A stretch of DNA of 64,000 bases. It comes from an uncultured Clostridia bacterium. GTDB taxonomy: Bacteria; Bacillota; Clostridia; Christensenellales; UBA1242. A program made the translations under genes and the position numbers. Numbering within the stretch: position 1 is the stretch's first letter; every line of letters begins with the position of its first letter. Below the pieces are notes generated by a model that saw only the letters and a program-made list of their open reading frames with translations, was not told the DNA's origin and searched no databases. Below are positions 1 to 64,000 of the stretch, piece by piece. Location: assembly GCA_930990975.1 (NCBI GenBank), contig CAKNRR010000005.1:1-64000 (forward strand), read 5' to 3'.

Positions 1-40
1 ATTCAGCTGACCGATACTAATAGCACGAGGGCTTAATCAC
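1..40 (+). rRNA. 23S ribosomal RNA, 3' end only
   Basis: The window opens inside the conserved 3' tail of bacterial 23S rRNA: AGCTGACCGATACTAATAG followed by GAGGGCTTAA. The mature 3' end is near position 38-40. The rest of the gene lies to the left of the window. A 5S gene follows about 155 bases downstream, as in a normal 16S-23S-5S operon. Confidence 0.93.
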
Positions 41-122
41 GGAAAACTTAGCAAATAGTTTCATTCTGTCTATTATGTAGTTGTCAGGGTTTTATAAACA
101 ATCTGAAACATTTAAAAATAAG

Positions 123-151
123 TTGACAAAACAAATTTTAAATGTTAAAAT
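123..151 (+). promoter_or_regulatory. sigma-A-like promoter in the 23S-5S spacer
   Basis: A perfect -35 TTGACA (123-128) is followed after 17 bases by TAAAAT (146-151), between the 23S tail and the 5S gene. It would start transcription about 35 bases upstream of 5S. This may give 5S its own transcription, or it may be chance in AT-rich spacer. Confidence 0.45.
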
Positions 152-194
152 ATACAAAGATAATTCCAAGTGAAAACTTGTTATTATACCATTA

Positions 195-310
195 ACCAGT
201 GGCGATAGAGAAAAGGATCCACCTGTACACATACCGAACACAGAAGTTAAGCTTTTCATCGTCGAAGATACTTGGCTGGCGACGGTCTGGGAAAATAGAA
301 CACTGCTGGT
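195..310 (+). rRNA. rrf: 5S ribosomal RNA
   Basis: About 116 nt with the invariant 5S core (CATACCGAACACAGAAGTTAAGC near 229-253) and a closing helix I that pairs ACCAGTGG (195-202) with the last bases ending CTGCTGGT (303-310). It follows the 23S tail and precedes a strong terminator, as expected for the last gene of an rRNA operon. The exact ends are inferred from the helix. Confidence 0.93.
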
Positions 311-320
311 TTATCATTAG

Positions 321-345
321 ACCAACCGCAAGAGGTTGGTTTTTT
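321..345 (+). terminator. rRNA operon terminator
   Basis: ACCAACC (321-327) pairs with GGTTGGT (334-340) around a 6-base loop and runs straight into a T tract. This is an intrinsic terminator directly after 5S. Confidence 0.9.
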
Positions 346-350
346 GTATA

Positions 351-613
351 AATAAAACCCCCAGACTATCTGGGGGTTCATTTTAGGTTTACCGATGAAC
401 AGAAAAAAATAAAAGAATAAAGAGAGCGAAGGGAAAATACAACACAATCAATAAAATGGAACAACAAATTATGAAAGATAGAACAATGTAAAAGATTATG
501 AAAAAATAGGAGTGAATAACCTATGCCTAGGTAAGTTAGCACGATTTCGTGCTGCCTGTAATGGAGGGTTTTACCCGTTATATGAAAAACCACCAGGTAT
601 ACTGGTGGATTTT
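351..613 (+). mobile_element. Internally deleted IS200-type element (MITE-like)
   Basis: The left end has a perfect hairpin, CCCCCAG-ACTAT-CTGGGGG (358-376), then TTCATTTTAGGTTTACCGATGAACAG. The same left end recurs at 819-860, directly before a recognisable IS200 transposase fragment, which identifies the family. The right end carries a second hairpin, CCACCAG-GTATA-CTGGTGG (590-608), followed by a T-rich run, as at the right end of IS200 elements. No transposase is encoded between the ends, so the copy is a non-autonomous deletion derivative. It sits immediately behind the rRNA operon terminator. The outer limits are approximate because IS200 elements make no target duplication. Confidence 0.6.
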
Positions 614-810
614 TATTGTATTTGTAATATATTAATTAGATATAAGAGTGAAGAAGTGCAATAATGCAATAATTGAATAGATATGGAAGTAAAATTTTAT
701 CAAAAAACATTTTTACTTAAAATGATATTAATATAATGATATAAATATGCGTATGATAAGCACTCTCATTAATTTTTATTAAAGTAGACTTATGAGTATA
801 CTTTTTGTAT

Positions 811-1131
811 AAATAAAACCCCCAGACTATCTGGGGCATTTTAGGTTTATCGATGAACGAATTAACTCTTTTTGTGTCAGAATATACCGAAATATATTTA
901 TACCATGTGCGTATGTTAGTGTCTATACCGCTAAAAATAAGCGTAAGTAGATTTTTGGAATATTTAAAAGGGAAAAGTAGTGTACTAATATACCAAAAAC
1001 ATGCTAATTTAAAATTAAAATATAGGAAAAGAGAATTTTGGTGTAGGGAATATTATGTAGATACAAAAACAAATGATAAAAAAATAAATACCATCTTGAC
1101 CACCGCGGAAATTTGTGATAATCTATATTAA
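811..1131 (+). mobile_element. IS200/IS605-family remnant with left end
   Basis: The hairpin CCCCCAG-ACTAT-CTGGGG (819-836) and the following TTTTAGGTTTATCGATGAAC repeat the left end seen at 351-386, including the flanking TTTTTGTATAAATAAAA. A degenerate transposase reading frame follows. No right-end hairpin is visible before the next gene at 1146, so the 3' part of the element is gone. Confidence 0.65.
853..1131 (+). pseudogene. tnpA: IS200-type Y1 transposase TnpA, decayed
   Basis: The 92-residue frame matches the central part of IS200 transposases: HVRMLVSIPLKISVSRF, then YLKGKSS and FWCREYYVDT. Y1 transposases use an HUH metal-binding motif and a downstream catalytic tyrosine. Here the second HUH histidine is replaced (HVR instead of HVH). 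The frame ends before the C-terminal helix that should carry the catalytic tyrosine, and the first ~40 residues of the family are also missing. The copy is therefore inactive. Its stop codon touches the ribosome-binding site of the next gene. Family membership is clear from the motif block; the loss of function is inference from the missing residues. Confidence 0.75.
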
Positions 1132-1145
1132 AAGGAGATTAGCAA

Positions 1146-1904
1146 ATGAAAATTTTAGACGCAAGAAATATTTATGGACAAGCACCTTATGATTACATTA
1201 AATATGAATCAAGACCTCAAGTAAATTATGTTGAAAATGGTGTCAAGCATTATGAAGTTTCAGCACAAAATGAAAAATATATTTTATTTCTTCCTTTGAT
1301 TGATTTAAGAATAGAAATTGATACGACAATAGAAAAGGGAAGAAGGAGAGAGGTTGCCGAACAGAGCAAGAAGTTAAATTCACAACCTTATAATAAAAAT
1401 ATCTCAACTGTTTCATTGTATAAGACAAAAAGTAAAAAAAATAAAGGTAAAAATATTTTTGAATTTGGTACTTCTATTTTTGAAGGGACGAAAGCTATAA
1501 ACTTGGATGATATATTGTATGGTGCTGTTGAATATTGCCAATTACTTAACAGCGAAAAAATAGACCACTCTTTAAAAGACGATGTAAGAAGGATGAGGGT
1601 TTATTTACAAAAAGCATGCAAAGGGCAAAAGATTGACTTTGAAGAAATAATTAAAGAATATTATCCTCATGATTATGAAATGCTCAACTTTTTAATTGAT
1701 AATAGTGTTGAAACAATTATGCTTGACCAAGAATTAGAAAGGGAAAAACAAATTGAGAGAAAAGAAAAGAGAGAAAAATTTAAGGAAGCTATTTTAAAGA
1801 AAATTAAGTTCTTTAAAAGATCAAAAGAAAAGGGCAAGCAAATTGGAAATGCCGCAAAAGATGAGACTAATAAAGAATTAAACGAAAGTGATAGAGAGAT
1901 TTAG
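1146..1904 (+). CDS. Hypothetical protein, charged C-terminus
   Basis: I do not recognise this 252-residue protein. The start is supported by AAAGGAG at 1131-1137, nine bases upstream of ATG. The N-terminal ~90 residues look globular with mixed polarity. The last ~65 residues (from about 188) are dominated by Lys and Glu and look like a charged helix or coiled coil, ending in a polar tail. No signal peptide or membrane segment is visible. It sits between an IS200 relic and a terminator hairpin at 1920-1972, so it is probably monocistronic. Its position in an island of unknown genes next to mobile DNA suggests accessory content, but nothing shows a function. Confidence 0.7.
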   Translation: MKILDARNIYGQAPYDYIKYESRPQVNYVENGVKHYEVSAQNEKYILFLPLIDLRIEIDTTIEKGRRREVAEQSKKLNSQPYNKNISTVSLYKTKSKKNKGKNIFEFGTSIFEGTKAINLDDILYGAVEYCQLLNSEKIDHSLKDDVRRMRVYLQKACKGQKIDFEEIIKEYYPHDYEMLNFLIDNSVETIMLDQELEREKQIERKEKREKFKEAILKKIKFFKRSKEKGKQIGNAAKDETNKELNESDREI

Positions 1905-1919
1905 GATATAAAATAATTT

Positions 1920-1972
1920 GTCGTATATAAATACTCAATAGAAAATTATCGTATTTATATATGGCAAATTTT
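1920..1972 (+). terminator. Long-stem terminator
   Basis: GTCGTATATAAATAC (1920-1934) pairs with GTATTTATATATGGC (1951-1965) with one wobble and one mismatch, followed by AAATTTTTATTTT. It lies just after the stop of the 1146 gene. Confidence 0.7.
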
Positions 1973-2111
1973 TATTTTATTGATTTAAAATATTTTAACC
2001 CATTTCGATGCAATGTTAAAAAATTATATATTATGTATTAAATTGGGTTTAAAATCGAATATTTTTTTATAAATGCAAGTGTCAAAATGTATTTTCTGAT
2101 GTATGCACCTG

Positions 2112-2140
2112 TTGACAAAAACTTACATTTGTGGTAAAAT
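2112..2140 (+). promoter_or_regulatory. sigma-A promoter for the 2160-3108 gene pair
   Basis: TTGACA (2112-2117), 17 bases, TAAAAT (2135-2140). The ATG at 2160 is only 20 bases beyond the -10, so the leader is short and carries a GGAGG at 2150-2154. Confidence 0.75.
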
Positions 2141-2159
2141 ATAAGGTGTGGAGGATAAA

Positions 2160-2603
2160 ATGAGTAACGAGAACTCAAAACAAAGTAAAAACAAGTATAG
2201 TAAATATATTAAAAGGTTCGAAGATCTTGATTATGAGTTCGAACACTTACAGGAGGGATGTCAAAAAGATATTTTAGAGATTGCATATTTGCCACTTAGT
2301 GAACATCAAATGCATTCTTTAAAGACTATATTGCAAGATATTTCACTGAAATGTGGTCAAGAGAGAAATACTTTGGAAACTGGATTTAAACTTTTAAAAG
2401 GTGCAGAAAAATCTTTAGATAAAGACGCAATGGGTGAGATAAATGCTGTTAAACCTATAAAATTAATGTTAAGTCAAGGAAAGAAACATATAAGTGAGTT
2501 AAAAGACCTACATGAATATGTGCTTAATTCTTTCAAAAGAGCCAATATCAGAGAAAGAAATCTTATCAGCAAAATTCATGCAAATGATGAAAAAGAAATT
2601 TAA
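2160..2603 (+). CDS. Hypothetical helical protein
   Basis: About 147 residues, unrecognised. I place the start at ATG 2160 because GGAGG (2150-2154) precedes it by five bases; the in-frame GTG at 2148 overlaps that site. The protein is Lys/Glu rich with heptad-like stretches and no signal peptide, consistent with a soluble coiled-coil protein. It has its own strong promoter. It is followed 43 bases later by a gene of almost the same length and character (2647-3108), so the two may be diverged paralogues or partners. That relation is inferred from size, order and helical composition, not from clear sequence identity. Confidence 0.65.
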   Translation: MSNENSKQSKNKYSKYIKRFEDLDYEFEHLQEGCQKDILEIAYLPLSEHQMHSLKTILQDISLKCGQERNTLETGFKLLKGAEKSLDKDAMGEINAVKPIKLMLSQGKKHISELKDLHEYVLNSFKRANIRERNLISKIHANDEKEI

Positions 2604-2646
2604 TTATTTCTGTAAATTAAATTATTATAAGGATAAGAAGTTTATA

Positions 2647-3108
2647 ATGAAAGTTTTTAATAAGAAGAAATATATTCAAACAGATAAGGATAACTTGTTG
2701 TTTCAAACAGAGAACCTTATAAACGAATATCATGATTTAAAATTTGATTATAAAGAAATGCTAAAGAAATGTAATAATGATGCAATTGGTCTAAAGTCAT
2801 TATATGAAACAAAACAAATAATGATGGATTGCTCTGGAGCTGCTATTTCTATGGTAAATTGTTGTAATGATGGTTTGTCAGTGATTGAAGAGGCCATTTC
2901 TTTGCTTAATGATATAAAACGAAGTGATGTCAGCATTAAATCATTTGAGAAAAAATTTGAAAAATACTTTGAGAATTATGAAGATCTAAAGAAAAATTTA
3001 AAAGATATTAGTATAAAGAGAAAAAGGCTTCTTGATAAAGTTGGAGAAATCGCTCATTTAGATTTGCTTGAATCATCTAGCAATGATAATGAAGAAAATG
3101 GTATTTAA
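2647..3108 (+). CDS. Hypothetical helical protein, partner of 2160 gene
   Basis: About 153 residues from ATG 2647. An upstream in-frame ATG at 2512 would overlap the previous gene by 92 bases and has no ribosome-binding site, so I prefer the later start, although its own site is weak. The sequence is helix-forming, with charged heptad patterns near its C-terminal half, and has no membrane segment. It is co-directional with the 2160 gene and ends at a terminator shared with the converging TetR gene. Function unknown. Confidence 0.6.
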   Translation: MKVFNKKKYIQTDKDNLLFQTENLINEYHDLKFDYKEMLKKCNNDAIGLKSLYETKQIMMDCSGAAISMVNCCNDGLSVIEEAISLLNDIKRSDVSIKSFEKKFEKYFENYEDLKKNLKDISIKRKRLLDKVGEIAHLDLLESSSNDNEENGI

Positions 3109-3126
3109 TATATTTATTAACAAAAA

Positions 3127-3156
3127 ACATTAGATAATAGTCTAATGTTTTTTTTA
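3127..3156 (+). terminator. Terminator between convergent genes
   Basis: AACATTAGA pairs with TCTAATGTT around TAATAG and is followed by eight T. The A-rich left flank lets it serve the minus-strand TetR gene as well. Confidence 0.8.
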
Positions 3157-3696
3157 TAGAAATTTTTTATATTCATTTTTGATCAGGTCGCACATTTCTC
3201 TTGGACTTTTCTTGCAGTTGGATAGTAGCCATACCTTTGAAATGGCTTTTAATCCTCCGCTAAAGAATGCCATATGATAAATCAAATTTTCTCCCTGCAA
3301 GTCTTCATAGTCTTTTGAGCTTCTTTTGTTTATATCAATAAATGTTGAAAATGAACTTTTTTCAAAATGGCTTGGTTTTTCTGATTTTATATAGGCTATA
3401 TAAAATTCTTTATGTTCTTTTATAAATACAAACATTTCATATAATTTTTCATCATTATTTTTTGACTTGTTTTTAAAGATTTTTTCAATTTCTAAGAAAT
3501 ATTTATTCTCAATTTTCATCATTAATTCGTTTATGTCAGTGTAGTGAGCATAAAAAGAACTTCTATTAATGTTTGCGAAAGAGCATATATCTTTTACAAA
3601 TATATTTTGAAAATCTTTATATTTTAATAGAGAAATAAGAGCATTCTCTATTTTTTCTTCTGTCAACTGAAACCTTATATTATTTTGAATATTCAT
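3154..3696 (-). CDS. TetR/AcrR-family transcriptional regulator
   Basis: This 180-residue protein has the TetR-type N-terminal helix-turn-helix at residues ~10-55: an alpha-helical lead (KIENALISLLKYKDF), then VKDICSFANINRSSFYAHY and DINELM. That is the typical recognition-helix pattern with S-F-Y-x-H-Y. The C-terminal ~120 residues would form the ligand-binding and dimer domain and give no specific hint of the inducer. It is divergent from the membrane protein gene at 3810, with 113 bases between. A palindrome (AAACAACA-N4-TGTTGTTT) lies in front of that gene. The natural reading is a local repressor of the 3810 gene and possibly of itself. Confidence 0.88.
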   Translation of the reverse strand: MNIQNNIRFQLTEEKIENALISLLKYKDFQNIFVKDICSFANINRSSFYAHYTDINELMMKIENKYFLEIEKIFKNKSKNNDEKLYEMFVFIKEHKEFYIAYIKSEKPSHFEKSSFSTFIDINKRSSKDYEDLQGENLIYHMAFFSGGLKAISKVWLLSNCKKSPREMCDLIKNEYKKFL

Positions 3697-3730
3697 AAAA
3701 ATCCCTTTTAATACAACAAATTTTAAGTTT

Positions 3731-3760
3731 TTGTCGAGTTTATCATGTAATTATTATACT
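3731..3760 (+). promoter_or_regulatory. Promoter of the 3810 membrane protein gene
   Basis: TTGTCG (3731-3736), 18 bases, TATACT (3755-3760). It lies immediately upstream of the palindrome at 3771-3790, so a bound repressor would cover the transcription start. Confidence 0.5.
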
Positions 3761-3770
3761 ACAATATTAA

Positions 3771-3790
3771 AAACAACACAAATGTTGTTT
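3771..3790. promoter_or_regulatory. Candidate TetR operator
   Basis: A perfect inverted repeat, AAACAACA (3771-3778), CAAA, TGTTGTTT (3783-3790), sits just after the -10 of the 3810 gene and in the intergenic space shared with the divergent TetR gene. A half-site-like ACAACAAA is also present near 3713-3720, close to the regulator's own start. Confidence 0.6.
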
Positions 3791-3809
3791 TAAATAAGAG
3801 GAGAAAAAT

Positions 3810-4337
3810 ATGAACGAAAATGTAGTAAGTTTTGATTACAAAACAATTAAAGTTAAAAGAGAAATGGAAACAATGGTGAGTGATGCTTTTGCAGCGCTTG
3901 GTTGGGAGCTTAACAATACAAGCATGGCTGAAGGATCACCTTTCTATGTCAATCTTTCATTCAAAAGAGATAGAAAGATTAACAACAAAATAAAACTTTT
4001 GACTTTGGAGAAAAAACTAGAAGAGGTTTTATTCAATATTGAAACATTGCAAAGCAAGAAGAAAAATGGCGGTGTAATAGCCGGAATATCTCTTGGAGTT
4101 CTTGGAGCTTTGACTTTTGGCGGTGGAATGAGTATGTCTTTGGTTCTTTCTAGTGTCGGATATCTTATTGGTGGAATTGCTTTAGGCATTATTGGTATAG
4201 GTATTGGCGCGATTGCTTATTTTGTATCAAAAAAGGTTAAAGCAAAAACTGCTGGAAAAGTAGACCCAATTTTGGAAAGCGAACTTGACAAGCTTGCAGA
4301 TATTTGTGAAAATGCAAATGCTTTAATAAACGAATAA
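3810..4337 (+). CDS. Hypothetical protein with two membrane segments
   Basis: A 175-residue protein of unknown function. Residues 1-85 are soluble with a short coiled coil (about 58-82). Two glycine-rich hydrophobic segments follow (about 87-107 and 110-139), then a basic stretch (VSKKVKAKT) and an acidic C-terminal helix. The layout suggests a hairpin membrane anchor with both ends in the cytoplasm. AGAGGAG precedes the ATG by a normal distance. It is divergent from the TetR gene, and a palindromic operator lies in its promoter region, so it is probably the regulated target. TetR-controlled small membrane proteins are often stress or envelope functions, but nothing here specifies one. Confidence 0.75.
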   Translation: MNENVVSFDYKTIKVKREMETMVSDAFAALGWELNNTSMAEGSPFYVNLSFKRDRKINNKIKLLTLEKKLEEVLFNIETLQSKKKNGGVIAGISLGVLGALTFGGGMSMSLVLSSVGYLIGGIALGIIGIGIGAIAYFVSKKVKAKTAGKVDPILESELDKLADICENANALINE

Positions 4338-4537
4338 AGACAGCGACTGCTGTTTTTATTTTTTTGTTTGAATTTTTGTTTATGTTTTTTGATTATGCGG
4401 AAATATTCAAATGAAAAATTTGATTATTAAAAATTCTTTTGGTTTAAAGCATGTATGAGAAAAGTGAAGGGAAATGTGAAATGACTTGATTGTAATAAAT
4501 AATTTTGTTAGATTAATCGCCAAAAAGAAAACTTTAA

Positions 4538-4849
4538 TTAAACAAATTTATATAAATGTTTTTTCATATCTACTTTTTGATTTATAAAGGTGACACCTTC
4601 TTCTGATAAAAGTTTGAATTGTTCGTTTGCTCCACCAAATGCAAAAGCAGGAGATAAAGAACCATCGGCAAATACAACTCTATGACAAGGCACAATTTTT
4701 GGGGTTGGGTTTTTATGTAGTGCCCAGCCAACTTGCCTTGCCAAACGAGGTGCATTTAAGAATTTTGCTATTTCGCCGTATGTTGTTACTTTTCCTTCTG
4801 GTATAAGTTTTACAGCGTCGTAAACTCTATTGAAAAAATTGTCTTTCAT
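4538..4849 (-). CDS. MGMT-like DNA alkyltransferase
   Basis: At 103 residues this protein contains only the C-terminal DNA-binding and active-site domain of O6-alkylguanine-DNA alkyltransferases. Visible features are the helix-turn-helix (EGKVTTYGEIAKFL, ARQVGWALHKNP) and the active-site loop IVPCHRVVF with Cys at ~55. In alkyltransferase-like (Atl) proteins this Cys is usually Trp or Ala. Here it is Cys, so alkyl acceptance from O6-alkylguanine is possible. The N-terminal ribonuclease-like domain of full-length Ogt is absent. Such short forms are common in bacteria and flag or repair alkylated bases. It is a single gene on the minus strand, probably constitutive. Confidence 0.85.
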   Translation of the reverse strand: MKDNFFNRVYDAVKLIPEGKVTTYGEIAKFLNAPRLARQVGWALHKNPTPKIVPCHRVVFADGSLSPAFAFGGANEQFKLLSEEGVTFINQKVDMKKHLYKFV

Positions 4850-5001
4850 ATAAAAATTATACCAAATAAGTGAAAATATGTCTATTTTTTCGTTAATTTT
4901 TTGTTAAATTCAATTTTTATATATAAAAATCGTAAAAACAAAACCCAATATAAGCTCTTGCAATTTGTCGCAAAAAGTTTATAAAAAGAATAAATAAAGA
5001 T

Positions 5002-5199
5002 ATGAATAATGGGAAAAGAAAATTAGATATGACAGGTGCAGAGCTTGTATCTTTGGCGGGGAGTCTTGCCATATGTTTTGCTCAAAAGTATGATTGCGAA
5101 GATTTAAGACGATTGCGTCTATTCTTTCAATCAATAGCTTCAAATATCACAATAATTGAAATAGAGGGATTAAATAAAAAAGATTTTTCAAAGAAATAA
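5002..5199 (+). CDS. Small hypothetical protein
   Basis: A 65-residue open frame starting at ATG 5002 behind a weak AAAGAT site. The middle is a helical, moderately hydrophobic segment (GAELVSLAGSLAICFAQKYD), followed by a second helix rich in Leu and Phe. This resembles small uncharacterised helical proteins common in Clostridia, but I cannot name a family with confidence. It is flanked by minus-strand genes on both sides. No clear promoter is visible. Confidence 0.5.
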   Translation: MNNGKRKLDMTGAELVSLAGSLAICFAQKYDCEDLRRLRLFFQSIASNITIIEIEGLNKKDFSKK

Positions 5200-5242
5200 G
5201 TTCTGTAATAATTTTTTTGTTCGCAATTTTTTGTTTTTTAAT

Positions 5243-5749
5243 TTACATTATTTTACATAGAAGACAAGCCAGCACCGCTCCAAAAGTTGCACATATTAAA
5301 GCAACTGGTATTGCATATAACAATTTTTTAACTTTTGTTTGAGAAAGATATACAGTTGTTACATAAAAAATTGTTTCACTGCAACCGAGTATAACGCATG
5401 CGCATCTTGAAATGTAGGAATCCGGACCATATTGAACTAAAACATCATTGAGAAGGGCAAAGCTCCCTGAGCCTGTAAATGGGCGCAATAAAACAAGCTC
5501 AATAAGTTCTGTTGGGATGCCTAAAGCGTTGAAGATTGGCGAAAGGGCTGTTGCCAACATTGCTGTTATGCCACTTGCTCGAAGCAAGGCAACTGCAATC
5601 ATAATAGTTGCTATATATGGGAAAATATCAACAACAAGAGGTATTGATTTTTTAGCTCCTTTAACAAAAGTGTCGTATGTGTTGACCTTTTTATATTTAC
5701 TATAACAAAATAATGCAATAAAAATTATGGGGAGAATATATGCGCTCAT
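5243..5749 (-). CDS. spmB: Spore maturation protein SpmB
   Basis: A 168-residue integral membrane protein with the nucleoside-recognition (Gate) domain typical of SpmB: the segments KKSIPLVVDIFPYIATIMIAVALLRASG and LRPFTGSGSFALLNDVL, and GCSETIFYVTTVYL near the end. SpmA and SpmB are needed for normal dehydration of the spore core. Mutants in Bacillus and Clostridium make spores with higher water content and lower heat resistance. The transported substrate is unknown. It overlaps spmA by four bases, so the pair is translated together, as in B. subtilis. Sporulation control is expected from the family; I could not define a sporulation promoter by eye. Confidence 0.93.
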   Translation of the reverse strand: MSAYILPIIFIALFCYSKYKKVNTYDTFVKGAKKSIPLVVDIFPYIATIMIAVALLRASGITAMLATALSPIFNALGIPTELIELVLLRPFTGSGSFALLNDVLVQYGPDSYISRCACVILGCSETIFYVTTVYLSQTKVKKLLYAIPVALICATFGAVLACLLCKIM

Positions 5750-6447
5750 TTATTCTTCTCCTTTTTATTTTTAAATGATATTTTTTTTAATTTAAAGTTT
5801 TTGTTTGAATAATGAAATTTGCAAGCTTTATCTATCTTCTTGATGCTTTTTATATTTTTATTTTGTGAGATTGAATTTGAATTCGATTTTGGTTTCCATA
5901 TTTTGCCGAATAATTTTACAAGACATATTCCAAGTGCACAGGTGCATGCTGTCGCTATTATTGTGGGGAGTATTATATCTGACGGAGAAGTTGAGCCTGC
6001 TGAAGCACGCAATCCAATAACTGTGCTTGGCAAAAGTTGAATTGAAGTTGCATTCAATACAATCAACATGATTATTGCAGGCGTTGCTACTCCGCTTCCG
6101 TCATCGAGTCTTTTCATTGCGTTTATTCCCATAGGCGTTGCAGCATTTCCAAGTCCCAACATATTGGCAGACATGTTGAGAGCAAGCATTTTTTCTGTTT
6201 CAACATCATTAATTTTAAAAAGTTTTTTGATGACAGGGTGCAAAAGTTTGGCAAGTTTTTGCCCAAGTCCACTTGCTTCAACAAGTTCCAAAATTCCCAT
6301 CCATACTGCATAGACAGCACATAATTCTATACATAAAGAGAAAGCTTCGCCAGAAGCACCAATCATTACATTTAATATATTTGCAGGATCGGACCAGATG
6401 AGAAAACAAATTGACCCCACAACCATTACAAACCAAATAATATTCAT
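5746..6447 (-). CDS. spmA: Spore maturation protein SpmA
   Basis: A 233-residue membrane protein. Residues ~1-195 match SpmA: an N-terminal membrane segment, then LCIELCAVYAVWMGILELVEASG, LNMSANMLGLGNAATPMG and the paired hydrophobic segments toward 185. It contains the Gate domain and works with SpmB in spore core dehydration. The last ~40 residues form a lysine-rich polar tail (KIWKPKSN, KIDKACKFH, KKISFKNKKEKNK) that looks longer than usual for SpmA and is likely cytoplasmic. spmB follows with a four-base overlap. The gene diverges from tatD. Confidence 0.93.
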   Translation of the reverse strand: MNIIWFVMVVGSICFLIWSDPANILNVMIGASGEAFSLCIELCAVYAVWMGILELVEASGLGQKLAKLLHPVIKKLFKINDVETEKMLALNMSANMLGLGNAATPMGINAMKRLDDGSGVATPAIIMLIVLNATSIQLLPSTVIGLRASAGSTSPSDIILPTIIATACTCALGICLVKLFGKIWKPKSNSNSISQNKNIKSIKKIDKACKFHYSNKNFKLKKISFKNKKEKNK

Positions 6448-6573
6448 ATTTTATTTTATTCTTGGAGGTTGCTATTTAGTAACTTTTGATGAAAATAAAA
6501 TAAATTAATAATTAATTGGGGAATTTGACAAAACAGCAATAAAAAACTAAAATATATCTTATGGAGAAATATT

Positions 6574-7344
6574 ATGTATATTGATACTCACGCACATTTA
6601 ACAGATATTGCATTTGCTGGAAAGGTTGATGAAGTGATTAAAAAAAGTCAAGAATGTATGGTTGAAAAGATAATAACTTCGGGTTATAATTTGCCTTCTT
6701 CTGAAGAAGCTTTAAAGTTATCTCAAAATTACAGCGAAATTGTATATTGCTCAATTGGGGTGTATCCAGAAAATATTGAAGAATATTCAAATGAAGTTGA
6801 AGATAAAATCATCGAACTTAGCCATAATAAAGAAGTTGTGGCTGTCGGGGAAATTGGATTGCAGTATACTGATGGTATGCCATCAAGAGATAAACAAAAA
6901 TCAATTTTTATAAAACAGCTAGAATTGGCGCATTATCTTAAATTGCCAGTTGTTTTACATTGTCGTGATGCTTATGGGGATATGATAACATTGTTGAAAC
7001 AAAACAAACACTGGTTGACATATGGCGGGACTTTCCATTGCTTCAGCGGAAGTAAAGAACTTGCAAAAGAAATAATTAAACTTGGATTAAATGTTTCGGT
7101 TGGTGGAGTTTCAACATTTAAAAATGCAGTCAATGTCAAAGAAGCGATAAAAGATGTGCCACTAGAGTATATATTACTTGAAACTGACAGCCCATATCTT
7201 GCCCCTCATCCTTTTAGAGGAAAACTTAATAGTCCAAGTTATATTCCAACTATTGCTGAAAATTTGGCGAGTTTAAAAAGTGTTCCAGTTGAAGAAGTTG
7301 AAAAAATAACCACTCAAAATGCAAGGAGATTATTTAATATATGA
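6574..7344 (+). CDS. tatD: TatD-family metal-dependent DNase
   Basis: A 256-residue TIM-barrel hydrolase. All signature elements are present: the N-terminal HAH metal site in YIDTHAHLTD, the EIGL motif (VAVGEIGLQY), VVLHCRDAYGD, GTFHCFSGS, and ETDSPYLAPHPFRGK near the C-terminus. TatD enzymes are 3'-5' DNases acting on single-stranded DNA and are linked to DNA repair. The length equals the family norm. The stop overlaps the ATG of rsmA by four bases (ATGA), a pairing that is conserved across Bacillota. Starting at 6574 puts the HAH motif at residues 6-8, as usual. Confidence 0.95.
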   Translation: MYIDTHAHLTDIAFAGKVDEVIKKSQECMVEKIITSGYNLPSSEEALKLSQNYSEIVYCSIGVYPENIEEYSNEVEDKIIELSHNKEVVAVGEIGLQYTDGMPSRDKQKSIFIKQLELAHYLKLPVVLHCRDAYGDMITLLKQNKHWLTYGGTFHCFSGSKELAKEIIKLGLNVSVGGVSTFKNAVNVKEAIKDVPLEYILLETDSPYLAPHPFRGKLNSPSYIPTIAENLASLKSVPVEEVEKITTQNARRLFNI

Positions 7345-8126
7345 TAAATCATAATTTCAAGAAAAAATATGGACAAAATTTTATAACAGACATCAACTTG
7401 TTGAATGCAATTGTAAAAGATGCACAAATCAATGCTAATGATGATGTTCTTGAAATTGGAGCAGGGGCAGGAACATTGACAGAAGTTTTATCAAACACTG
7501 CAAAGAAAGTTGTAAGTTATGAAATAGATTCAGATTTGCAAAACACCTTACTTTCATTAGATTTGCAAAACACTAGGTTTGTTTTTAAAGACATCATGAA
7601 AGAACCGCTTGAGAAAATTGAGGAAGATTTTGTTGGAGAATATAAAATGGTGGCGAATCTTCCTTATTACATAACAACACCTATAATTTTTAAGTTTTTA
7701 AATAATTCAAAAAAACTTGATTCTCTTACAATAATGGTGCAAAAAGAAGTTGCACAAAGGATGATAGCTAAAAGCGGGGATGATGATTATGGAGTTCTTT
7801 CTATAATGATAGAATTTTACGGACAAGCATCAATAACAAGAATTGTCAGTCGAAAAATGTTCTATCCTCAGCCAAATGTTGACTCTGCAATAGTCCATTT
7901 ACAAATTGAACGAAATAAATATCCTGACATTGATAAGGATAAATTCTATAAATTTATTCAAATATGTTTTTCAATGAGAAGAAAAACCTTAAAAAATAAT
8001 TTGTCGCATGGTTATGGTTTTTCTTCAAACATACTAGAAGAAAAATTAGGCAAGGAAATCCTTGAAAAAAGAGCAGAAAATTTTGATATTGACCAATTAT
8101 TGAAAATATTTAAAAAACTTTTTTAA
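7341..8126 (+). CDS. rsmA: 16S rRNA dimethyladenosine transferase RsmA (KsgA)
   Basis: A 261-residue S-adenosylmethionine-dependent methyltransferase that dimethylates A1518 and A1519 of 16S rRNA in late 30S assembly. Seen here are the lead KKKYGQNFITD, the SAM-binding loop VLEIGAGAGTLTEVL, the acidic residue ending the second strand (YEIDSDL), and the catalytic NLPYYITTPIIF motif. The C-terminal helical domain with QPNVDSAIVHL and FSMRRKTLKNNL is complete. It overlaps tatD by four bases. Loss of this enzyme gives kasugamycin resistance in other bacteria. Confidence 0.96.
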   Translation: MINHNFKKKYGQNFITDINLLNAIVKDAQINANDDVLEIGAGAGTLTEVLSNTAKKVVSYEIDSDLQNTLLSLDLQNTRFVFKDIMKEPLEKIEEDFVGEYKMVANLPYYITTPIIFKFLNNSKKLDSLTIMVQKEVAQRMIAKSGDDDYGVLSIMIEFYGQASITRIVSRKMFYPQPNVDSAIVHLQIERNKYPDIDKDKFYKFIQICFSMRRKTLKNNLSHGYGFSSNILEEKLGKEILEKRAENFDIDQLLKIFKKLF

Positions 8127-8155
8127 AAAAATTAAAACGAAATTAAATCTTTTTG

Positions 8156-8208
8156 TTGTAATTTGTATTTTTATTTGTTATAATGTAAATGATAATAATG
8201 ATTATTAT
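8156..8208 (+). promoter_or_regulatory. Promoter and palindrome ahead of the VirB6-like gene
   Basis: TTGTAA (8156-8161), 17 bases, TATAAT (8179-8184). A perfect palindrome, ATAATAAT-G-ATTATTAT (8192-8208), follows in the leader and could be an operator. The region is so AT-rich that chance symmetry is possible. AGGAGG at 8214-8219 serves the TTG start at 8225. Confidence 0.55.
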
Positions 8209-8224
8209 GATTTAGGAGGGATGA

Positions 8225-10747
8225 TTGGGAACTGTTTCTTTAATGAATTTAGGTTTTTGGCAATGTCTTGCCACAATAGTAGATATTATACCTAAGTTTA
8301 TCTATTTCCTCTATGCTGCCATTGTCTCTGCAGTTGATGCAATGCAAGCATTAATAAGAAAGCTTGCAGGTCTTGATGTTTACTACCAATCTCAAACAGG
8401 CGAAGCAGTAAGCGGAACAGATCCTTTAACCGAATTTATTTATGGTATTTTAGGTTTTGGCGAAAGTTCACATTTGTATGAAGCACTCAATACAGTCTTT
8501 TGGAGTTTGGCTATATTTGGTTTGATTGTGCTTGCTGTAACAACAATGGTTGCAATCATTAAATCACACTATAATGAAGACTCAACACAAACAAGCCCTT
8601 GGAAATATCTTTATACAGCTTTAAAATCTATTTTAACATTTGCAGTTATGCCCGTTTTAGTTATTGTAGGATTGCAATTATCTTCTTTTGTATTAAAAAC
8701 ATTAGATAATATTACTGCTGGCGCAGGAGGTGAAGGTGAGATTACCGCAATGTTTGGTTCTCAAGCAGTAGGAAGGTTTCAATCATCTACAAAAGCAGCT
8801 TCATCAACATCTACTACTGAAATAAGAATTTATGCGAATTATGACTTTTTTGGATATGGTGATCCAAGTACGACGACAACATTTAGCGGAATGTTATTTA
8901 AATCTGCTACATATTCTGCAAATAGATTAAGAAATGGTGATTATTCATATGATCAAGTTGATGACTTTTTATTGCAAAGAGGAGGGGCTCCAATATTTGC
9001 AGGCGATGGATCAGATTTCCCAACTTCAGGTTCAAATTCTGAGAAAAATGAATATGTAGCGCAACAAGTAGACTATTTATTTGCAAATAATATAAGATTG
9101 AGTAGTTCTTATTCTTATAGTGATTTAAAATTAGATGTTTCTACATATGGGGCAGATGGTGCACCAATATGGTCAGTAACGGATTGGTTTAAATCAAACA
9201 GTATAGAGAGTTTTACAAAATTTAATGTATCACTGGTATGGGTGTTCTATAATTTATGGCAATTCAACTTTATAGTCGGTTTTGTTGGAGTATTTGTTGT
9301 ATTCTCAATCATGATTTCAATCATAATGGGGCTTATGACTAGATTGATAAAAGGTGCAGCACTATTCTTAATTTATCCAACTTTACTTGGTATTGCACCA
9401 TTAGATAACTTTAAAGCTTTCAAAGGCTGGGGTACCCAGTTTATGCAACAACTTATGATGGCGTTTGGGTCAATAATAGGTATAAATCTTTTAATGTTGA
9501 TTTTGCCTTATGTGCAAAATATATCATTCTTTAATAATGCATTAATAGATTCAATAATAAATATAATAATGTTGGTTGTTGGCTTAATGATGGCAAAAGA
9601 CTTCATTTCAATGGTAGCAGGCTTTGTTGGTGGTGCTGATGCTGTCTCCACCGGTGAAGGCTTTAAAGGCTCTATAGGTGGTAAATTAAAAGCTGGTGTT
9701 AAACCTGCTGCTGCCGCTGTCGGTGGAGCTGCTAGAGGTGTTGGAAGAGCTGGTATGGCTGTTGGTAAAGCAACAGTTAATACTGCGAAGGCAGGCAAAG
9801 CATTGGTTTCTGCAATAAAAAATAGAAATCCTCAAAAAGCAGCAAATAAACAAGCGGATAAAGCCAAAAAGGCTAATACAGAAGGTGAAAAGTTCTTAGA
9901 AAAAATTATAAGCAGAGAAGAAGATGTCAAGGCAAAATCGTATAATCAAAAAGTATTAGAAAAAGCAAAAGCAGATGCAATGGAAAAAGCTTCTAAACAA
10001 GGCTTATCCAAAGATCAAGTTGATAAAGCAGGAATTGAAGCTTATAATAAAATGCTTAAAAAATTAGCAAGGGATCAATATTCTGACTATAAAGCAGCAA
10101 CCAAGGGACTTACAAAACAAGACAAAAAATGGAAGAAGGCTAGCACAAAAGAAGGTCAACTTAAAGAAAAATATAAACTTATTCTTGAAGATGATGGTAA
10201 ATATAAAAAATCAGCTGAAACTCAAAAAATTACTCAGCAAAAGTTCAAAGATGCAGGGAAAGCTGCTGCAGAAATTGGTCTTGGGCTACTCAAAGATACA
10301 GCAAAAATTGGAGCATCTATTGCTGATAGCATGTTGAAAACCATAAATAGCACGGCAAGCGGATTTGGATTAGATAAGGCTATAAATGAGGCTAAAGGAA
10401 TTTTCCATGAGTCACTTACATTTGGTGGTCAAGGTGGATTAAATTCTGCAATTACCGAAGGCAAAAAGATGGCAGATGAATCTAAGTTTGCTTTGAAAGG
10501 TCCTGATAAGACTAAAGAGAAAGAAGTTGAAGATAAGTCTAAGGCAAAGACCGAGGCTTTGGATAGGGATACAGCTGCTGCTAATACTGCTGCAAAACAA
10601 TACAGAGCTCAAACAGCAACAACTTCTGCTATCCGCGATTTGATTAAAACAACAGAAAAATCAAATCAAGCTACTGCTAATGCAATTAAAGAACTTGCAG
10701 ACCAACTTAAAGGTAAAGGCGGTGGAGGCGGAAGTAGTTCGTCATAA
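8225..10747 (+). CDS. VirB6/TrbL-like type IV secretion membrane protein
   Basis: This 840-residue protein starts at TTG, five bases after AGGAGG; the ATG at 8221 is in another frame that stops early. Hydrophobic segments lie at about 20-38, 88-112 and 131-157. A Ser/Thr-rich extracytoplasmic loop follows (about 160-330), then further segments at about 335-395, 405-430 and 438-470. The tail from about 475 is Lys/Ala-rich, coiled and probably cytoplasmic, ending in Gly/Ser. This is the layout of VirB6/TrbL-type channel proteins of Gram-positive conjugation systems and mycoplasma ICEs. No other channel gene is adjacent; a VirD4-like ATPase lies 6.4 kb away. It is flanked by rsmA and a tRNA gene, so it seems fixed among housekeeping genes. 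The family call rests on architecture rather than strong motifs. Confidence 0.6.
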   Translation: MGTVSLMNLGFWQCLATIVDIIPKFIYFLYAAIVSAVDAMQALIRKLAGLDVYYQSQTGEAVSGTDPLTEFIYGILGFGESSHLYEALNTVFWSLAIFGLIVLAVTTMVAIIKSHYNEDSTQTSPWKYLYTALKSILTFAVMPVLVIVGLQLSSFVLKTLDNITAGAGGEGEITAMFGSQAVGRFQSSTKAASSTSTTEIRIYANYDFFGYGDPSTTTTFSGMLFKSATYSANRLRNGDYSYDQVDDFLLQRGGAPIFAGDGSDFPTSGSNSEKNEYVAQQVDYLFANNIRLSSSYSYSDLKLDVSTYGADGAPIWSVTDWFKSNSIESFTKFNVSLVWVFYNLWQFNFIVGFVGVFVVFSIMISIIMGLMTRLIKGAALFLIYPTLLGIAPLDNFKAFKGWGTQFMQQLMMAFGSIIGINLLMLILPYVQNISFFNNALIDSIINIIMLVVGLMMAKDFISMVAGFVGGADAVSTGEGFKGSIGGKLKAGVKPAAAAVGGAARGVGRAGMAVGKATVNTAKAGKALVSAIKNRNPQKAANKQADKAKKANTEGEKFLEKIISREEDVKAKSYNQKVLEKAKADAMEKASKQGLSKDQVDKAGIEAYNKMLKKLARDQYSDYKAATKGLTKQDKKWKKASTKEGQLKEKYKLILEDDGKYKKSAETQKITQQKFKDAGKAAAEIGLGLLKDTAKIGASIADSMLKTINSTASGFGLDKAINEAKGIFHESLTFGGQGGLNSAITEGKKMADESKFALKGPDKTKEKEVEDKSKAKTEALDRDTAAANTAAKQYRAQTATTSAIRDLIKTTEKSNQATANAIKELADQLKGKGGGGGSSSS

Positions 10748-10755
10748 GCAATAAA

Positions 10756-10787
10756 AAAATAACATCTATTTATTTAGATGTTATTTT
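10756..10787 (+). terminator. Terminator of the VirB6-like gene
   Basis: ATAACATCT pairs with AGATGTTAT around ATTTATTT, followed by seven T. Confidence 0.85.
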
Positions 10788-10895
10788 TTTGTAAGTCAAA
10801 ATCTTTTCAGAACTGTGTAGTTTATTGTAAAAGGGTATATCATAATTTTTAATGTAAGATTTGGCGACAAATTGATAATAATTTGATAAGCGATA

Positions 10896-10930
10896 AAAAA
10901 AATAAGCACTAGGAAACCTAGTGCTTATTT
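10896..10930 (-). terminator. Terminator of the tRNA-Val gene
   Basis: AATAAGCACTAGG (10901-10913) and CCTAGTGCTTATT (10917-10929) form a 13-bp stem with a three-base loop. On the minus strand it is followed by a T run, which ends the tRNA transcript. Confidence 0.85.
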
Positions 10931-10938
10931 TATACAAT

Positions 10939-11014
10939 TGGTGGAAGTTATAGGGCTCGAACCTATGACCCTCTGCTTGTAAGGCAGATGCTCTCCCAGC
11001 TGAGCTAAACTTCC
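10939..11014 (-). tRNA. tRNA-Val (anticodon TAC)
   Basis: Read on the minus strand, GGAAGTT...AACTTCC forms the acceptor stem, followed by A and an encoded CCA (10939-10941). The D arm (AGCTCAGCTGGGAGAGC), the anticodon loop CTTACAA with TAC, and the T arm with GGTTCGAGCCC are all present. The length is 76 nt including CCA. A terminator follows. Confidence 0.95.
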
Positions 11015-11204
11015 TTAAATGATACTCTAATAATATAGCAAAAATAAATATAAATGTCAACAATTTTTTAAAGTTTTTTGTAACAATTTATTATAACTTT
11101 TATCAATTCATTGCTGTTAATCATATTTAGAAAGTAGATTGTTTTGATAGAGCTGCGTGACCTATATATATGTTATAAATAATTTAATTATTTTTGAAAA
11201 ATGC

Positions 11205-11235
11205 TTGCCTTGGAGCAAACTCTAAGTTGTAGAAT
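11205..11235 (+). promoter_or_regulatory. MerR-type promoter with operator dyad
   Basis: TTGCCT (11205-11210) and TAGAAT (11230-11235) are separated by 19 bases, the over-long spacing typical of MerR-activated promoters. The spacer carries the dyad CTTGGAG-CAAA-CTCTAAG (11209-11226), with one mismatch. It resembles the operators of AdhR/NmlR-type MerR proteins. The MerR gene it drives begins 22 bases downstream. Confidence 0.75.
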
Positions 11236-11257
11236 ATAATTATAAAAGGAGGGAAAT

Positions 11258-11638
11258 TTGACAATAAAGGAAGTTAGTGAAAAATTTGACATTTCACAAG
11301 ACACATTAAGGTATTATGAAAAAATTGGACTTATTAGTAAAGTCCCTAGAAAAAGTGGCATAAGAAATTATGGCGAAGAGGAATTGAAAAATATTGAATT
11401 CGTGATTTGTATGCGTAATGCTGGGCTGTCAATAGAAGCGCTTGCTGAATATTTATCACTATTTAAAGAGGGAGATAAGACTATAGAACAAAGGAGGAAT
11501 ATCTTAATCAGAGAGAGGGATAAGTTGGCTCTAAAAATAGAAGATATGAAAAAAGCTTATGAAAGATTGAATTATAAAATTGATGTTTATTATTCTGTTA
11601 TTTTACAAAAAGAGAAGGAAACTTTTGATAAAAAATAA
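11258..11638 (+). CDS. MerR-family transcriptional regulator
   Basis: A 126-residue protein starting at TTG, preceded by AAAGGAGG. The N-terminal winged helix-turn-helix is intact: TIKEVSEKFDISQDTLRYYEKIGLI, then RNYGEEELKNIEFVICMRNAGLSIEAL. The C-terminal half is the antiparallel dimer coiled coil of the family. There is no cysteine-based metal or thiol motif in the effector region, so it more likely senses stress, aldehydes or a small molecule, as in the AdhR/NmlR/TipA-like branches. Its own promoter has the 19-bp spacer and dyad, implying self-activation. dxs follows 20 bases later, and cupin, CMD-like and flavodoxin-like genes lie further on, so the regulon may include these. Confidence 0.92.
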   Translation: MTIKEVSEKFDISQDTLRYYEKIGLISKVPRKSGIRNYGEEELKNIEFVICMRNAGLSIEALAEYLSLFKEGDKTIEQRRNILIRERDKLALKIEDMKKAYERLNYKIDVYYSVILQKEKETFDKK

Positions 11639-11657
11639 TAACAAAAAAGGAGAGCTT

Positions 11658-13412
11658 ATGATTATTGAAAAAATTAATTCCCCAAAAGATTTAAAAAGCT
11701 TAACTACAAAAGAACTGACAATACTTTGTGATGAAATAAGAGAGGTTTTATTGACAAAATTAAGTGAGCATGGTGGGCATATAGCTTCAAATTTAGGAAT
11801 AGTTGAATTGACCGCGGCTTTGCACTATGTTTTCAATTCTCCGATTGATAAAATTGTGTTTGATGTTTCGCATCAAAGTTATGTTCATAAAATCTTGACA
11901 GGGCGCAAAGAATCTTTTTTAGAAAAAGATAAGTATGATGATGTATCAGGGTATTCAGCTCCAAGCGAAAGTGAACATGACCTATTTATTTTAGGGCATA
12001 CATCAACATCTTTAAGTTTGGCTTGTGGACTTGCAAAAGCAAGAGATTTAAAAGGTGAAAAATACAACATTATTGCAGTTATTGGAGATGGTTCTTTGTC
12101 TGGAGGCGAAGCATACGAAGGGCTTAATAACATTGCACAAAGTGACACCAACACCATTGTTATTGTCAACGACAATGAAATGTCTATTGCAGAAAATCAC
12201 GGAGGGCTTTATCAAAATTTGCAGGACTTAAGAGAAAGCAACGGAAAATGCGAATATAATTTTTTTAAAGCTTTAGGTCTTGAATATCATTATATTGAAG
12301 AAGGTAATGATGTGGCAAAATTAATATCTGCTTTAAGTGAAATAAAAGATAGCAAGAAGCCAGTTGTTTTGCATGTGCATACTTTAAAAGGGAAAGGCTA
12401 TAATTATGCTGAGAAAGATAAAGAAAAATGGCATTGGGGTTTGCCTTTTGATTTAAAGACAGGAGAATCAAAAGTTCAAGTGCCTGTCGATTATAACGAG
12501 CTTACTGCAAATTATCTTTTAAAGAAGATCAAACAAGACAGCAATGTAGTTGTGATAACTTCAGGCACACCATCAGCAAGTGCTTTTACAAAAAAAAGAA
12601 GGGAAGCGGCAGGTGCACAATTTGTTGATGTTGGAATTGCTGAAGAACACGCGATTGCGTATGCTTCTGGTATATCAAAAAATGGTGCTAAAGCGATTTA
12701 TCCTGTTTATAGCTCATTTGTGCAAAGGACTTATGACCAAATATCTCAAGACCTTTGCATCAATAATAGCCCAGCGGTTTTGATTATATTTGCTGGTTCT
12801 GTGTATGGATTAAATGATGTCACTCATCTTGGGCTTTATGATATTACCATGATGAGCAATATACCAAATTTAGTTTATTTAGCACCAACTTGCAAAGAAG
12901 AATATTTTGCAATGCTAGACTATGCTATTTCGCAAAAAGAGCATCCTATAGCAATAAAAGTTCCAGGAGGAGGTGTTATTTCAAGGGAAATTGCAGAGTG
13001 CGATTATTCTAAAATAAACAAATTTGAAATAACTCATCAAGGCGAAAAAGTTGCAATTCTTGCTTTAGGCACATTTTATCATTTGGGAGAACAAATCCTG
13101 GATGAACTATCTAAATATGGATTAAACGCAACACTTATCAACCCTAAATTTATTACAGGCATAGACAAAGAATTACTTGAGAAGTTAAAGTCCAATCATG
13201 AATTAGTTATCACAATAGAAGATGGTATCCTTGAAGGGGGATTTGGCGAAAAAATCGCAAGTTTTTATGGAACATCAAAAATTTTAGTTAAAAATTATGG
13301 TATAAAGAAAAGTTTTCCAGATAGATTTGTTGCAGAAGAACTTTTAAGAGAAAACGGAATTTCTTTAGAACAAATCACTGCGGATATTTTAACTTTATTA
13401 AATATTAAATAG
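11658..13412 (+). CDS. dxs: 1-deoxy-D-xylulose-5-phosphate synthase
   Basis: 585 residues from ATG 11658, which has AAGGAGAG just upstream; the longer frame from 11580 overlaps merR and is not needed. DXS condenses pyruvate and glyceraldehyde 3-phosphate with thiamine diphosphate, opening the MEP isoprenoid pathway. Features seen: HGGHIASNLGIVELTAAL near the start, the thiamine-diphosphate motif GDGSLSGGEAYEGLNN (about 142-157) with NDNEMSI, the pyrimidine domain with VDVGIAEEHAIAYASG, and a C-terminal transketolase domain. It is slightly shorter than the usual ~620. Linkage to a MerR regulator is unusual for a housekeeping dxs, so this could be a second, conditionally expressed copy. Confidence 0.9.
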   Translation: MIIEKINSPKDLKSLTTKELTILCDEIREVLLTKLSEHGGHIASNLGIVELTAALHYVFNSPIDKIVFDVSHQSYVHKILTGRKESFLEKDKYDDVSGYSAPSESEHDLFILGHTSTSLSLACGLAKARDLKGEKYNIIAVIGDGSLSGGEAYEGLNNIAQSDTNTIVIVNDNEMSIAENHGGLYQNLQDLRESNGKCEYNFFKALGLEYHYIEEGNDVAKLISALSEIKDSKKPVVLHVHTLKGKGYNYAEKDKEKWHWGLPFDLKTGESKVQVPVDYNELTANYLLKKIKQDSNVVVITSGTPSASAFTKKRREAAGAQFVDVGIAEEHAIAYASGISKNGAKAIYPVYSSFVQRTYDQISQDLCINNSPAVLIIFAGSVYGLNDVTHLGLYDITMMSNIPNLVYLAPTCKEEYFAMLDYAISQKEHPIAIKVPGGGVISREIAECDYSKINKFEITHQGEKVAILALGTFYHLGEQILDELSKYGLNATLINPKFITGIDKELLEKLKSNHELVITIEDGILEGGFGEKIASFYGTSKILVKNYGIKKSFPDRFVAEELLRENGISLEQITADILTLLNIK

Positions 13413-13439
13413 GGAACATTTAAAAAGGAAATAAAAATT

Positions 13440-13865
13440 ATGGAAACAATTAAAGAAAATGAAATTTTTGAAGATTATCAAAAACAATTGCCATTTGATA
13501 TAGGTAATCTCAAGCCATTTGAGAAATATTTTACAGGGAAAAGCTATTTGAATATGCTTGTGACGGACAGTAGCGTGCCTGTTGGATTTGTGACTTTTGA
13601 ACCAGGATGTATAAACAATTGGCATATTCATAGTGGAGGACAGATTTTGATTGTGACAAATGGTGAAGGTTACTATCAAGAATTTGGCAAACCAGCAATA
13701 AAGTTACACAAAGGTGATGTTGTCAATATTAAAGGTGGGGTTAAACATTGGCATGGGGCTTCAAAAAATTCGTGGTTTTCACATCTTGCGATAGAAGTGC
13801 CAGGTAAAGATGGCACAACTTGGTGTGAAGCTGTTGAAAAAAGTGAATATGATTTATTGGATTAA
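13440..13865 (+). CDS. Cupin-domain protein
   Basis: A 141-residue single-domain cupin. The first cupin motif is visible as WHIHSGGQILIVTNGEGYYQ (about 61-80) with two metal-ligand histidines and a glutamine in place of the usual glutamate. The second motif is GDVVNIKGGVKHWHGAS (about 96-112). Proteins of this type, next to carboxymuconolactone decarboxylase-like genes, are common in MerR-controlled redox clusters. Their reactions are mostly unknown. It starts 27 bases after dxs and probably shares its transcript. A tract of nearly pure A/T lies downstream. Confidence 0.88.
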   Translation: METIKENEIFEDYQKQLPFDIGNLKPFEKYFTGKSYLNMLVTDSSVPVGFVTFEPGCINNWHIHSGGQILIVTNGEGYYQEFGKPAIKLHKGDVVNIKGGVKHWHGASKNSWFSHLAIEVPGKDGTTWCEAVEKSEYDLLD

Positions 13866-13892
13866 AACAAAAAATTGGAGCTTAATTTTATT

Positions 13893-14095
13893 TTAATTAT
13901 CCTTTAATTGTCAAATAATTGGTAAATAATGAAAAATAAATTAAAAATTAATTATTTTAAATATTATTTTAATAATTGAATAAATAATAATGTTTATTTT
14001 TTAATTTTTAATATTTTTATTTGTATTTTATTTAATTTATTATTTAATTTAAAATATTTATTAACTATAATTTAATATGAAATAATTTTTTGTTA
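13893..14095. repeat. A-rich to T-rich intergenic tract
   Basis: Almost no G or C for about 180 bases. The left part is rich in A (AAAAATAAATTAAAAATTAA) and the right part rich in T (TTTTTTAATTTTTAATATTT), so the two halves can pair as a long imperfect hairpin. Similar tracts occur at 34440-34560, 42478-42690 and 63408-63560. Confidence 0.55.
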
Positions 14096-14112
14096 AAGAG
14101 ACGGAGGATTTT

Positions 14113-14430
14113 ATGGAAAAGGTTACAGCAGGGAGAGATAGCTTAGGAGAATTTGCGCCTAAGTTTGCAGAGATTAATGACGATGTTTTGTTTGGTGAGG
14201 TTTGGTCAAGAGAAAAAGAGTTGTCTACAAAAGAAAGATGTATCATAACAGTTACAGCACTCATTTCTAGTGGAATCACTGATTCTTCATTAGATTTTCA
14301 CTTGACAAATGCTAAAAATAATGGTGTTAGCAAGCAAGAGATGTCAGAAATAATAACCCACATAGCTTTTTATGTTGGATGGCCAAAAGCATGGGCTGCT
14401 TTTAACAAAGCAAAAGAAATATATAAGTAA
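14113..14430 (+). CDS. Carboxymuconolactone decarboxylase-like (AhpD-fold) protein
   Basis: 105 residues with the CMD/AhpD helical fold: FGEVWSREKELSTKERCIITVTALIS, then SLDFHLTNAKNNGVSKQEMSEIITHIAFYVGWPKAWAAFNKAKE. The CxxC redox pair of AhpD is absent, as in the gamma-CMD branch, so peroxidase-coupled reduction is unlikely. ACGGAGG precedes the ATG. It belongs with the cupin and the flavodoxin-like gene, a grouping frequent in MerR-controlled clusters of Clostridia, but it is separated from the cupin by the AT tract and may have its own promoter. Confidence 0.88.
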   Translation: MEKVTAGRDSLGEFAPKFAEINDDVLFGEVWSREKELSTKERCIITVTALISSGITDSSLDFHLTNAKNNGVSKQEMSEIITHIAFYVGWPKAWAAFNKAKEIYK

Positions 14431-14486
14431 AAATTCTGTTTTTATAAAAAATATAGAAAAATTTAGGGATAAAAAGGTGGTTACAA

Positions 14487-15020
14487 ATGAAAAAAGTATT
14501 AATAATTTCGTCAAGTCCAAGACACAACAGCAATTCATATCTTTTGTGTAAAGAATTTGAGAGAGGTGCTTTAGAAGCTGGACATTCTGTTGAATTGGTA
14601 AGATTGGCTGATAAAAAAATAAATTATTGCATAGGGTGCTATGCTTGTTCAAAACTTGGACATTGTTTTCAAAATGATGACATGAATGAGCTTGCTTTAA
14701 AGATGCAAGAAGCAGATGTGATTGTTCTTGCTAGCCCTGTCTATTTTTATTCAATGTCTGGGCAACTTAAGGTATTTATTGATAGGCTTGTTCAAAATTA
14801 TACCAAGATTCATGCAGATATTTATTTATTGATTACTGCTTGGGATTCTGATGTTGAGAATCTTCAATCAACACTTGAGGCAATCAGAGGATGTACGCGT
14901 GATTGTTTTGAAGATTGCCAGGAGAAAGGGTGTATTGTTGTTGGAGGCGTAAATCAAGCAGGAGATATTAAGGGGAGAAAAGAACTATTACAAGCTTATA
15001 ATATGGGGAAAAATGTTTAA
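14487..15020 (+). CDS. Flavodoxin-like NAD(P)H:FMN reductase / iron-sulfur flavoprotein-like
   Basis: 177 residues of the NADPH-dependent FMN reductase family. The phosphate loop SSSPRHNSNSYLLC binds FMN (residues ~8-21), and LASPVYFYSMSGQLKVFIDR is the second conserved block. Between them lies a cysteine cluster, NYCIGCYACSKLGHC (about 48-62), the arrangement seen in iron-sulfur flavoprotein-like reductases. It may hold a cluster or act as a redox switch. A second set of cysteines occurs near residue ~140 (RGCTRDCFEDCQEKGC). It probably reduces quinones or other electrophiles for the stress cluster; the substrate is unknown. Confidence 0.9.
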   Translation: MKKVLIISSSPRHNSNSYLLCKEFERGALEAGHSVELVRLADKKINYCIGCYACSKLGHCFQNDDMNELALKMQEADVIVLASPVYFYSMSGQLKVFIDRLVQNYTKIHADIYLLITAWDSDVENLQSTLEAIRGCTRDCFEDCQEKGCIVVGGVNQAGDIKGRKELLQAYNMGKNV

Positions 15021-15155
15021 ATCATGTAAATGGGCTCATAAAAGTTTGTGTTGACTCTATTTTTAAATTTATTGGTAAAAATAGGGAAAATTTAGATAAC
15101 GAAAGAGGAAAAAGTTGAATATAATGAGGTAGGAGGGCTGTAAAAGGAGAGTACA

Positions 15156-15674
15156 ATGCCTTGTAATCTTAATTTTAATCAATGTAATACTGGCTGTCTA
15201 TATCCTAGACCAATTTTTACTTGTTGCAGAAATCTTATAGCACTGCTAAATCAATCAACTACAGAAATTGTCAACCCTATTGTTGAGACATCATCTGCCA
15301 TAGCGACAATATCTTCACCTCAAACAGTTTTGTCTGGCGGACTTTTGAACCCTGTCGAAACTCTCAACACTGGAAGTTCGATTTTGTATAACAATGCAGG
15401 AACATTTACATTGTTAAATGGAAGATATATTATATCTTTTAACATAAACAATATAAATGCACTGAATGGAACTTCAAGTTATGGGATATACCTAGATGAT
15501 GTTTTATTGCCATCTTCATTGACAACAGTTTCTGGAACTGCTGGCAGTGCAAGTACATTATCAAATAGCGTGTTTGTTCAAATAACCAATCCAACTGGAG
15601 CAATAACAATAAGAAATGCAAATTCTGCAACTCAAACAGTGAACAATGCAAACATTGTTTTGCAAAAAATTTAA
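15156..15674 (+). CDS. BclA C-terminal-like surface protein (probable spore surface)
   Basis: A 172-residue protein with AAAGGAG before its ATG. The first ~30 residues are Cys/Asn rich (PCNLNFNQCNTGCLYPRPIFTCC), as in small spore-coat proteins. The rest is a Ser/Thr/Asn-rich beta domain: LLNGRYIISFNINNIN, SSYGIYLDDVLLPSS, then TLSNSVFVQI and VNNANIVLQKI. That pattern resembles the C-terminal jelly-roll of BclA exosporium proteins and other TNF-like spore surface domains. There are no collagen-like GXY repeats. No signal peptide is present, which suits a protein assembled on the spore from the mother cell. Family assignment is by pattern, so moderate. Confidence 0.55.
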   Translation: MPCNLNFNQCNTGCLYPRPIFTCCRNLIALLNQSTTEIVNPIVETSSAIATISSPQTVLSGGLLNPVETLNTGSSILYNNAGTFTLLNGRYIISFNINNINALNGTSSYGIYLDDVLLPSSLTTVSGTAGSASTLSNSVFVQITNPTGAITIRNANSATQTVNNANIVLQKI

Positions 15675-15687
15675 TATTTAATATAAG

Positions 15688-15762
15688 AAAGCCTTGTTTA
15701 AATGAAGTGATCTCCTTAAGTTGTCTAACTTTTGGGTGCATCCAAATCAGCAAGGCTTTTTT
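15688..15762 (+). terminator. Large stem terminator with IS3-end-like loop
   Basis: AAAGCCTTG (15688-15696) pairs with CAAGGCTTT (15751-15759), followed by TTTTATTTT. The 54-base loop contains TTGTCTAACTTTTGGGTGCA (15721-15740), which resembles terminal inverted repeats of IS3-family elements. Positions 15763-15995 are otherwise AT-rich with no gene. Confidence 0.6.
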
Positions 15763-15943
15763 ATTTTGTGAATTTTTATGAAATTATTATAAAGTTATCT
15801 TAAAATAATCTATTTATTTTGTTAAAGCCAAGAGGCTAGAATTTTAGAATTTTTTTGAATTAAATTTAAAAAATTTTGATGTTTTTTGCCTTTAAACTTT
15901 TTACAATAAATAGCAATAAAAATAAAAATTTGCTTTATTTTTG

Positions 15944-15973
15944 TTGTAGTTTTTGAATTTTTTGGTATATACT
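15944..15973 (+). promoter_or_regulatory. Possible promoter for the 15996-recO pair
   Basis: TTGTAG (15944-15949), 18 bases, TATACT (15968-15973), followed by ACAGGAGGGG (15981-15990) before the ATG at 15996. Confidence 0.45.
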
Positions 15974-15995
15974 ATAGTCAACAGGAGGGGAAGTT

Positions 15996-16223
15996 ATGGA
16001 AAAAACATTGGAAGAAAAAGTTAAAGATGCGAAAAAAATCTATATGAATTTTTGGCTTAATGTTGCAAAAGTGACTGCAGACCCTCAAGATATGCGACTT
16101 CTCATAGACTGCAGAGAAAATTATGAGACCTTATTGAAAGAATATGACAAGCAAATCAATCAAGAGAAAAATGAAATAGAGATTGCCTCGCAAGATTTAG
16201 AAGAGGAGAGAGATATTTATTAA
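15996..16223 (+). CDS. Small hypothetical coiled-coil protein upstream of recO
   Basis: 75 residues, highly charged, with a strong ribosome-binding site (GGAGGGG). The composition (KVKDAKKIY, ENYETLLKEYDKQINQEKNEIEI, ending DLEEERDIY) predicts two long helices. Its stop overlaps the recO ATG (TAATG), so the genes are translationally coupled. In some Bacillota a small YqzL-type protein precedes recO, but this one is longer and not obviously related. Function unknown. Confidence 0.65.
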   Translation: MEKTLEEKVKDAKKIYMNFWLNVAKVTADPQDMRLLIDCRENYETLLKEYDKQINQEKNEIEIASQDLEEERDIY

Positions 16224-16933
16224 TGGCATCAAGCAAGATTAAAGCTATAGTACTAAAAAGCAACAATATAAAAGAAAGAGATAAGCAGGTGACTCTTTAC
16301 ACTTTAGAAGAAGGCAAGATGATTGTTTCAATGCGAGGGGTACGAAATGATAAAGCAAAACTTAAGGCAGGGAAAGAAATTTTTTGCTTTGGGGAGTTTG
16401 TTGTTGAAAAAGGGAAGAACAGCAATATAGTGACAGCTGTGGATATAATAGACAATTTTTATTCTTTGTCCAGCAACATAGATAAGTATTATGAAGGATG
16501 CGTTATTCTTGACATACTTGATAAAATTGGACTTGAACCAAATCCACAACTTTTTATAGAAGCAATCAAGGCTCTCAAAACATTATGTTATGAAGATGTA
16601 AAGAAATATTATGTTATAGACAAATTTTTTGTAGATATATTCAAAAGCCTTGGTTTTGATTTTTTATCAAACAAATGCTCATCATGTCATTCTACACTTG
16701 GCAGCAAATATTTAAATTTGGATATTGGGGAACTTGTTTGTCCAGCATGTAAAACTGCATCATGCGTGCAAATTTCCGATGCCTGTTATGGAGCATTAAG
16801 GATATTTGAAAGCACAGATTATGACAAACTTGCATCAGTGAAACTTGGAGGTATGGGGGAAGTTCAAGCGTACAATATTTTAAATACCAATTTTGAGTGG
16901 AGGCTTGGAATGAAGCTGATAAAATTGATATAA
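16223..16933 (+). CDS. recO: DNA repair protein RecO
   Basis: A 236-residue RecO of typical length. The N-terminal OB fold (KIKAIVLKSNNIKERDKQVTLYTLEEGKM) is followed by the helical region and a four-cysteine zinc site, CSSCH...CPAC (near residues 153-175). RecO loads RecA onto SSB-coated single-stranded DNA with RecR in gap repair. It overlaps the small upstream gene by one base. A terminator follows at 16970-17001. Confidence 0.95.
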   Translation: MASSKIKAIVLKSNNIKERDKQVTLYTLEEGKMIVSMRGVRNDKAKLKAGKEIFCFGEFVVEKGKNSNIVTAVDIIDNFYSLSSNIDKYYEGCVILDILDKIGLEPNPQLFIEAIKALKTLCYEDVKKYYVIDKFFVDIFKSLGFDFLSNKCSSCHSTLGSKYLNLDIGELVCPACKTASCVQISDACYGALRIFESTDYDKLASVKLGGMGEVQAYNILNTNFEWRLGMKLIKLI

Positions 16934-16969
16934 GAATTTTTAAAATACATATTTTAATAAAATGAAGTA

Positions 16970-17001
16970 AAAATAGAGAAATTTCGAGATTTTTCTATTT
17001 T
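16970..17001 (+). terminator. recO terminator
   Basis: AAAATAGAGAAAT and ATTTTTCTATTTT pair around TTCGAG, ending in a T run. Confidence 0.75.
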
Positions 17002-17024
17002 TTATTCAAATAAATCACTTTTAT

Positions 17025-17053
17025 TTGACATTGCTTATTAAAAGTGGTATCTT
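17025..17053 (+). promoter_or_regulatory. Promoter of the VirD4-like gene
   Basis: TTGACA (17025-17030), 17 bases, TATCTT (17048-17053). The leader then holds a small hairpin, AATTTATC...GATAAATT (about 17070-17096). Confidence 0.5.
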
Positions 17054-17139
17054 AAAACTAAGAGAAGGAATTTATCTATTTTTAAGGATAAATTTACTCA
17101 AAAAGTTTAGACTAAAAAGTATAATCTGGGGGAATGAAT

Positions 17140-19143
17140 ATGAGTAGATTAAAAAAATCATTAATATTTATGATTATATTTGCCGCACTTGGATATATTT
17201 TGGGTGCAGTAATTAGTATGTTTACAAAGGAACTTGAATTTGTTGAAGCATTGACTAATAGCCTTTCATTTATTCTTTTAGGCGTAGGCGCATTCTGTGG
17301 TCTTGTTTTAGGAATGTGGAAGAAAAAGAAAGTTACATCTGACAAAAATATTGGTACAAATGCTGAAGGCGAAAAAACTGAAATTAATTTTGATTCCAAA
17401 TTTATTACAGAAGAAAGACTTAGAAATGACCCTGAATTAACCTTCACAACTTGGAATAATTTGCCAAATGTGAAAAAAACAGGCTTTGTATTTAGAAACA
17501 AAGAGGTCGGCGGAAGATATGAAATTAACATGAAACCTGAAACACACGCTCTTGTTTTAGGTACAACAGGTACTGGTAAGAGCCAGATTTTCGCAAACCC
17601 AACCATAAGAATTTTAGCTCACTCTGGGCAAAAACCAAGCCTTGTTATGACAGACCCTAAAGGTGAATTGTATGCTGATAATGCAAACATACTTAAAGAA
17701 GAGGGCTACAATATTATTATTTTAAATCTTGAAAATCCTTATGCTTCTTCTTTATGGAACCCAATGGAAATTGCTTATAAACGCTATGAAGAAGCAGGGA
17801 ACTTGGCAAAAAAAGTAAAAAAATACAGCCACTGCAAACCTGAAGATATGGGCTTTACTAAATTTTCAAAAGAGCAAATCGGTGGTGCTGAGTATGGCGA
17901 TACTTGGTATGGATTTGAAGGTAAAGCTTTCCCAAATAATGATATATTAAAACAAGAACTTGAAGCGAAACAAAGACAACTTGAAGATGAGGCAAAATCT
18001 GATTTAAAAAACATTGCGTTATCTTTGATTCCTGATGATCCAAACTGCAAAGATAAAACTTGGCCTGATGGTTGCCGTGACTTCATTTTGGGTATTATGC
18101 AAGCTATGCTTGAAGATAGCCGTGATCCAAGACTTGGAATGACGCTTGATAAGTTTAATTTCTTCAATCTTTATAAGATTTGTATGAAGAGAGATCCTGC
18201 AGGAGATAGAGAAAATGCTCTTAAGACAGTAACAAAATATAGCGAGGGCAGAGATCCTATTACAAGCACAGTTCACGACCTTATGTCAAGTGTATGTCTT
18301 GCCAGCCCTGTAACACAGCGTTCATTTATGTCAACATTAGGTTCATCAATTGGTAACATGCTTGGCGATGAAGGTATCTTCTATATGACAAGTGGTACTG
18401 ATATTAATTTTGAAGATATCCCTGAAAGACCTACTGCATTCTTTATTAGAATTCCTGATCACAAAACAGAAAGACACCCATTAGGTGTGCTTTGTATCAG
18501 TCAACTTTATAAAGTGCTTGTCGATGTTGCAAACAAAACATACGATCCAAAATCTAAAAAATATGGAAAACTTAAAAGACCTGTATATTTCATTCTTGAT
18601 GAGTTTGGTAATATGCCTCCTGTTCCAAAATTTGGCACGATGGTTACAGTTTCTCGTTCAAGAAATGTGTTCTTTGAAATAGTTTTGCAGTCTTATAAAC
18701 AACTTGATATAAAATATGGACCAGATGAAGCACAAAACATTCGTGGTAACTTCCAGATGGAGGTGTTCCTTGGTTCAGAAGATCCATCGACTATTCAAGC
18801 ATTCTCAGAAGCCTGCGGAGAAACCACCGTATTCCATGAAGAACAAAATAAATCAATCAATACAAAAGATACTGATTCTGGGACAAATATTTCTACTTCT
18901 GTTCAAAGAACAAGAAAACCACTTCTTGATAAGCAAGAGCTTCGTCAGCTTCCAAAATGGACTGTTGTTGCGAAGATATTTAGAAAGGAAATCATGAAGG
19001 ATGTTATGACACCATTCTACGCAACAAAGTGTATGGTTAAAAATCCTGCTCAAGAACCTATTGCATTATCAAAGAAACTTGATTCTCAAAAAATCTTCTA
19101 TGATATTGAAAGAAGAAATAGAATCGTCCTTAATGATGATTAA
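17140..19143 (+). CDS. VirD4/TraG-like type IV coupling ATPase
   Basis: About 667 residues; ATG 17140 fits the GGGGG site at 17128-17132 better than ATG 17134. Two N-terminal membrane segments (about 8-28 and 38-60) precede a RecA-like motor. The Walker A is VLGTTGTGKSQIF (near residue 142), followed by MTDPKGELY, and the Walker B region is YFILDEFGNMPPV with FGTMVTVSRSRN. VirD4/TraG proteins hand substrates to type IV secretion channels, in conjugation or protein export. No relaxase, VirB4 or integrase is in the window; the only other such component is the VirB6-like gene at 8225. It sits between recO and a lipoprotein gene with its own promoter and terminator. Confidence 0.88.
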   Translation: MSRLKKSLIFMIIFAALGYILGAVISMFTKELEFVEALTNSLSFILLGVGAFCGLVLGMWKKKKVTSDKNIGTNAEGEKTEINFDSKFITEERLRNDPELTFTTWNNLPNVKKTGFVFRNKEVGGRYEINMKPETHALVLGTTGTGKSQIFANPTIRILAHSGQKPSLVMTDPKGELYADNANILKEEGYNIIILNLENPYASSLWNPMEIAYKRYEEAGNLAKKVKKYSHCKPEDMGFTKFSKEQIGGAEYGDTWYGFEGKAFPNNDILKQELEAKQRQLEDEAKSDLKNIALSLIPDDPNCKDKTWPDGCRDFILGIMQAMLEDSRDPRLGMTLDKFNFFNLYKICMKRDPAGDRENALKTVTKYSEGRDPITSTVHDLMSSVCLASPVTQRSFMSTLGSSIGNMLGDEGIFYMTSGTDINFEDIPERPTAFFIRIPDHKTERHPLGVLCISQLYKVLVDVANKTYDPKSKKYGKLKRPVYFILDEFGNMPPVPKFGTMVTVSRSRNVFFEIVLQSYKQLDIKYGPDEAQNIRGNFQMEVFLGSEDPSTIQAFSEACGETTVFHEEQNKSINTKDTDSGTNISTSVQRTRKPLLDKQELRQLPKWTVVAKIFRKEIMKDVMTPFYATKCMVKNPAQEPIALSKKLDSQKIFYDIERRNRIVLNDD

Positions 19144-19160
19144 TATTAATGATAGACTTT

Positions 19161-19197
19161 AAAAAATACCAATTTATTGCAAATTGGTATTTTTTAT
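19161..19197 (+). terminator. Terminator of the VirD4-like gene
   Basis: AATACCAATTT pairs with AAATTGGTATT around ATTGC, followed by TTTTATT. The remainder of the 361-base gap up to 19504 is AT-rich without a gene, apart from the promoter at 19414. Confidence 0.85.
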
Positions 19198-19413
19198 TGT
19201 TATGAATTAGTGATTTATTTACTATTGAAATATATTCTTTATGAAGTTTTAACATAAAGAAAAAAGCAAAAACTACTCATCAAATCTTCATAAGTTAAAC
19301 ACGAGAATTATTTGAGTTTAATATAGCATATTGCAATCAAAATATAATATTTTTTAATTTTTGTTTTGATTTTATTTTAATTTTAGATAAATTTTTTAAT
19401 TTTGTGTATTTGT

Positions 19414-19443
19414 TTGACAAAAATAGTCGGAGGGAGGTATAAT
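19414..19443 (+). promoter_or_regulatory. Promoter of the 19505 lipoprotein gene
   Basis: TTGACA (19414-19419), 18 bases, TATAAT (19438-19443). A short dyad TCGATA...TATCGA follows in the leader (about 19451-19470). Confidence 0.7.
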
Positions 19444-19504
19444 TAAGATGTCGATAAATACATAATATCGAAATTATTGGGAATACTAAAAAAAGGAGGG
19501 AAAA

Positions 19505-20056
19505 ATGAAAAAAAGTATTTCTTTAAAAAGCATTTTGGCAGTTGCTCTCTGCCTTGCTCTCGTGTTGATGGCTGGATTTATCCTTACTGCATGTGGAGAA
19601 AAGAAAACAAATGATGACATCGTTCCAACAAATCATGAAACAGAGCTTGGTGGTGCCATGTTCAACAATTCAAGTGATTTTGAATTAAAATATCTTGGTG
19701 ACAACAAATACCAAGCAAATGGTTCTGCTGCTACAATGGATGCAGATCAAGCTGCAGCTTTCGGTTATGATGAAGGATCTTGGTATGTTATTGTAAGCGT
19801 AAAAATGGAAGTTGGCTCAACTATTGTAAGTGGATGGAAGAGTGTAGATACAGCTGATGTTGCATTTACTGAAGGTGAAGGCAAAAACACTGTATATGAA
19901 GGTGTAGAAGGTGTTAAGGAATATGTTTTAGGTTTAACAAATGGGGATGAAATGATTCATGCTGATGCACCTGTATGGAGAATTGAAGTAACAGCTCCAA
20001 ATGCTGAAACAGCAACTTCTTATACAATTGATTTTTCAAGCTTCTATACAAAATAA
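19505..20056 (+). CDS. Putative lipoprotein of unknown function
   Basis: 183 residues. A basic N-terminus and a hydrophobic stretch lead to the lipobox LTAC (Cys ~30), so it is probably exported and lipid-anchored. The mature part is acidic and contains no cysteine; it reads like a small beta-rich domain with alternating Thr/Val strands (WYVIVSVKMEVGSTIV, SYTIDFSSF). GGAGGG precedes the ATG and a strong promoter lies upstream, suggesting good expression. I do not recognise the domain. The gene is single, between two terminators. Confidence 0.82.
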   Translation: MKKSISLKSILAVALCLALVLMAGFILTACGEKKTNDDIVPTNHETELGGAMFNNSSDFELKYLGDNKYQANGSAATMDADQAAAFGYDEGSWYVIVSVKMEVGSTIVSGWKSVDTADVAFTEGEGKNTVYEGVEGVKEYVLGLTNGDEMIHADAPVWRIEVTAPNAETATSYTIDFSSFYTK

Positions 20057-20077
20057 TAAATTAATATATTAAAAATA

Positions 20078-20111
20078 AAAAAAGAGATGAAAGAGCACAT
20101 CTCTTTTTTTT
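20078..20111 (+). terminator. Lipoprotein gene terminator
   Basis: AAAAAGAGATG pairs with CATCTCTTTTT around AAAGAGCA, followed by more T. Confidence 0.85.
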
Positions 20112-20261
20112 ATAAAATAGACTAAGCTATAAATATGCGATTTATAAGATTATTGATTGAAGATATTGTTATTTTTTTAATAAAATTAAGATAAAATTAT
20201 AAAAAATAAAATTTAGAAATAAAAATAATTATATTTTTAGTCACTTAAACAATACTAAACT

Positions 20262-20495
20262 TTATGATAATATGACAACATTTCCGCAAAGGACATCATA
20301 ATAAGAGAAAGTTTGCACCTGTCCGTTTTGGTCTTTGATGCTTACAGTAAAAACACTTGGATAAACATCTTGAATGGTTCCACTTATTGTATCAAATTTT
20401 TTTCTTCCTTTATTATATTTCATTTCAACTTCTTCGCCTTTTAGTGACAATATCTTTGCCTTGATATCATCTATATTAAATTGAATCTTACGCAT
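20262..20495 (-). CDS. veg: Veg protein
   Basis: A 77-residue small beta-barrel protein matching Veg: KIQFNIDDIKAKILSLKGEEVEMKYNKGRKK, then GTIQDVYPSVFTVSIKD and FSYYDVLCGNVVI. In B. subtilis Veg is abundant, is transcribed from a very strong promoter, and stimulates biofilm formation and spore outgrowth; the molecular role is unclear. AGGAGTG lies upstream on the minus strand. It diverges from sipL, with a 120-base region between them. Confidence 0.93.
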   Translation of the reverse strand: MRKIQFNIDDIKAKILSLKGEEVEMKYNKGRKKFDTISGTIQDVYPSVFTVSIKDQNGQVQTFSYYDVLCGNVVILS

Positions 20496-20618
20496 AATAA
20501 CACTCCTTTTTTAAATAATTTTATTTGATTATTGCCATTTTAAAATTTTTTAAACTTTTTTGTAATATTTATTATTTTGCCAGCGTAGTTATATCTCGTA
20601 AAATGTTTGGAGGGTAAA

Positions 20619-22130
20619 ATGGCATTTGAAACGAAAAATTTTTATGTGGCAAGAAAACATGGGTTGGCAAAAAGTGAATTCACTGTAGAGTGCAATGTTA
20701 TGGCGGGGATGAATGTGTCAAAGGTGCTTTCTGTATCTTTGGGATGCAGCAGAGGGGCTAGCGAAGTATTGAATGGCATCATTAATTATTCTGGAGTTGT
20801 TGATACAAAGGTGGTGTTTATTGGTGAAGATGGGCAATTAAATACCATAAGTTCAATGTGTCCTTTTTCTTCCAAGTTTGAAAGTGAAGATATAGAAAAT
20901 GGGCAAGTTGCAATCATTAATTTAAAAATAATTGACCATAATATTGAAAGTGTCAACGGCGAAGCTATAAAAATCTCTGTGATTTTGGAGCAATCTGGTT
21001 GTATTATTGCCAATAAAGAAGTTCATTCAATAAAAAATGATGACGACGATATGTGTTGTAAAGATGAAGACATTTCAATTATAAAATTTATTGGCAATAA
21101 AAGCGAAAATGTGGAAGTCAGCAGTGAATTTAATGTTCGTGATAAGGTCAGCAAAATTGTTTTAACAGAAAGCAATGTTATTGTCAAAAGTGTTGAAAGT
21201 GGAATGAATTTCGCAACCATAAGTGGCGAAGTATCCACAAAAATTGTCTATATAACAGATAATGAGAAGTTTGAAAGTGGCTATGTTTATGATAGTTTTA
21301 AAGAAGAGCTTGAGCTTGAAGGAGTGACAAGAGAGAGTCTTGTTGATGGAAATGCGAAAGTTATTCAAGAGAATGTTGCTGTTGAACTTGTAGAGGATGA
21401 AAAAGGATGCAAAATTGTTATAAAAGTTCCTCTTGCATTATCAATATCTGCTTATGGCGAAGAAAATATTTCTGTTGTAAAAGATTTGTACAGCATTAAG
21501 AGTGAGCTAAAAGTCACAACAGAGTCATTCAATATGACTTGCATTTGTCCAATGGAAACAATAGACGGAAAGATTGAAGGCTCTTTGAGTTTGGATGAAA
21601 ATCAACCTAGAGTTGACAAAATCTTGTTTAATTGCGGAAATAGTGTGACAATTACAAATTCTTATTTAAAAGATGGAGAAATCTTTATAGAAGGCATTGC
21701 CAAGACAACTGTTGTTTATTTGAATGATGAAAGCAATTCATTATATAGCGCGCAAATTGATGTGCCTTTCACAATAAGTGATAAGTTTGAGCATCAAGAG
21801 GGCGGAATGATTATGGTGGATGCTGCAGTTTATGATGCTGATGTTGTGGTAAAGAAAGGCAGAGAGCTTTTATATGATGCAAAAGTCAAAGCGTGTGTGA
21901 ACTATTGCTTTGATAGGGTTTCTGGTATTATAACAGAAGCAAGTGTGTTGGAAGATTATCAACCTAAAGATTATGCAATGGAAGTTGTTTTCGCTCATGC
22001 TGGGGAGGATACTTGGGAAATTGCAAAGAATGCTCGAGTAAAAGAAGAACAGTTGATAACTCAAAATGCCGATGTAGTATTCCCTCTTGAAAACGATGCG
22101 TCACTTATTCTTTTTTATCAAAAAGTTTAA
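20619..22130 (+). CDS. sipL: SipL-like SPOCS/LysM spore morphogenesis protein
   Basis: About 503 residues from ATG 20619, which has GGAGGG upstream; the TTG at 20607 overlaps that site. The body consists of repeated SPOCS (DUF3794) domains, seen as recurring blocks such as VSVILEQSGCIIANKEV, KIVYITDN and VVYLNDESNSLYSAQIDVPF. The C-terminal ~50 residues form a LysM domain (VFAHAGEDTWEIAKNARVKEEQLI). This is the architecture of Clostridium difficile SipL, the functional counterpart of SpoVID, which recruits the SpoIVA coat basement layer to the forespore. It is followed by spoIIR and sleB-ypeB, all sporulation genes. Mother-cell (sigma-E) expression is expected from the family. Confidence 0.88.
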   Translation: MAFETKNFYVARKHGLAKSEFTVECNVMAGMNVSKVLSVSLGCSRGASEVLNGIINYSGVVDTKVVFIGEDGQLNTISSMCPFSSKFESEDIENGQVAIINLKIIDHNIESVNGEAIKISVILEQSGCIIANKEVHSIKNDDDDMCCKDEDISIIKFIGNKSENVEVSSEFNVRDKVSKIVLTESNVIVKSVESGMNFATISGEVSTKIVYITDNEKFESGYVYDSFKEELELEGVTRESLVDGNAKVIQENVAVELVEDEKGCKIVIKVPLALSISAYGEENISVVKDLYSIKSELKVTTESFNMTCICPMETIDGKIEGSLSLDENQPRVDKILFNCGNSVTITNSYLKDGEIFIEGIAKTTVVYLNDESNSLYSAQIDVPFTISDKFEHQEGGMIMVDAAVYDADVVVKKGRELLYDAKVKACVNYCFDRVSGIITEASVLEDYQPKDYAMEVVFAHAGEDTWEIAKNARVKEEQLITQNADVVFPLENDASLILFYQKV

Positions 22131-22160
22131 AAATGATTTGATATATTAATAAAAATGACA

Positions 22161-22190
22161 AAAATAGGTCAATTTAGACCTATTTTTTTG
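22161..22190 (+). terminator. sipL terminator
   Basis: AAATAGGTC pairs with GACCTATTT around AATTTA, followed by a T run. Confidence 0.85.
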
Positions 22191-22235
22191 TTTTTAAGAT
22201 TTTTTTATGTCAATTATCTCTTTTAAGAGGTGATT

Positions 22236-22757
22236 ATGAAATATTTGATAGGAATACTTTCAGCTATTGCATTGGTTGTTATTTTAATCTTTTGCCCAAT
22301 AGGTGGTGTTAAACAAGAAACTGAATATTTGAGAATACATATCCGAGCAAATTCTAATTCAACTGAAGACCAAAACATAAAATATAAAGTCAAGGATGCG
22401 GTTGTTGAAGCTCTTATTCCGCTTGTTAGTGAAATTGAAAGTTTTGACGAAGCAAAAGAAGTTGTAGCACAAAATTTTGATTATATAGAAAGTGTGGCAA
22501 ATGATGTTTTAGAGAATAATGGATTTACATACAAATCAAAAGCACAAATCAAAAATGAATATTTTCCAACTCGTTGTTATGCGGACATAACTTTAGAAGA
22601 GGGATATTATGATGCCTTGATTATTAATCTTGGCACAGGAGAAGGCAATAATTGGTGGTGCATTGTTTTTCCAGCTTTTTGTTTTACAAGGACAGAAAAA
22701 ATCGACAATATTGTATATATTTCTAAGATTTGGGAAATAATTAATAGTGTAATATAG
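22236..22757 (+). CDS. spoIIR: Stage II sporulation protein R
   Basis: About 173 residues from ATG 22236, with AGAGG at the right distance; the in-frame GTG at 22230 overlaps it. The N-terminal hydrophobic segment acts as a signal or anchor. The domain contains YLRIHIRANSNSTEDQNIKYKVKDAVVEAL, the most conserved stretch of SpoIIR, then PTRCYADITLEEGYYDALIINLGTGEGNNWWCI. SpoIIR is made in the forespore under sigma-F and crosses the septum to activate SpoIIGA, which cleaves pro-sigma-E; both partners are encoded at 40929-42469. It is followed 10 bases later by sleB. Confidence 0.95.
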   Translation: MKYLIGILSAIALVVILIFCPIGGVKQETEYLRIHIRANSNSTEDQNIKYKVKDAVVEALIPLVSEIESFDEAKEVVAQNFDYIESVANDVLENNGFTYKSKAQIKNEYFPTRCYADITLEEGYYDALIINLGTGEGNNWWCIVFPAFCFTRTEKIDNIVYISKIWEIINSVI

Positions 22758-22767
22758 GAGGAAACTA

Positions 22768-23457
22768 ATGAAAAAGAAAGTAATATTTATGTTGTCTTTA
22801 TTTTTAATTGTTGCTTTCGCATTTACGGGGCTTGGCTTGACTTATAAAAATAACAAAATTGAAAGCAATGATAAAAATATGATAGCAGAAGCTGCAACCA
22901 CTACTGCAGAAAACAGAACCATTCAAACAAAATTAAAAAGATGGGGATATTATAAAGGTTCAGTAGATGGAATTTATGGTTCTCAAACAAGAGAAGCTGT
23001 GAAATATTTTCAAAGAAAAAATGGGCTTGCAGTTGATGGAATCGTTGGACCAAACACTGCTGCTGCACTTGGGATGACTTTGTCTAGCTCAGGTTCTTCA
23101 CAATCATCAAGTGATTTATATCTTCTTGCCAAATGTGTATATGCAGAGGCTAGAGGAGAACCATATACAGGGCAAGTCGCAGTGGCTGCTGTTATACTTA
23201 ACAGAGTGAAAAGTCCATCTTTCCCAAATACTATTTCAGGTGTTATATATCAACCTTATGCTTTCACTGCTGTAAGTGATGGACAAATAAACTTGACCCC
23301 AAACAGCACCGCATATAAGGCAGCACAAGATGCACTCAATGGTTGGGATCCTACATATGGTTGTTTGTATTATTATAATCCAGCCACAGCAACGAGTTCT
23401 TGGATATGGTCAAGACAAACAGTAGTTACGATTGGTAACCATGTATTCTGTCTATAG
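22768..23457 (+). CDS. sleB: Spore cortex-lytic enzyme SleB
   Basis: 229 residues: a signal peptide (about 1-25); a peptidoglycan-binding domain (about 50-100, IQTKLKRWGYYKGSVDGIYG...VDGIVGPNTAAALG); and the hydrolase domain (about 115-229) beginning LLAKCVYAEARGEPYTGQVAVAAVILNRV, where the Glu of AEARGE is the expected catalytic acid. SleB is a lytic transglycosylase acting on muramic-delta-lactam cortex during germination. ypeB follows 10 bases later and is needed for SleB stability or localisation. Forespore (sigma-G) expression is expected; sigG is at 42747. Confidence 0.95.
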   Translation: MKKKVIFMLSLFLIVAFAFTGLGLTYKNNKIESNDKNMIAEAATTTAENRTIQTKLKRWGYYKGSVDGIYGSQTREAVKYFQRKNGLAVDGIVGPNTAAALGMTLSSSGSSQSSSDLYLLAKCVYAEARGEPYTGQVAVAAVILNRVKSPSFPNTISGVIYQPYAFTAVSDGQINLTPNSTAYKAAQDALNGWDPTYGCLYYYNPATATSSWIWSRQTVVTIGNHVFCL

Positions 23458-23467
23458 GAGGTTTTAA

Positions 23468-25015
23468 ATGAGCAACAAAAAAGAAGCGAAAACAATAAAT
23501 AAAAAGATAAAAAAAGATGAGCTTGTTGAATCTACATCTATAGACAAGACAAGTGCAATAGAAAGAGAAATGCAATATCATAGAGATATTATAAATGCAC
23601 AAAATGTAGAAATTAATGAAAAAAATGCAAAAATCAGTCAAAAAAACAAGAATTTAAAAGAAAAAGATAAAAATATTTCAAAAAAGAAGGGAATTATAAC
23701 TGGTCTTGCAATTGCAACTTCAGTCCTTGCATTGTCAACACTTGGGTTTGGTATAGGGTTTGCTATCACAGACAGCAAGGCGATGGAATACAAATCAGAA
23801 CTTGAAAATGTTTATAAAAGCAATTTTTATAGTTTGCTTGATAGTGTCAACAATCTTGAAACAAAAATTTCAAAAACCTTAAATTCTTCAACTTCAACTT
23901 TCCAAAGAAAGATATTGCTTGAAGCTTCAAAAAATGCAAATGAAGCAGAAATGTCAGTTGCGAGTTTGCCTCTTTCTCAAAGCGACATTCATGAAACTAT
24001 AAAAATGGTCAATCAAATTTCAGGGTATACTTCAACTCTTGCAGAAAAGCTTTCATCAGGGGAGAGCTTGACGGAGGCAGAGATGAACACTCTGGAAGAT
24101 ATTGAACAAAGTGTTTTGCAACTCAAATATCAACTTAATGAATTTGCAAGAAAACTTGATAAAGGTTACTCAATAATTGATGCAAGCATGGATATAGATT
24201 CAAATACAAATGAATTTACAAAATCATTTTCATCAATGAAAGATAATGATATTGAATATCCAACGATGATTTATGATGGCCCATTTAGCGATTCTGTGGT
24301 AAACTCAAAGGTTAAAGGACTGAGTGGGAGCAAGGTTTCAAAGACAGAAGCAATGACCAATCTTGAAAAATATTTTAAAAATGCAGTGAAAATTGATTAT
24401 GAAGGGGAAACAAAAGGTCGATTTGAAACATATAATTTTAGGGTTACAAATTCAAATGATGAAATGCTTTATGCACAAGTAACGCAAATTGAAGGTCATA
24501 TTTTGACAATAAGCGGTGCAGGGGCTGAAGGCGATTCAAACATAGATGTTGAAGCTGCAAAGAAATTGGCATTGGAATTTGCATCAGAAAATGGAATAGA
24601 AGATGGCGAAGTCGTATGGAATGACACTATTGAAAATGATGTTTATTTGAATATTGCACCAAAAAGTCAAGGAATTGTTCTTTACCCAGATTTAGTTAAA
24701 GTCAAAGTTAATATGGCAAGTGGAACAATTGTAGGCTATGATGCAACTTCATATTTCACAAATCATACCGACCGTACATTAAATAAAGGGGGAATAAGTC
24801 TTAAAACAGCAGAGGCAAAAGTTCCAACCAAATATAAAATTGTTAGGTCAAGGTTTGCATTGGTACCTCTTGATTATAATAAGGAGATGGTTTGCATTGA
24901 AGTTGAAGCTAAGAGCGGTGGAAATACATATTACTTCTACTATAATGCTCAGAGTGGAGAACTTGAAAATATCTTAAAAGTCATTGAAACCGACAATGGA
25001 AACTTATTGATGTAA
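23468..25015 (+). CDS. ypeB: Germination protein YpeB
   Basis: 515 residues, somewhat longer than B. subtilis YpeB (~450). The N-terminal ~75 residues are charged and coiled (repeats of KNKNLKEKDKNI type), then a membrane segment (IITGLAIATSVLALSTLGFGIGFAI, about 76-100). The extracytoplasmic part has an all-helical N-terminal region and C-terminal PepSY-like domains (VEAAKKLALEFASENGIEDGEVVW, GGISLKTAEAKVP). YpeB partners SleB in the spore and is itself processed during germination. GGAGG precedes the ATG. The pair is in the canonical sleB-ypeB order. Confidence 0.93.
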   Translation: MSNKKEAKTINKKIKKDELVESTSIDKTSAIEREMQYHRDIINAQNVEINEKNAKISQKNKNLKEKDKNISKKKGIITGLAIATSVLALSTLGFGIGFAITDSKAMEYKSELENVYKSNFYSLLDSVNNLETKISKTLNSSTSTFQRKILLEASKNANEAEMSVASLPLSQSDIHETIKMVNQISGYTSTLAEKLSSGESLTEAEMNTLEDIEQSVLQLKYQLNEFARKLDKGYSIIDASMDIDSNTNEFTKSFSSMKDNDIEYPTMIYDGPFSDSVVNSKVKGLSGSKVSKTEAMTNLEKYFKNAVKIDYEGETKGRFETYNFRVTNSNDEMLYAQVTQIEGHILTISGAGAEGDSNIDVEAAKKLALEFASENGIEDGEVVWNDTIENDVYLNIAPKSQGIVLYPDLVKVKVNMASGTIVGYDATSYFTNHTDRTLNKGGISLKTAEAKVPTKYKIVRSRFALVPLDYNKEMVCIEVEAKSGGNTYYFYYNAQSGELENILKVIETDNGNLLM

Positions 25016-25185
25016 AAGAGCTTTTTTTAAAAAGCTTTTCATTACTGAAAGTTGATAATACTGGAAGAAGTCGCATTTTGAAGAAACTGACAATTTTGAA
25101 TAGTATAATTTTTTACTTTAAAACATTGATGTGAGAAATAAGGAAGTAAAAAACTTATAAATTTGAATATAAAACATATAAAAGA

Positions 25186-25219
25186 AAAACACGGGGGAAT
25201 AAATACTCCCGTGTTTTTT
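25186..25219. terminator. Bidirectional terminator between ypeB and spoVG
   Basis: AACACGGG pairs with CCCGTGTT with T runs on both strands. It is well placed to end spoVG on the minus strand. Confidence 0.85.
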
Positions 25220-25241
25220 CATTATTTCAATTTAAATCAAA

Positions 25242-25523
25242 TTATTCAGCACTTTCTGAATTTTTCTTTTCTTCAAGAGCCTTTTCGTAAGCACTTAAAA
25301 CTGCTGTTTTGATAGATTCTCTAGTTTCAGTGTTGATTGGGTGTGCAATATCTTTGTGTTCGCCATCAGCTGTTTTTTTGCTTGGCATTGAAATGAAAAG
25401 TCCATCTTTTCCTTCAATAACTTTGATGTCATGCACAACAAAGCATTCATCAATAGTAATAGAAGCAACCCCTTTTAATTTAGTTTCGTTTTTAAGTCTA
25501 ATTCTAACATCAGTGATTTTCAA
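25242..25523 (-). CDS. spoVG: Septation/RNA-binding regulator SpoVG
   Basis: A 93-residue SpoVG of normal length: [37 protein letters not shown], then [10 protein letters not shown] and [26 protein letters not shown]. SpoVG is a small nucleic-acid-binding protein affecting asymmetric septation, capsule and virulence genes. AAGGAAG lies upstream on the minus strand. It is a single gene ending at the 25186-25219 hairpin, divergent from the murF operon. Confidence 0.96.
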
Positions 25524-25672
25524 GTTTGTATACCTTCCTTTTAGTTAATTTTAGTCTTTCGACTTAGTTATATTTTACAATGTTTTAATTAAATTGCAAA
25601 ACATTTTTAATATATTTTTATCAATTTTGGCATATTTTACAACTTATTTTTAATTTTTTCATAAATAATTTT

Positions 25673-26398
25673 ATGGTGTATGTTTATAATGGCAAAAAGA
25701 TATATTACAAATTTTATCATCATGTATCTCAAAAGCCAATTCTATTATTGCATGGGTGGGGGTGTGATGGTCGAATTTTTGAAAACTTCATAGCGAAGTT
25801 CCCTGATAAATCTTTTTTGGTTATTGATTTTCCGCCATTTGGGAAAAGTGATAGGACTATAAAGAAATGGAACATATATACATATGTTGGAATGCTCATG
25901 AGTTTATGTGATTATTTGAACATCGAAACATGTGATGTTGTTGGGCACTCTTTTGGAGGTCGAATTGCCATAATACTTTCAGCAGTCAAACGGTCACTTG
26001 TGCATTCTTGCATACTTGTTGACAGCGCTGGTATGAAACCTCGCCGTTCTATTAAATACCATATAAAAGTTTTGCATTACAAATTCAACAAAAAGTTTGG
26101 CAAAAGTATATTAAATATGGGCTCAAAAGATTATTTACAGCTTTCCCCTGACATGAGATATACATTTAAAAGTATTGTAAACACCTATCTTGAAGATTAT
26201 TGCTTAAGAATGGCTGTCAAAACTTTGATAGTTTTTGGCGAAAATGACAAAGAAACACCTCTGTATATGGCAAAAAGACTAAACAAAAAGATAAAAAACT
26301 CGAAGTTAGTCACGATTTCTGATGCTGGTCACTTTTGTTTTTTAGATAGACCACTTCAGTTTTATAGAATTGTAAATGATTTTTGGGAGGGACTTTAA
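25673..26398 (+). CDS. Alpha/beta hydrolase
   Basis: 241 residues with the alpha/beta fold: oxyanion region LLLHGWGCDGRIFENF, nucleophile elbow GHSFGGR (Ser near residue 94), acid in VFGENDKETP, and histidine in ISDAGHFCF. No signal peptide is visible, so it is cytoplasmic. The stop overlaps the murF start (TAATG). Hydrolase genes directly before murF-ddl are common in Clostridia, but the substrate is not known; a role in wall precursor or lipid metabolism is inferred only from position. Confidence 0.9.
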   Translation: MVYVYNGKKIYYKFYHHVSQKPILLLHGWGCDGRIFENFIAKFPDKSFLVIDFPPFGKSDRTIKKWNIYTYVGMLMSLCDYLNIETCDVVGHSFGGRIAIILSAVKRSLVHSCILVDSAGMKPRRSIKYHIKVLHYKFNKKFGKSILNMGSKDYLQLSPDMRYTFKSIVNTYLEDYCLRMAVKTLIVFGENDKETPLYMAKRLNKKIKNSKLVTISDAGHFCFLDRPLQFYRIVNDFWEGL

Positions 26399-27816
26399 TG
26401 CTTTATGTGAACATTTGTGTATGTGTTGTATTGATGCTTGTTTGGAGCTACTTATTTATAAAAACCTATCAACTTGATGGTTACAACATAAAGATTTTTA
26501 TAAACAATATCTTTGAGTTAAGGCTTGCCTATGGAGATAAAAATAAACTTGTTTTTACAAAGCGGATGATCAGATTTTTGTTTATCTATTCGCTTCTTAT
26601 TATTGGGATATTTTTCCTTTTAAATTATTTTATAGAAAACATTTATCTTCTTATATTAGATTGTGCAATAGCATTTTTGCTTACACCTATATTCATTACA
26701 TTGACGCATTATATCCTACTCCCTTTTGAAATATTGATAAAAAAATATTATATAAGCAAAGCAAAACGCAAACTTGCCAAACTTGACATTATAAAAATTG
26801 GAATTACAGGAAGCTATGGAAAAACATCGACCAAAAATTTTTTAGCTGCGATGCTTGAAAAAGAATACAAGGTTTGTACCACTCCTAAAAACTTTAATAC
26901 AGAAATGGGCGTGACGAGAACAATTTTAGAAAATTTGGATGATCACGATGTATTTATTGCCGAAATGGGAGCAAAACAAAAAGGAGATATTGAGTTTTTA
27001 GCAAAACTTGTAAAACCTTGCTATGGAATAATAACAACAATTGGCGAACAACATATTGAAACTTTTAAAACTTTAAAGAATATAGAAGAAACAAAAAATG
27101 AACTTCCAAAGAACATTCCAGAAGATGGGATAATGGTGTTTAATGGTGATAGCTCATCAACTTATAAGCTATATAAAAATTATACTGGAGAAAAATATCT
27201 AGCCAATCATAAAGGTGGCTTTTCATATGCAGACAATATAGAAATAACAAGCGACGGAAGTGAATTTGATTTGATTTTGGGAGAAAATAAGACCAGAGTT
27301 AAAACCAAACTTCTTGGCAAATGCAATATAGACAACATTGTGTCGGCAAGCACTTTGGCTTTTCTTCTTGGAATAAAACTTGAAGATATCAAATCTGCAA
27401 TCAATTTTTTAAAACCACCACCTCATCGCTTGGAAGTGTTAAAAAATAATTATTCAACAATTATTGACGATTCTTACAATTCAAATTTTATTGGTGCAAG
27501 TGAAGCTATGGATGTGCTATCAAAATTCAAAGGCGTCAAAATTGTTGTTACACCCGGCCTTGTAGAAATGGGCGAAAAACAATCTGAGCTTAACTTTAAA
27601 CTAGGTGCACTTGTCGCTGATGTTGCTGACTATTTTATAATAATGAATGATGTAAACAAAAATTATCTATTATCTGGCGCTATTTCGCATAATTTTCCAA
27701 GAGATAAAATTTTCTTTGCGTCGACAAGAAAAAAACAAAAAGAAATTTTGCAACTTATTTCAATCAAAGGATGTGTGATTTTGTTTGAAAATGATTTGCC
27801 TGATAATTATAAATAA
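26398..27816 (+). CDS. murF: MurF-type Mur ligase with membrane N-terminus
   Basis: 472 residues from ATG 26398, which follows GGGAGGG. Unlike classical MurF, the N-terminal ~120 residues are hydrophobic with about four membrane segments (WSYLFIKTYQ, IRFLFIYSLLIIGIFFLL, YLLILDCAIAFLLTPIFI). The central ATP-binding domain has GITGSYGKTSTKNFLAAML and NFNTEMGVTRTI. The C-terminal Mur ligase domain has HRLEVLKNNYSTIIDDSYNSN. MurF joins D-Ala-D-Ala, supplied by the adjacent Ddl, to the UDP-MurNAc-tripeptide. This membrane-anchored form has lost the usual soluble UDP-binding domain. It might instead ligate a different or lipid-linked acceptor. Confidence 0.85.
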   Translation: MLYVNICVCVVLMLVWSYLFIKTYQLDGYNIKIFINNIFELRLAYGDKNKLVFTKRMIRFLFIYSLLIIGIFFLLNYFIENIYLLILDCAIAFLLTPIFITLTHYILLPFEILIKKYYISKAKRKLAKLDIIKIGITGSYGKTSTKNFLAAMLEKEYKVCTTPKNFNTEMGVTRTILENLDDHDVFIAEMGAKQKGDIEFLAKLVKPCYGIITTIGEQHIETFKTLKNIEETKNELPKNIPEDGIMVFNGDSSSTYKLYKNYTGEKYLANHKGGFSYADNIEITSDGSEFDLILGENKTRVKTKLLGKCNIDNIVSASTLAFLLGIKLEDIKSAINFLKPPPHRLEVLKNNYSTIIDDSYNSNFIGASEAMDVLSKFKGVKIVVTPGLVEMGEKQSELNFKLGALVADVADYFIIMNDVNKNYLLSGAISHNFPRDKIFFASTRKKQKEILQLISIKGCVILFENDLPDNYK

Positions 27817-27827
27817 AAGGAGTTTTT

Positions 27828-28949
27828 ATGAAAAACATAGCAGTTATTTTTGGTGGCGCAAGTGTCGAACATGACATTTCAGTGATTACAGCCATGCAAG
27901 TTTTTAAAAATTTGAAAAATTTTAATGTATTGCCTGTATATATAAAACCAAATGGAGAATTTGTCACTGCCGACAATTTGACTTCTTCTCAAACTTTTTT
28001 GAATTTTTCAAAATATGCGAAAAATGTCAGGGAAATCTCTTTTGAATTTGGCAAACAAAATTTGGTCATTTTCAAGAAAAATAAGATTGTAAAAAGAGAA
28101 AAAATAGACTGTGCCCTATTATGTAATCATGGTCATGGTGGCGAAGATGGATGCCTTCAAGGTTTGCTTGAAATGGCAAATATTCCTTATTCCTCTTCAA
28201 ATGTCTTATCAAGTGCTTTGTGTATGGATAAGGTGTTGACAAAAATCATATTAAAAAATGCGAAGATAAGCACTCCAGCATATTTGCATTTTGACATATG
28301 TGAATACAAGGCAAAAAAACTTGAAATTCTAAAAAATATTCGTGATAAAATAAAGCTTCCTTGCATTATAAAACCAGCGAATTTGGGAAGTAGTGTAGGC
28401 ATCAGCATATGTGAAGATGTGGCAACTTTAGAAAAAATGATAGATGAAGCTTTGCTTTATGACAACAAGATTATTGTCGAAGAATATATAAAAAATGCGA
28501 GAGAATTTTGTTGTGCAGTGTTGAAAATTGGCGACAAACTGTTTACGAGCGAAGTGCAAGAAGTGAAAAAGGGTAAAATATATTCATTTTCTGACAAATA
28601 TTTAACTGAAAAAGATGCAGAGAAGGGCGAAATTTCTACTCAGCTGGATAAGATGATAAAAAAACTTGCGGTTCAGGCATATAGCGCGCTTATGTGTGAC
28701 GGGGTTGTTCGAGTAGATTTTCTATTTAGTGAAAAACAAGAAAAATTATATGTCAATGAGCTTAATAGTATTCCTGGTTCACTTGCTTTCAATTTGTTTA
28801 AAGAACCTTTTGCGGACTTAATAGAAAGTTTAATAAATGAGGGGATAAACAAAAACGAAAAGAGGGCTAAGCTTGTCTATTCATTCAATAGTAAGGCTAT
28901 AGAAAGTTACATCAATATGACTGACCATTTAAAATATAAAATGTGTTAA
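27828..28949 (+). CDS. ddl: D-alanine--D-alanine ligase
   Basis: 373 residues of the ATP-grasp family: IAVIFGGASVEHDISVITAMQ at the start, CALLCNHGHGGEDGCLQGLLEMANIPYSSSN, the ATP-grasp core with PCIIKPANLGSSVGI, VEEYI, and the Mg-binding VRVDFLFSE...YVNELNSIPGS near residues 305-330. It makes the D-Ala-D-Ala dipeptide used by MurF, encoded 11 bases upstream. The length is typical. AAAGGAG precedes the ATG. Confidence 0.96.
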   Translation: MKNIAVIFGGASVEHDISVITAMQVFKNLKNFNVLPVYIKPNGEFVTADNLTSSQTFLNFSKYAKNVREISFEFGKQNLVIFKKNKIVKREKIDCALLCNHGHGGEDGCLQGLLEMANIPYSSSNVLSSALCMDKVLTKIILKNAKISTPAYLHFDICEYKAKKLEILKNIRDKIKLPCIIKPANLGSSVGISICEDVATLEKMIDEALLYDNKIIVEEYIKNAREFCCAVLKIGDKLFTSEVQEVKKGKIYSFSDKYLTEKDAEKGEISTQLDKMIKKLAVQAYSALMCDGVVRVDFLFSEKQEKLYVNELNSIPGSLAFNLFKEPFADLIESLINEGINKNEKRAKLVYSFNSKAIESYINMTDHLKYKMC

Positions 28950-29104
28950 ATAAATAAAAAAATAAAGTTTGTTTTTGATAAAAATCCTTTAATAAATATC
29001 CTTTTTTGAGAAAAGTATATATTTATATATTTTTTTCACTGTTTTTGTATGATGGGTTCAATTTTGTTGCACTAAAGTATAGAATAAAAATAATTGGGTG
29101 GTGT

Positions 29105-30592
29105 ATGGAACTATTTAAAATCATAAAAGATATAAGAATAAAAAAATATAATCCTTCTCTTGATTATATTGACTTGCGAGATATAAAGACTTCGCATAAA
29201 GATGTTAAAAAAGGAGATTTATTCATTGCTCTCCATGGTGAAAATTTCAATGGGAATGACTTTATAAAGCAGGCATTTGATAATGGCGCACAAGTTGTGA
29301 TAAGTGATGAAAAGAATGATGACGAAAGGATAATTTATGTTGAAAATGCAAGAAAAGCCTATTCTCTTGCTTGTAAAAACTTTTTTGATAGGGCTTGTGA
29401 CAATTTGAAAATTATTGCAGTTACAGGGACAAATGGAAAGACGACAGTTGCAAACACGACGACAGAAATGCTTAGATACGCAGGCGCGAAAGTTGGGTTG
29501 ATTGGCACTTTGGGGGCAAAGATTGAAGACGAAGTTATTGACACAGGGTTTACAACACCAGACCCTTATATGCTTCATAAACTCTTTAAAAAAATGGAGG
29601 ATGACAAGTGTGAATATGTTGTAATGGAAGCCTCAGCCCATGCTTTGGCACTTGATAAACTTGAAGGAATAAAATTTGAAATTGGCGTTTTGACGAATAT
29701 AACCGAAGATCATTTAGATTATTTTAAAGATATGGAAAATTATACAAAAGCAAAAATGAAATTGTTTGATAGAGAAAGGACGAAGCTTGGACTTATTTGC
29801 GTTGAAGATGAATTGTGCAAAGAAAATCTATTGAAAATACAAGTTCCATTTTTGACTTATGGTTTTAATAAATATAGTGACATAAAAGCAGAAAACATAA
29901 AAAAATCCTTTTCAGGGACATACTTTGACTGTGATTTTTTCAATGAATATATGGCGATAAAAACCAATTTGATAGGTGAATATAATATTCTAAATGCTTT
30001 GGCAGCCATTGGAATATGTCGCAGTTTGGGTGTGCCAAAGGAGCTTGTTCGAATTGGAATGAGTTGCATAAATCCAGTTGAAGGCAGATTTAACATAATA
30101 AATATGAAAGACAACAATATAGTCATTGATTATGCTCATACACCAGACGGATTAGAGAAGATTCTTGAAACAGCAAAAGATTTGTCAGAGAACAAACTTG
30201 TTGTCATCTTTGGATGCGGAGGAAATCGGGATAGACAGAAAAGACCAATAATGGGAGAAATTGCCTCAAGAATAGCTGATGATGTGATTTTGACAAGTGA
30301 TAATCCAAGATTTGAAGAACCTTATGCCATAATTGACGAAATCAAAAGTGGAATCAAAAAAGATTGTAAAGTGATTGAGAATAGAAAAAAGGCTATTGAA
30401 TATGCGTTAAATAATTATAAAAACGGCGAAACGATTGTGATTGCAGGGAAAGGCGCAGAAAAATATCAAGAGATAAAAGGCGTGAAATATCCATATAATG
30501 ATTTTGATGTGGTTTATAAATATTATAGAAAAAGGATAAAAGAGATAAGTTCTTGGCAAAATCAAAATGAAGACGAGGAAGAAAAGTATTAA
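29105..30592 (+). CDS. murE: UDP-MurNAc-tripeptide synthetase MurE (meso-DAP type)
   Basis: About 495 residues from ATG 29105; an upstream start at 29006 would add 33 hydrophobic residues not seen in the family. Features: RDIKTSHKDVKKGDLFIALHGENFNG in the N-terminal domain, ATP loop VTGTNGKTTVANT, TGFTTPDP, EASAHALALDKLEGIKF, and DYAHTPDGL. The C-terminal domain has SDNPRFEEP; the DNPR motif indicates meso-diaminopimelate as the added residue, so the wall is probably DAP-type. A terminator follows at 30612-30652. Confidence 0.95.
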   Translation: MELFKIIKDIRIKKYNPSLDYIDLRDIKTSHKDVKKGDLFIALHGENFNGNDFIKQAFDNGAQVVISDEKNDDERIIYVENARKAYSLACKNFFDRACDNLKIIAVTGTNGKTTVANTTTEMLRYAGAKVGLIGTLGAKIEDEVIDTGFTTPDPYMLHKLFKKMEDDKCEYVVMEASAHALALDKLEGIKFEIGVLTNITEDHLDYFKDMENYTKAKMKLFDRERTKLGLICVEDELCKENLLKIQVPFLTYGFNKYSDIKAENIKKSFSGTYFDCDFFNEYMAIKTNLIGEYNILNALAAIGICRSLGVPKELVRIGMSCINPVEGRFNIINMKDNNIVIDYAHTPDGLEKILETAKDLSENKLVVIFGCGGNRDRQKRPIMGEIASRIADDVILTSDNPRFEEPYAIIDEIKSGIKKDCKVIENRKKAIEYALNNYKNGETIVIAGKGAEKYQEIKGVKYPYNDFDVVYKYYRKRIKEISSWQNQNEDEEEKY

Positions 30593-30611
30593 AAAGGATT
30601 GTTTTGTTTGT

Positions 30612-30652
30612 TAAAAGAAGGCTAAGATATTTTTAAGCCTTCTTTTGTTTTT
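30612..30652 (+). terminator. Terminator after murE
   Basis: AGAAGGCT pairs with AGCCTTCT around a 12-base A/T loop and is followed by TTTGTTTTTTG. The rest of the 432-base gap to mraY (30653-31024) is AT-rich. I see only weak promoter-like pieces (TATAAT at 30786-30791 and TATAAA at 30989-30994) and no gene. Confidence 0.75.
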
Positions 30653-31024
30653 TGTGCTGATGGTGCGGTGTTATTATGAAACGATTTTTATGAAATGGAA
30701 AGAAGGAGAAAACAGCAAAATATGCTTTTATTTTTTTATTTCGGCAAATTTTGATAATTTTTTTTTGATTTTTGAGTGTTTTTTCTATAATTTAATAAAA
30801 TTATGAGTTTTTGTTGTCTATGGGGGGATTAAAAAAGTTAAATTTAAAAATAATTAAATTTAAAATTATTTAAATAATTAAAATGAAAATAATGTCTTTT
30901 TGAGACGCCCAACTTCTCAATGTATAAGATTTAATTGGAGCATGCTTACTTTAAATTTACCATCATATAATAAATTTACTCATACTTGTATAAAATAATT
31001 AATAAATATAAGTAGGAGTATGTT

Positions 31025-31987
31025 ATGCTTGAATATTTTTTAGTGTTTTTAACTGGACTAGCTTTGGCTGTTATTTTGGGCTTTCCGATTTTAAAATTAT
31101 GCCAAAAATTCCATTTATCTCAAACGATACTGCATTATGTGGACAAGCATGCGGGGAAAAGTGGCACACCAACCATGGGAGGCTTTATTTTTATTTTGGC
31201 TGGCATTATTGCTAGTGCAATTTTTTTAAGAGGGGATGTTTATATTCCAATTCTTGTGCTTTTGATTATGCTTGGATATGGTCTGCTTGGTTTTTTGGAT
31301 GATTTTATAAAAATAAAATTCCATAAAAATGAGGGGTTGAAACCATACCAAAAGCTTATTGGACAATTTTCAATTGCCACCATTGTTGCAATTTTTGTTT
31401 ATTTTAAGTTGGGTGGAGAGTTAGATTTATTTGGGCTAAATATTGATTTAGGACTTTTTATTATTCCTTTTATAATATTTTTTTATATTGCGGTCACAAA
31501 TTCTGTAAATTTGACTGACGGACTTGATGGGTTGGCAAGTGGCGTCAGTGGAACATATTTATTGTTTTTTGGTTTGATTATTGCAATTTGTGCTGGCGAA
31601 GAAAATTTAGCTATAATTTCTTTTGCTTTGGTGGGGGCTCTTCTAGGCTTTATTCTCTTCAACTGCTTTCCTGCAAAAATATTCATGGGGGATACTGGTT
31701 CGCTTGCTTTAGGTGGGGCAATTGCATCCTTGGCAGTTTTTACAAAGCTTGAGCTTATTATGCCGATTATTGGAATACTTTTTGTTTTGACCGCTTTGTC
31801 AGATATAATTCAAGTGGCATATTATAAAAAGACGCATAAAAGAATTTTTAAGATGGCACCACTGCATCATCATTTTGAGAAAAGTGGTGTGCATGAAAAT
31901 CGAATTGTGGCAGTATATATAATAATAACAATGGTATGCGGTATGGCATCACTCATTGGCTATTTATTTGTCACAGGGGTTTTATGA
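31025..31987 (+). CDS. mraY: Phospho-MurNAc-pentapeptide transferase MraY
   Basis: A 320-residue, ten-segment membrane enzyme that transfers phospho-MurNAc-pentapeptide to undecaprenyl phosphate, making lipid I. The catalytic aspartates are visible in GFLDDFIKIK (near 98) and VNLTDGLDGLASG (near 160), with MGDTGSLALGG and APLHHHFEKSG near 225 and 275. GTPTMGGFIF is conserved near residue 48. GTAGGAGT precedes the ATG. It overlaps murD by four bases (ATGA). Confidence 0.96.
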   Translation: MLEYFLVFLTGLALAVILGFPILKLCQKFHLSQTILHYVDKHAGKSGTPTMGGFIFILAGIIASAIFLRGDVYIPILVLLIMLGYGLLGFLDDFIKIKFHKNEGLKPYQKLIGQFSIATIVAIFVYFKLGGELDLFGLNIDLGLFIIPFIIFFYIAVTNSVNLTDGLDGLASGVSGTYLLFFGLIIAICAGEENLAIISFALVGALLGFILFNCFPAKIFMGDTGSLALGGAIASLAVFTKLELIMPIIGILFVLTALSDIIQVAYYKKTHKRIFKMAPLHHHFEKSGVHENRIVAVYIIITMVCGMASLIGYLFVTGVL

Positions 31988-33297
31988 TCAATTTAAAAGG
32001 TAAAAAAGTTTTAGTTTATGGTTTAGGAATAAGTGGACAATCAGCAAGCAAACTTTTGCATGAAAAGGGCGCTTGTGTAAGTATATATGATGATGAAGGT
32101 AGATTTTCAAATGTTTTTTGTTATCAAAAAAATCCACTTATGAATGAATATGATCTTATTGTCGTAAGTCCAGGGATAAAAGTGATTGGCAATCAATTAA
32201 TTTCACATTTTATAATGAATCGCACGCCGTTAATCAGCGAGCTTGATTTGGGATTTATGTTTACAAAAGGTGTTGTTGTAGGTATTACTGGAACAAATGG
32301 AAAGACAACAGTGACATCACTTACTGGCGAAATCTTTAAGCGTGCAGGCAAAAAAACTTTTGTTTGTGGAAATATTGGGTTGCCAATTTCTTCAGCCGCA
32401 TTGAAGACTGATAAAGCCTCATTTTCAATATGTGAGGTGAGCAATTTTCAACTCGAACTGTCAAGATATTTTAATGCAAATTTGGCGACAATATTAAATC
32501 TAGCACCAGACCATATTGACAGACATGGAAGTTTTGAAGAATATGTTGCCACAAAAAAGAAGATTTTAACTGGCAAAAGAAATCAAAAGGTGGTATTGAA
32601 TTTTGATGATGAATTAGTTAAAAATTTATTAATTAACAAAAAAGTGACATTTTTTTCAAAAAAAACATTGAATAAAGGTGTTTTTATAAAAAATAATGCA
32701 ATCTATCATAATAAAACAAAAATAATTTCACTGAATGATTTGACACTTTTTGGAGAGAAAAATTTGGAAAATGTGCTTGCTAGTGTAGCAATTGCTGTAA
32801 GATATAGAATAAAACCAAACATCATAAGAGAAGCGATAATCAATTTTAAAGCGCCAAGACATCGTCTTGAATATTTGGGACAGGTAAATGGTGCAAATGT
32901 TTTTGATGATTCAAAGGCCACAAATATTTCAGCAGCACTTTCAGCAATAAATTCGCTGGGAGAAAAGGGACTTGTTGTGTTGTTTGGAGGGCAAAACAAA
33001 GGTTGCAATTTTGATGAACTATTCAATAAAAACATAAATTATGAGGCTGTTTATTGTTTTGGAGAAGCAGGTAAAGAAATTTTTGATTGTGCAGAAAAAT
33101 ATGGCTATAGTCCAATGCTTTTTCCAACGATGAAGTCGGCAAGCTATTATGCCAAAAACAATGCGATGGAAGGACAAAAAATATTGTTGGCGCCAGCATG
33201 CGCTAGCTTTGATGAATTCACATCCTATACGGTGCGAGGTGAAGTATTTAAGGAGATAATGTTTGGAATTTACGAAAAGATCGAAATGTCGCAATGA
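31984..33297 (+). CDS. murD: UDP-MurNAc-L-alanine--D-glutamate ligase MurD
   Basis: 437 residues from ATG 31984, overlapping the mraY stop. The N-terminal Rossmann-like domain begins KGKKVLVYGLGISGQSASKLL. The ATP loop is GITGTNGKTTVTSL, followed by GNIGLPI, EVSNFQLE and LNLAPDHIDRHGS. The C-terminal domain has APRHRLEYLGQVNGANVFDDSKATN. MurD adds D-glutamate to UDP-MurNAc-L-Ala. An upstream in-frame start would lie inside mraY and is not needed. ftsW starts 35 bases before its end. Confidence 0.96.
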   Translation: MINLKGKKVLVYGLGISGQSASKLLHEKGACVSIYDDEGRFSNVFCYQKNPLMNEYDLIVVSPGIKVIGNQLISHFIMNRTPLISELDLGFMFTKGVVVGITGTNGKTTVTSLTGEIFKRAGKKTFVCGNIGLPISSAALKTDKASFSICEVSNFQLELSRYFNANLATILNLAPDHIDRHGSFEEYVATKKKILTGKRNQKVVLNFDDELVKNLLINKKVTFFSKKTLNKGVFIKNNAIYHNKTKIISLNDLTLFGEKNLENVLASVAIAVRYRIKPNIIREAIINFKAPRHRLEYLGQVNGANVFDDSKATNISAALSAINSLGEKGLVVLFGGQNKGCNFDELFNKNINYEAVYCFGEAGKEIFDCAEKYGYSPMLFPTMKSASYYAKNNAMEGQKILLAPACASFDEFTSYTVRGEVFKEIMFGIYEKIEMSQ

Positions 33298-34423
33298 TAT
33301 TATAATTGTTGTTTGCGTTGTCTTAGCACTTGTTGGCTTTGGTTGCCTTATGGTTTATAGTGCAAGTTTTTATAGTGCCAACTATCACTATGGCAACAAA
33401 TACTTTTTCCTAATAAAACAACTTTTAGGTGTTGTTATGGGGATTTTTGCCATGATTTTTTTCACATATTTTGATTATCATTTGTTGAAAAAATATAGAT
33501 GGTGGATTATTGGCGGAACATTTATACTTTTGGCATTGGTGTTTGTGCCTGGACTTGGAATGGAGAGTTATGGCGCAAAGAGATGGGTTTCAATCTTAGG
33601 ATTTTCGTTGCAACCATCAGAAGTGGCGAAATTTGCACTTGTAATATTCACTGCAAGTTACATGTCAGACAATCATGACAAAATAAAGACTTTCAAAGGG
33701 TTGCTTCCTGTCCTCATCGTTGGTGGTCTTATGTGCATTTTGATTATGCTTGAGCCCTCAATGAGTGTGACAATGTGTATCGCTTTTGTTACTCTTTTTA
33801 TGTTGATAATTGGTGGAATGAGCAAAAAACACACTTTGCTTTTTTCAATTCCTGCGGGAGCAATGGTCCCACTTCTTGTAATCTTAGAGCCTTACAGACT
33901 AAAACGGCTGATGGCTTTTATTGATCCGTGGGCATCTCCACAAGGCGAGGGCTTTCAACTGATTCAATCACTTTATTCCTTGGGGGATGGAGGTCTTTTT
34001 GGTGTTGGGCTTTTCAATTCAAGACAAAAATATCTTTTCTTGCCATTTGCTGAATCTGATTTTATTTTGTCAATAATTGGCGAAGAAATAGGTTTTATTG
34101 GAACAACACTATTGATGGTGGTATTTTTGTTTTTGGTTTATAGATTGATAAAAATTGCACTTGGAGCAAAAGATAGATTTGGTGCAATGTTGGTCAGTGG
34201 GATAGCCTTTATAATCGCGGTTCAAACATTATTGAATATAGCGGTTGTCACCGGCTCAATTCCTCCAACAGGGCTTCCTTTGCCTTTCATATCAAGTGGA
34301 GGAACTTCTGTTATGGTGTTTATGGCGGGGATTGGAATTTGTTTGAATGTTTTAAAACAAAGCAGTGGAGAAGATGTCAGAGTGATAAAACTAAAATCAT
34401 TTAAAAAAGTAAAAATTAAATAA
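33263..34423 (+). CDS. ftsW: FtsW/SpoVE-type lipid II polymerase
   Basis: 386 residues of the SEDS family with about ten membrane segments. The start is a TTG inside murD, seven bases after GGAG. Family blocks seen: LVGFGCLMVYSAS, GAKRWVSILGFSLQPSEVAKFALVIF, LKRLMAFIDPWASPQGEGFQLIQSL, and the C-terminal GLPLPFISSGGTSVMV. SEDS proteins polymerise glycan strands from lipid II with a class B PBP at the septum. In this clade one gene may serve vegetative division (FtsW) or the spore cortex (SpoVE); the sequence alone does not decide. Its position after murD matches spoVE/ftsW in Bacillota. Confidence 0.92.
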   Translation: MEFTKRSKCRNDIIIVVCVVLALVGFGCLMVYSASFYSANYHYGNKYFFLIKQLLGVVMGIFAMIFFTYFDYHLLKKYRWWIIGGTFILLALVFVPGLGMESYGAKRWVSILGFSLQPSEVAKFALVIFTASYMSDNHDKIKTFKGLLPVLIVGGLMCILIMLEPSMSVTMCIAFVTLFMLIIGGMSKKHTLLFSIPAGAMVPLLVILEPYRLKRLMAFIDPWASPQGEGFQLIQSLYSLGDGGLFGVGLFNSRQKYLFLPFAESDFILSIIGEEIGFIGTTLLMVVFLFLVYRLIKIALGAKDRFGAMLVSGIAFIIAVQTLLNIAVVTGSIPPTGLPLPFISSGGTSVMVFMAGIGICLNVLKQSSGEDVRVIKLKSFKKVKIK

Positions 34424-34439
34424 TTAAACAAATTCTACA

Positions 34440-34560
34440 AAATTTTCAAAAAAAATGGTAAAAATTATTTAAAATTATTAATCAACCATTAATTTAATTT
34501 AATTTATTTTTTTATTTTATTTATTTTAATTTTTAATTTTTAATTATATAGTTTTTTATA
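34440..34560. repeat. A-rich to T-rich intergenic tract
   Basis: About 120 bases nearly free of G/C between ftsW and murA. The left side is A-rich, then a run of TTAATTTAATTTAATTT and T-rich bases to the right. Same organisation as 13893-14095, 42478-42690 and 63408-63560. Confidence 0.5.
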
Positions 34561-34565
34561 AGTGA

Positions 34566-34600
34566 GAAGAATGATTTTTATCATTCTTTTTTATTTTTTC
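34566..34600 (+). terminator. Terminator hairpin just upstream of murA
   Basis: AAGAATGAT pairs with ATCATTCTT around TTTT, followed by TTTATTTTTT. It ends only about 13 bases before the chosen murA ATG, so it may terminate the ftsW transcript or act as an attenuator in the murA leader. Confidence 0.7.
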
Positions 34601-34612
34601 ATATATTCTTAT

Positions 34613-35908
34613 ATGGATAGTTATTTTATTGTTGGTGGGAAAGAATTGGAAGGGGAAGTTGAGGTAGACAGTGCAAAAAATGCTCTTCTTCCCATTATTG
34701 CTGGGTGCATACTTGTTGATGGTGAGATAAAACTGGAAAATGTGCCTAAATATAGCGATGTGCTTGCGATGTGTAAAATTATAGAACATCTTGGTGGCAA
34801 GACGAAGTTTATAAATGGAAGTTACATAAACCAAGATTTATATCTTGATTGTCGCAATATTGTCTACAGTGATGTTCCAAACGAACTTGCCTGTTGTGTT
34901 CGTTCTTCTATTTTTACGCTTGGTTCAATCTTGGGACGCAAAAAACTTGCAAAGGTTTCATATCCCGGAGGATGCGATATAGGCTTGCGACCAATAGATA
35001 TTCATTTAGCTGGAATAAGACAACTTGGCTGTAAGGTGGTTGACAAAAATGGATATATTTATGCAGATGCAAGCAAGCTTAAAGCAAATGATGTGATGTT
35101 GTCTTTCCCTAGTGTTGGTGCAACTGAAAATATCATGATGCTTGCGGTTTTTGCAGAAGGGGAAACAAGAATTTTTAATCCAGCAAAAGAGCCTGAAATA
35201 GTCGACCTTCAAAACTTTCTAAATAGTTGCGGGGCGATGATTTCTGGTGCTGGTGGAAACATAATCGCAATCAAAGGGGTGAAAAAACTTCATGGTTGTG
35301 AATATAAGACAATATCTGACAGAATTGAGGCTGGCACTTTTATGATAGCTGGAGCCATGTGTGGAAAACAAATAGTCATCAAAAACGCAGATGCACAGCA
35401 TAATCAAGAGCTTATATCAAAACTTTTAAAAACTACTTGCAAATTGACTTGTTATGATGATAAAATAATAGTTGAAAAGGCAGACAAACTTGTTTCATTT
35501 GGAGAGGTTGAAACTGCTGTATATCCTGGCTTTCCAACTGATTTGCAAGCACCAATGTCATCCCTTGCAGCTGTAAGCGAAGGCTATAGCCTTATAATAG
35601 AGAATTTGTTTGAATCTCGATATAAACATATAGGCGAGCTTATGAAGATGGGTTGTGACATAAGATGTAAAAATGGTGTATGTATAATCAAAGGAAAGGA
35701 TAAAATTTATGGGGCAGAGGTTGTTGCTCCTGATTTGCGCGGAGGTGCAGCATTGGTTCTTGCGGGACTTGTGGCTGAAGGATATACAACTATAAATAAC
35801 ATCGGACTTATTGACCGAGGCTATTATAAAATCGAAGACAAATTGACAAGGCTTGGCGCTGATATAAAGAGGATTGAGTGTGAAAAAAGGATGGATAATT
35901 GCAATTAG
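34613..35908 (+). CDS. murA: UDP-GlcNAc 1-carboxyvinyltransferase MurA
   Basis: 431 residues from ATG 34613, where the family alignment begins (SYFIVGGKELEGEVEVDSAKNALLPI). No ribosome-binding site is visible before it. The GTG at 34562 would translate through a terminator hairpin and add a foreign hydrophobic leader, so I reject it. MurA transfers enolpyruvate to UDP-GlcNAc, the first committed wall step. The active-site cysteine is in the loop SYPGGCDIGLRPIDIH, the target of fosfomycin. Further blocks are DRIEAGTFMIAGA, YPGFPTDLQAPM and DLRGGAALVLAGL. It occupies the place between ftsW and ftsQ where murG and murB are found in Bacillus. Confidence 0.93.
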   Translation: MDSYFIVGGKELEGEVEVDSAKNALLPIIAGCILVDGEIKLENVPKYSDVLAMCKIIEHLGGKTKFINGSYINQDLYLDCRNIVYSDVPNELACCVRSSIFTLGSILGRKKLAKVSYPGGCDIGLRPIDIHLAGIRQLGCKVVDKNGYIYADASKLKANDVMLSFPSVGATENIMMLAVFAEGETRIFNPAKEPEIVDLQNFLNSCGAMISGAGGNIIAIKGVKKLHGCEYKTISDRIEAGTFMIAGAMCGKQIVIKNADAQHNQELISKLLKTTCKLTCYDDKIIVEKADKLVSFGEVETAVYPGFPTDLQAPMSSLAAVSEGYSLIIENLFESRYKHIGELMKMGCDIRCKNGVCIIKGKDKIYGAEVVAPDLRGGAALVLAGLVAEGYTTINNIGLIDRGYYKIEDKLTRLGADIKRIECEKRMDNCN

Positions 35909-36734
35909 TGTAATTGTGGCGGTAATAGGGCTTTTGGTTCTATTATCTTTTACTGTTTTCTCACTTAAAGATATAGAAATCGATTGGAGAACAAGCAAAG
36001 AATATATTTTAAAAAGTGATGACGAAATAATTGAAAATGCAAATTTCAAAAAGGGCAGTGTGTTTTTCCATGGAAAGAAGAAATATATAAATCAAATTGA
36101 AAAATATGAGCCATACATCAAGGTTTTGAATATAGAAACAGTTTTCCCTTCAAAATTTGTAATTCATGTTGCTGAAAGACAGGAAATTTTTGCTGTTTAT
36201 CATAAAGAAAAATATTATATTTGTGATGATGATTTCAAAGTGCTTCGTTTAGCGGATGAGTTTATATCTGATCAATCAAATTCAATACTTTTGAAAGGGC
36301 TGAATATTGCGGATGAAGATTATGCGGTCGGTGATTTTATGGATGTGCAAAACTATCAACCAATATACAGTGCGCTTTATGAAAACAATAGACCATTAGG
36401 TGAACAAAAAGCTATGATTGAAAGCATTGAAATGAAAGAGTTGTATGATGAAAATATAAAGCAAACACAGCCAGTGATAAGTTTAAAATTCTTCAATGGA
36501 CAAACATACAATATAATAAACAGCTCTTATGGATTGAAATATAAAGTAAATCTTATGCTTGAAGTCTTCTCGCAAATCTATACTTATATTGGACAAACAA
36601 TAAATGTAAATGGAGAAGATATTGTTTTGAGTGAAGAAAACTTAAAAAATGCAATCATCGAAATTCGCAATTATTATGATTATAGAGAGTATGGCGAAGA
36701 GGATTGTTATTTCCAAATTTTCCCAACTGTATAA
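35880..36734 (+). CDS. ftsQ: Cell division protein FtsQ/DivIB
   Basis: 284 residues from GTG 35880, seven bases after AGAGG; the TTG at 35874 is too close to that site. A short cytoplasmic N-terminus (KKGW) leads into one membrane segment (about 5-28, IIAISVIVAVIGLLVLLSFTVF). A POTRA domain follows (about 30-110: SLKDIEIDWR, then YIKVLNIETVFPSKFVIHVAERQEIFAV) and a beta domain to the end. FtsQ/DivIB links early division proteins to the septal synthase. The start overlaps the murA end by 29 bases, implying coupling. Confidence 0.88.
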   Translation: MKKGWIIAISVIVAVIGLLVLLSFTVFSLKDIEIDWRTSKEYILKSDDEIIENANFKKGSVFFHGKKKYINQIEKYEPYIKVLNIETVFPSKFVIHVAERQEIFAVYHKEKYYICDDDFKVLRLADEFISDQSNSILLKGLNIADEDYAVGDFMDVQNYQPIYSALYENNRPLGEQKAMIESIEMKELYDENIKQTQPVISLKFFNGQTYNIINSSYGLKYKVNLMLEVFSQIYTYIGQTINVNGEDIVLSEENLKNAIIEIRNYYDYREYGEEDCYFQIFPTV

Positions 36735-36854
36735 TTTGTGAATTAGAATGATGGGGGGGAGTTTTGTCTTTCAAAAATAAAAATACAAAAAGGAGTGTTA
36801 AAAAAATAAAAAGAAATATAATAAAAAATATTAATAAAAATTTATGTAAAAAAG

Positions 36855-36881
36855 AAAAACACGATTAAAATCGTGTTTTTT
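36855..36881. terminator. Terminator between ftsQ and nrnA
   Basis: AAAACACGAT pairs with ATCGTGTTTT around TAAA, with A on one side and T on the other, so it serves both converging genes. Confidence 0.85.
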
Positions 36882-36899
36882 GATTAATTTTCATATTTT

Positions 36900-37985
36900 T
36901 TAAATTTTTTTATTTTCTTCAACATTTTCTTCCATTGAATCAGAAGAACTGTTTGTAGAATCAGTTTCATCACCAAAAAATAAATTTTCGCCTATATCTT
37001 CAACAGGGTGTTTGTTTAGTTCTTCTTTGCATACCTTAGTTAATTGAGGCATTAAGTCGGTAAGCAATCCGTTATATTGAAATGCTGCTACTTGGTCATG
37101 TCCGCCACCACCAAAGGTTGAAGCAATCACCCCAACATTTACATTATTTTTGCCTCTAAGGCTTACATAATAAGAATTGTCTTCTTTTTTTATGGCAAGA
37201 ATTGCAATTTCTACGCCTTTTAAATCTATTCCATGATTGACAATGCCAATGGTATCATCAAAAGTTGCTTCTGCATCGTTCATATCTTGTTTTGTGATTT
37301 TCATAAAGGCTATTCTATCTCCACTTAAAAATCTTAGCGAACTTAAAGCCTTTTGAAGTAAATATGCCTTTGATTTTGTATTATTTTTAAAGAAATGATC
37401 GTTGAGTGCGTCAATGTTGATTTTTCTTGCGACAAGGTCGGTTATTATCTTATGAGTGTTGATTGTAATTACGCCTTGTGTCAAGTTGTTTGTGTCGGTG
37501 ATTATCCCAGAATAAATTAAGTTGCAAACCTCATCTGAAATTTTATAATTGCGTGACTTAGCTAGAATATACAGTCCTTCACAAGTGGAAGATGTTTTTA
37601 AGACTAAGTTATTTTCTGCAAAATATGTGTTTGTCGCATGATGGTCGATATTTATAGTGTTTTCACAATCAAAATATAGTTGTTCATATTTTCCCATACG
37701 ATTACTGCTTGCACAATCTACGCTTATTCCAAGTTCATATTTATCACAGTTTTGGACATTTATTTCAATACCTTTAATCATTGCTCTATTGATTTCATTG
37801 ATTTCGTCGGCATCTACGAATATATCTATCTGTTTTGGTTCAGAGTTTTCAGACATATTTTGTTTGATAAGTTTTTTTAGTGCCACAGCTGACGCAAGAG
37901 TGTCGGCATCAGGTGAAGTGTGGCAAAAAATTGCAATGCTCTTACTGTTTGCTATATCAGTTATACACATTTGTAACGAGCGCAT
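36900..37985 (-). CDS. nrnA: DHH-family phosphoesterase (NrnA-like nanoRNase/pAp phosphatase)
   Basis: 361 residues. The N-terminal DHH domain shows IAIFCHTSPDADTLASAVAL, LGISVDCASSNRMG and NIDHHATN, which carry the manganese ligands. A STCEGLY helix and GIITDTNNL follow. The C-terminal DHHA1 domain ends with GGGGHDQVAAFQ. NrnA enzymes degrade 2-5 nt RNAs and dephosphorylate 3'-phosphoadenosine 5'-phosphate. The last ~35 residues are an acidic, Ser-rich tail unlike the family core. It lies on the minus strand, interrupting the ftsQ to ftsA order found in many Bacillota. Confidence 0.9.
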   Translation of the reverse strand: MRSLQMCITDIANSKSIAIFCHTSPDADTLASAVALKKLIKQNMSENSEPKQIDIFVDADEINEINRAMIKGIEINVQNCDKYELGISVDCASSNRMGKYEQLYFDCENTINIDHHATNTYFAENNLVLKTSSTCEGLYILAKSRNYKISDEVCNLIYSGIITDTNNLTQGVITINTHKIITDLVARKINIDALNDHFFKNNTKSKAYLLQKALSSLRFLSGDRIAFMKITKQDMNDAEATFDDTIGIVNHGIDLKGVEIAILAIKKEDNSYYVSLRGKNNVNVGVIASTFGGGGHDQVAAFQYNGLLTDLMPQLTKVCKEELNKHPVEDIGENLFFGDETDSTNSSSDSMEENVEENKKI

Positions 37986-38125
37986 TTTACCTCCTAAATT
38001 TTTATATCTTGCATATTATACCACCTTTTTAATATCTTGTCAAATTTTGTAAGATTTACAATTATTTATGTTGACAATAAAGTGTTTTTGCTGTACAATT
38101 TTTATAAGTAATTGATAGGTGAAAG

Positions 38126-39259
38126 ATGAGAGATAAGTTTGTATTAGTGTTTGATATTGGTTCATCGAAATTGCGAGCAATGTATGCAGGCAGGGGACTG
38201 AATGATACATTCAATATCAAGGGGTATAAAGAAATAAGTTATGATGGATTTTATCAAGGGGAATTCATACGCCAAGAGAAGATTTCCCTATTATTTGAAG
38301 GCGTAATCAAAGAATTTGATTTAGAGCCAAGCAAAATGGATAAGATTTATATAGGAGTTCCAGCGGAATTTTCTTCTGTAAAGCGTACTGATGTAACTAT
38401 AAATTTTGGAAATCGCAGAAAGGTTAAACCTTCTGACATAGATTCATTATATTATATGGCAAGTGAAAAGGCTAAAAACTTGAATGTTGAAGTTGTCAGT
38501 GTGAATCCTATTTCATATATATTGGATGACGGAAGGATGACATTAGAACCAGTGGGAGAGAACGCCGTTTCAATAACTGCCAATTTATCCATTATTTATG
38601 TAGACCGAAAGTTTATTGAATTATTCAACGCAATTGTCGGCGGGCTTGATTTCGATTCTGTCGAATATATTTCAGAGCCTTTAAGCCAAGCTCTTTTCGT
38701 GATACCTAAGGAGAAAAGAGAAGATTTGACCTTGCTTTTAGATGTCGGAGATTTATCAACAAGCATATCCTTTGTTAAAGGAGAGGGACTTCATGCACTT
38801 ACAAGCTTTTCTAGGGGCGGTGGCTTCATTACAAATGATTTGGCAGAAGCTTTTGACATCTCTATGGATGAGGCGGACTTATTAAAACGACAAATTGTTT
38901 TGTCGTTGAAAGGAAAGCAAAGCGATTTCTATGAACTTCCAACAGAAGGCGGGAAACTTGCAAAGATACCGCTAAACGCTGCAAATGAGGTGGTAAGTTA
39001 TCGCATTGATGAAATGGCTGAAGTTATTTCAAAATGTGTACAACTAAACACAAGAGAGCGACTTCTATATCTCCCTATATATTTAACTGGGGCAGGTTTG
39101 AGCAAAATCAAAGGAGGGCGTGACTATTTGGCTAAGTGCCTTGGAAGAAATATAAGTTACGGGAGGCCTCCGCTTCCAGGGAAAGATAAGCCTGAGCTCT
39201 CATCAATATTGTCGCTTGTAAACAGCGCACTTATTTCTCAAGAGAGCAAAAGTGAATGA
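38126..39259 (+). CDS. ftsA: Cell division protein FtsA (actin-like), lacking C-terminal amphipathic helix
   Basis: 377 residues with the actin fold of FtsA: phosphate-1 VFDIGSSKLRAMYAG, the 1C subdomain (about 85-165), phosphate-2 LLLDVGDLSTSISFVKG, and adenosine motif LTGAGLSKIKGGRDYL. It precedes ftsZ. Usual FtsA proteins are ~420 residues and end in a linker and an amphipathic helix that binds the membrane. Here the chain ends ELSSILSLVNSALISQESKSE, right after the last helix of the fold, with no basic amphipathic end. Membrane attachment would therefore need another partner or another surface. Confidence 0.85.
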   Translation: MRDKFVLVFDIGSSKLRAMYAGRGLNDTFNIKGYKEISYDGFYQGEFIRQEKISLLFEGVIKEFDLEPSKMDKIYIGVPAEFSSVKRTDVTINFGNRRKVKPSDIDSLYYMASEKAKNLNVEVVSVNPISYILDDGRMTLEPVGENAVSITANLSIIYVDRKFIELFNAIVGGLDFDSVEYISEPLSQALFVIPKEKREDLTLLLDVGDLSTSISFVKGEGLHALTSFSRGGGFITNDLAEAFDISMDEADLLKRQIVLSLKGKQSDFYELPTEGGKLAKIPLNAANEVVSYRIDEMAEVISKCVQLNTRERLLYLPIYLTGAGLSKIKGGRDYLAKCLGRNISYGRPPLPGKDKPELSSILSLVNSALISQESKSE

Positions 39260-39422
39260 GTTTAAGATGAATGTTGTATTTTAAGCTATATAATATACAA
39301 TTTACTTTAGAAAACCTATAAGTTATATATAATATATTTTATATAATAAATATTAGTACAAGCTGGCAAAATAGAGGGAAGAAAAAAGATAAACAATAAA
39401 AATACAAAAATCGAAAAAACTA

Positions 39423-39556
39423 TTGAATTTTCTTTTTCGTTTTGCTATAATGAAAATGTATAATTATACATAATGACTTTGAAAAATTGCATAATTTTGC
39501 ATTTTTAAAAAATTTTTATAGAAATGATTGCAAATTTATTCAAAAAGTATTACAAT
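39423..39556 (+). promoter_or_regulatory. Two tandem promoters for ftsZ
   Basis: P1: TTGAAT (39423-39428), 17 bases, TATAAT (39446-39451). P2: TTGCAA (39528-39533), 17 bases, TACAAT (39551-39556). Together they explain the 326-base gap between ftsA and ftsZ, which has no gene, and suggest ftsZ is transcribed apart from ftsA. Confidence 0.6.
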
Positions 39557-39585
39557 ATGTATAAATAAAATCTAAGGAGAAAATT

Positions 39586-40794
39586 ATGGATAATTTGAGA
39601 ACTTCAGTTGCTAAAATTAAGGTCGTTGGAGTAGGTGGCGGTGGAAATAACGCCGTGAATAGAATGATTGAAGCGGGAGTAAGCTCTGCTGAGTTTGTTG
39701 CTGTCAACACTGATCAGCAAGCACTTCTTATTAGCAAAGCCGAAACAAGACTTCAAATAGGAGAACGCTTAACTGGCGGACTTGGTGCTGGTGCAATACC
39801 AGAAAAAGGGCAAAAGGCTGCTGAAGAAAGCAAAACTTCTATCACAGAAATGCTTAAAGGGACAAATCTTGTATTTATTACTGCTGGTATGGGTGGCGGA
39901 ACTGGAACAGGTGCTGCCCCTGTGATTGCTCAAATCGCAAAAGAACTTGGGATTTTGACTATTGCTGTTGTTACAAAACCATTTGAATTTGAGGGAAGAG
40001 TAAGAAAACAAAACGCAGAAGAAGGAATTGAAAAATTAAGAAAATATGTTGACGCATTGGTTGTTATTCCAAATGAAAGACTTCTAGAAATTGTGCCTAA
40101 AAAAACACCTATCATGGAATCTTTTAGATTTGCCGATGATGTTTTAAGACAAGGCGTGCAAGGAATAAGCGATTTGATTGTTTATCCTGGACTTATCAAC
40201 CTTGACTTTGCCGATGTTACAACAGTTATGAAGGATAAAGGTCTTGCTCATATGGGAATTGGCTATGGAGCAGGAGATAGTAAGGCTTTGGATGCTGTTA
40301 AGCAAGCCGTTGCAAGCCCTCTTTTGGATACAACTATTGAAGGGGCTACAGGTATTCTTATAAACATTAAGGGTGGCAGTGATTTGACACAAGATGATGT
40401 CAGCGAATCCGCAGCATTAGTAAGAGAAATTGTTGATGAAAAGTGCAATATCATTGTGGGAACTTGCATAGATGAAAATATGCACGATGAAGTTGAGATC
40501 ACTTTGATTGCCACAGGGTTCCAAAATCCTAACGATGCAAGACAAAAAGAAGAAGAGAAAAAAGCTGAAATGGCAAATGCTCGCTCAATAGGAAATATGG
40601 GACAAGAAAAACCACAATTTAATGCAAGAAGTATGTTCTCAAATTATGTTCAAAAGGAAAGAGAAGCAGAGGCTGCAAAGCCAAATGTTTCAATTGAAAG
40701 AAATGATGAAGATTTGGGCTCTTCAAGAGTAGATGTAAAATCTTCAAATATTCCACCTTGGATTGAAAAACTTAGAAAAAACAAAAGAAACTAA
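39586..40794 (+). CDS. ftsZ: Cell division protein FtsZ
   Basis: 402 residues. The tubulin-like GTPase core shows [19 protein letters not shown] (T1), the G-box [15 protein letters not shown] (near residue 105), [24 protein letters not shown], and the T7 loop NLDFADV. The C-terminal linker (about 315-385) is polar and Glu-rich. The conserved tail [15 protein letters not shown] binds FtsA and other partners. It forms the Z ring. AAGGAG precedes the ATG; a terminator follows. Confidence 0.98.
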
Positions 40795-40823
40795 ATACAT
40801 AAAAAAATTCATAAAGCAGATAA

Positions 40824-40857
40824 AAGAATTTTGTAACACACAAAATTCTTTTTTTTT
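40824..40857 (+). terminator. ftsZ terminator
   Basis: AAGAATTTTG pairs with CAAAATTCTT around TAACACA, followed by eight T. Confidence 0.9.
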
Positions 40858-40928
40858 GTACCATATAAGCCATTTTTCTATTATACCAAAATTTTAAATA
40901 AAGGTTAAAATTTTTATGCGAGGGAAAA

Positions 40929-41729
40929 GTGGAAATAATAATTGAATTATCATTGTTAATCAATGTTGCGTTGAATTTTATGATTATAAAATTGTCTGCA
41001 TTGCTTGTCAAAACTCAATGCCATTTAGCATTTTTTTCAGCTTTGATAGGTGGGATAATTGCTTTGCTTATTCCATTATTTTCAATTTCTTGGTATATAA
41101 AATGCTTGATTATAATTTTGGTGTGCAGCATTTTGACTTGCATCTCGTTTAGATTTAAAAAGTTTTCAGAATTTCTAAAATATTCTATAGTCATTCTCTT
41201 TACAACATTTTTGTTTGGTGGTGGCTGTTATGCTGTTGAAAGTTTGGTTGGTCAATATACTCTTTTTATTGTCTGTGTTATAGGAATACTGATTTATATT
41301 GTTTCTAAAGTAGTGATAAAAAGTATTCAAAGAAAAGATTTAGTCCAAAAATTCACATACAATGTGATTTTAAAAGACAATGAAAATGTGATATATGAAG
41401 AAGGTTTTTTGGACAGTGGTAATATGCTTTATGATTCCATTACAAAAAAACCTATAATTCTTATAACATATGATGTATTTAACAAGTTTTATCAAAATAT
41501 TAATTATATAAATGCAGTAACAAAAAACTTTGACAAATCAAAAGTCAAAGATGGCCATTTTGTCAAAATAAACAGTATAGGCAGTGGGGCAAGCATTCTA
41601 GTTTTTACAATAGATGAAATGCAACTTGGGAATGGGAAAACATTTAAGGATGTTTCAGTTGGGCTATCTTTTTCAGGATTTGACAAAAGCTTTGGCAAAA
41701 AGATATTGTTACATAGTGCAATGATTTAG
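40929..41729 (+). CDS. spoIIGA: Sigma-E processing peptidase SpoIIGA
   Basis: 266 residues. Five N-terminal membrane segments (about 1-150) are followed by an aspartic protease domain, with the active site in EEGFLDSGNMLYD (near residue 160) and GSGASILVFTIDEM later. SpoIIGA dimerises and, when triggered by SpoIIR across the septum, cleaves the pro-sequence of sigma-E. The start is GTG 40929 behind GAGGGAAAA. sigE follows eight bases downstream, giving the canonical spoIIGA-sigE-sigG order. Confidence 0.94.
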   Translation: MEIIIELSLLINVALNFMIIKLSALLVKTQCHLAFFSALIGGIIALLIPLFSISWYIKCLIIILVCSILTCISFRFKKFSEFLKYSIVILFTTFLFGGGCYAVESLVGQYTLFIVCVIGILIYIVSKVVIKSIQRKDLVQKFTYNVILKDNENVIYEEGFLDSGNMLYDSITKKPIILITYDVFNKFYQNINYINAVTKNFDKSKVKDGHFVKINSIGSGASILVFTIDEMQLGNGKTFKDVSVGLSFSGFDKSFGKKILLHSAMI

Positions 41730-41737
41730 GAGGGGTT

Positions 41738-42469
41738 ATGAAAAGAATATTATTCAAATTAAAGCTATTTATCTTCAATTTGTTTCACAGAAATTCGCTA
41801 TTAGATGTGAAAAACATCGTTTGCTATGTGTGTGGCAATGAGGAATTTTTGCCACCTCTTGACAGCGAAGAAGAAAACAGACTTTTGCTTTTGAAAGAAA
41901 AGGGGGATATGAAAGCAAATGAGAAGTTGATTGAACATAATTTGCGTTTGGTGGCATATATAGCCAAAAAGTTTGAGAATACTGGGATTGATTATGAAGA
42001 TTTGATTTCTGTCGGTGCAATAGGACTTATAAAAGCGGTTCGCACTTTCAAACTTGACAAAAATATACGACTTGCGACCTATGCTTCACGATGTATAGAA
42101 AATGAAATTCTTATGCAGATAAGAAAGACATCAAGAATTAAAAACGATATAAGCCTTGATAAACCTCTTTGTGAAGACGGTGATGGCAATCAACTTGTTC
42201 TTTCAGACATTTTGCCTTGTGATGAAGATGTTATTTCTCAGGCAGTTGACGAGCCCGCAGATAGACAGATTATAAATGAACTTATTGGAAAATTGAATTC
42301 AAGAGAAAGGGAAATCATGGTTTTGCGTTATGGGCTTATGGGACATGAGGAGTTGACACAAAGAGAAGTCGCATTAAAACTTGGAATCAGCCAAAGCTAT
42401 ATTTCTCGTTTAGAAAAAAGGATATTGAATGATATGAGGGAGGAAATAGAAAGACAGCTTTCTATGTAG
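41738..42469 (+). CDS. sigE: Sporulation sigma factor sigma-E (pro-form)
   Basis: 243 residues. The N-terminal ~25 residues (KRILFKLKLFIFNLFHRN) form the hydrophobic pro-sequence removed by SpoIIGA. Region 2 follows with NLRLVAYIAKKFENTGIDYEDLISVGAIGLIKAVRTF, then region 2.4 (LATYASRCIENEILMQIR). Region 4 has REREIMVLRYGL and the helix-turn-helix TQREVALKLGISQSYISRLEKRI. Sigma-E directs early mother-cell transcription. AGGAGGGG precedes the ATG. Confidence 0.96.
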   Translation: MKRILFKLKLFIFNLFHRNSLLDVKNIVCYVCGNEEFLPPLDSEEENRLLLLKEKGDMKANEKLIEHNLRLVAYIAKKFENTGIDYEDLISVGAIGLIKAVRTFKLDKNIRLATYASRCIENEILMQIRKTSRIKNDISLDKPLCEDGDGNQLVLSDILPCDEDVISQAVDEPADRQIINELIGKLNSREREIMVLRYGLMGHEELTQREVALKLGISQSYISRLEKRILNDMREEIERQLSM

Positions 42470-42477
42470 CAAGAATA

Positions 42478-42690
42478 AATTTTGAATAAAAATAATATAG
42501 AAATTTAAAATTAAAAATAAAAAAATAAAATAAATAAATTATTAATTAAAAAATATTTTTAAATTAAAATAAATAAAAATTAATTATTAATAAAATTAAA
42601 AATACTTATTTTTATTTTTTTTCTATATTTTTTTATTTTATATTATATTTTTATTTTATTTTTTAATTATATTTTTTATATATTTTTGTC
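42478..42690. repeat. A-rich to T-rich intergenic tract
   Basis: More than 200 bases between sigE and sigG with almost no G/C. Roughly 42480-42605 is A-rich with AAATTAAAATAAATAAAAATT motifs, and 42606-42690 is T-rich, so the halves can fold on each other. It is the longest of the four such tracts in this window. Confidence 0.6.
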
Positions 42691-42746
42691 GATTTTGTAT
42701 AGTTTTAATGTGTTTTGCGAATGATATACCTATTAAGGAGGCAGGT

Positions 42747-43520
42747 ATGTCATCAAAGGTGAGTATAGCAGGGGTTGATACAGCAAAATTGCCAAAGCTA
42801 AACAATAATGATATGCTAGAGCTTATGAAGAAAATAAAACGAGGAGATCAAAGGGCAAGAGATTATTTTGTAGTTGCAAATCTTCGTTTGGTTTTATCAG
42901 TTGTTCATCGTTTTGGTGCGAGAGGAGATAAAGCTGATGATATGTTTCAAGTTGGATGTGTTGGGCTTATGAAAGCAATCGACAATTTTGATGAAAACTT
43001 AAATGTAAAATTTTCAACATATGCAGTTCCAATGATTGTTGGAGAAATCAGAAGGTATCTTAGAGATAACAATTCTGTGCGTGTTTCTCGTTCTCTTAGG
43101 GATGTTGCATATAAGGCACTTCAAGCCAAAGAGGCTTTATCTAAAAAAAGTGTCAATGAGCCATCTATTGAAGAGATTTCAACGATGATTGACATCCCTG
43201 TCAAAACAATAAACTTTGCACTGGATGCAATAAGCGACACCGTGTCTTTAAGTGAGCCAATTTATAATGACGGTAGCGACACAATACAGCTTTTGGATCA
43301 GATAGCTGATACGAAAAACACCGATGAGAATATGTATGAAAACATTTCAATAAAAGATGCAATAAAAGTGTTGCCCGATAGAGAAAAAGAAATACTTTTG
43401 ATGAGATATTATGTTGGGAAAACGCAAACAGAGGTCAGTGAAGAGATTGGAATAAGTCAAGCACAAGTATCAAGACTTGAAAAAAATGCTTTGAAGCTTA
43501 TAAAAGAATTCCTTGTCTAA
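42747..43520 (+). CDS. sigG: Sporulation sigma factor sigma-G
   Basis: 257 residues from ATG 42747, preceded by AAGGAGG; the upstream ATG at 42708 has no such site. The N-terminus SKVSIAGVDTAKLPKLNNNDM is typical of sigma-G and carries its regulatory signature. Region 2 is NLRLVLSVVHRFGARGDKADDMFQVGCVGLMKAIDNFD, and region 4 has REKEILLMRYYVGKTQTEVSEEIGISQAQVSRLEK. Sigma-G drives late forespore genes such as sleB-ypeB. The AT-rich tract separates it from sigE, so it probably has its own promoter. Confidence 0.96.
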   Translation: MSSKVSIAGVDTAKLPKLNNNDMLELMKKIKRGDQRARDYFVVANLRLVLSVVHRFGARGDKADDMFQVGCVGLMKAIDNFDENLNVKFSTYAVPMIVGEIRRYLRDNNSVRVSRSLRDVAYKALQAKEALSKKSVNEPSIEEISTMIDIPVKTINFALDAISDTVSLSEPIYNDGSDTIQLLDQIADTKNTDENMYENISIKDAIKVLPDREKEILLMRYYVGKTQTEVSEEIGISQAQVSRLEKNALKLIKEFLV

Positions 43521-43556
43521 AAGTGATAAATTATATAAACAATATTAAAAGGTTGC

Positions 43557-43583
43557 AAAATAGAGAGATAGTTCTCTATTTTT
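43557..43583 (+). terminator. sigG terminator
   Basis: AAATAGAGA pairs with TCTCTATTT around GATAGT, followed by T. Confidence 0.85.
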
Positions 43584-43682
43584 TATATAATCAAAACATG
43601 ACGCCATTTTGCTTGACGGTGAGGGGGTAGAATGGTATACTTAAATTAAGATATAATAAATAAGAGGATGTAGGAGAAAAAC

Positions 43683-46373
43683 ATGAGCAAAAGAGGACAC
43701 ATTTTAAATTGTTTTATCATCTGTTTTATATTATTGATTATAGGTATGATTTTCTTGGTTGAAGATGAGAGAAAATATAATCAAGATGAAACCAATGTAA
43801 CAGCCGCTACAACATTTAATTCATATTTAATGTGCTATGACTCAACAACTCCATATGGAGGGAATAGTACACGAGGAGGTAATATTTCAAATTGGTTTTC
43901 TGGTTTCCTTGGAATATGGGCTGAGTGTAGCGAAGGAGCAAAGAGTGCACACGCATGGAGTACAGATGATGAAGCAAGCGTTATGTTAAATAAATTGGAA
44001 TCAGGTTATTCGTTTATCGGTTGGTATACTGATTCAAGTTGCACTCAAACATTTAATTGTTCAAGTTTTCCTAGTCATAATCATGGTGGAGTAGTGGAAA
44101 CAGGTCATTTTAAAACGGCAGATTATCCAGTTGTATATTGTAAAGTCGCACAAACAGTGAATGTTACGGTCAGAACAAATAATTCATCATGGGGGAAAAT
44201 ATCTGCTAGAAATAGTGGCTTTACAAATTCAGTTACATTCTCTGATTATTATGGTAATTATATAGAACAATTAGCTGTAGAACCATCTCCTGGTTATTAT
44301 ATAAACTATTGGTCTAACGGGCATGATGTATTATACGGTACTCCATATAGTATGAGAATTTATAGTAGTTATATAACTGCGTATTTTGCACCCAGTATAT
44401 ATACAATAAATTTAGATAAACAAAGTGGAAGTGACGGGTCAAGTACAATATACTTAAAATACAACGCAGGGTGGTATTCAAATAGTGGTGCAACAGCATC
44501 AATATCTACAATAAGCAAACCAACAAGGATCGGATATACATTTCAAGGATATTATACAGGAACAAACGGAAGTGGAACAAAGATAATTGATTCAACAGGT
44601 AAAATAGTAGGAAGTCAAACATACACAACAAATAATACAACCCTATATGCCTATTGGACAGCCAATACATATGCAGTAACTTTAGATAGACAAGGGGCTA
44701 CAAATGGGACAACTTCCGTTACAGCAACATATAATAGTGCAATGCCATCAATAACCGTGCCAACAAAGACAGGATATACATTCCAAGGCTATTATACAGG
44801 TACAAGTGGTGGAGGAACAAAATATTACAATTCCAATGGCACAAGTGAAAGAAGTTATAATATAGCAGGGAAAACAACTCTATACGCATATTGGATACCA
44901 ATAAGCTACAGCATAAACTTTAGCTTAGGTAGTGGCACATGGCCAAGTTCATCACCAACAAATAATACCCAGTATGATACGGTATTAAATATACCAAACC
45001 CACGACCACCAACTGGTTACACCTTTACAGGCTGGACAAGCGGAACAAACTTTAATAGCTCAACAGCACAAAGTGGGACTGCCAACAATTCAACATCAAG
45101 TTGGAATGGAAGTTTGACAAAGAATACATACTTTAAGAATTTGACGGCAAGCAATGGAGTGACAGTAACATTAAATGCCAATTATTCAGCAAATAGTTAT
45201 ACAGTGACATTTAATGCAAATGGAGGCTCAGTATCTCCAACGACAAAGAGTGTGACATATGACAGTACTTATGGCGATCTTCCAACCCCAACAAGAACAG
45301 GATATACATTTACAGGCTGGACACTGAATGGAGCAACAATAACATCAACAACCCAAGTAAAGACAGCAAGCAATCATACATTGATAGCCCAATGGAAAGC
45401 AGACAGTTATACATTAACCTTTGATCCAAATGGACAAGGAGGAACAGTCAGTCCAACAATAAAGTCTGTGACCTATGATAGCGCCTATGGAGATTTGCCA
45501 ATTCCAACAAGAGCAGGGTATATATTCATAGGCTGGTATACAGATAAAAGTGCAGGAAGCCAAGTGTTATCAAATACAACAGTAAAGACAGTAAAGAATC
45601 ACTCAATCTATGCCCACTGGCAAGCAACATGGGCAACACAGGCAACAAAACCAGAATTAAGAGTGCCAGGCAATCCAAACAATGCAAGCAACCCATACAT
45701 AATAGACACGCCAAAGAAACTAGCATGGCTAGCAATGGAAGCCCAAACAAAGAACCTAAGTGGCTACTATGAACAGACAACGAATATAGACCTAAATGGG
45801 AATATATGGTTACCAATAGGGACGAATACATATAGCTTCACAGGCTACTATGATGGCAAAGGCTATTCAATCACAGAATTAAAAACCGCTTCAACAACCA
45901 ATGTATCCAACTCATCATCAGTTAACTCATATGTAGGCTTGTTTGGGAACACAGACGGAGCAAAACTCAACAACATTTATATTAAAGGTGCAGACATAAA
46001 AGGGCATACAAATGTAGGAGGAATAGTAGGTTATGCAAAAGGCTCAACAGTGCTTACAAGTTGTGGCTTCAGTGGAACTATATCAGCCACAGCAAACAGT
46101 GGAGCACTGATAGGCAATTCAGCTTCAACAACAGTGCAGATAACAGATTGCATAGTCTTCTCAGCGAATGTAGACAAGCTTAACTCAGGTTCAGCAACAA
46201 TCACAAACACAGTTTATGTACTTAATGGAAAGAAAGGTTGTTCAAGTGGAGAGTTTGAAAACTGGGTATATGTAAGTGGAATGCCATATCCAGTACCAAA
46301 AGGCTTATCATGGCTTGCGGAAGGCGGAGAACCTGCTGACATATCTGATATTCAAAATTGGGCAAACAGCTAA
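43683..46373 (+). CDS. Large InlB-repeat / GLUG-motif surface protein
   Basis: 896 residues. An N-terminal hydrophobic segment (about 10-27) can act as a signal or anchor. A unique region follows to ~235. Then come about five Listeria-Bacteroides (InlB B-type, Flg_new) repeats (about 236-650), recognisable by GYTFxGYYTG, GYTFTGW and endings such as LYAYW, LIAQW and IYAHW. A C-terminal domain (about 660-896) carries GLUG-type pieces (YVGLFGN, VGGIVGYA). There is no LPXTG or S-layer anchor. Such proteins are usually adhesins. It lies between sigG and a ylmC-like gene, a junction conserved without it in other spore formers. A 5'-truncated relative is at 50461-51999. Confidence 0.85.
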   Translation: MSKRGHILNCFIICFILLIIGMIFLVEDERKYNQDETNVTAATTFNSYLMCYDSTTPYGGNSTRGGNISNWFSGFLGIWAECSEGAKSAHAWSTDDEASVMLNKLESGYSFIGWYTDSSCTQTFNCSSFPSHNHGGVVETGHFKTADYPVVYCKVAQTVNVTVRTNNSSWGKISARNSGFTNSVTFSDYYGNYIEQLAVEPSPGYYINYWSNGHDVLYGTPYSMRIYSSYITAYFAPSIYTINLDKQSGSDGSSTIYLKYNAGWYSNSGATASISTISKPTRIGYTFQGYYTGTNGSGTKIIDSTGKIVGSQTYTTNNTTLYAYWTANTYAVTLDRQGATNGTTSVTATYNSAMPSITVPTKTGYTFQGYYTGTSGGGTKYYNSNGTSERSYNIAGKTTLYAYWIPISYSINFSLGSGTWPSSSPTNNTQYDTVLNIPNPRPPTGYTFTGWTSGTNFNSSTAQSGTANNSTSSWNGSLTKNTYFKNLTASNGVTVTLNANYSANSYTVTFNANGGSVSPTTKSVTYDSTYGDLPTPTRTGYTFTGWTLNGATITSTTQVKTASNHTLIAQWKADSYTLTFDPNGQGGTVSPTIKSVTYDSAYGDLPIPTRAGYIFIGWYTDKSAGSQVLSNTTVKTVKNHSIYAHWQATWATQATKPELRVPGNPNNASNPYIIDTPKKLAWLAMEAQTKNLSGYYEQTTNIDLNGNIWLPIGTNTYSFTGYYDGKGYSITELKTASTTNVSNSSSVNSYVGLFGNTDGAKLNNIYIKGADIKGHTNVGGIVGYAKGSTVLTSCGFSGTISATANSGALIGNSASTTVQITDCIVFSANVDKLNSGSATITNTVYVLNGKKGCSSGEFENWVYVSGMPYPVPKGLSWLAEGGEPADISDIQNWANS

Positions 46374-46424
46374 TAATTATTTTGATTAACAAAAATAGTC
46401 AATATGAAATAAAGAATGAAAAGA

Positions 46425-46464
46425 AAAAAGAGTGGAATAAATTTTATAATTTCGCTCTTTTTTA
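46425..46464 (+). terminator. Terminator after the InlB-repeat gene
   Basis: AAAAAAGAGTG pairs with CGCTCTTTTTT (one G-T wobble), then TATTG. Confidence 0.7.
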
Positions 46465-46470
46465 TTGTTG

Positions 46471-46530
46471 TATAATAAAACCTCCAGATAGTCTGTGGCT
46501 CGTTTTAGATTTACCGATGGACGGAAAAAC
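46471..46530 (+). mobile_element. Third IS200 left-end remnant
   Basis: GTATAATAAAACCTCCAGATAGTCTGTGG, then TCGTTTTAGATTTACCGATGGACGG, is a diverged version of the left ends at 351-386 and 811-860. The hairpin is degraded and no transposase follows. Confidence 0.5.
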
Positions 46531-46629
46531 AATAATATAAAGAAAGTAAAGAAAAAGACATAACAAAAAAATAAAATAATATATTAAAAATTATGTCATA
46601 AATTGTTGCAAAACTACATAATTTATCAT

Positions 46630-46920
46630 GTGGAAAGTACATTTTTAGATTTAAGGTGCAAAGAAATAGTCAATGTCTTGGATGGAAGAAGACTTGGGCA
46701 TATGACAGATATTGTTTTTGATTTGGGCTCTGCAAGAGTCTTAGGGTTTATAGTGCCTAGCGAAAAAACAGGTTGGAATTTTTTTAAATCTGCAGATCAG
46801 CTGTTTATTCCATATGGTTGTGTAGTCAGAATAGGAGAGGATGCAATTTTGGTGGAGCTTCCTTCTCAAGGTGTTCCAACAAATCCTTATGTGCTTACAA
46901 ACAACAATCAAAAACAATAA
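46630..46920 (+). CDS. ylmC: YlmC/YmxH-family sporulation protein (PRC-barrel)
   Basis: 96 residues from GTG 46630 (STFLDLRCKEIVNVLDGRRLGHMTDIVFDL). TTG codons at 46603/46606 would add a short tail. No strong ribosome-binding site is visible for either, so the start is uncertain. The fold is a PRC-barrel: KEIVNVLDGRRLGHMTDIVFDLGSARVLGFIVP, then QLFIPYGCVVRIGEDAILVEL. YlmC/YmxH proteins are found in spore formers directly after sigG and before nrdR; the function is not established. Here that synteny is kept, apart from the inserted InlB-repeat gene. Confidence 0.85.
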   Translation: MESTFLDLRCKEIVNVLDGRRLGHMTDIVFDLGSARVLGFIVPSEKTGWNFFKSADQLFIPYGCVVRIGEDAILVELPSQGVPTNPYVLTNNNQKQ

Positions 46921-46921
46921 A

Positions 46922-46946
46922 AACCTACTTGAATAGTAGGTTTTTT
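46922..46946 (+). terminator. ylmC-like gene terminator
   Basis: AACCTACT pairs with AGTAGGTT around TGAAT, then a T run. Confidence 0.85.
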
Positions 46947-46989
46947 GTTAATAAAAGTTTTGTTAATAAGTGATTTTTATTTTTTAAAA

Positions 46990-47427
46990 TCACATGTCTT
47001 CTAATATCTTTTTAAAATCATCAATATTGTCAAAGTTTTTGTACATTGCAATATATCTTAAAAATGAAACATCGTCAAGTTTTTTAAGTGAATATGCCAC
47101 AATATCAACGAGTTCTGAAGATGTGACTTCTTGAAGCATCTTATTTTGAACATTTTTTTCAATATTTTTTATAATTTCATCTATTTGTTCTGCGCTGATT
47201 GGCCTTTCTTCGCATACTTTAAGCATTGCATCTTTAAGTATCTTTGAATCATAAGATTGTCTAGAACCATCCTTTTTTACAATTAAGAAAGGCACGGCAT
47301 CAATGGTTTCATATGTTGTAAAACGCCTTCCGCAAGAAATACATTCGCGTCGACGCCTAATTGAATTTTCGCTATTTCTTGAGTCTAAAACTTTGCTATC
47401 TTCACATCCACAATAAATACATTTCAT
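46990..47427 (-). CDS. nrdR: Transcriptional repressor NrdR
   Basis: 145 residues. The zinc ribbon has KCIYCGCEDSKVLDSR and RRRRECISCGRRFTTYE (four cysteines). The ATP-cone domain (about 46-136) includes PFLIVKKDGSRQSYDSKILKDAML. NrdR senses (d)ATP and represses ribonucleotide reductase genes. No nrd gene is in the window. It points toward the ylmC-like gene and is divergent from feoA. Confidence 0.97.
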   Translation of the reverse strand: MKCIYCGCEDSKVLDSRNSENSIRRRRECISCGRRFTTYETIDAVPFLIVKKDGSRQSYDSKILKDAMLKVCEERPISAEQIDEIIKNIEKNVQNKMLQEVTSSELVDIVAYSLKKLDDVSFLRYIAMYKNFDNIDDFKKILEDM

Positions 47428-47548
47428 AATAAAACTCCTTATATATATGATAGCATAAAAAATTTAAAGATAAAAATATTTTGCTAAATAATTTGTTTGA
47501 TTTTAACAAAAATGTCATATAAAGTCAAAATATTAATAAATTTATTGT

Positions 47549-47779
47549 ATGAATAATTTAAACACATGCAAAATTGGCAAATTATATACTATTGACGCAA
47601 TTGGTGAGCAACTTCCATTAAAAATAAGAAGACGAATGTATGATCTTGGTTTTATAAATGGTCAAAAAATCAAAGTAGTTCGAAAATCTTTATTAAAAAA
47701 AGCGATTCTAATTGAAATTAGGGGATATACATTGTCGCTTAGAAGCACTATAGCTGAATTTATCTATTTGAAATCATAA
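47549..47779 (+). CDS. feoA: Ferrous iron transport protein A
   Basis: A 76-residue SH3-like FeoA: CKIGKLYTIDAIGEQLPLKIRRRMYDLGFINGQKIKVVRKSLLKKAILIEIRGYTLSLRSTIAEFI. FeoA stimulates the FeoB transporter. The ATG at 47549 has little ribosome-binding sequence. feoB begins 11 bases after the stop. I see no clear Fur box in the shared intergenic region with nrdR. Confidence 0.93.
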   Translation: MNNLNTCKIGKLYTIDAIGEQLPLKIRRRMYDLGFINGQKIKVVRKSLLKKAILIEIRGYTLSLRSTIAEFIYLKS

Positions 47780-47790
47780 AAAGAGGGAAT

Positions 47791-49914
47791 ATGATTAATG
47801 TAAACTTGGTAGGGAACCCAAACACAGGCAAAACGACGCTGTTTAACTCATTGACTGGTGCTCATGAACATGTGGGCAATTGGCATGGAGTAACGGTTGA
47901 GGAGAAGGCGAGAATTTACAAATATAATGGGCAAGAAATTAGAATAGTGGACTTGCCTGGTATTTATTCTTTGACAGCACTCAGTTATGAAGAGAAGGTT
48001 GCTGTTGATTATATTTTATCCCATAAAGATACAATAGTTGTAAATATTTGTGATGCAAGCAATCTTCAACGAAATTTATATTTGACCTTAGGGCTTATGG
48101 AGCTAGGAGTGCCCATAGTTTTGGCCGTCAATCAAATTGATAAGCGAAAGAATTGTAAAATAGATTTTAAGAAGCTTGAGGAGCTTCTTAATATAAAAGT
48201 TGTTTATCTCAATGCGGGAGATAAAAAGGAAGTAAGAAAATTAAATGATGCAATAATTGAATTAAATAGCAAATTGAAAAATAATTATATTGTGAAATAT
48301 AATATAAATTATTTTGATAAAATTAAAAAAAATAATGAAAAATTTAATAAATTAGACAAAATAATTGATAAAAATATAGTAAAAAATGAAGATTTGCTTT
48401 TTTATAAGATAAAAATTTTAGAAGATGATGAAAATGTTAAAAGTCTTTTCAATATAAAAAATAACTTTGACTGTGTGGAAGAAGTCGCTATTTGCAGATA
48501 TTCAAAAATAGAAGAGATAATAAAAAGTTGTGTTTCTGCAAGCGGAAAAGTTTATGGGCAAAGCAAACTTGATAGTATTTTTTTAAACAGATTTCTTGCT
48601 TTGCCAATTTTTTTGCTTCTTCTTGCAGGATGCTTTTATTTGACTTTTTTCTCAATTGGGTCATATTTAAGTGATGGGCTAGACTATCTTTTGCAAAAAT
48701 TTATTGCTTCGCCACTTATAAATCTGCTTTCTCATAATTTTGGGAGTGAAAGTTTTGTTGTAAGTTTGTTCCAAGAAGCGATAATAGGTGGTGTGGGTTC
48801 AATTTTAACCTTCCTTCCACAAGTTGCACTGTTATTTTTCTTTTTATCACTGCTTGAAGATAGTGGATATTTGTCGAGAGTTGCATTTGTATTTGAAGAT
48901 GTGCTTGGCAAAGTAGGACTATCTGGGAAAAGTGTATATACTTTATTGATGGGTTTTGGCTGTTCAACGACTGCCGTTTTGACTGCAAGAAACATGGAAG
49001 ATAAGAATTCCAAAATTAAGACGGGGCTGTTGACGCCATATATGAGTTGTTCGGCGAAGTTTCCAATATACGCAGTTTTAGGAGGTGCTTTTTTTGGTGC
49101 TAACAACATCTTTGTTATAATTGGACTTTATTTATTAGGTGTTGTGATTGCAGTTGCGCTTTCTTATGTTTTGGAGAAAACGGTTTTAAAAAGTAAGGAA
49201 CAATCTTTTATCCTAGAATTCCCTCCTTATAGAATGATGAGCTTCAAAAGAACTTTTGAAATGCTTTGGCTTAATGTTAAACTTTTTATAACAAGAGTTG
49301 GCACTTTGATTCTTGCAATGAACATTGTTGTTTGGGTTCTGTCAAATTTTACATTTACTTTGAAGTTTGTTGGAGTTGGCGAAGGTGTCAGCATTCTTGA
49401 AACAATAGGAAAAATACTTTCACCTATGTTCATTCCTCTCGGTTTCAACAGTTGGGGGCTTGCTTCTGCTTTGATTGCAGGGCTTGTTGCAAAAGAGATT
49501 ATTGTTTCTTCAATTGCAATGTTTAATGGTGTTGAAGAGGCATCTATTGAGTCAATACAATCTTCTATTGTATTATCGACATCGGCAGTCTATTTTTCAA
49601 GTCCAAGTTCAGTCATATCATTTTTAGTCTTTTGTTTGCTTTATTTTCCTTGCATTGCGACGACTTCCGTATTGCTAAAAGAAATTGGGAAGAAATGGAC
49701 ATTTATTGGGATTTTAATTGAATTTTTGATTGCATATTTAACAGCTTTCTTTATTTATACTTTAGGAAGATGTTTTGAAGTCTTTGGATTTATAAAAGTT
49801 TTGTTGGTAATATCGCTTATATTAATTTTGATTTTATCGATTAGAAGAATATATAAAATTTTTAAGAAGAAAAAATTTTGCCCATATCAAGATAAGTGTG
49901 GAAGATGTAAATGA
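47791..49914 (+). CDS. feoB: Ferrous iron transporter FeoB
   Basis: 707 residues. The N-terminal G domain has P-loop GNPNTGKTT, switch HVGNWHGVTVEEK, G3 DLPGIYSLT and an NQID at the G4 position (usually NxxD). A helical region (about 165-265) precedes the membrane domain of the family with two Gate repeats (LPQVALLFFFLSLLEDSGYLSR, LTPYMSCSAKFPIYAVL, LGFNSWGLASALIAGLVAKEI). The C-terminus ends in a short cysteine cluster (FCPYQDKCGRCK), reminiscent of FeoC-like or iron-binding tails. FeoB imports Fe(II) under anoxic conditions. GAGGG precedes the ATG. Confidence 0.96.
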   Translation: MINVNLVGNPNTGKTTLFNSLTGAHEHVGNWHGVTVEEKARIYKYNGQEIRIVDLPGIYSLTALSYEEKVAVDYILSHKDTIVVNICDASNLQRNLYLTLGLMELGVPIVLAVNQIDKRKNCKIDFKKLEELLNIKVVYLNAGDKKEVRKLNDAIIELNSKLKNNYIVKYNINYFDKIKKNNEKFNKLDKIIDKNIVKNEDLLFYKIKILEDDENVKSLFNIKNNFDCVEEVAICRYSKIEEIIKSCVSASGKVYGQSKLDSIFLNRFLALPIFLLLLAGCFYLTFFSIGSYLSDGLDYLLQKFIASPLINLLSHNFGSESFVVSLFQEAIIGGVGSILTFLPQVALLFFFLSLLEDSGYLSRVAFVFEDVLGKVGLSGKSVYTLLMGFGCSTTAVLTARNMEDKNSKIKTGLLTPYMSCSAKFPIYAVLGGAFFGANNIFVIIGLYLLGVVIAVALSYVLEKTVLKSKEQSFILEFPPYRMMSFKRTFEMLWLNVKLFITRVGTLILAMNIVVWVLSNFTFTLKFVGVGEGVSILETIGKILSPMFIPLGFNSWGLASALIAGLVAKEIIVSSIAMFNGVEEASIESIQSSIVLSTSAVYFSSPSSVISFLVFCLLYFPCIATTSVLLKEIGKKWTFIGILIEFLIAYLTAFFIYTLGRCFEVFGFIKVLLVISLILILILSIRRIYKIFKKKKFCPYQDKCGRCK

Positions 49915-49970
49915 ATAGGAAATAAATTTTGTTTTCGAATAACTCGAGATTTGGTTTTGGTTTGTACAGG

Positions 49971-50054
49971 TGCGAGAAAGCGATTTTTGCTTGCAAAAAT
50001 CACAAAACATTCGTTTTGTACAGAGTGCTAAAGCACTCTGTGCTTTCTCGCACG
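49971..50054 (+). repeat. Nested four-stem inverted-repeat element
   Basis: An outer 12-bp stem, GTGCGAGAAAGC (49971-49982) with GCTTTCTCGCAC (50043-50054), encloses three adjacent hairpins. These are GATTTTTG/CAAAAATC (49983-50002), ACAAAAC/GTTTTGT (50003-50020) and ACAGAGTGC/GCACTCTGT (50021-50042). All stems are perfect and there are no unpaired bases at the junction. There is no T run, so it is not a terminator. It lies 57 bases after feoB. The rest of 49915-50460 shows no gene, only an AT-rich hairpin near 50286-50309. Confidence 0.85.
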
Positions 50055-50460
50055 CATAAACAGGAGATAGTTATAAATGCAGACTATATAAAACGAAATA
50101 AGAATGATATAAATCTTATGTAGATTGTAACAAATTATAAATCAAATGAATAAATTAGAATATGGAAAAACAGAAAGATAACGCAAGATATAAAATCATT
50201 TGCATAAAAGCGCCAAAGTGGCTTAGCTTTATTATAAGAAAAATATTTAAAGCAGATAAGGCTTAACTTTATAATACATACATAAAAAATGAAATAAGTT
50301 TTTCATTTATGAGGAGAATTATACTATTGTTTTAAAATACTCAGTTATATGACGATATATCATATATATCTCATATATTTTAATATTAATTTTTGGGGCT
50401 ATGTTATTGAAATTTGCTTAGCGCTAAAAGGTGTTTTTTATTTTAAATTCCATTTGATAA

Positions 50461-51999
50461 TTCATAATATTATTTGACAATTCAAGCGGAAGCATAATTA
50501 GTGGGAAACTTACTTATGTTTCAGCAAATGATACATTGTATGCTAAATGGACACCAAAGACAAATTGTGTATTGTATTTTAATTCAAATTTGCCATCAGG
50601 AGCAACAGCATCAATAAATCCAACGCAGAAGAATGTGACCTTTAATAGCACATATGGGACACTAGCAACAGGGACAAGAACAGGGTATACATTAGATGGC
50701 TGGTATACAACATCAGCATGTACAACAAAAGTGTCAACAAGCACAAAAGTGACAAGCGAATCACAGACAGTATATGCGAAGTGGAAACCAAATACATATT
50801 ATGTCAAATTTAATGGCAATGGAAGTACAGAAGGGAATATGTCGAATCAGACATTCACATATGATACAGGACAGAATTTAACAGCGAATGCGTTTAAGAA
50901 AACAGGGTATAATTTTGTAGGATGGGCAACATCAGCGAGTGGAAATAAAGTATATGATGATAAAGCAAGTGTAAAGAACTTGACAACAGCAAATGGAGGG
51001 ATAGTAAATTTATACGCATTATGGACACCTGCAAGTTATACAGTAACCTTTAATCCAAATGGACAAGGCGGAGCAGTTAACCCAACGACAAAGAGCGTGA
51101 CATACGATAGCACCTATGGAGATTTGCCAACTCCAACAAGAGCGGGGTGGATATTTACAGGCTGGTATACAGATCGAAATGCAGGAAGCCTAGTTTTGCC
51201 AAATACAACAGTAAAGACGGCAGAGGCTCACTCACTTTATGCCCACTGGCAAGACACATGGGCAAACCATACAGAAACGCCAAGCTTAAGAGTACCAAGC
51301 AATCCAAACAATGCAAGCAATCCATACATAATCGACACGCCAGGGAAGTTAGCATGGCTTGCAATGAAAACTCAAACAAATCATTTAAGTGGATATTATG
51401 AACAAACAAAGAACATAGAGTTAGACGATTATATATGGCTACCAATAGGGACAAACACATATAGCTTTACAGGATACTATGATGGGAAAGGATATACAAT
51501 AGAGGGACTACACACAGCAGAAACAACAGAAGTATCCAACTCAACCTCAGTTAACTCCTATGTAGGATTATTTGGGAATACCAACGGAGCAAAACTTAAT
51601 AACATTTATATTAAAGGTGCAGACATAAAAGGTCATACAAATGTAGGTGGAATAGTAGGTTATGCCAGCGGTTCAACAGTGCTTACAAGCTGTGGTTTCA
51701 GTGGAACAATATCAGCCCAAGCAAACAGCGGAGCATTGATAGGAAGCGCAGTAAGTGGAGTGCAGATAACAGATTGTATAGTCTTCTCAGCAAATGTAGA
51801 CAAGCTTAACTCAGGTTCAGCAACAATCACAAACACAGTTTATGTACTTAATGGAAAGAAAGGTTGTTCAAGTGGAGAGTTTGAAAACTGGGTATATGTA
51901 AGTGGAATGCCATATCCAGTACCAAAAGGCTTATCATGGCTTGCTCAAGGAGGAAACCAAGCATCGCTTGCAGATATACAAAACTGGGTAAATGGTTAA
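50461..51999 (+). pseudogene. 5'-truncated InlB-repeat/GLUG surface protein gene
   Basis: The open frame begins right after a stop at 50458-50460 and enters in the middle of an InlB-type repeat (SGKLTYVSANDTLYAKW). There is no ribosome-binding site, no signal peptide and no plausible start. Two to three further repeats follow, then the same C-terminal GLUG domain as the 43683 protein, ending GLSWLAQGGNQASLADIQNWVNG. The two genes share a 152-bp stretch without a single difference (46167-46318 and 51793-51944). It is a 3' fragment of a paralogue and could serve as a silent donor for recombination with the full copy. An internal start is possible but unlikely. Confidence 0.75.
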
Positions 52000-52010
52000 A
52001 TAAAACAAAA

Positions 52011-52036
52011 AAAGGACAAGTTACACTTGTTCTTTT
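52011..52036 (+). terminator. Terminator after the truncated InlB gene
   Basis: AAAGGACAAGT pairs with ACTTGTTCTTT around TAC, then T. The region from here to the hrcA promoter (52037-52367) is AT-rich with no gene. Confidence 0.8.
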
Positions 52037-52367
52037 TTATTTTCTTTGGCTTTTTTATATTTTATATAAAAAATATATTTATATATTATATATCTATACA
52101 ATTTTTTTTATTTTATATTTTTAAATTAAGCATTATTTTATGTATGCTTATATATTTAAAGACTTAAAGCTTAAATTTCAATCTTTAATTTTGCAAACTT
52201 AAAAATTAAAATCATTAAAGAATGTTTATCTTTTGCTAGGTAGTAATAAATGATTGAGTTTTAAATGTCTTTGATTTAGGTATAAGGTAATCATGATTTT
52301 TATAATACTCAGTTTTTGGAAAACTTAAAAAATATTTTAAAAATTTTAAATTTTTTGGCAAAATTAG

Positions 52368-52427
52368 TTGACTATTTTATAAAAACTGCATATAATATTG
52401 CTAGCACTTAAATAAAGAGAGTGCCAA
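52368..52427 (+). promoter_or_regulatory. hrcA operon promoter and CIRCE operator
   Basis: TTGACT (52368-52373), 17 bases, TATAAT (52391-52396) form the promoter. CTAGCACTT, nine bases, GAGTGCCAA (52401-52427) is a CIRCE element with three departures from the consensus TTAGCACTC-N9-GAGTGCTAA. HrcA binding here would block transcription of the whole heat-shock operon. Confidence 0.88.
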
Positions 52428-52450
52428 AAAGTCGAAATTAGAGGTTATTT

Positions 52451-53449
52451 ATGGAACTATCAGAGCGCAAAAAGAAAATTTTATGTATGGCTGTTGAAGA
52501 ATACATCAAAGATTGTTCTCCAATTACAAGTGGGGGGATAAAAGATGTTACTTCACTTAATTGCTCAACAGCGACACTTAGAAGTGAGCTTAATGCGCTT
52601 GAGGCTATGGGATTTTTAAAGCAACTTCATACATCAGGAGGGCGTATACCTACTGCGCAAGGCTATAGATATTATGTTGAGCACCTTCTTGAAAATGCCG
52701 AAGCCAGCGAAAAAGAACTTGACAATGTCAAAGAACTTATCTCGTCAAAGACAAGTAGTTTAAATGAGATTGTTTCTGGGATTGCTAAAATTGTCAGTGA
52801 AGCAACAAATTATCCAACTGTAATCATGGTTGATGGAATGGATAATTTGGTGTTGACAGATTTTAAAATAATTCCACTTCTTGAAGATAAGGTTATGGTG
52901 CTTATTGGAACAATTGCTGGATATATAAATCAAACCTTAGATGTCAGTGCAAGCATAGAAGATTGCAACAATGCGTCAATCTATCTTACAAAGCATTTCA
53001 AAGGCGAGACAATTGGCTTTATGATTGAGAATATTGAAGAGCTTGAAGAAGGCATGCTAAGTGAAATTGAAGCTTTTCAAAATGTTGTAAATTCTCTTAT
53101 AAAAGGTTTGAAAAAACTTAATAGTCAAAGATATCTGAATGTAAGAAGAGAGGGGAGTGCGAAACTTCTTGAAAACAAAAATGAAGTTGAAGATGCTAAA
53201 AAAATCCTTAATGTGCTTGACGATGAAAAAGAATTGTCAAACATGATGGAACTTGAAGGAAACGGTAATATAGAAGTCACTGTAGCGGACGAGAATGCCA
53301 GTTGCTCGGTGGTGAAGGCTCCAATATGTGTCAAGGGAAAACAACTTGCATCTATTGGTGTAATTGGACCTCAGCGAATGGATTACGCAGGGATAGCCTC
53401 AGCTTTAAAGGTAGTTATTGACAACCTAAATAACTTAAAAGGAGAATAG
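52451..53449 (+). CDS. hrcA: Heat-inducible transcription repressor HrcA
   Basis: 332 residues. The N-terminal winged helix (ILCMAVEEYIKDCSPITSGGIKD, TATLRSELNALEAMGFLKQLHTSGGRIPTAQGYRYYVEHLL) is followed by the GAF-like and dimerisation domains, ending VIGPQRMDYAGIASALKVVIDNL. HrcA binds CIRCE and is folded by GroEL, so misfolded proteins relieve repression. The CIRCE site is 23 bases upstream. It is the first gene of hrcA-grpE-dnaK-dnaJ, and grpE starts at its stop codon. Confidence 0.97.
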   Translation: MELSERKKKILCMAVEEYIKDCSPITSGGIKDVTSLNCSTATLRSELNALEAMGFLKQLHTSGGRIPTAQGYRYYVEHLLENAEASEKELDNVKELISSKTSSLNEIVSGIAKIVSEATNYPTVIMVDGMDNLVLTDFKIIPLLEDKVMVLIGTIAGYINQTLDVSASIEDCNNASIYLTKHFKGETIGFMIENIEELEEGMLSEIEAFQNVVNSLIKGLKKLNSQRYLNVRREGSAKLLENKNEVEDAKKILNVLDDEKELSNMMELEGNGNIEVTVADENASCSVVKAPICVKGKQLASIGVIGPQRMDYAGIASALKVVIDNLNNLKGE

Positions 53450-54202
53450 ATGTCTAAGCAATTTAGCGAAGAGATGGAAGATAAGTGTTGTTGCAATCAT
53501 GAAGAAGGCGCATGTGATTGCGAAAATGGCGATTGTGATTGCGGTTGCAAAGAAGGGAAACCTTGCACTTGTGAAAATTGCAATTGTCAAGGGCATGACG
53601 AAAATGAAAAAGATGAGTGCAATTGTCAAAAAGAAGGCTGCCACTGTGGCAACGAAGATTGCAAATGCGATGGCGAAAGACCATGTGACGAAGAATGTTC
53701 TTGCCATGGAGAATGCAACTGCGAAGAATGCACTTGTGAAGAGGAAGGAAAAGAATGTACTTGCGATGGACAGGAGTATGACAAAAGCATTGAATATCTT
53801 AACCTCGCAAGACAAATTCAAGCCGATTTTGAAAATTTCAGGCGTCATGCAATTGAAGATATAAAACAGGCAAGACTAAATGGTCAAGCATCAGTAATAG
53901 AAGTATTTTTACCTTGCCTTGACACTTTCAAAGAAGCAAAAAAATCTATTACAGATGAAAATGTGCTTAAAGGTGTTGAAATGATTGAAGAAAACATTAA
54001 CAATGCCTTAAAATCTATTGGAGTTGAAAAAATCAATTCAATAGGAGAAAAATATAATCCGCATATGCACAATGTTATTGCAGTTATGCGTGATGAAAGC
54101 AAAGATAATGATATCATCTTGGATGAATACCAAGCAGGATATAAATTGAACGATAAAGTTATAAGATATGCTAAAGTCATAGTCAATAAAAAGGAGGGTT
54201 AA
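53450..54202 (+). CDS. grpE: GrpE with metallothionein-like Cys-rich N-terminal domain
   Basis: 250 residues. The C-terminal part (about 110-250) is ordinary GrpE, the nucleotide exchange factor of Dna[43 protein letters not shown], and the beta-wing with [15 protein letters not shown] and [12 protein letters not shown]. The first 105 residues are not. They hold 27 cysteines (residues 13-105), mostly as CxC pairs (22/24, 29/31/33, 39/41, 44/46, 57/59, 64/66, 71/73, 83/85, 89/91, 94/96, 103/105), spaced by acidic residues, Gly, Asn and His, like a bacterial metallothionein. The usual long N-terminal coiled coil of GrpE is shortened. The start has AAAAGGAG and follows hrcA directly. Frame and operon context are normal, so the extension looks genuine. 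Confidence 0.93.
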
Positions 54203-54206
54203 TATT

Positions 54207-56042
54207 ATGGGAAAAATTATTGGAATTGACTTAGGAACAACAAACTCATGTGTTGCTGTTATGGAAGGTGGAAAACCTACCGTTATTGCAAATGCTGAAG
54301 GAGATAGAACAACTCCATCAGTTGTCGCTTATACAAAAGAAGGAGAAAGACTTGTTGGAAAAGTTGCAAAGCGTCAAGCTATTGTAAATGCAGAAAACAC
54401 TGTTCAATCAATCAAACGAGAAATGGGTACAAACTACAAGGTTACACTCAACGGGAAAGAATATACTCCACAAGAAATTTCAGCTATGATTCTTTCAAAA
54501 TTGAAAGCAGACGCTGAAAGCTATTTGGGAGGAGCAGTTACTCAAGCTGTTATCACAGTTCCTGCTTACTTCAACGACTCTCAAAGACAAGCAACAAAAG
54601 ATGCTGGAAAGATTGCCGGACTTGAAGTTTTGAGAATCATCAACGAGCCTACTGCAGCAGCTCTTGCTTATGGACTTGATAAAGGGGAAAACTCAAATCA
54701 AAAGATTTTAGTTTATGACCTTGGTGGTGGTACATTTGATGTATCTATTCTTGAAATAGGTGATGGTGTATTTGAAGTTTTATCAACAAACGGAAACACT
54801 CGTTTGGGTGGAGATGATTTTGATAACAGAATTATTGACCTTTTAGTTGAAGAATTTAAGAGAACAAACAACATTGACCTTTCAACTGATAAACTTGCAA
54901 TGCAAAGACTTAAGGAAGCTGCAGAAAAAGCTAAGATTGACCTTTCAGCAACTCCTAAAACAACAATCTCATTGCCATTCATTTCAGCTGATGCAACTGG
55001 TCCAAAACATATGGAATATGAACTTACAAGAGCAAAATTTGATTCTATCACAGAAGATCTTGTAAAAGAAACAATAGATTGCACAGTAAGAGCTTTGGCT
55101 GATGCAAAACTTGATAAAAATCAAATCGACAAAGTTATCTTAGTTGGTGGATCAACTCGTATCCCAGCTGTTCAAGAAGCTGTAAAAGAATTCACAGGAA
55201 AAGAACCATACAAGGGTATCAACCCTGATGAATGTGTAGCTGTTGGTGCTGCAATTCAAGCTGGTGTTCTTGGTGGAGAAGTTAAAGATGTTCTTTTGCT
55301 TGATGTTACACCATTGTCACTTGGTATTGAAACTCTTGGCGGAGTGTTTACAAAACTTATTGAAAGAAACACAACAATCCCTACAAGAAAATCTCAAATT
55401 TTCTCAACTGCTGTTGATAACCAACCAGGTGTAGATATTCATGTACTTCAAGGTGAAAGAGAGTTTGCAAATCAAAATAAGACTCTTGGAAGATTCCAAC
55501 TTTCAGATATTCCACCAGCTCCAAGAGGAGTTCCACAAATCGAAGTTACATTTGATATTGATGCAAACGGTATAGTAAAAGTTTCTGCAAAAGATTTAGG
55601 AACAAATAAAGAACAAAATATAACTATCACAGCATCTTCAAATCTTAAAGAAGAAGATATTGAAAAGGCAATCAAAGAAGCTGAAGCTCACGCTGAAGAA
55701 GACAAGAAGCGTAAGGAACTTGTTGAAACAAAGAACCAAGCTGACAACTTAGTTTATGGCCTTGAAAAGATGATCAAAGAAAATGGCGACAAACTTCAAG
55801 AAGAGGATAAGAAAAAACTTGAAGAAGCTATTGAAAAAGCAAAAACCGATATTGCAAGTGATGATATAGAGGTTGTAAAGAAAGCTATTGATGAACTTAC
55901 AAATGTTTCAAATGGAATTGTAAGCAAAATGTATCAATCAGCAGGTGCAACTGACGGCACAAATGCAAACGGAACAAATGATAACAATGGAAACAATGAT
56001 GGCTCTGACCCAGAAGTAGTTGTTGACGACGACAATAAATAA
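54207..56042 (+). CDS. dnaK: Chaperone DnaK (Hsp70)
   Basis: 611 residues, standard length. ATPase domain: [17 protein letters not shown], the phosphate-2 loop [30 protein letters not shown], and [11 protein letters not shown]. The substrate domain starts after the linker [19 protein letters not shown]. The C-terminal lid ends in a Gly/Asn/Asp-rich tail. It binds hydrophobic peptides with DnaJ and is recycled by GrpE. AGGAGG precedes the ATG, five bases after the grpE stop. Confidence 0.98.
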
Positions 56043-56096
56043 TTTTATCAAAGGCAGACTTAAAACGCTTTTGAAAGAGAATTGTGAGTAAGAAGT

Positions 56097-56618
56097 ATGA
56101 AAATTTTAATGATAATAGATATGCAAAAGGGTTTTATTAATGAAAATAATCAATTTTTGGTTGATAATATCAATAATTTAATAAAATCAAACAAATTCGA
56201 CAGGATTATTGCTACTAAATTTATAAATAATGGCGAAAACTATAAAAAATTGTTAAACTGGGATGAAATGAAAACTTCTCCACAAACAGATATTGTTATA
56301 GATTTACCAAAAAATGCAATTATCATAAACAAATCTTCTTATGGCTTACCATCAGAATTTTTGCATCTTGACGAAAAGGGAAGAATCAAATTCAATGATT
56401 TTTCCCTTTCTCCAAAAGATGAAATATGTTTGGCTGGGACAGATAGTGATGCTTGTGTTTTGGCTGTGGCATTTCAGCTTTTTGATAATGGTTTTGCTCC
56501 AAAGTTCATTATTGATTCGATTGGCTCATCATCAAAAAGATCAATTTCTTCTTGCGAATTTAAAACTATATTAGAGCGAAATTTTGGCAAAAAAAGTATC
56601 ATAAATGATGTAGATTAA
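56097..56618 (+). CDS. Isochorismatase-like cysteine hydrolase
   Basis: 173 residues of the isochorismatase/nicotinamidase fold. The catalytic Asp is in MIIDMQKGFI (residue ~8), a lysine in SSYGLPSEF or nearby IINKSSY, and the nucleophile in AGTDSDACVLAVAFQLFDNG (Cys near 120). The family hydrolyses nicotinamide, isochorismate or N-carbamoyl compounds; the substrate is not evident. It lies inside the heat-shock operon between dnaK and dnaJ, with a pyrophosphatase-like gene. The spacing (54 bases after dnaK, 10 before the next) suggests co-transcription. Such an insertion is unusual. Confidence 0.85.
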   Translation: MKILMIIDMQKGFINENNQFLVDNINNLIKSNKFDRIIATKFINNGENYKKLLNWDEMKTSPQTDIVIDLPKNAIIINKSSYGLPSEFLHLDEKGRIKFNDFSLSPKDEICLAGTDSDACVLAVAFQLFDNGFAPKFIIDSIGSSSKRSISSCEFKTILERNFGKKSIINDVD

Positions 56619-56628
56619 AGGGGATAAT

Positions 56629-56967
56629 ATGAATAGTATAGATTATCTTGGGAAAGAAGTTGAAGTGATTATGGATAGGCCATTAGGCTCAAGGCATCCA
56701 AAACATGGGTTTATTTATCCCGTAAATTATGGTTATTTGCCAAACACTGTTTCGGGAGATGGTGAAGAACTTGATGCGTATGTACTTGGAGAATTTAAAC
56801 CACTTGAAAAATTTGTAGGCATTGTCAAAGCCATAATTCATAGAACAAATGATAATGATGATAAACTCGTTGTCATGCCAAAGGATAAAGATTATTCTGA
56901 TGAGCAGATAAGAGCGCTTACAGAATTTCAAGAAAGATACTTTCAAAGCGAAATTATAAGAGAATAA
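56629..56967 (+). CDS. Short inorganic pyrophosphatase-like protein
   Basis: 112 residues, much shorter than soluble family I pyrophosphatases (~170). The core is recognisable: VEVIMDRPLGSRHPKHGFIYPVNYGYLPNTVSGDGEELDAYVLG, with the active-site tyrosines (YPVNYGY) and the Asp pair of DGxxLD. The middle Asp of the usual DGDPLD is Glu here (DGEELD). A further acidic stretch, NDNDDKLVVMP, matches the second metal cluster. It may hydrolyse pyrophosphate or a related phosphoanhydride. It is the gene directly before dnaJ (18-base gap), so it is probably heat-shock-inducible. Confidence 0.82.
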   Translation: MNSIDYLGKEVEVIMDRPLGSRHPKHGFIYPVNYGYLPNTVSGDGEELDAYVLGEFKPLEKFVGIVKAIIHRTNDNDDKLVVMPKDKDYSDEQIRALTEFQERYFQSEIIRE

Positions 56968-56985
56968 AGGAAAGAGAGATAAAAT

Positions 56986-58101
56986 ATGGCAAATAAAGAT
57001 TATTATTCTATTTTAGGGGTTGATAAAAGTGCAAGTGAAGATGAGATAAAGTCCGCTTATCGAAGACTTGCAAAAAAATATCATCCAGATTTAAATAAAA
57101 CCCCTGAGGCTGCTGAAAAATTTAAAGATATAAATGAAGCTTATGAAGTTTTAGGCGACCCAAAGAAAAGAGCAAACTATGACCAGTTTGGTTCTGCTGA
57201 AGGAAATCCTTTTGGCGGCGGAAATGCTGGTGGTGGTTTTGGCGACTTCTTTGGTGGTGGCGGTGGCTTTTCTGATATTTTTTCTGATATATTCTCTGCA
57301 TTTGGTGGAAGAGGAGAAACTCGCTCAGTTAAAGGTCAAGACATCAATATTGCAATAAATTTGACATTTGAAGAAGCTTGTTTTGGTTGTGAAAAGAATG
57401 TCACAATTGGCAAACTTGAAAAATGTAGTTCTTGTAATGGAACAGGTGCCAAAAATGGAAAAGACTTCACGGTTTGCAACGAATGTAATGGCACTGGAAG
57501 GGTGAGATACCAACAAAACACACTCTTTGGGACAACAATAAGAGAGGCTGCTTGTCCAAAATGTAATGGAAGCGGAAAGATTATAAAAGAGAAATGTGCT
57601 GATTGCAATGGAAAAGGTGTTCAAAGAGTCAATAAAACGATAAAAGTCAAATTCCCTGCAGGTATTGATGATGGTCAAACACTTCGTATGAGAGGTGAAG
57701 GAAATGCTCCATCAAAAGATGGTGTAAACGGTGATTTAAACATAAAAATTTCAGTAACTCCACATAAATTGCTTGTAAGAAAAGGGAATGATTTGTATTT
57801 GGATCTTTATGTACCTTTCACAATGACAGTGCTCGGAGGCAAGGTTGATGTTCCAACTCCAGAAGGTAATTACAGCCTTAACATTCCAGAGCTTACACCA
57901 AGTGGCACAGTCATGAGAATTAAAGGAAAGGGTGTAAAACAACTCAATAAAGATACAAAAGGTGATTTGCTTGTAACAATCAAGGCAGAAGCACCAAAAA
58001 ATCTTGATAAGCAAACAAAAGCAAAACTTCAAGAAATTGCTCAGCTTATAGGGGATAATTCATATACAAAATATAACAACTATTTAAAAAAGATGAAATA
58101 A
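56986..58101 (+). CDS. dnaJ: Chaperone DnaJ (Hsp40)
   Basis: 371 residues, class A DnaJ. J domain (1-68) with YHPDLNK (HPD motif). A Gly/Phe-rich linker (about 74-108) has [19 protein letters not shown]. The zinc domain has four CxxCxGxG-type repeats: [24 protein letters not shown] and CADCNGKG. The C-terminal substrate domains follow. It stimulates DnaK ATPase and delivers clients. AAAGAGAGAT precedes the ATG. It closes the hrcA operon, although two metabolic genes separate it from dnaK. Confidence 0.97.
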
Positions 58102-58128
58102 ATAATAATACTACAGTTGAGGAGAAAA

Positions 58129-58584
58129 ATGGAAGCAGTTTTTAAAGAATTTGGAATTAAGTTTGATTTACCAGAGAATACACTGTATTATAACAAAAAT
58201 GATGTTTTAAACATGCTTGGTTTTAGTAAAAAACAGTTGGAAAACTGTATAATGGTAGTAAGGGATAAATTCCTAAATGCTTTTGTTATAGTAAATTATC
58301 TTGGCGAAACTGAAACTGATGATGATTATAAAAAACTTGTTAAAGACTTGATTACAAAGAATAAAGAAGCAGATCTTGAATTGTATGACAGAAACCACCT
58401 TGTATCAGAAGATAAAAGAGTCTTGGATATACAAATATATCATGGATATAATTCTTATACAATAGCTATATTTGCAAAAGTTAAAAATAGGGTATTCTTT
58501 TCCGTGTGTAGCTGTGGAGAAGAAGTACTTTCAAAAGCAGAAGAGTATTCAACTAAGATAATGAAAAATATATTTGATTTGTAG
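58129..58584 (+). CDS. Hypothetical protein downstream of dnaJ
   Basis: 151 residues from ATG 58129, with GAGGAG just upstream; the in-frame TTG at 58117 precedes that site. It starts 27 bases after dnaJ and may be the last gene of the heat-shock transcript. It is a mixed alpha/beta soluble protein with one CSC motif (FFSVCSCGEEVL) near residue 128 and no signal peptide. I recognise no domain. Its place after dnaJ may mean a stress function, but this is only positional. Confidence 0.7.
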   Translation: MEAVFKEFGIKFDLPENTLYYNKNDVLNMLGFSKKQLENCIMVVRDKFLNAFVIVNYLGETETDDDYKKLVKDLITKNKEADLELYDRNHLVSEDKRVLDIQIYHGYNSYTIAIFAKVKNRVFFSVCSCGEEVLSKAEEYSTKIMKNIFDL

Positions 58585-58595
58585 AGATGGTGGTA

Positions 58596-58624
58596 TTGAC
58601 AATTTTAAGTTTTTATGTTAATAT
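58596..58624 (+). promoter_or_regulatory. Promoter of the 58648 lipoprotein gene
   Basis: TTGACA (58596-58601), 17 bases, TAATAT (58619-58624). Confidence 0.7.
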
Positions 58625-58647
58625 ATTCCTATAAAAGGAGTGAAAAT

Positions 58648-58953
58648 ATGAATAAAAAAAGGGTGGCTACGGTTGCTTTGGCTGGTGCATTGGTTTTAGC
58701 TTCAACAGTCGGATTAACAGCATGTGGGAATAAAAATATTTGGGACATGAATTATACATTAAGATATGTTGTAGTAGAGGAAAACGGACAAAGTGTTCTT
58801 CATACAATAGAATCATGGACAGATAGTGAAAGTGAATCTGTAACATTTAGAACATCTTGTTGCGAGAATTATATATGGACATCGGCAAATAATTCAGTGC
58901 TTTATGAAAGCAAACCTGCCGAATATGCTTATGATATTGAATGTCAAGGTTAA
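58648..58953 (+). CDS. Small putative lipoprotein
   Basis: 101 residues from ATG 58648, preceded by AAAGGAG. The signal (KKRVATVALAGALVLASTVG) ends in lipobox LTAC, with the lipidated Cys near residue 25. The mature domain of ~76 residues is beta-rich (MNYTLRYVVVEENGQSVLHTIESW) with a CC pair near the middle and a Cys near the end, possibly disulfide-linked if oxidised. It has its own promoter and a shared bidirectional terminator. The type resembles the 19505 lipoprotein but the sequences are not evidently related. Confidence 0.8.
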   Translation: MNKKRVATVALAGALVLASTVGLTACGNKNIWDMNYTLRYVVVEENGQSVLHTIESWTDSESESVTFRTSCCENYIWTSANNSVLYESKPAEYAYDIECQG

Positions 58954-58974
58954 TAAAAAATAAAGAAAATATAG

Positions 58975-59013
58975 AAAAAATAGGAAGAAATTTACATTTC
59001 TTCCTATTTTTTA
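58975..59013. terminator. Bidirectional terminator between lipoprotein and rsmE
   Basis: AAAATAGGAAGAAA pairs with TTTCTTCCTATTTT around TTTACA, with A and T flanks. Confidence 0.9.
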
Positions 59014-59019
59014 ATCTTT

Positions 59020-59721
59020 TTAGTTATTTGAGAAAATGTTGACAACACTAAGCACTGCTGTGACAGCTGTGTCACATCTTAATATTCTATTGCCGAGTGT
59101 AAAAGATTTGCCGTTGTTTTTTATTATGCTTGAAGCTTCTTCTTCGCTAAATCCTGCTTCATTGCCGATTATGACAGCAATATTTTTTGAGTTTTTTATC
59201 CAATCAATGTCAAATTTGACTTCTTGCTCATGCTCATTTGCAAAAAGTACAACATCAAAGTTTTTTATTTTTTCAAGCATGTCTTTAAACGAAATCATAT
59301 CATGCACTTCGACAAGTTTTGATCTTTCACATTGTTTGCATGCAGTCATCACTTGAGTGTCAACACGCTCTCGTTTAAAAGTTTTAAGCATTGTAAAACT
59401 GCTTGTGAAAAAATATATTTCGCGGACTCCCAGTTCAATGGCCTTTGGAATAATATTGTCAAAATAATCTTTTTTAGGCATCATTTGAAACAAAACAATA
59501 TTATTTTTAGGATTTGCTGGGCAAAGCTCCTTATTATCTATTTGCAGTATGCAATCTTTTTTGTTTATTTTTTCTATAGTGCAATAATAATCATATTCGT
59601 CATTTATTGAAGCGATAACTTTATCATTTTCGCCAAGCCTTAAAACATTTTTCAGATGATGAAATTCATTGTTTTCAATGACAATTTTGTCGCCTTCTTT
59701 TCTACCAAAAAACCTTTTCAT
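59020..59721 (-). CDS. rsmE: 16S rRNA m3U1498 methyltransferase RsmE
   Basis: 233 residues. The N-terminal PUA-like part has MKRFFGRKEGDKIVIENNEFHHLKNVLRLGENDKV. The C-terminal SPOUT knot has NIAVIIGNEAGFSEEEASSII and FTLGNRILRCDTAVTAVLSVV, where LGxRILR is the family signature. It methylates U1498 in the decoding region of 16S rRNA. In other Bacillota rsmE commonly follows dnaJ-prmA; here it lies near dnaJ but on the opposite strand and without prmA. Confidence 0.94.
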   Translation of the reverse strand: MKRFFGRKEGDKIVIENNEFHHLKNVLRLGENDKVIASINDEYDYYCTIEKINKKDCILQIDNKELCPANPKNNIVLFQMMPKKDYFDNIIPKAIELGVREIYFFTSSFTMLKTFKRERVDTQVMTACKQCERSKLVEVHDMISFKDMLEKIKNFDVVLFANEHEQEVKFDIDWIKNSKNIAVIIGNEAGFSEEEASSIIKNNGKSFTLGNRILRCDTAVTAVLSVVNIFSNN

Positions 59722-59857
59722 TTTGACCTCTTTTGCTTATTATATATTAATTGCAAGAAATTGTAAAATAAAATTTTAATTATATAAGATTATAAAAGAA
59801 TCATGATTGTTGCAAATTTATAAATTTAAACAAAAGATTAAGTCAAATGTTTACATT

Positions 59858-59883
59858 AAAAGACCATGAGCTTCATGGTCTTT
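59858..59883 (-). terminator. Terminator of the Cys-rich protein gene
   Basis: AAAGACCATGA and TCATGGTCTTT pair around GCT. It lies just beyond the stop of the minus-strand gene, whose transcript ends in TTTTAATG. Confidence 0.75.
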
Positions 59884-59897
59884 TTTTATAGTGTTTT

Positions 59898-60164
59898 TCA
59901 ACAATTTTTGTTAAGATTTTTGCTTAAATAATATCCAGCCATAAAAAACAAGGCATTTTTGGGAATACAAATTCCATCGCAAGAATTATTGTTTTGATTA
60001 AAATTGTTTGATGGGCAGTTACAGCATGGCTGGCAACAAAAATCGTTGGATGGGCAACAAGGAGGCTGGTTACATGGACAGCTTGTTTGCCAGCAACCAT
60101 TGTTGCAAGGGCACCTGCATAAATCTATGTGGCTTCCCATTCTATAGCATGTATTAATAATCAT
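59898..60164 (-). CDS. Small Cys-rich protein (possible spore coat protein)
   Basis: 88 residues with 17 cysteines, clustered between residues 6 and 65 (CRCPCNNGC, CPCNQPPCC, FCCQPCCNCP). Asn, Pro and Gln fill the spaces. A short hydrophobic segment follows near the C-terminus (ALFFMAGYYLS). TAGGAGGT precedes the ATG on the minus strand. No signal peptide is evident. Cys/Asn/Pro-rich small proteins of this kind are typical of spore coats, and the 15156 protein starts with a similar patch. A metal-binding role is also possible. Composition unlike the GrpE extension: few acidic residues. Confidence 0.65.
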   Translation of the reverse strand: MIINTCYRMGSHIDLCRCPCNNGCWQTSCPCNQPPCCPSNDFCCQPCCNCPSNNFNQNNNSCDGICIPKNALFFMAGYYLSKNLNKNC

Positions 60165-60266
60165 TTTGACCTCCTATAACATTATGTGTTAATTTGGTTA
60201 TTTAAGTGCAAGAAAGCATAATGCAACAAAATTATTCTATATTTTGATTTTGTTTAATAAAATAAA

Positions 60267-61271
60267 ATGATGAAAAATAGTTTATCTGCAATATTTTTAA
60301 TAATAGGGACGGTTGTGGGTTCTGGTTTTATAAGTGGAAAAGAAATTGTTGTGTTCTTTTCAAGATTTGGGGCATATTCTTTTCTTGGAATTTTTCTTAC
60401 CTTTTTCTTTTTTGCTTTTTTATTTTATATTATTTTGAATAAAGGGGAAGAAGCTCTCCAAAGACTTAAGAGTTCAAGGTTTTCTTTTGTAATAAATTTG
60501 ATTATCTGTATGATTTTCACTTCAGCCATGTTTGCAGGTGTCAATAACTTATTGACATTCGACAAAATTTATATAAATTTTATTGTTTTAATCTTGATTT
60601 TGTTTGTTTGTTTTATAATCTTTAAAAGGGGACTTAAAAGTTTAAACAAATTAAATTATTTTCTTATTCCAATAATGCTTGGAATATTGATTATGATTGT
60701 TGCTTTAAAATTAAACTTTTCTCCAATAAAATTTGTTTCATCTCTTGGCGAAATGTCGTTTTTGTATAGCATCTTATATGTCATTTTAAACACTGCAAAC
60801 AGTGCAGTTCTCATTGCTGAGATTGGGAAAAATCTGAATAGAAAGCAAAAAGCACGAGTTTCGATTATTTCTGCACTCGTGCTCATGCTAATACTTCTAT
60901 TAGTCAATATTGTTTTACTTCAAAATTCTTCTTCTTTTGTTGAAGATATGCCACTTATATCTCTATTTTCAGGTTGGCAGAAAGTAATGATGAATATAGT
61001 TGTCTTTATTGGTTGCATAACGACATTATTTTCACTTGTTTTCGTTTCATCTTCTTCAATGCGAGGGCTGTGCAATAATGAATTTATAATTTTTTCTATA
61101 AGTGTTTTAATGCCTGCTATGCTAAGTTTGTTGGGATTTGGATTTATTGTGACATATTTTTATCCCATAACAAGTATTCTTGGAGTTTTTTTGCTATATG
61201 ATTTATTTTTTAAATCTCTTTTCAAGCGGACTAACCAGAAAATACATTCCAGCAGCAAGGATACAAAGTAG
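60267..61271 (+). CDS. YkvI-like membrane transporter
   Basis: 334 residues with about ten membrane segments. The first, AIFLIIGTVVGSGFISGKEIVVFFSRFG, has the GxGFxSGxE motif at the unwound helix of YkvI-type proteins, which belong to the APC transporter superfamily. The middle has LNTANSAVLIAEIGKNLNRKQKARV. The substrate is unknown. The ATG at 60267 has no clear ribosome-binding site. The 3' end overlaps the converging ABC permease gene by 69 bases. Confidence 0.85.
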   Translation: MMKNSLSAIFLIIGTVVGSGFISGKEIVVFFSRFGAYSFLGIFLTFFFFAFLFYIILNKGEEALQRLKSSRFSFVINLIICMIFTSAMFAGVNNLLTFDKIYINFIVLILILFVCFIIFKRGLKSLNKLNYFLIPIMLGILIMIVALKLNFSPIKFVSSLGEMSFLYSILYVILNTANSAVLIAEIGKNLNRKQKARVSIISALVLMLILLLVNIVLLQNSSSFVEDMPLISLFSGWQKVMMNIVVFIGCITTLFSLVFVSSSSMRGLCNNEFIIFSISVLMPAMLSLLGFGFIVTYFYPITSILGVFLLYDLFFKSLFKRTNQKIHSSSKDTK

Positions 61272-62036
61272 AGTGATGCTTGCCATAACTATATCAAGTT
61301 TCAGGATTTGAGAACCATAATTTATAAGATAACCAAGTCCTGCTTTGCTGGAAAGATATTCTCCCATAATCGTACCGACCCAACTCATTCCAACATTAAT
61401 TTTGAGTACTGACACAAAGTCGCCAAGGGCATTTGGAAGGATAAGCTTAAATAATATTTGAAGCTTGGATGCATGCATTGATTTCATCAACAATATTTTA
61501 TCATTATCACATGAAATGAAAGCATTAAGCATTGAGATAGTGGTTATAACAATACAAATCAAAACACACATGACGATTGTCGCACCAGTACCAGAACCTA
61601 CCCAAAATATGATCATTGGGCCAAGGGCAATTTTTGGCAAACTATTTAAAATTATCAAATAAGGTTCCATGATGCGTCTTAATTTTTCGCTCCACCATAG
61701 AAGAATTGCAATCAGGACACCAAGGATGGTGGCAATAAGGAAACCTATGATGGTTTCATAAAGTGAAGTCCAAATATGAATCCAAAGATTTCCGCCTTTA
61801 CCAAGATCAATGATTGTGCTGACAATTCTTGATGGACTTGAGAAGAAAAATGGATCAATAACGCCAAAGTCTGCAAGCAGTTGCCATAATCCTAAAAACA
61901 ACAAGAATAATGCAATTTGACAAAACAAAACTAACAACTTATCTTTTTTTAACTTTCTTAGATAGGCTTTGCGAGCTTTTGAGTAGTTAATTTTAGGATG
62001 TCCTTTTTTGTTTTTCATTAGATTAGTTCTCTCCAA
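61203..62036 (-). CDS. ABC transporter permease (SsuC/TauC/ThiX type)
   Basis: 277 residues with a charged N-terminal cytoplasmic start (~1-30), then six membrane segments of the BPD_transp_1 domain. The EAA-like coupling loop is PYLIILNSLPKIALGPMIIFWVGSG, which places it with permeases for aliphatic sulfonates, taurine, nitrate or pyrimidine precursors of thiamine. It overlaps the ATPase gene by 19 bases, translated after it. No substrate-binding protein gene is beside it, so the substrate cannot be told. Its 3' end is inside the convergent YkvI-like gene. Confidence 0.9.
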   Translation of the reverse strand: MERTNLMKNKKGHPKINYSKARKAYLRKLKKDKLLVLFCQIALFLLFLGLWQLLADFGVIDPFFFSSPSRIVSTIIDLGKGGNLWIHIWTSLYETIIGFLIATILGVLIAILLWWSEKLRRIMEPYLIILNSLPKIALGPMIIFWVGSGTGATIVMCVLICIVITTISMLNAFISCDNDKILLMKSMHASKLQILFKLILPNALGDFVSVLKINVGMSWVGTIMGEYLSSKAGLGYLINYGSQILKLDIVMASITLLCILAAGMYFLVSPLEKRFKK

Positions 62037-62773
62037 ATCATTTCAAAATATTTGCCAAATTCTTTGTCCTCTCGTTTAGAAAGCGGAATTGTGCCACTGA
62101 AAGAAATATCAACGCATTTTTTCACAACTGCAGGTCGTTTAGATAGTATGATAATTTTATCAGACATACTTAGAGCTTCGGAAATGTCGTGGGTGACAAG
62201 CAGTGCGGTCTTTTGTTCACTTTTAATGATCTCATAGACATCATCGCACACTGTCAGCCTTGTTTGAAAATCTAAAGCTGAAAAAGGTTCATCTAAAAGA
62301 AGCAGTGCAGGCTCCAAAACCAAGGTTCTTATAAGAGCAACACGCTGACGCATTCCTCCGCTTAACTGTCGAGGCTTCTTATTTTTGAAGTTGTAGAGGT
62401 CGTATTTTTTCAAAAGGTCTTCTGCTAAAGCAAGTTTTTGAGGGTCTTTATTTTTCTTTTGGATTTCAAGTCCAAGAATAATATTTTGCCATATGGTTCT
62501 CCATTCAAATAGGTGGTCGCGTTGGAACATATATCCAATTCGTCCATCGTTTTTTTGAATAGGTTTGCCGTCTAAAACTATTTCACCTTCACTTGGAGAA
62601 AGAAGCCCAGCGGTTAGTGAAAGGATTGTGGTTTTGCCACAACCGCTAGGTCCAACGATAGATGAAAAATCCTTTTCTTTTATAGAGAAGTTGATTCCAT
62701 CCAAAGCATTGATTTCATTCTCTTTCGTTTGATAGAAATATTTTACATTTTTAAACTCTAGCAAATTTTCCAT
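62018..62773 (-). CDS. ABC transporter ATP-binding protein (SsuB/TauB type)
   Basis: About 251 residues; ATG at 62773 fits an upstream GAGG better than the TTG at 62782. Walker A is GPSGCGKTTILSL, the Q-loop is MFQRDHLFEWRTIWQN, the signature is LSGGMRQRVALIR, Walker B is LLLLDEPFSALD, and the H-loop is LLVTHDISEA. It energises the permease that follows. The MFQ-x-D-x-L-x-x-W pattern is typical for nitrate/sulfonate/taurine-type importers. Confidence 0.94.
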   Translation of the reverse strand: MENLLEFKNVKYFYQTKENEINALDGINFSIKEKDFSSIVGPSGCGKTTILSLTAGLLSPSEGEIVLDGKPIQKNDGRIGYMFQRDHLFEWRTIWQNIILGLEIQKKNKDPQKLALAEDLLKKYDLYNFKNKKPRQLSGGMRQRVALIRTLVLEPALLLLDEPFSALDFQTRLTVCDDVYEIIKSEQKTALLVTHDISEALSMSDKIIILSKRPAVVKKCVDISFSGTIPLSKREDKEFGKYFEMIWRELI

Positions 62774-62851
62774 TTTGTTCAACCTCTACAATATCAGTTT
62801 AGCAAAGCAAACAAAAATTGTTACAAGTTTCAAAAAAAATGGCAGTAAATA

Positions 62852-62880
62852 TTGTTATTGTCTTTTTTAGTAACTATAAT
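62852..62880 (+). promoter_or_regulatory. Promoter of the phage-like module
   Basis: TTGTTA (62852-62857), 17 bases, TATAAT (62875-62880), upstream of GTG 62913. Confidence 0.6.
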
Positions 62881-62912
62881 TTTGACAAAGGTTGCGAAAA
62901 GGAGCGTTAAGA

Positions 62913-63200
62913 GTGGAAGATGAGGACAAGATTAAAAATGCTCTCCTTAAAAAAGCATTAGGCTACGATGCTGATGAAGTTGTTGAAGAATATGCTTGCG
63001 ACCAAGAGGGAGAGATGAGGTTGACAAAAAAGAAAGTGACTAAAAAACATTATAGTCCTGATATATCAGCCGTAAAGGTTCTTCTTGAAAGATACTATAA
63101 AACTTATGAAGAGAGGGTGCAAGCTATGAGTGACGAACAACTTTTAGAGGAAGAACAGCGACTTTTAAATCTGCTAAAGGAGGAAGATGATGGAGATTAG
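62913..63200 (+). CDS. Phage small-terminase-like protein
   Basis: 95 residues from GTG 62913, eight bases after AAAAGGAG. The sequence VVEEYACDQEGEMRLTKKKVTKKHYSPDISAVKVLLERYY matches the C-terminal pattern of small DNA-packaging proteins in Clostridia phages (a charged KKVxKKxxPPDxTAxxFxL stretch). Acidic Leu/Glu heptads end the protein. An N-terminal helix-turn-helix is not evident, so it may be a shortened version. It is the first gene of a run toward a portal gene; a large terminase gene is not found between them. The assignment is tentative. Confidence 0.45.
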   Translation: MEDEDKIKNALLKKALGYDADEVVEEYACDQEGEMRLTKKKVTKKHYSPDISAVKVLLERYYKTYEERVQAMSDEQLLEEEQRLLNLLKEEDDGD

Positions 63201-63411
63201 AGAGTGCAAGCATTTTGTGAAATGTGATTTCTTTGGTTGTAACAATGTTGCCAAATACAGCTTTTCAACCAAGGGAATTATAAAACGAGATCTATGTTTT
63301 TGCGAGGAGTGTCTAAAGGGTATGTATGAGGCGATTGCGAAATTACAGATACCTAAAGCAATAGAAAGTCCATTTAGACTCAATAAAAAAACAAAAAAAA
63401 TAAAACTATAA
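63187..63411 (+). CDS. Small Cys-rich protein, zinc-finger-like
   Basis: 74 residues from ATG 63187 or 63190, overlapping the previous stop by 14 bases. Six cysteines with His lie in ECKHFVKCDFFGCNNVAKYSF and DLCFCEECLKGMYEA, resembling a small zinc ribbon. The C-terminus is basic (RLNKKTKKIKL). Location between a packaging-like gene and a portal gene suggests a phage protein, but I know no match. Confidence 0.55.
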   Translation: MMEIRECKHFVKCDFFGCNNVAKYSFSTKGIIKRDLCFCEECLKGMYEAIAKLQIPKAIESPFRLNKKTKKIKL

Positions 63412-63560
63412 AAAATAAATTTAAAAATAAAAAATTAATTAATAATTAATTAAATTCGACAAAAATATTAAATAAAATTAAAAAAATAATTTATTTTAAT
63501 TATTTTATCAATTTATTATTTTATTTACTTTTTATTTATTTTTTAAATATTTATTAAATT
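63408..63560. repeat. A-rich to T-rich intergenic tract
   Basis: About 150 bases nearly without G/C ahead of the portal gene. The left half is A-rich (AAAAATAAATTTAAAAATAA) and the right half T-rich. Same type as 13893-14095, 34440-34560 and 42478-42690. Confidence 0.5.
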
Positions 63561-63572
63561 AAAAGGAGCATT

Positions 63573-64000
63573 ATGAAAAAAGAAAATTTATTAAGAGAAG
63601 AAAACATTGTAAAAGATGTGATTGATGATTTCAAAAGAAGAGCTGAGGCAAGAAAGAGTTTTGACCTCATTTGGCAAATCAATATGAACTTCTTGATGGG
63701 AAATCAATATTGCAATATTGGATATGGTGGTCAAATTGAAGAAAGTGACAGACAATTCTTTTGGCAAGAGCGAGAAGTCTATAATCACATAGCACCAATA
63801 TACGATATAAGATTTGCAAAACTTTCTAAGATAAAGCCTGAAATCAATGTTATTCCAGCAACAAATGATGAAAGAGATAAACAGACCGCAAAAGTTTCAA
63901 AAAAGATATACAAGTCATTAAAAGCAAAACTTGATATTGAAAACAAAATCAATCAGGGGATAAAGTGGTCGGAAGTTTGTGGAACTGTCTTTTATAAAAT
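63573..64000 (+). CDS. Phage portal protein, N-terminal part (cut by window end)
   Basis: The frame is open from ATG 63573 (AAAAGGAG at 63561-63568) to the window edge, 142 codons so far. It reads with RRAEARKSFDLIWQINMNFLMGNQY, then VYNHIAPIYDIRFAKLSKIKPEINVIPATNDERDKQTAKV and NQGIKWSEVCGTVFYK. This is the pattern of portal proteins in the P22/Clostridia siphophage type: a conserved N-x-I-x-P-I segment, a KL-x-x-x-P block, and a TAKVSKK helix. Portal proteins form the dodecameric ring at the capsid vertex. The gene continues beyond the window, so completeness cannot be judged. Confidence 0.72.
   Translation, partial: MKKENLLREENIVKDVIDDFKRRAEARKSFDLIWQINMNFLMGNQYCNIGYGGQIEESDRQFFWQEREVYNHIAPIYDIRFAKLSKIKPEINVIPATNDERDKQTAKVSKKIYKSLKAKLDIENKINQGIKWSEVCGTVFYK

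Follow-up and report, generated by a model that had tools for sequence, protein, structure and literature searches.

A GrpE protein with a cysteine-rich, metallothionein-like arm in a family of gut Clostridia that carries similar tails on unrelated proteins

In E. coli GrpE, residues 1–33 form a disordered arm that is reported to compete for the substrate groove of DnaK and to lower the affinity of DnaK for its substrates through a motif, IIM, while the segment L63–R75 contacts the DnaK substrate domain and Gly122 is needed for DnaK binding (PMC12915176). According to a recent review, the groove role of the arm has never been directly visualized (PMC12987570, section 6), and the same source presents vertebrate GrpEL2 as a possible redox sensor acting through a cysteine. 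Among metallothioneins, LlMT and SmtA are reported to hold 9 and 4 Zn, respectively (PMC10612145). UBA1242 (Christensenellales) is an uncultured lineage of gut bacteria with small genomes, which lives by fermentation only, without respiratory chains, and holds sporulation genes; the paper that describes it makes no mention of GrpE or metallothionein (PMC12306168), and the words GrpE, metallothionein, and cysteine are likewise absent from the available part of PMC13155120.

We analyzed a stretch of 64,000 nucleotides (the window) from an uncultured bacterium of UBA1242, in which a preliminary description had pointed to a GrpE fused to a metallothionein-like domain and knew of no other such protein. 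Consistent with this, none of the matches listed in searches of the open-licence literature for a cysteine-rich, metallothionein, or N-terminal extension describes such a GrpE. Metallothionein tails or fusions on bacterial or gut proteins, trigger factor included, were also found in none of the literature matches listed, which is a weak absence.

The grpE locus and its product

The features of the locus are as follows.

52401..52427, + strand: CIRCE-like operator (HrcA site) upstream of hrcA-grpE, from an inverted-repeat consensus search
52451..53449, + strand: hrcA, heat-shock repressor, 332 aa (Pfam HrcA, E 4.8e-30)
53450..54202, + strand: grpE, whole gene, 250 aa (open reading frame; Pfam GrpE on residues 113–247, E 8.9e-33)
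53450..53782, + strand: CxC-rich acidic N-terminal tail, residues 1–111, 27 Cys (composition, pLDDT, codon selection in relatives)
53783..54199, + strand: GrpE core, residues 112–250 (AlphaFold2 block of pLDDT 92–98; PDB 4ani, E 1.7e-20)
54207..56042, + strand: dnaK, partner of GrpE (open reading frame, named by eye from sequence)
56986..58101, + strand: dnaJ with CxxCxGxG zinc motifs (open reading frame, named by eye from sequence)

Between dnaK and dnaJ (56097–56967) lie two further genes, isochorismatase-like and pyrophosphatase-like as judged by eye, and all the genes from hrcA to dnaJ are on one strand (+). The operon had been called canonically CIRCE-controlled. A CIRCE-like site does precede hrcA-grpE (chance expectation 0.01 in the DNA pattern search), but with three mismatches to what we take to be the CIRCE inverted-repeat consensus it is near-consensus rather than canonical. 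The sequence upstream of the grpE ATG is AAAAGGAGAATAG, and the hrcA stop codon directly adjoins the ATG. As first described, the extension is in frame with GrpE, a single frame (53450–54202, +) encoding all 250 residues. No ordinary start codon is available for a translation start near residue 108, codons 1 and 9 being the only in-frame ATG, GTG, or TTG among the first 135 codons. Two other frames are open across the tail, 53435–53848 (−) and 53499–53864 (+), which we take as a composition effect of DNA rich in TGY-GAY; the tail as a chance frame was rejected because the extension holds at least five cysteines in 89 of the 101 readable GrpE genes of the genus.

Translation confirmed 27 cysteines in residues 13–105, with one cysteine elsewhere in the protein. 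The CxC pairs and acidic spacers noted earlier are also borne out, because residues 1–112 hold 13 CxC and 35 Asp or Glu, together with 4 His and 10 Lys or Arg; the only apolar residues in this segment are two Met, one Phe, one Ala, one Tyr, and two Pro. A Pfam search of the whole GrpE protein placed no family on the extension up to an E value of 1. In the AlphaFold2 model (39 sequences), residues 1–110 form a block of pLDDT 42–56, with no structure predicted before residue 112; the model is metal-free and hence silent on metal-induced folding.

The remainder of the protein is, as had been stated, a normal GrpE, with a Pfam score on residues 113–247 of 113.7 bits against a cut-off of 25.8; the NCBIfam GrpE models shown also match, each below its own cut-off. 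The core is predicted to be intact: the model has helices at residues 112–166 and 170–189 followed by six beta strands, so that the long helix, helix pair, and C-terminal beta domain of the GrpE-type fold are all present in the prediction. Three solved relatives shown by the PDB search align from residue 110, 120, or 122 onward. In the alignment to E. coli GrpE (PDB 1dkg), residues 120–247 correspond to chain residues 62–194, a span that includes the E. coli segment L63–R75. Further, seven aligned GrpE sequences all have Gly175, presumably the equivalent of E. coli Gly122; this residue is kept in 90% or more of a set of 39, and 4ani also has a Gly at the aligned position.

The tail had been thought to replace most of the N-terminal coiled coil, and here the preliminary description went too far. 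The long helix of E. coli GrpE begins near residue 40, and the predicted start in the window protein, residue 112, corresponds via 1dkg to about E. coli residue 54; what is lost is the disordered arm and the first part of the helix. In relatives with short, cysteine-free arms the core starts at the same motif, EYLxxAxRxQA, and the shorter helix is therefore characteristic of the family and does not result from the cysteine tail. By residue composition, the arm (residues 1–112) contains no IIM-type hydrophobic motif. Separately, residue 156 (53915–53917), in the LPxLD core motif, is a cysteine in 90 of the 101 genus genes, some of them with cysteine-poor arms. In 30 genes sampled from other families the motif was found 23 times, mostly with Val at this position (17 of 23).

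Spread of the tail among relatives and selection on its cysteines

In what follows, family and genus are the labels of the genome collection searched. GrpE was matched in 103 of the 112 genus genomes, from which 102 loci were taken; with a weak match (G055) and a locus at a contig end (L041) left out, 101 genes were counted. Four genomes of 97–98% completeness (G019, G048, G057, and G066) gave no GrpE match, for which gene loss and contig gaps are both possible. Counted ahead of the core, cysteines number 5 or more in 89 of these genes, 10 or more in 72, and 15 or more in 52, with a maximum of 33; the other 12 genes have fewer than 5. The tails with at least five cysteines consist of 20% Cys, 20% Glu, 12% Asp, and 11% Lys, compared with 0.8% Cys in the core, and the commonest distances between cysteines are 2 and 4, which gives the CxC and CxC-x3-CxC style.

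At least five cysteines were also found in 20 of the 38 GrpE genes sampled from other genera of the family, representing 18 of the 30 genera sampled (one gene in this sample, L128 of genus g3, has a doubtful start). Elsewhere in the order, the arm holds no more than two cysteines in any of the 30 best-scoring GrpE genes from other families. Class-wide, a profile of tailed GrpE matched 333 of 342 genomes. Its scores run from 221 to 322 bits in the eight sampled members of the genus, the one other member of the family scores 108, and no genome outside the family scores above 151.5; among the 17 best outside-family loci, of which one gave no arm, the highest count was eight cysteines, indicating that weaker cysteine-bearing arms occur elsewhere too. 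Parsimony on a tree built from 166 GrpE cores required 19 changes between the cysteine-rich and cysteine-poor states, compared with at least 41 in 200 shuffles. Thus, the state of the tail is inherited, with repeated loss or gain.

Among named public contigs, whose genomes partly overlap the genus set, an arm with at least five cysteines was present in 19 of 80 loci, all within the 27 best-scoring. The preliminary description had allowed for an extension missing from all close relatives and produced by an assembly error; the extension recurs in relatives, and the 89 genus genes and 19 public-contig loci that carry it rule such an error out. A repeat scan detected no tandem repeat in the window's grpE tail. 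The tails of two relatives contain tandem units of 18 bases (4.9 copies at L298:1535–1622 and 4.6 copies at L092:619–701), and such units are a likely way for tails to grow.

Selection was assessed by aligning 28 disjoint pairs of relatives as DNA, each column being counted once per side and the rates being descriptive. Cysteine codons in the tail were replaced in 45 of 823 cases (5%) and silently changed in 166 of 823 (20%), compared with 885 of 3019 replaced (29%) and 402 of 3019 silently changed for the other tail codons. Purifying selection holds the tail cysteines while the spacers drift. Protein alignments gave a mixed picture: cysteine conservation was 93% with BLOSUM62, a matrix biased toward Cys, and 85% against 55% with an identity matrix, but there was no contrast when Cys was left unscored in the alignment (50% against 54%), and a Cys-blind window alignment test showed no cysteine conservation (48% against 74%). 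We judge that the two Cys-blind tests lost register by aligning drifting acidic spacers without anchors, and the DNA-level codon test is the one we trust on cysteine conservation.

Similar tails on unrelated proteins

The extension had implicitly been taken as a peculiarity of GrpE, which proved not to be the case: similar CxC tails are present on a dehydrogenase, trigger factor, a DUF1858 protein, MscL, and a small membrane protein, at the free end of the protein in each one read. A profile built from 20 tails and run on 148 family genomes matched in 36 and gave no match in the other 112, the window's own genome included. Because this profile misses the window's own genome and about half of the known tails (it recovered 52 of the 110 GrpE proteins with at least 8 Cys), its misses mean little. 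Seven of the profile's matches fall in other proteins, namely the dehydrogenase (G011, G098, G061, and G096), trigger factor (G234), and the DUF1858 protein (G251 and G253); profile matches in G225 and G226 were left out of this list of carriers. A tailed trigger factor is present in G234 and G229, both of one genus.

Searched at the DNA level, the pattern CxC-[GDE]-[DENK]2-CxC matched in 74 of the 112 genus genomes and its reversed form in 0 of 112. The window's own genome is one of the 38 without a match anywhere, GrpE included, because the cysteine spacing in its GrpE differs. The non-GrpE matches listed for the genus (18, up to G098) comprise 12 in the dehydrogenase, 4 in the small membrane protein, 1 in MscL, and 1 (G036) in no open reading frame. 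Class-wide, the pattern matched in 51 of 392 genomes, namely 4 of the 10 from the family and 47 of the 382 from elsewhere, in most cases with a single match; the reversed control matched in 5 of 392. Of 26 outside-family matches read, 12 lie in frames of at most 60 aa or in none, and, given also the reversed-pattern matches, part of the 47 outside genomes reflects chance.

The tailed dehydrogenase, which is present in 81 of the 112 genus genomes, is similar to 2,4-diaminopentanoate dehydrogenase: Pfam DAP_DH_C matches at E 4.7e-9, and the NCBIfam model ornith_Ord scores 125 bits, below its cut-off of 400. C-terminal tails with 3–16 cysteines were parsed at 69 of 77 loci, the unparsed eight being G026, G029, G036, G038, G045, G063, G070, and G104; the 361-aa frame in G045 suggests no tail. 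In the window's own genome the dehydrogenase (contig C3) ends in CPDCDGECHCHD, a tail of 4 Cys. At the threshold applied, no second strong acidic CxC tail besides that of GrpE was found in a third of this genome (464 kb, 1014 open reading frames; the window and 20 stretches), and a protein search with the tail across the whole genome, of limited sensitivity, returned GrpE alone. With no second strong tail, four cysteines on the dehydrogenase, and no pattern match in this genome, a distributed buffer is clearer in the relatives.

Next, we compared cysteine numbers in the GrpE and dehydrogenase tails of the 64 genomes in which both were read, and these are negatively correlated (Spearman −0.44, p 3e-4). 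When the GrpE-core tree was used for independent contrasts, r was −0.28 (p 0.023), but only 33 of 56 signed contrasts were negative (p 0.23). The trade-off rests on few events or lineages, chiefly G011/G075/G098/G108 and G005, in which the GrpE arm has 1–6 cysteines and the dehydrogenase tail 12–16. The five richest dehydrogenase tails are all in genomes with a cysteine-poor GrpE, and the median number of dehydrogenase-tail cysteines is 10 in the 8 genomes with a cysteine-poor GrpE and 5 in the other 56; for four of the 12 cysteine-poor genomes no dehydrogenase tail was read. Further, the GrpE arm of G234, whose trigger factor is tailed, has 0 cysteines.

The CxC tail style is not exclusive to the family, because short tails of this kind occur in other Clostridia. 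At L421–L424, L436, L444, and L450, proteins that look like zinc ribbons by eye carry short acidic C-terminal CxC tails of the CECDDECGCGC type. At L445 (G696), a small protein that by eye is ArsR-like, and probably a metal-responsive repressor, has ECICDEDCDCKELHV as its terminal CxC tail. A 202-aa protein from outside the family (L435, G688) has an N-terminal acidic CxC tail, with about 11 cysteines in its first 47 residues. The window also encodes an 88-aa protein with 17 cysteines (59898–60164, −), which is rich in Pro and Asn and lacks the acidic CxC style. Contig C1 of the same genome encodes another Asn/Cys-rich protein of this kind near 69 kb (L454:9010–9453), and both look like spore-coat proteins.

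Possible roles of the tail and comparison with known systems

On balance, the tail is probably a metallothionein-like metal-thiolate buffer that housekeeping proteins carry in cis in a single family of gut Clostridia with small genomes, and GrpE is the main carrier found in the window's genome. We infer metal binding, a buffering role, and induction of the tail as follows. The tail would be unfolded without metal and would fold around it; by analogy with known metallothioneins, and scaling from the cysteine counts of LlMT and SmtA, its 27 cysteines might bind some 9 Zn(II) per GrpE chain, or a larger number of Cu(I). Nucleotide exchange on DnaK would be done by the intact GrpE core, and with a CIRCE-like site before hrcA-grpE-dnaK, chaperones and metal/thiol buffer would both increase under proteotoxic stress. 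For a tail on the free end of a resident protein, the number of thiols rather than their exact spacing would count, the carriers being assumed to be abundant in the cell. Similar tails on unrelated proteins make such a carried buffer of metal and thiols more likely than a sensor specific to GrpE, and a metal-thiolate tail on resident proteins is the most economical way to account at once for GrpE, trigger factor, the dehydrogenase, MscL, and the DUF1858 protein. Selection on the cysteines and the negative correlation between GrpE-tail and dehydrogenase-tail cysteines also speak for the carried buffer, as does the HMA heavy-metal domain, which was not found in the window's own genome and is present in 13 of 14 control genomes. 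A broader reading, which we regard as possible but rather doubtful, is that a stand-alone metallothionein has been replaced family-wide by a distributed one, with CxC tails on free ends being traded between carriers and with buffering on GrpE and trigger factor coupled to the folding machinery and, for GrpE, also to heat-shock control.

If instead the tail gated GrpE, its metallation or oxidation would compact it, alter the action of GrpE on DnaK, and set client release under stress. The tail does occupy the place of the E. coli disordered arm in the 1dkg alignment and the AlphaFold2 model, and it is almost without hydrophobic residues where the E. coli arm is reported to lower substrate affinity via IIM (PMC12915176); the possible redox sensing by vertebrate GrpEL2 (PMC12987570) is a further point in favor. 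We nevertheless consider gating, the leading alternative, unlikely: tail length, cysteine number, and spacing vary widely, and 12 of the 101 genus genes fall below five cysteines, a variability that one would hardly expect of an allosteric device on a core factor; in addition, similar tails sit on proteins that are not chaperones. The same variation in length, with selection on thiols while spacers drift, would suit a sacrificial thiol pool that protects anaerobes against oxygen or other oxidants and binds metal only incidentally, in a family that is reported to live by fermentation only and to lack respiratory chains (PMC12306168). A thiol pool, however, would not need regular CxC and CxC-x3-CxC spacing with acidic, His-bearing spacers, which is the style of metal-thiolate ligands, and for this reason we hold it to be somewhat less probable again than gating. 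Very little likelihood attaches to delivery of Zn by the tail, whether to partners such as DnaJ or to new metalloproteins while DnaK or trigger factor holds them; although GrpE and trigger factor, two of the carriers, both take part in protein folding and the zinc protein DnaJ is (by eye) encoded in the same gene cluster, the most regular carrier beside GrpE is the dehydrogenase, and MscL and the membrane protein are also tailed. A non-adaptive low-complexity repeat spread by slippage of an 18-base unit is strongly disfavored, because, despite the units in both relatives' tails scanned, the window tail has no tandem repeat, cysteine codons are held while silent sites change, and the same amino acid style recurs on unrelated proteins.

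Returning to the metal-thiolate buffer, the recurrence of tails on unrelated proteins suggests a way of holding metal without a separate metallothionein gene, and the tails may let bacteria with small genomes buffer metals on proteins already made. If the distributed-metallothionein reading were true, metal buffering would be tied directly to protein folding and to the heat-shock control of GrpE. GrpE is central to protein folding in bacteria, and selection has kept a thiol-rich arm on it in some hundred species, which amounts to a natural experiment on arm function. If the tails bind metal, the wider occurrence of a single tail type on many unrelated proteins may merit further attention.

The comparison of the tail with a metallothionein is partly upheld: the CxC style and the selection on cysteines support the resemblance, but there is no significant match to a metallothionein family. 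The only PDB matches of the tail profile are two metallothioneins, 2kak (EC protein I/II) and 6qk5 (cadmium-metallothionein), at E 6–7, which is a hint and no more. Of 20 tails, one matches Pfam PF00131 (E 0.027) and the window tail none, and a profile comparison of the tail with human metallothionein-2 gave a weak 17% probability. The tail has the high cysteine content in CxC clusters with few apolar residues that marks metallothioneins; it is not a small free-standing protein, there being no ATG, GTG, or TTG between codons 9 and 135.

Like the animal, plant, and fungal metallothioneins of the CxC type, the tail has CxC pairs, about a quarter Cys, and almost no aromatic or aliphatic residues; it differs from them in being fused to another protein and strongly acidic, and in that its metal binding is putative. 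With the bacterial metallothioneins SmtA and BmtA it shares Cys and His as ligand residues in a bacterial protein. However, those are reported to be free, well folded proteins with a GATA-like zinc finger (PMC10612145), whereas the window tail is fused and has no Pfam match to and no predicted sign of such a fold, in a prediction made without metal. The short CxC tails of other Clostridia (the L421–L424, L436, L444, L445, and L450 proteins) are acidic and C-terminal, like tails of the family, but are short, are on zinc-ribbon-like or ArsR-like proteins (by eye), and give one pattern match each. Vertebrate GrpEL2 is likewise a GrpE-type factor with a proposed cysteine redox response, but is mitochondrial with one reported redox cysteine (Cys87) near the Hsp70 contact (PMC12987570), in contrast to an arm of 27 cysteines. 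With the GrpE family (PF01025), finally, the window protein shares the core match, the predicted fold, Gly175, and the order hrcA-grpE-dnaK, and it differs from other GrpE proteins in that the disordered arm is a CxC tail of 27 cysteines without an IIM-type hydrophobic motif. Overall, its sequence identifies the window protein as a true GrpE with a metallothionein-like arm.
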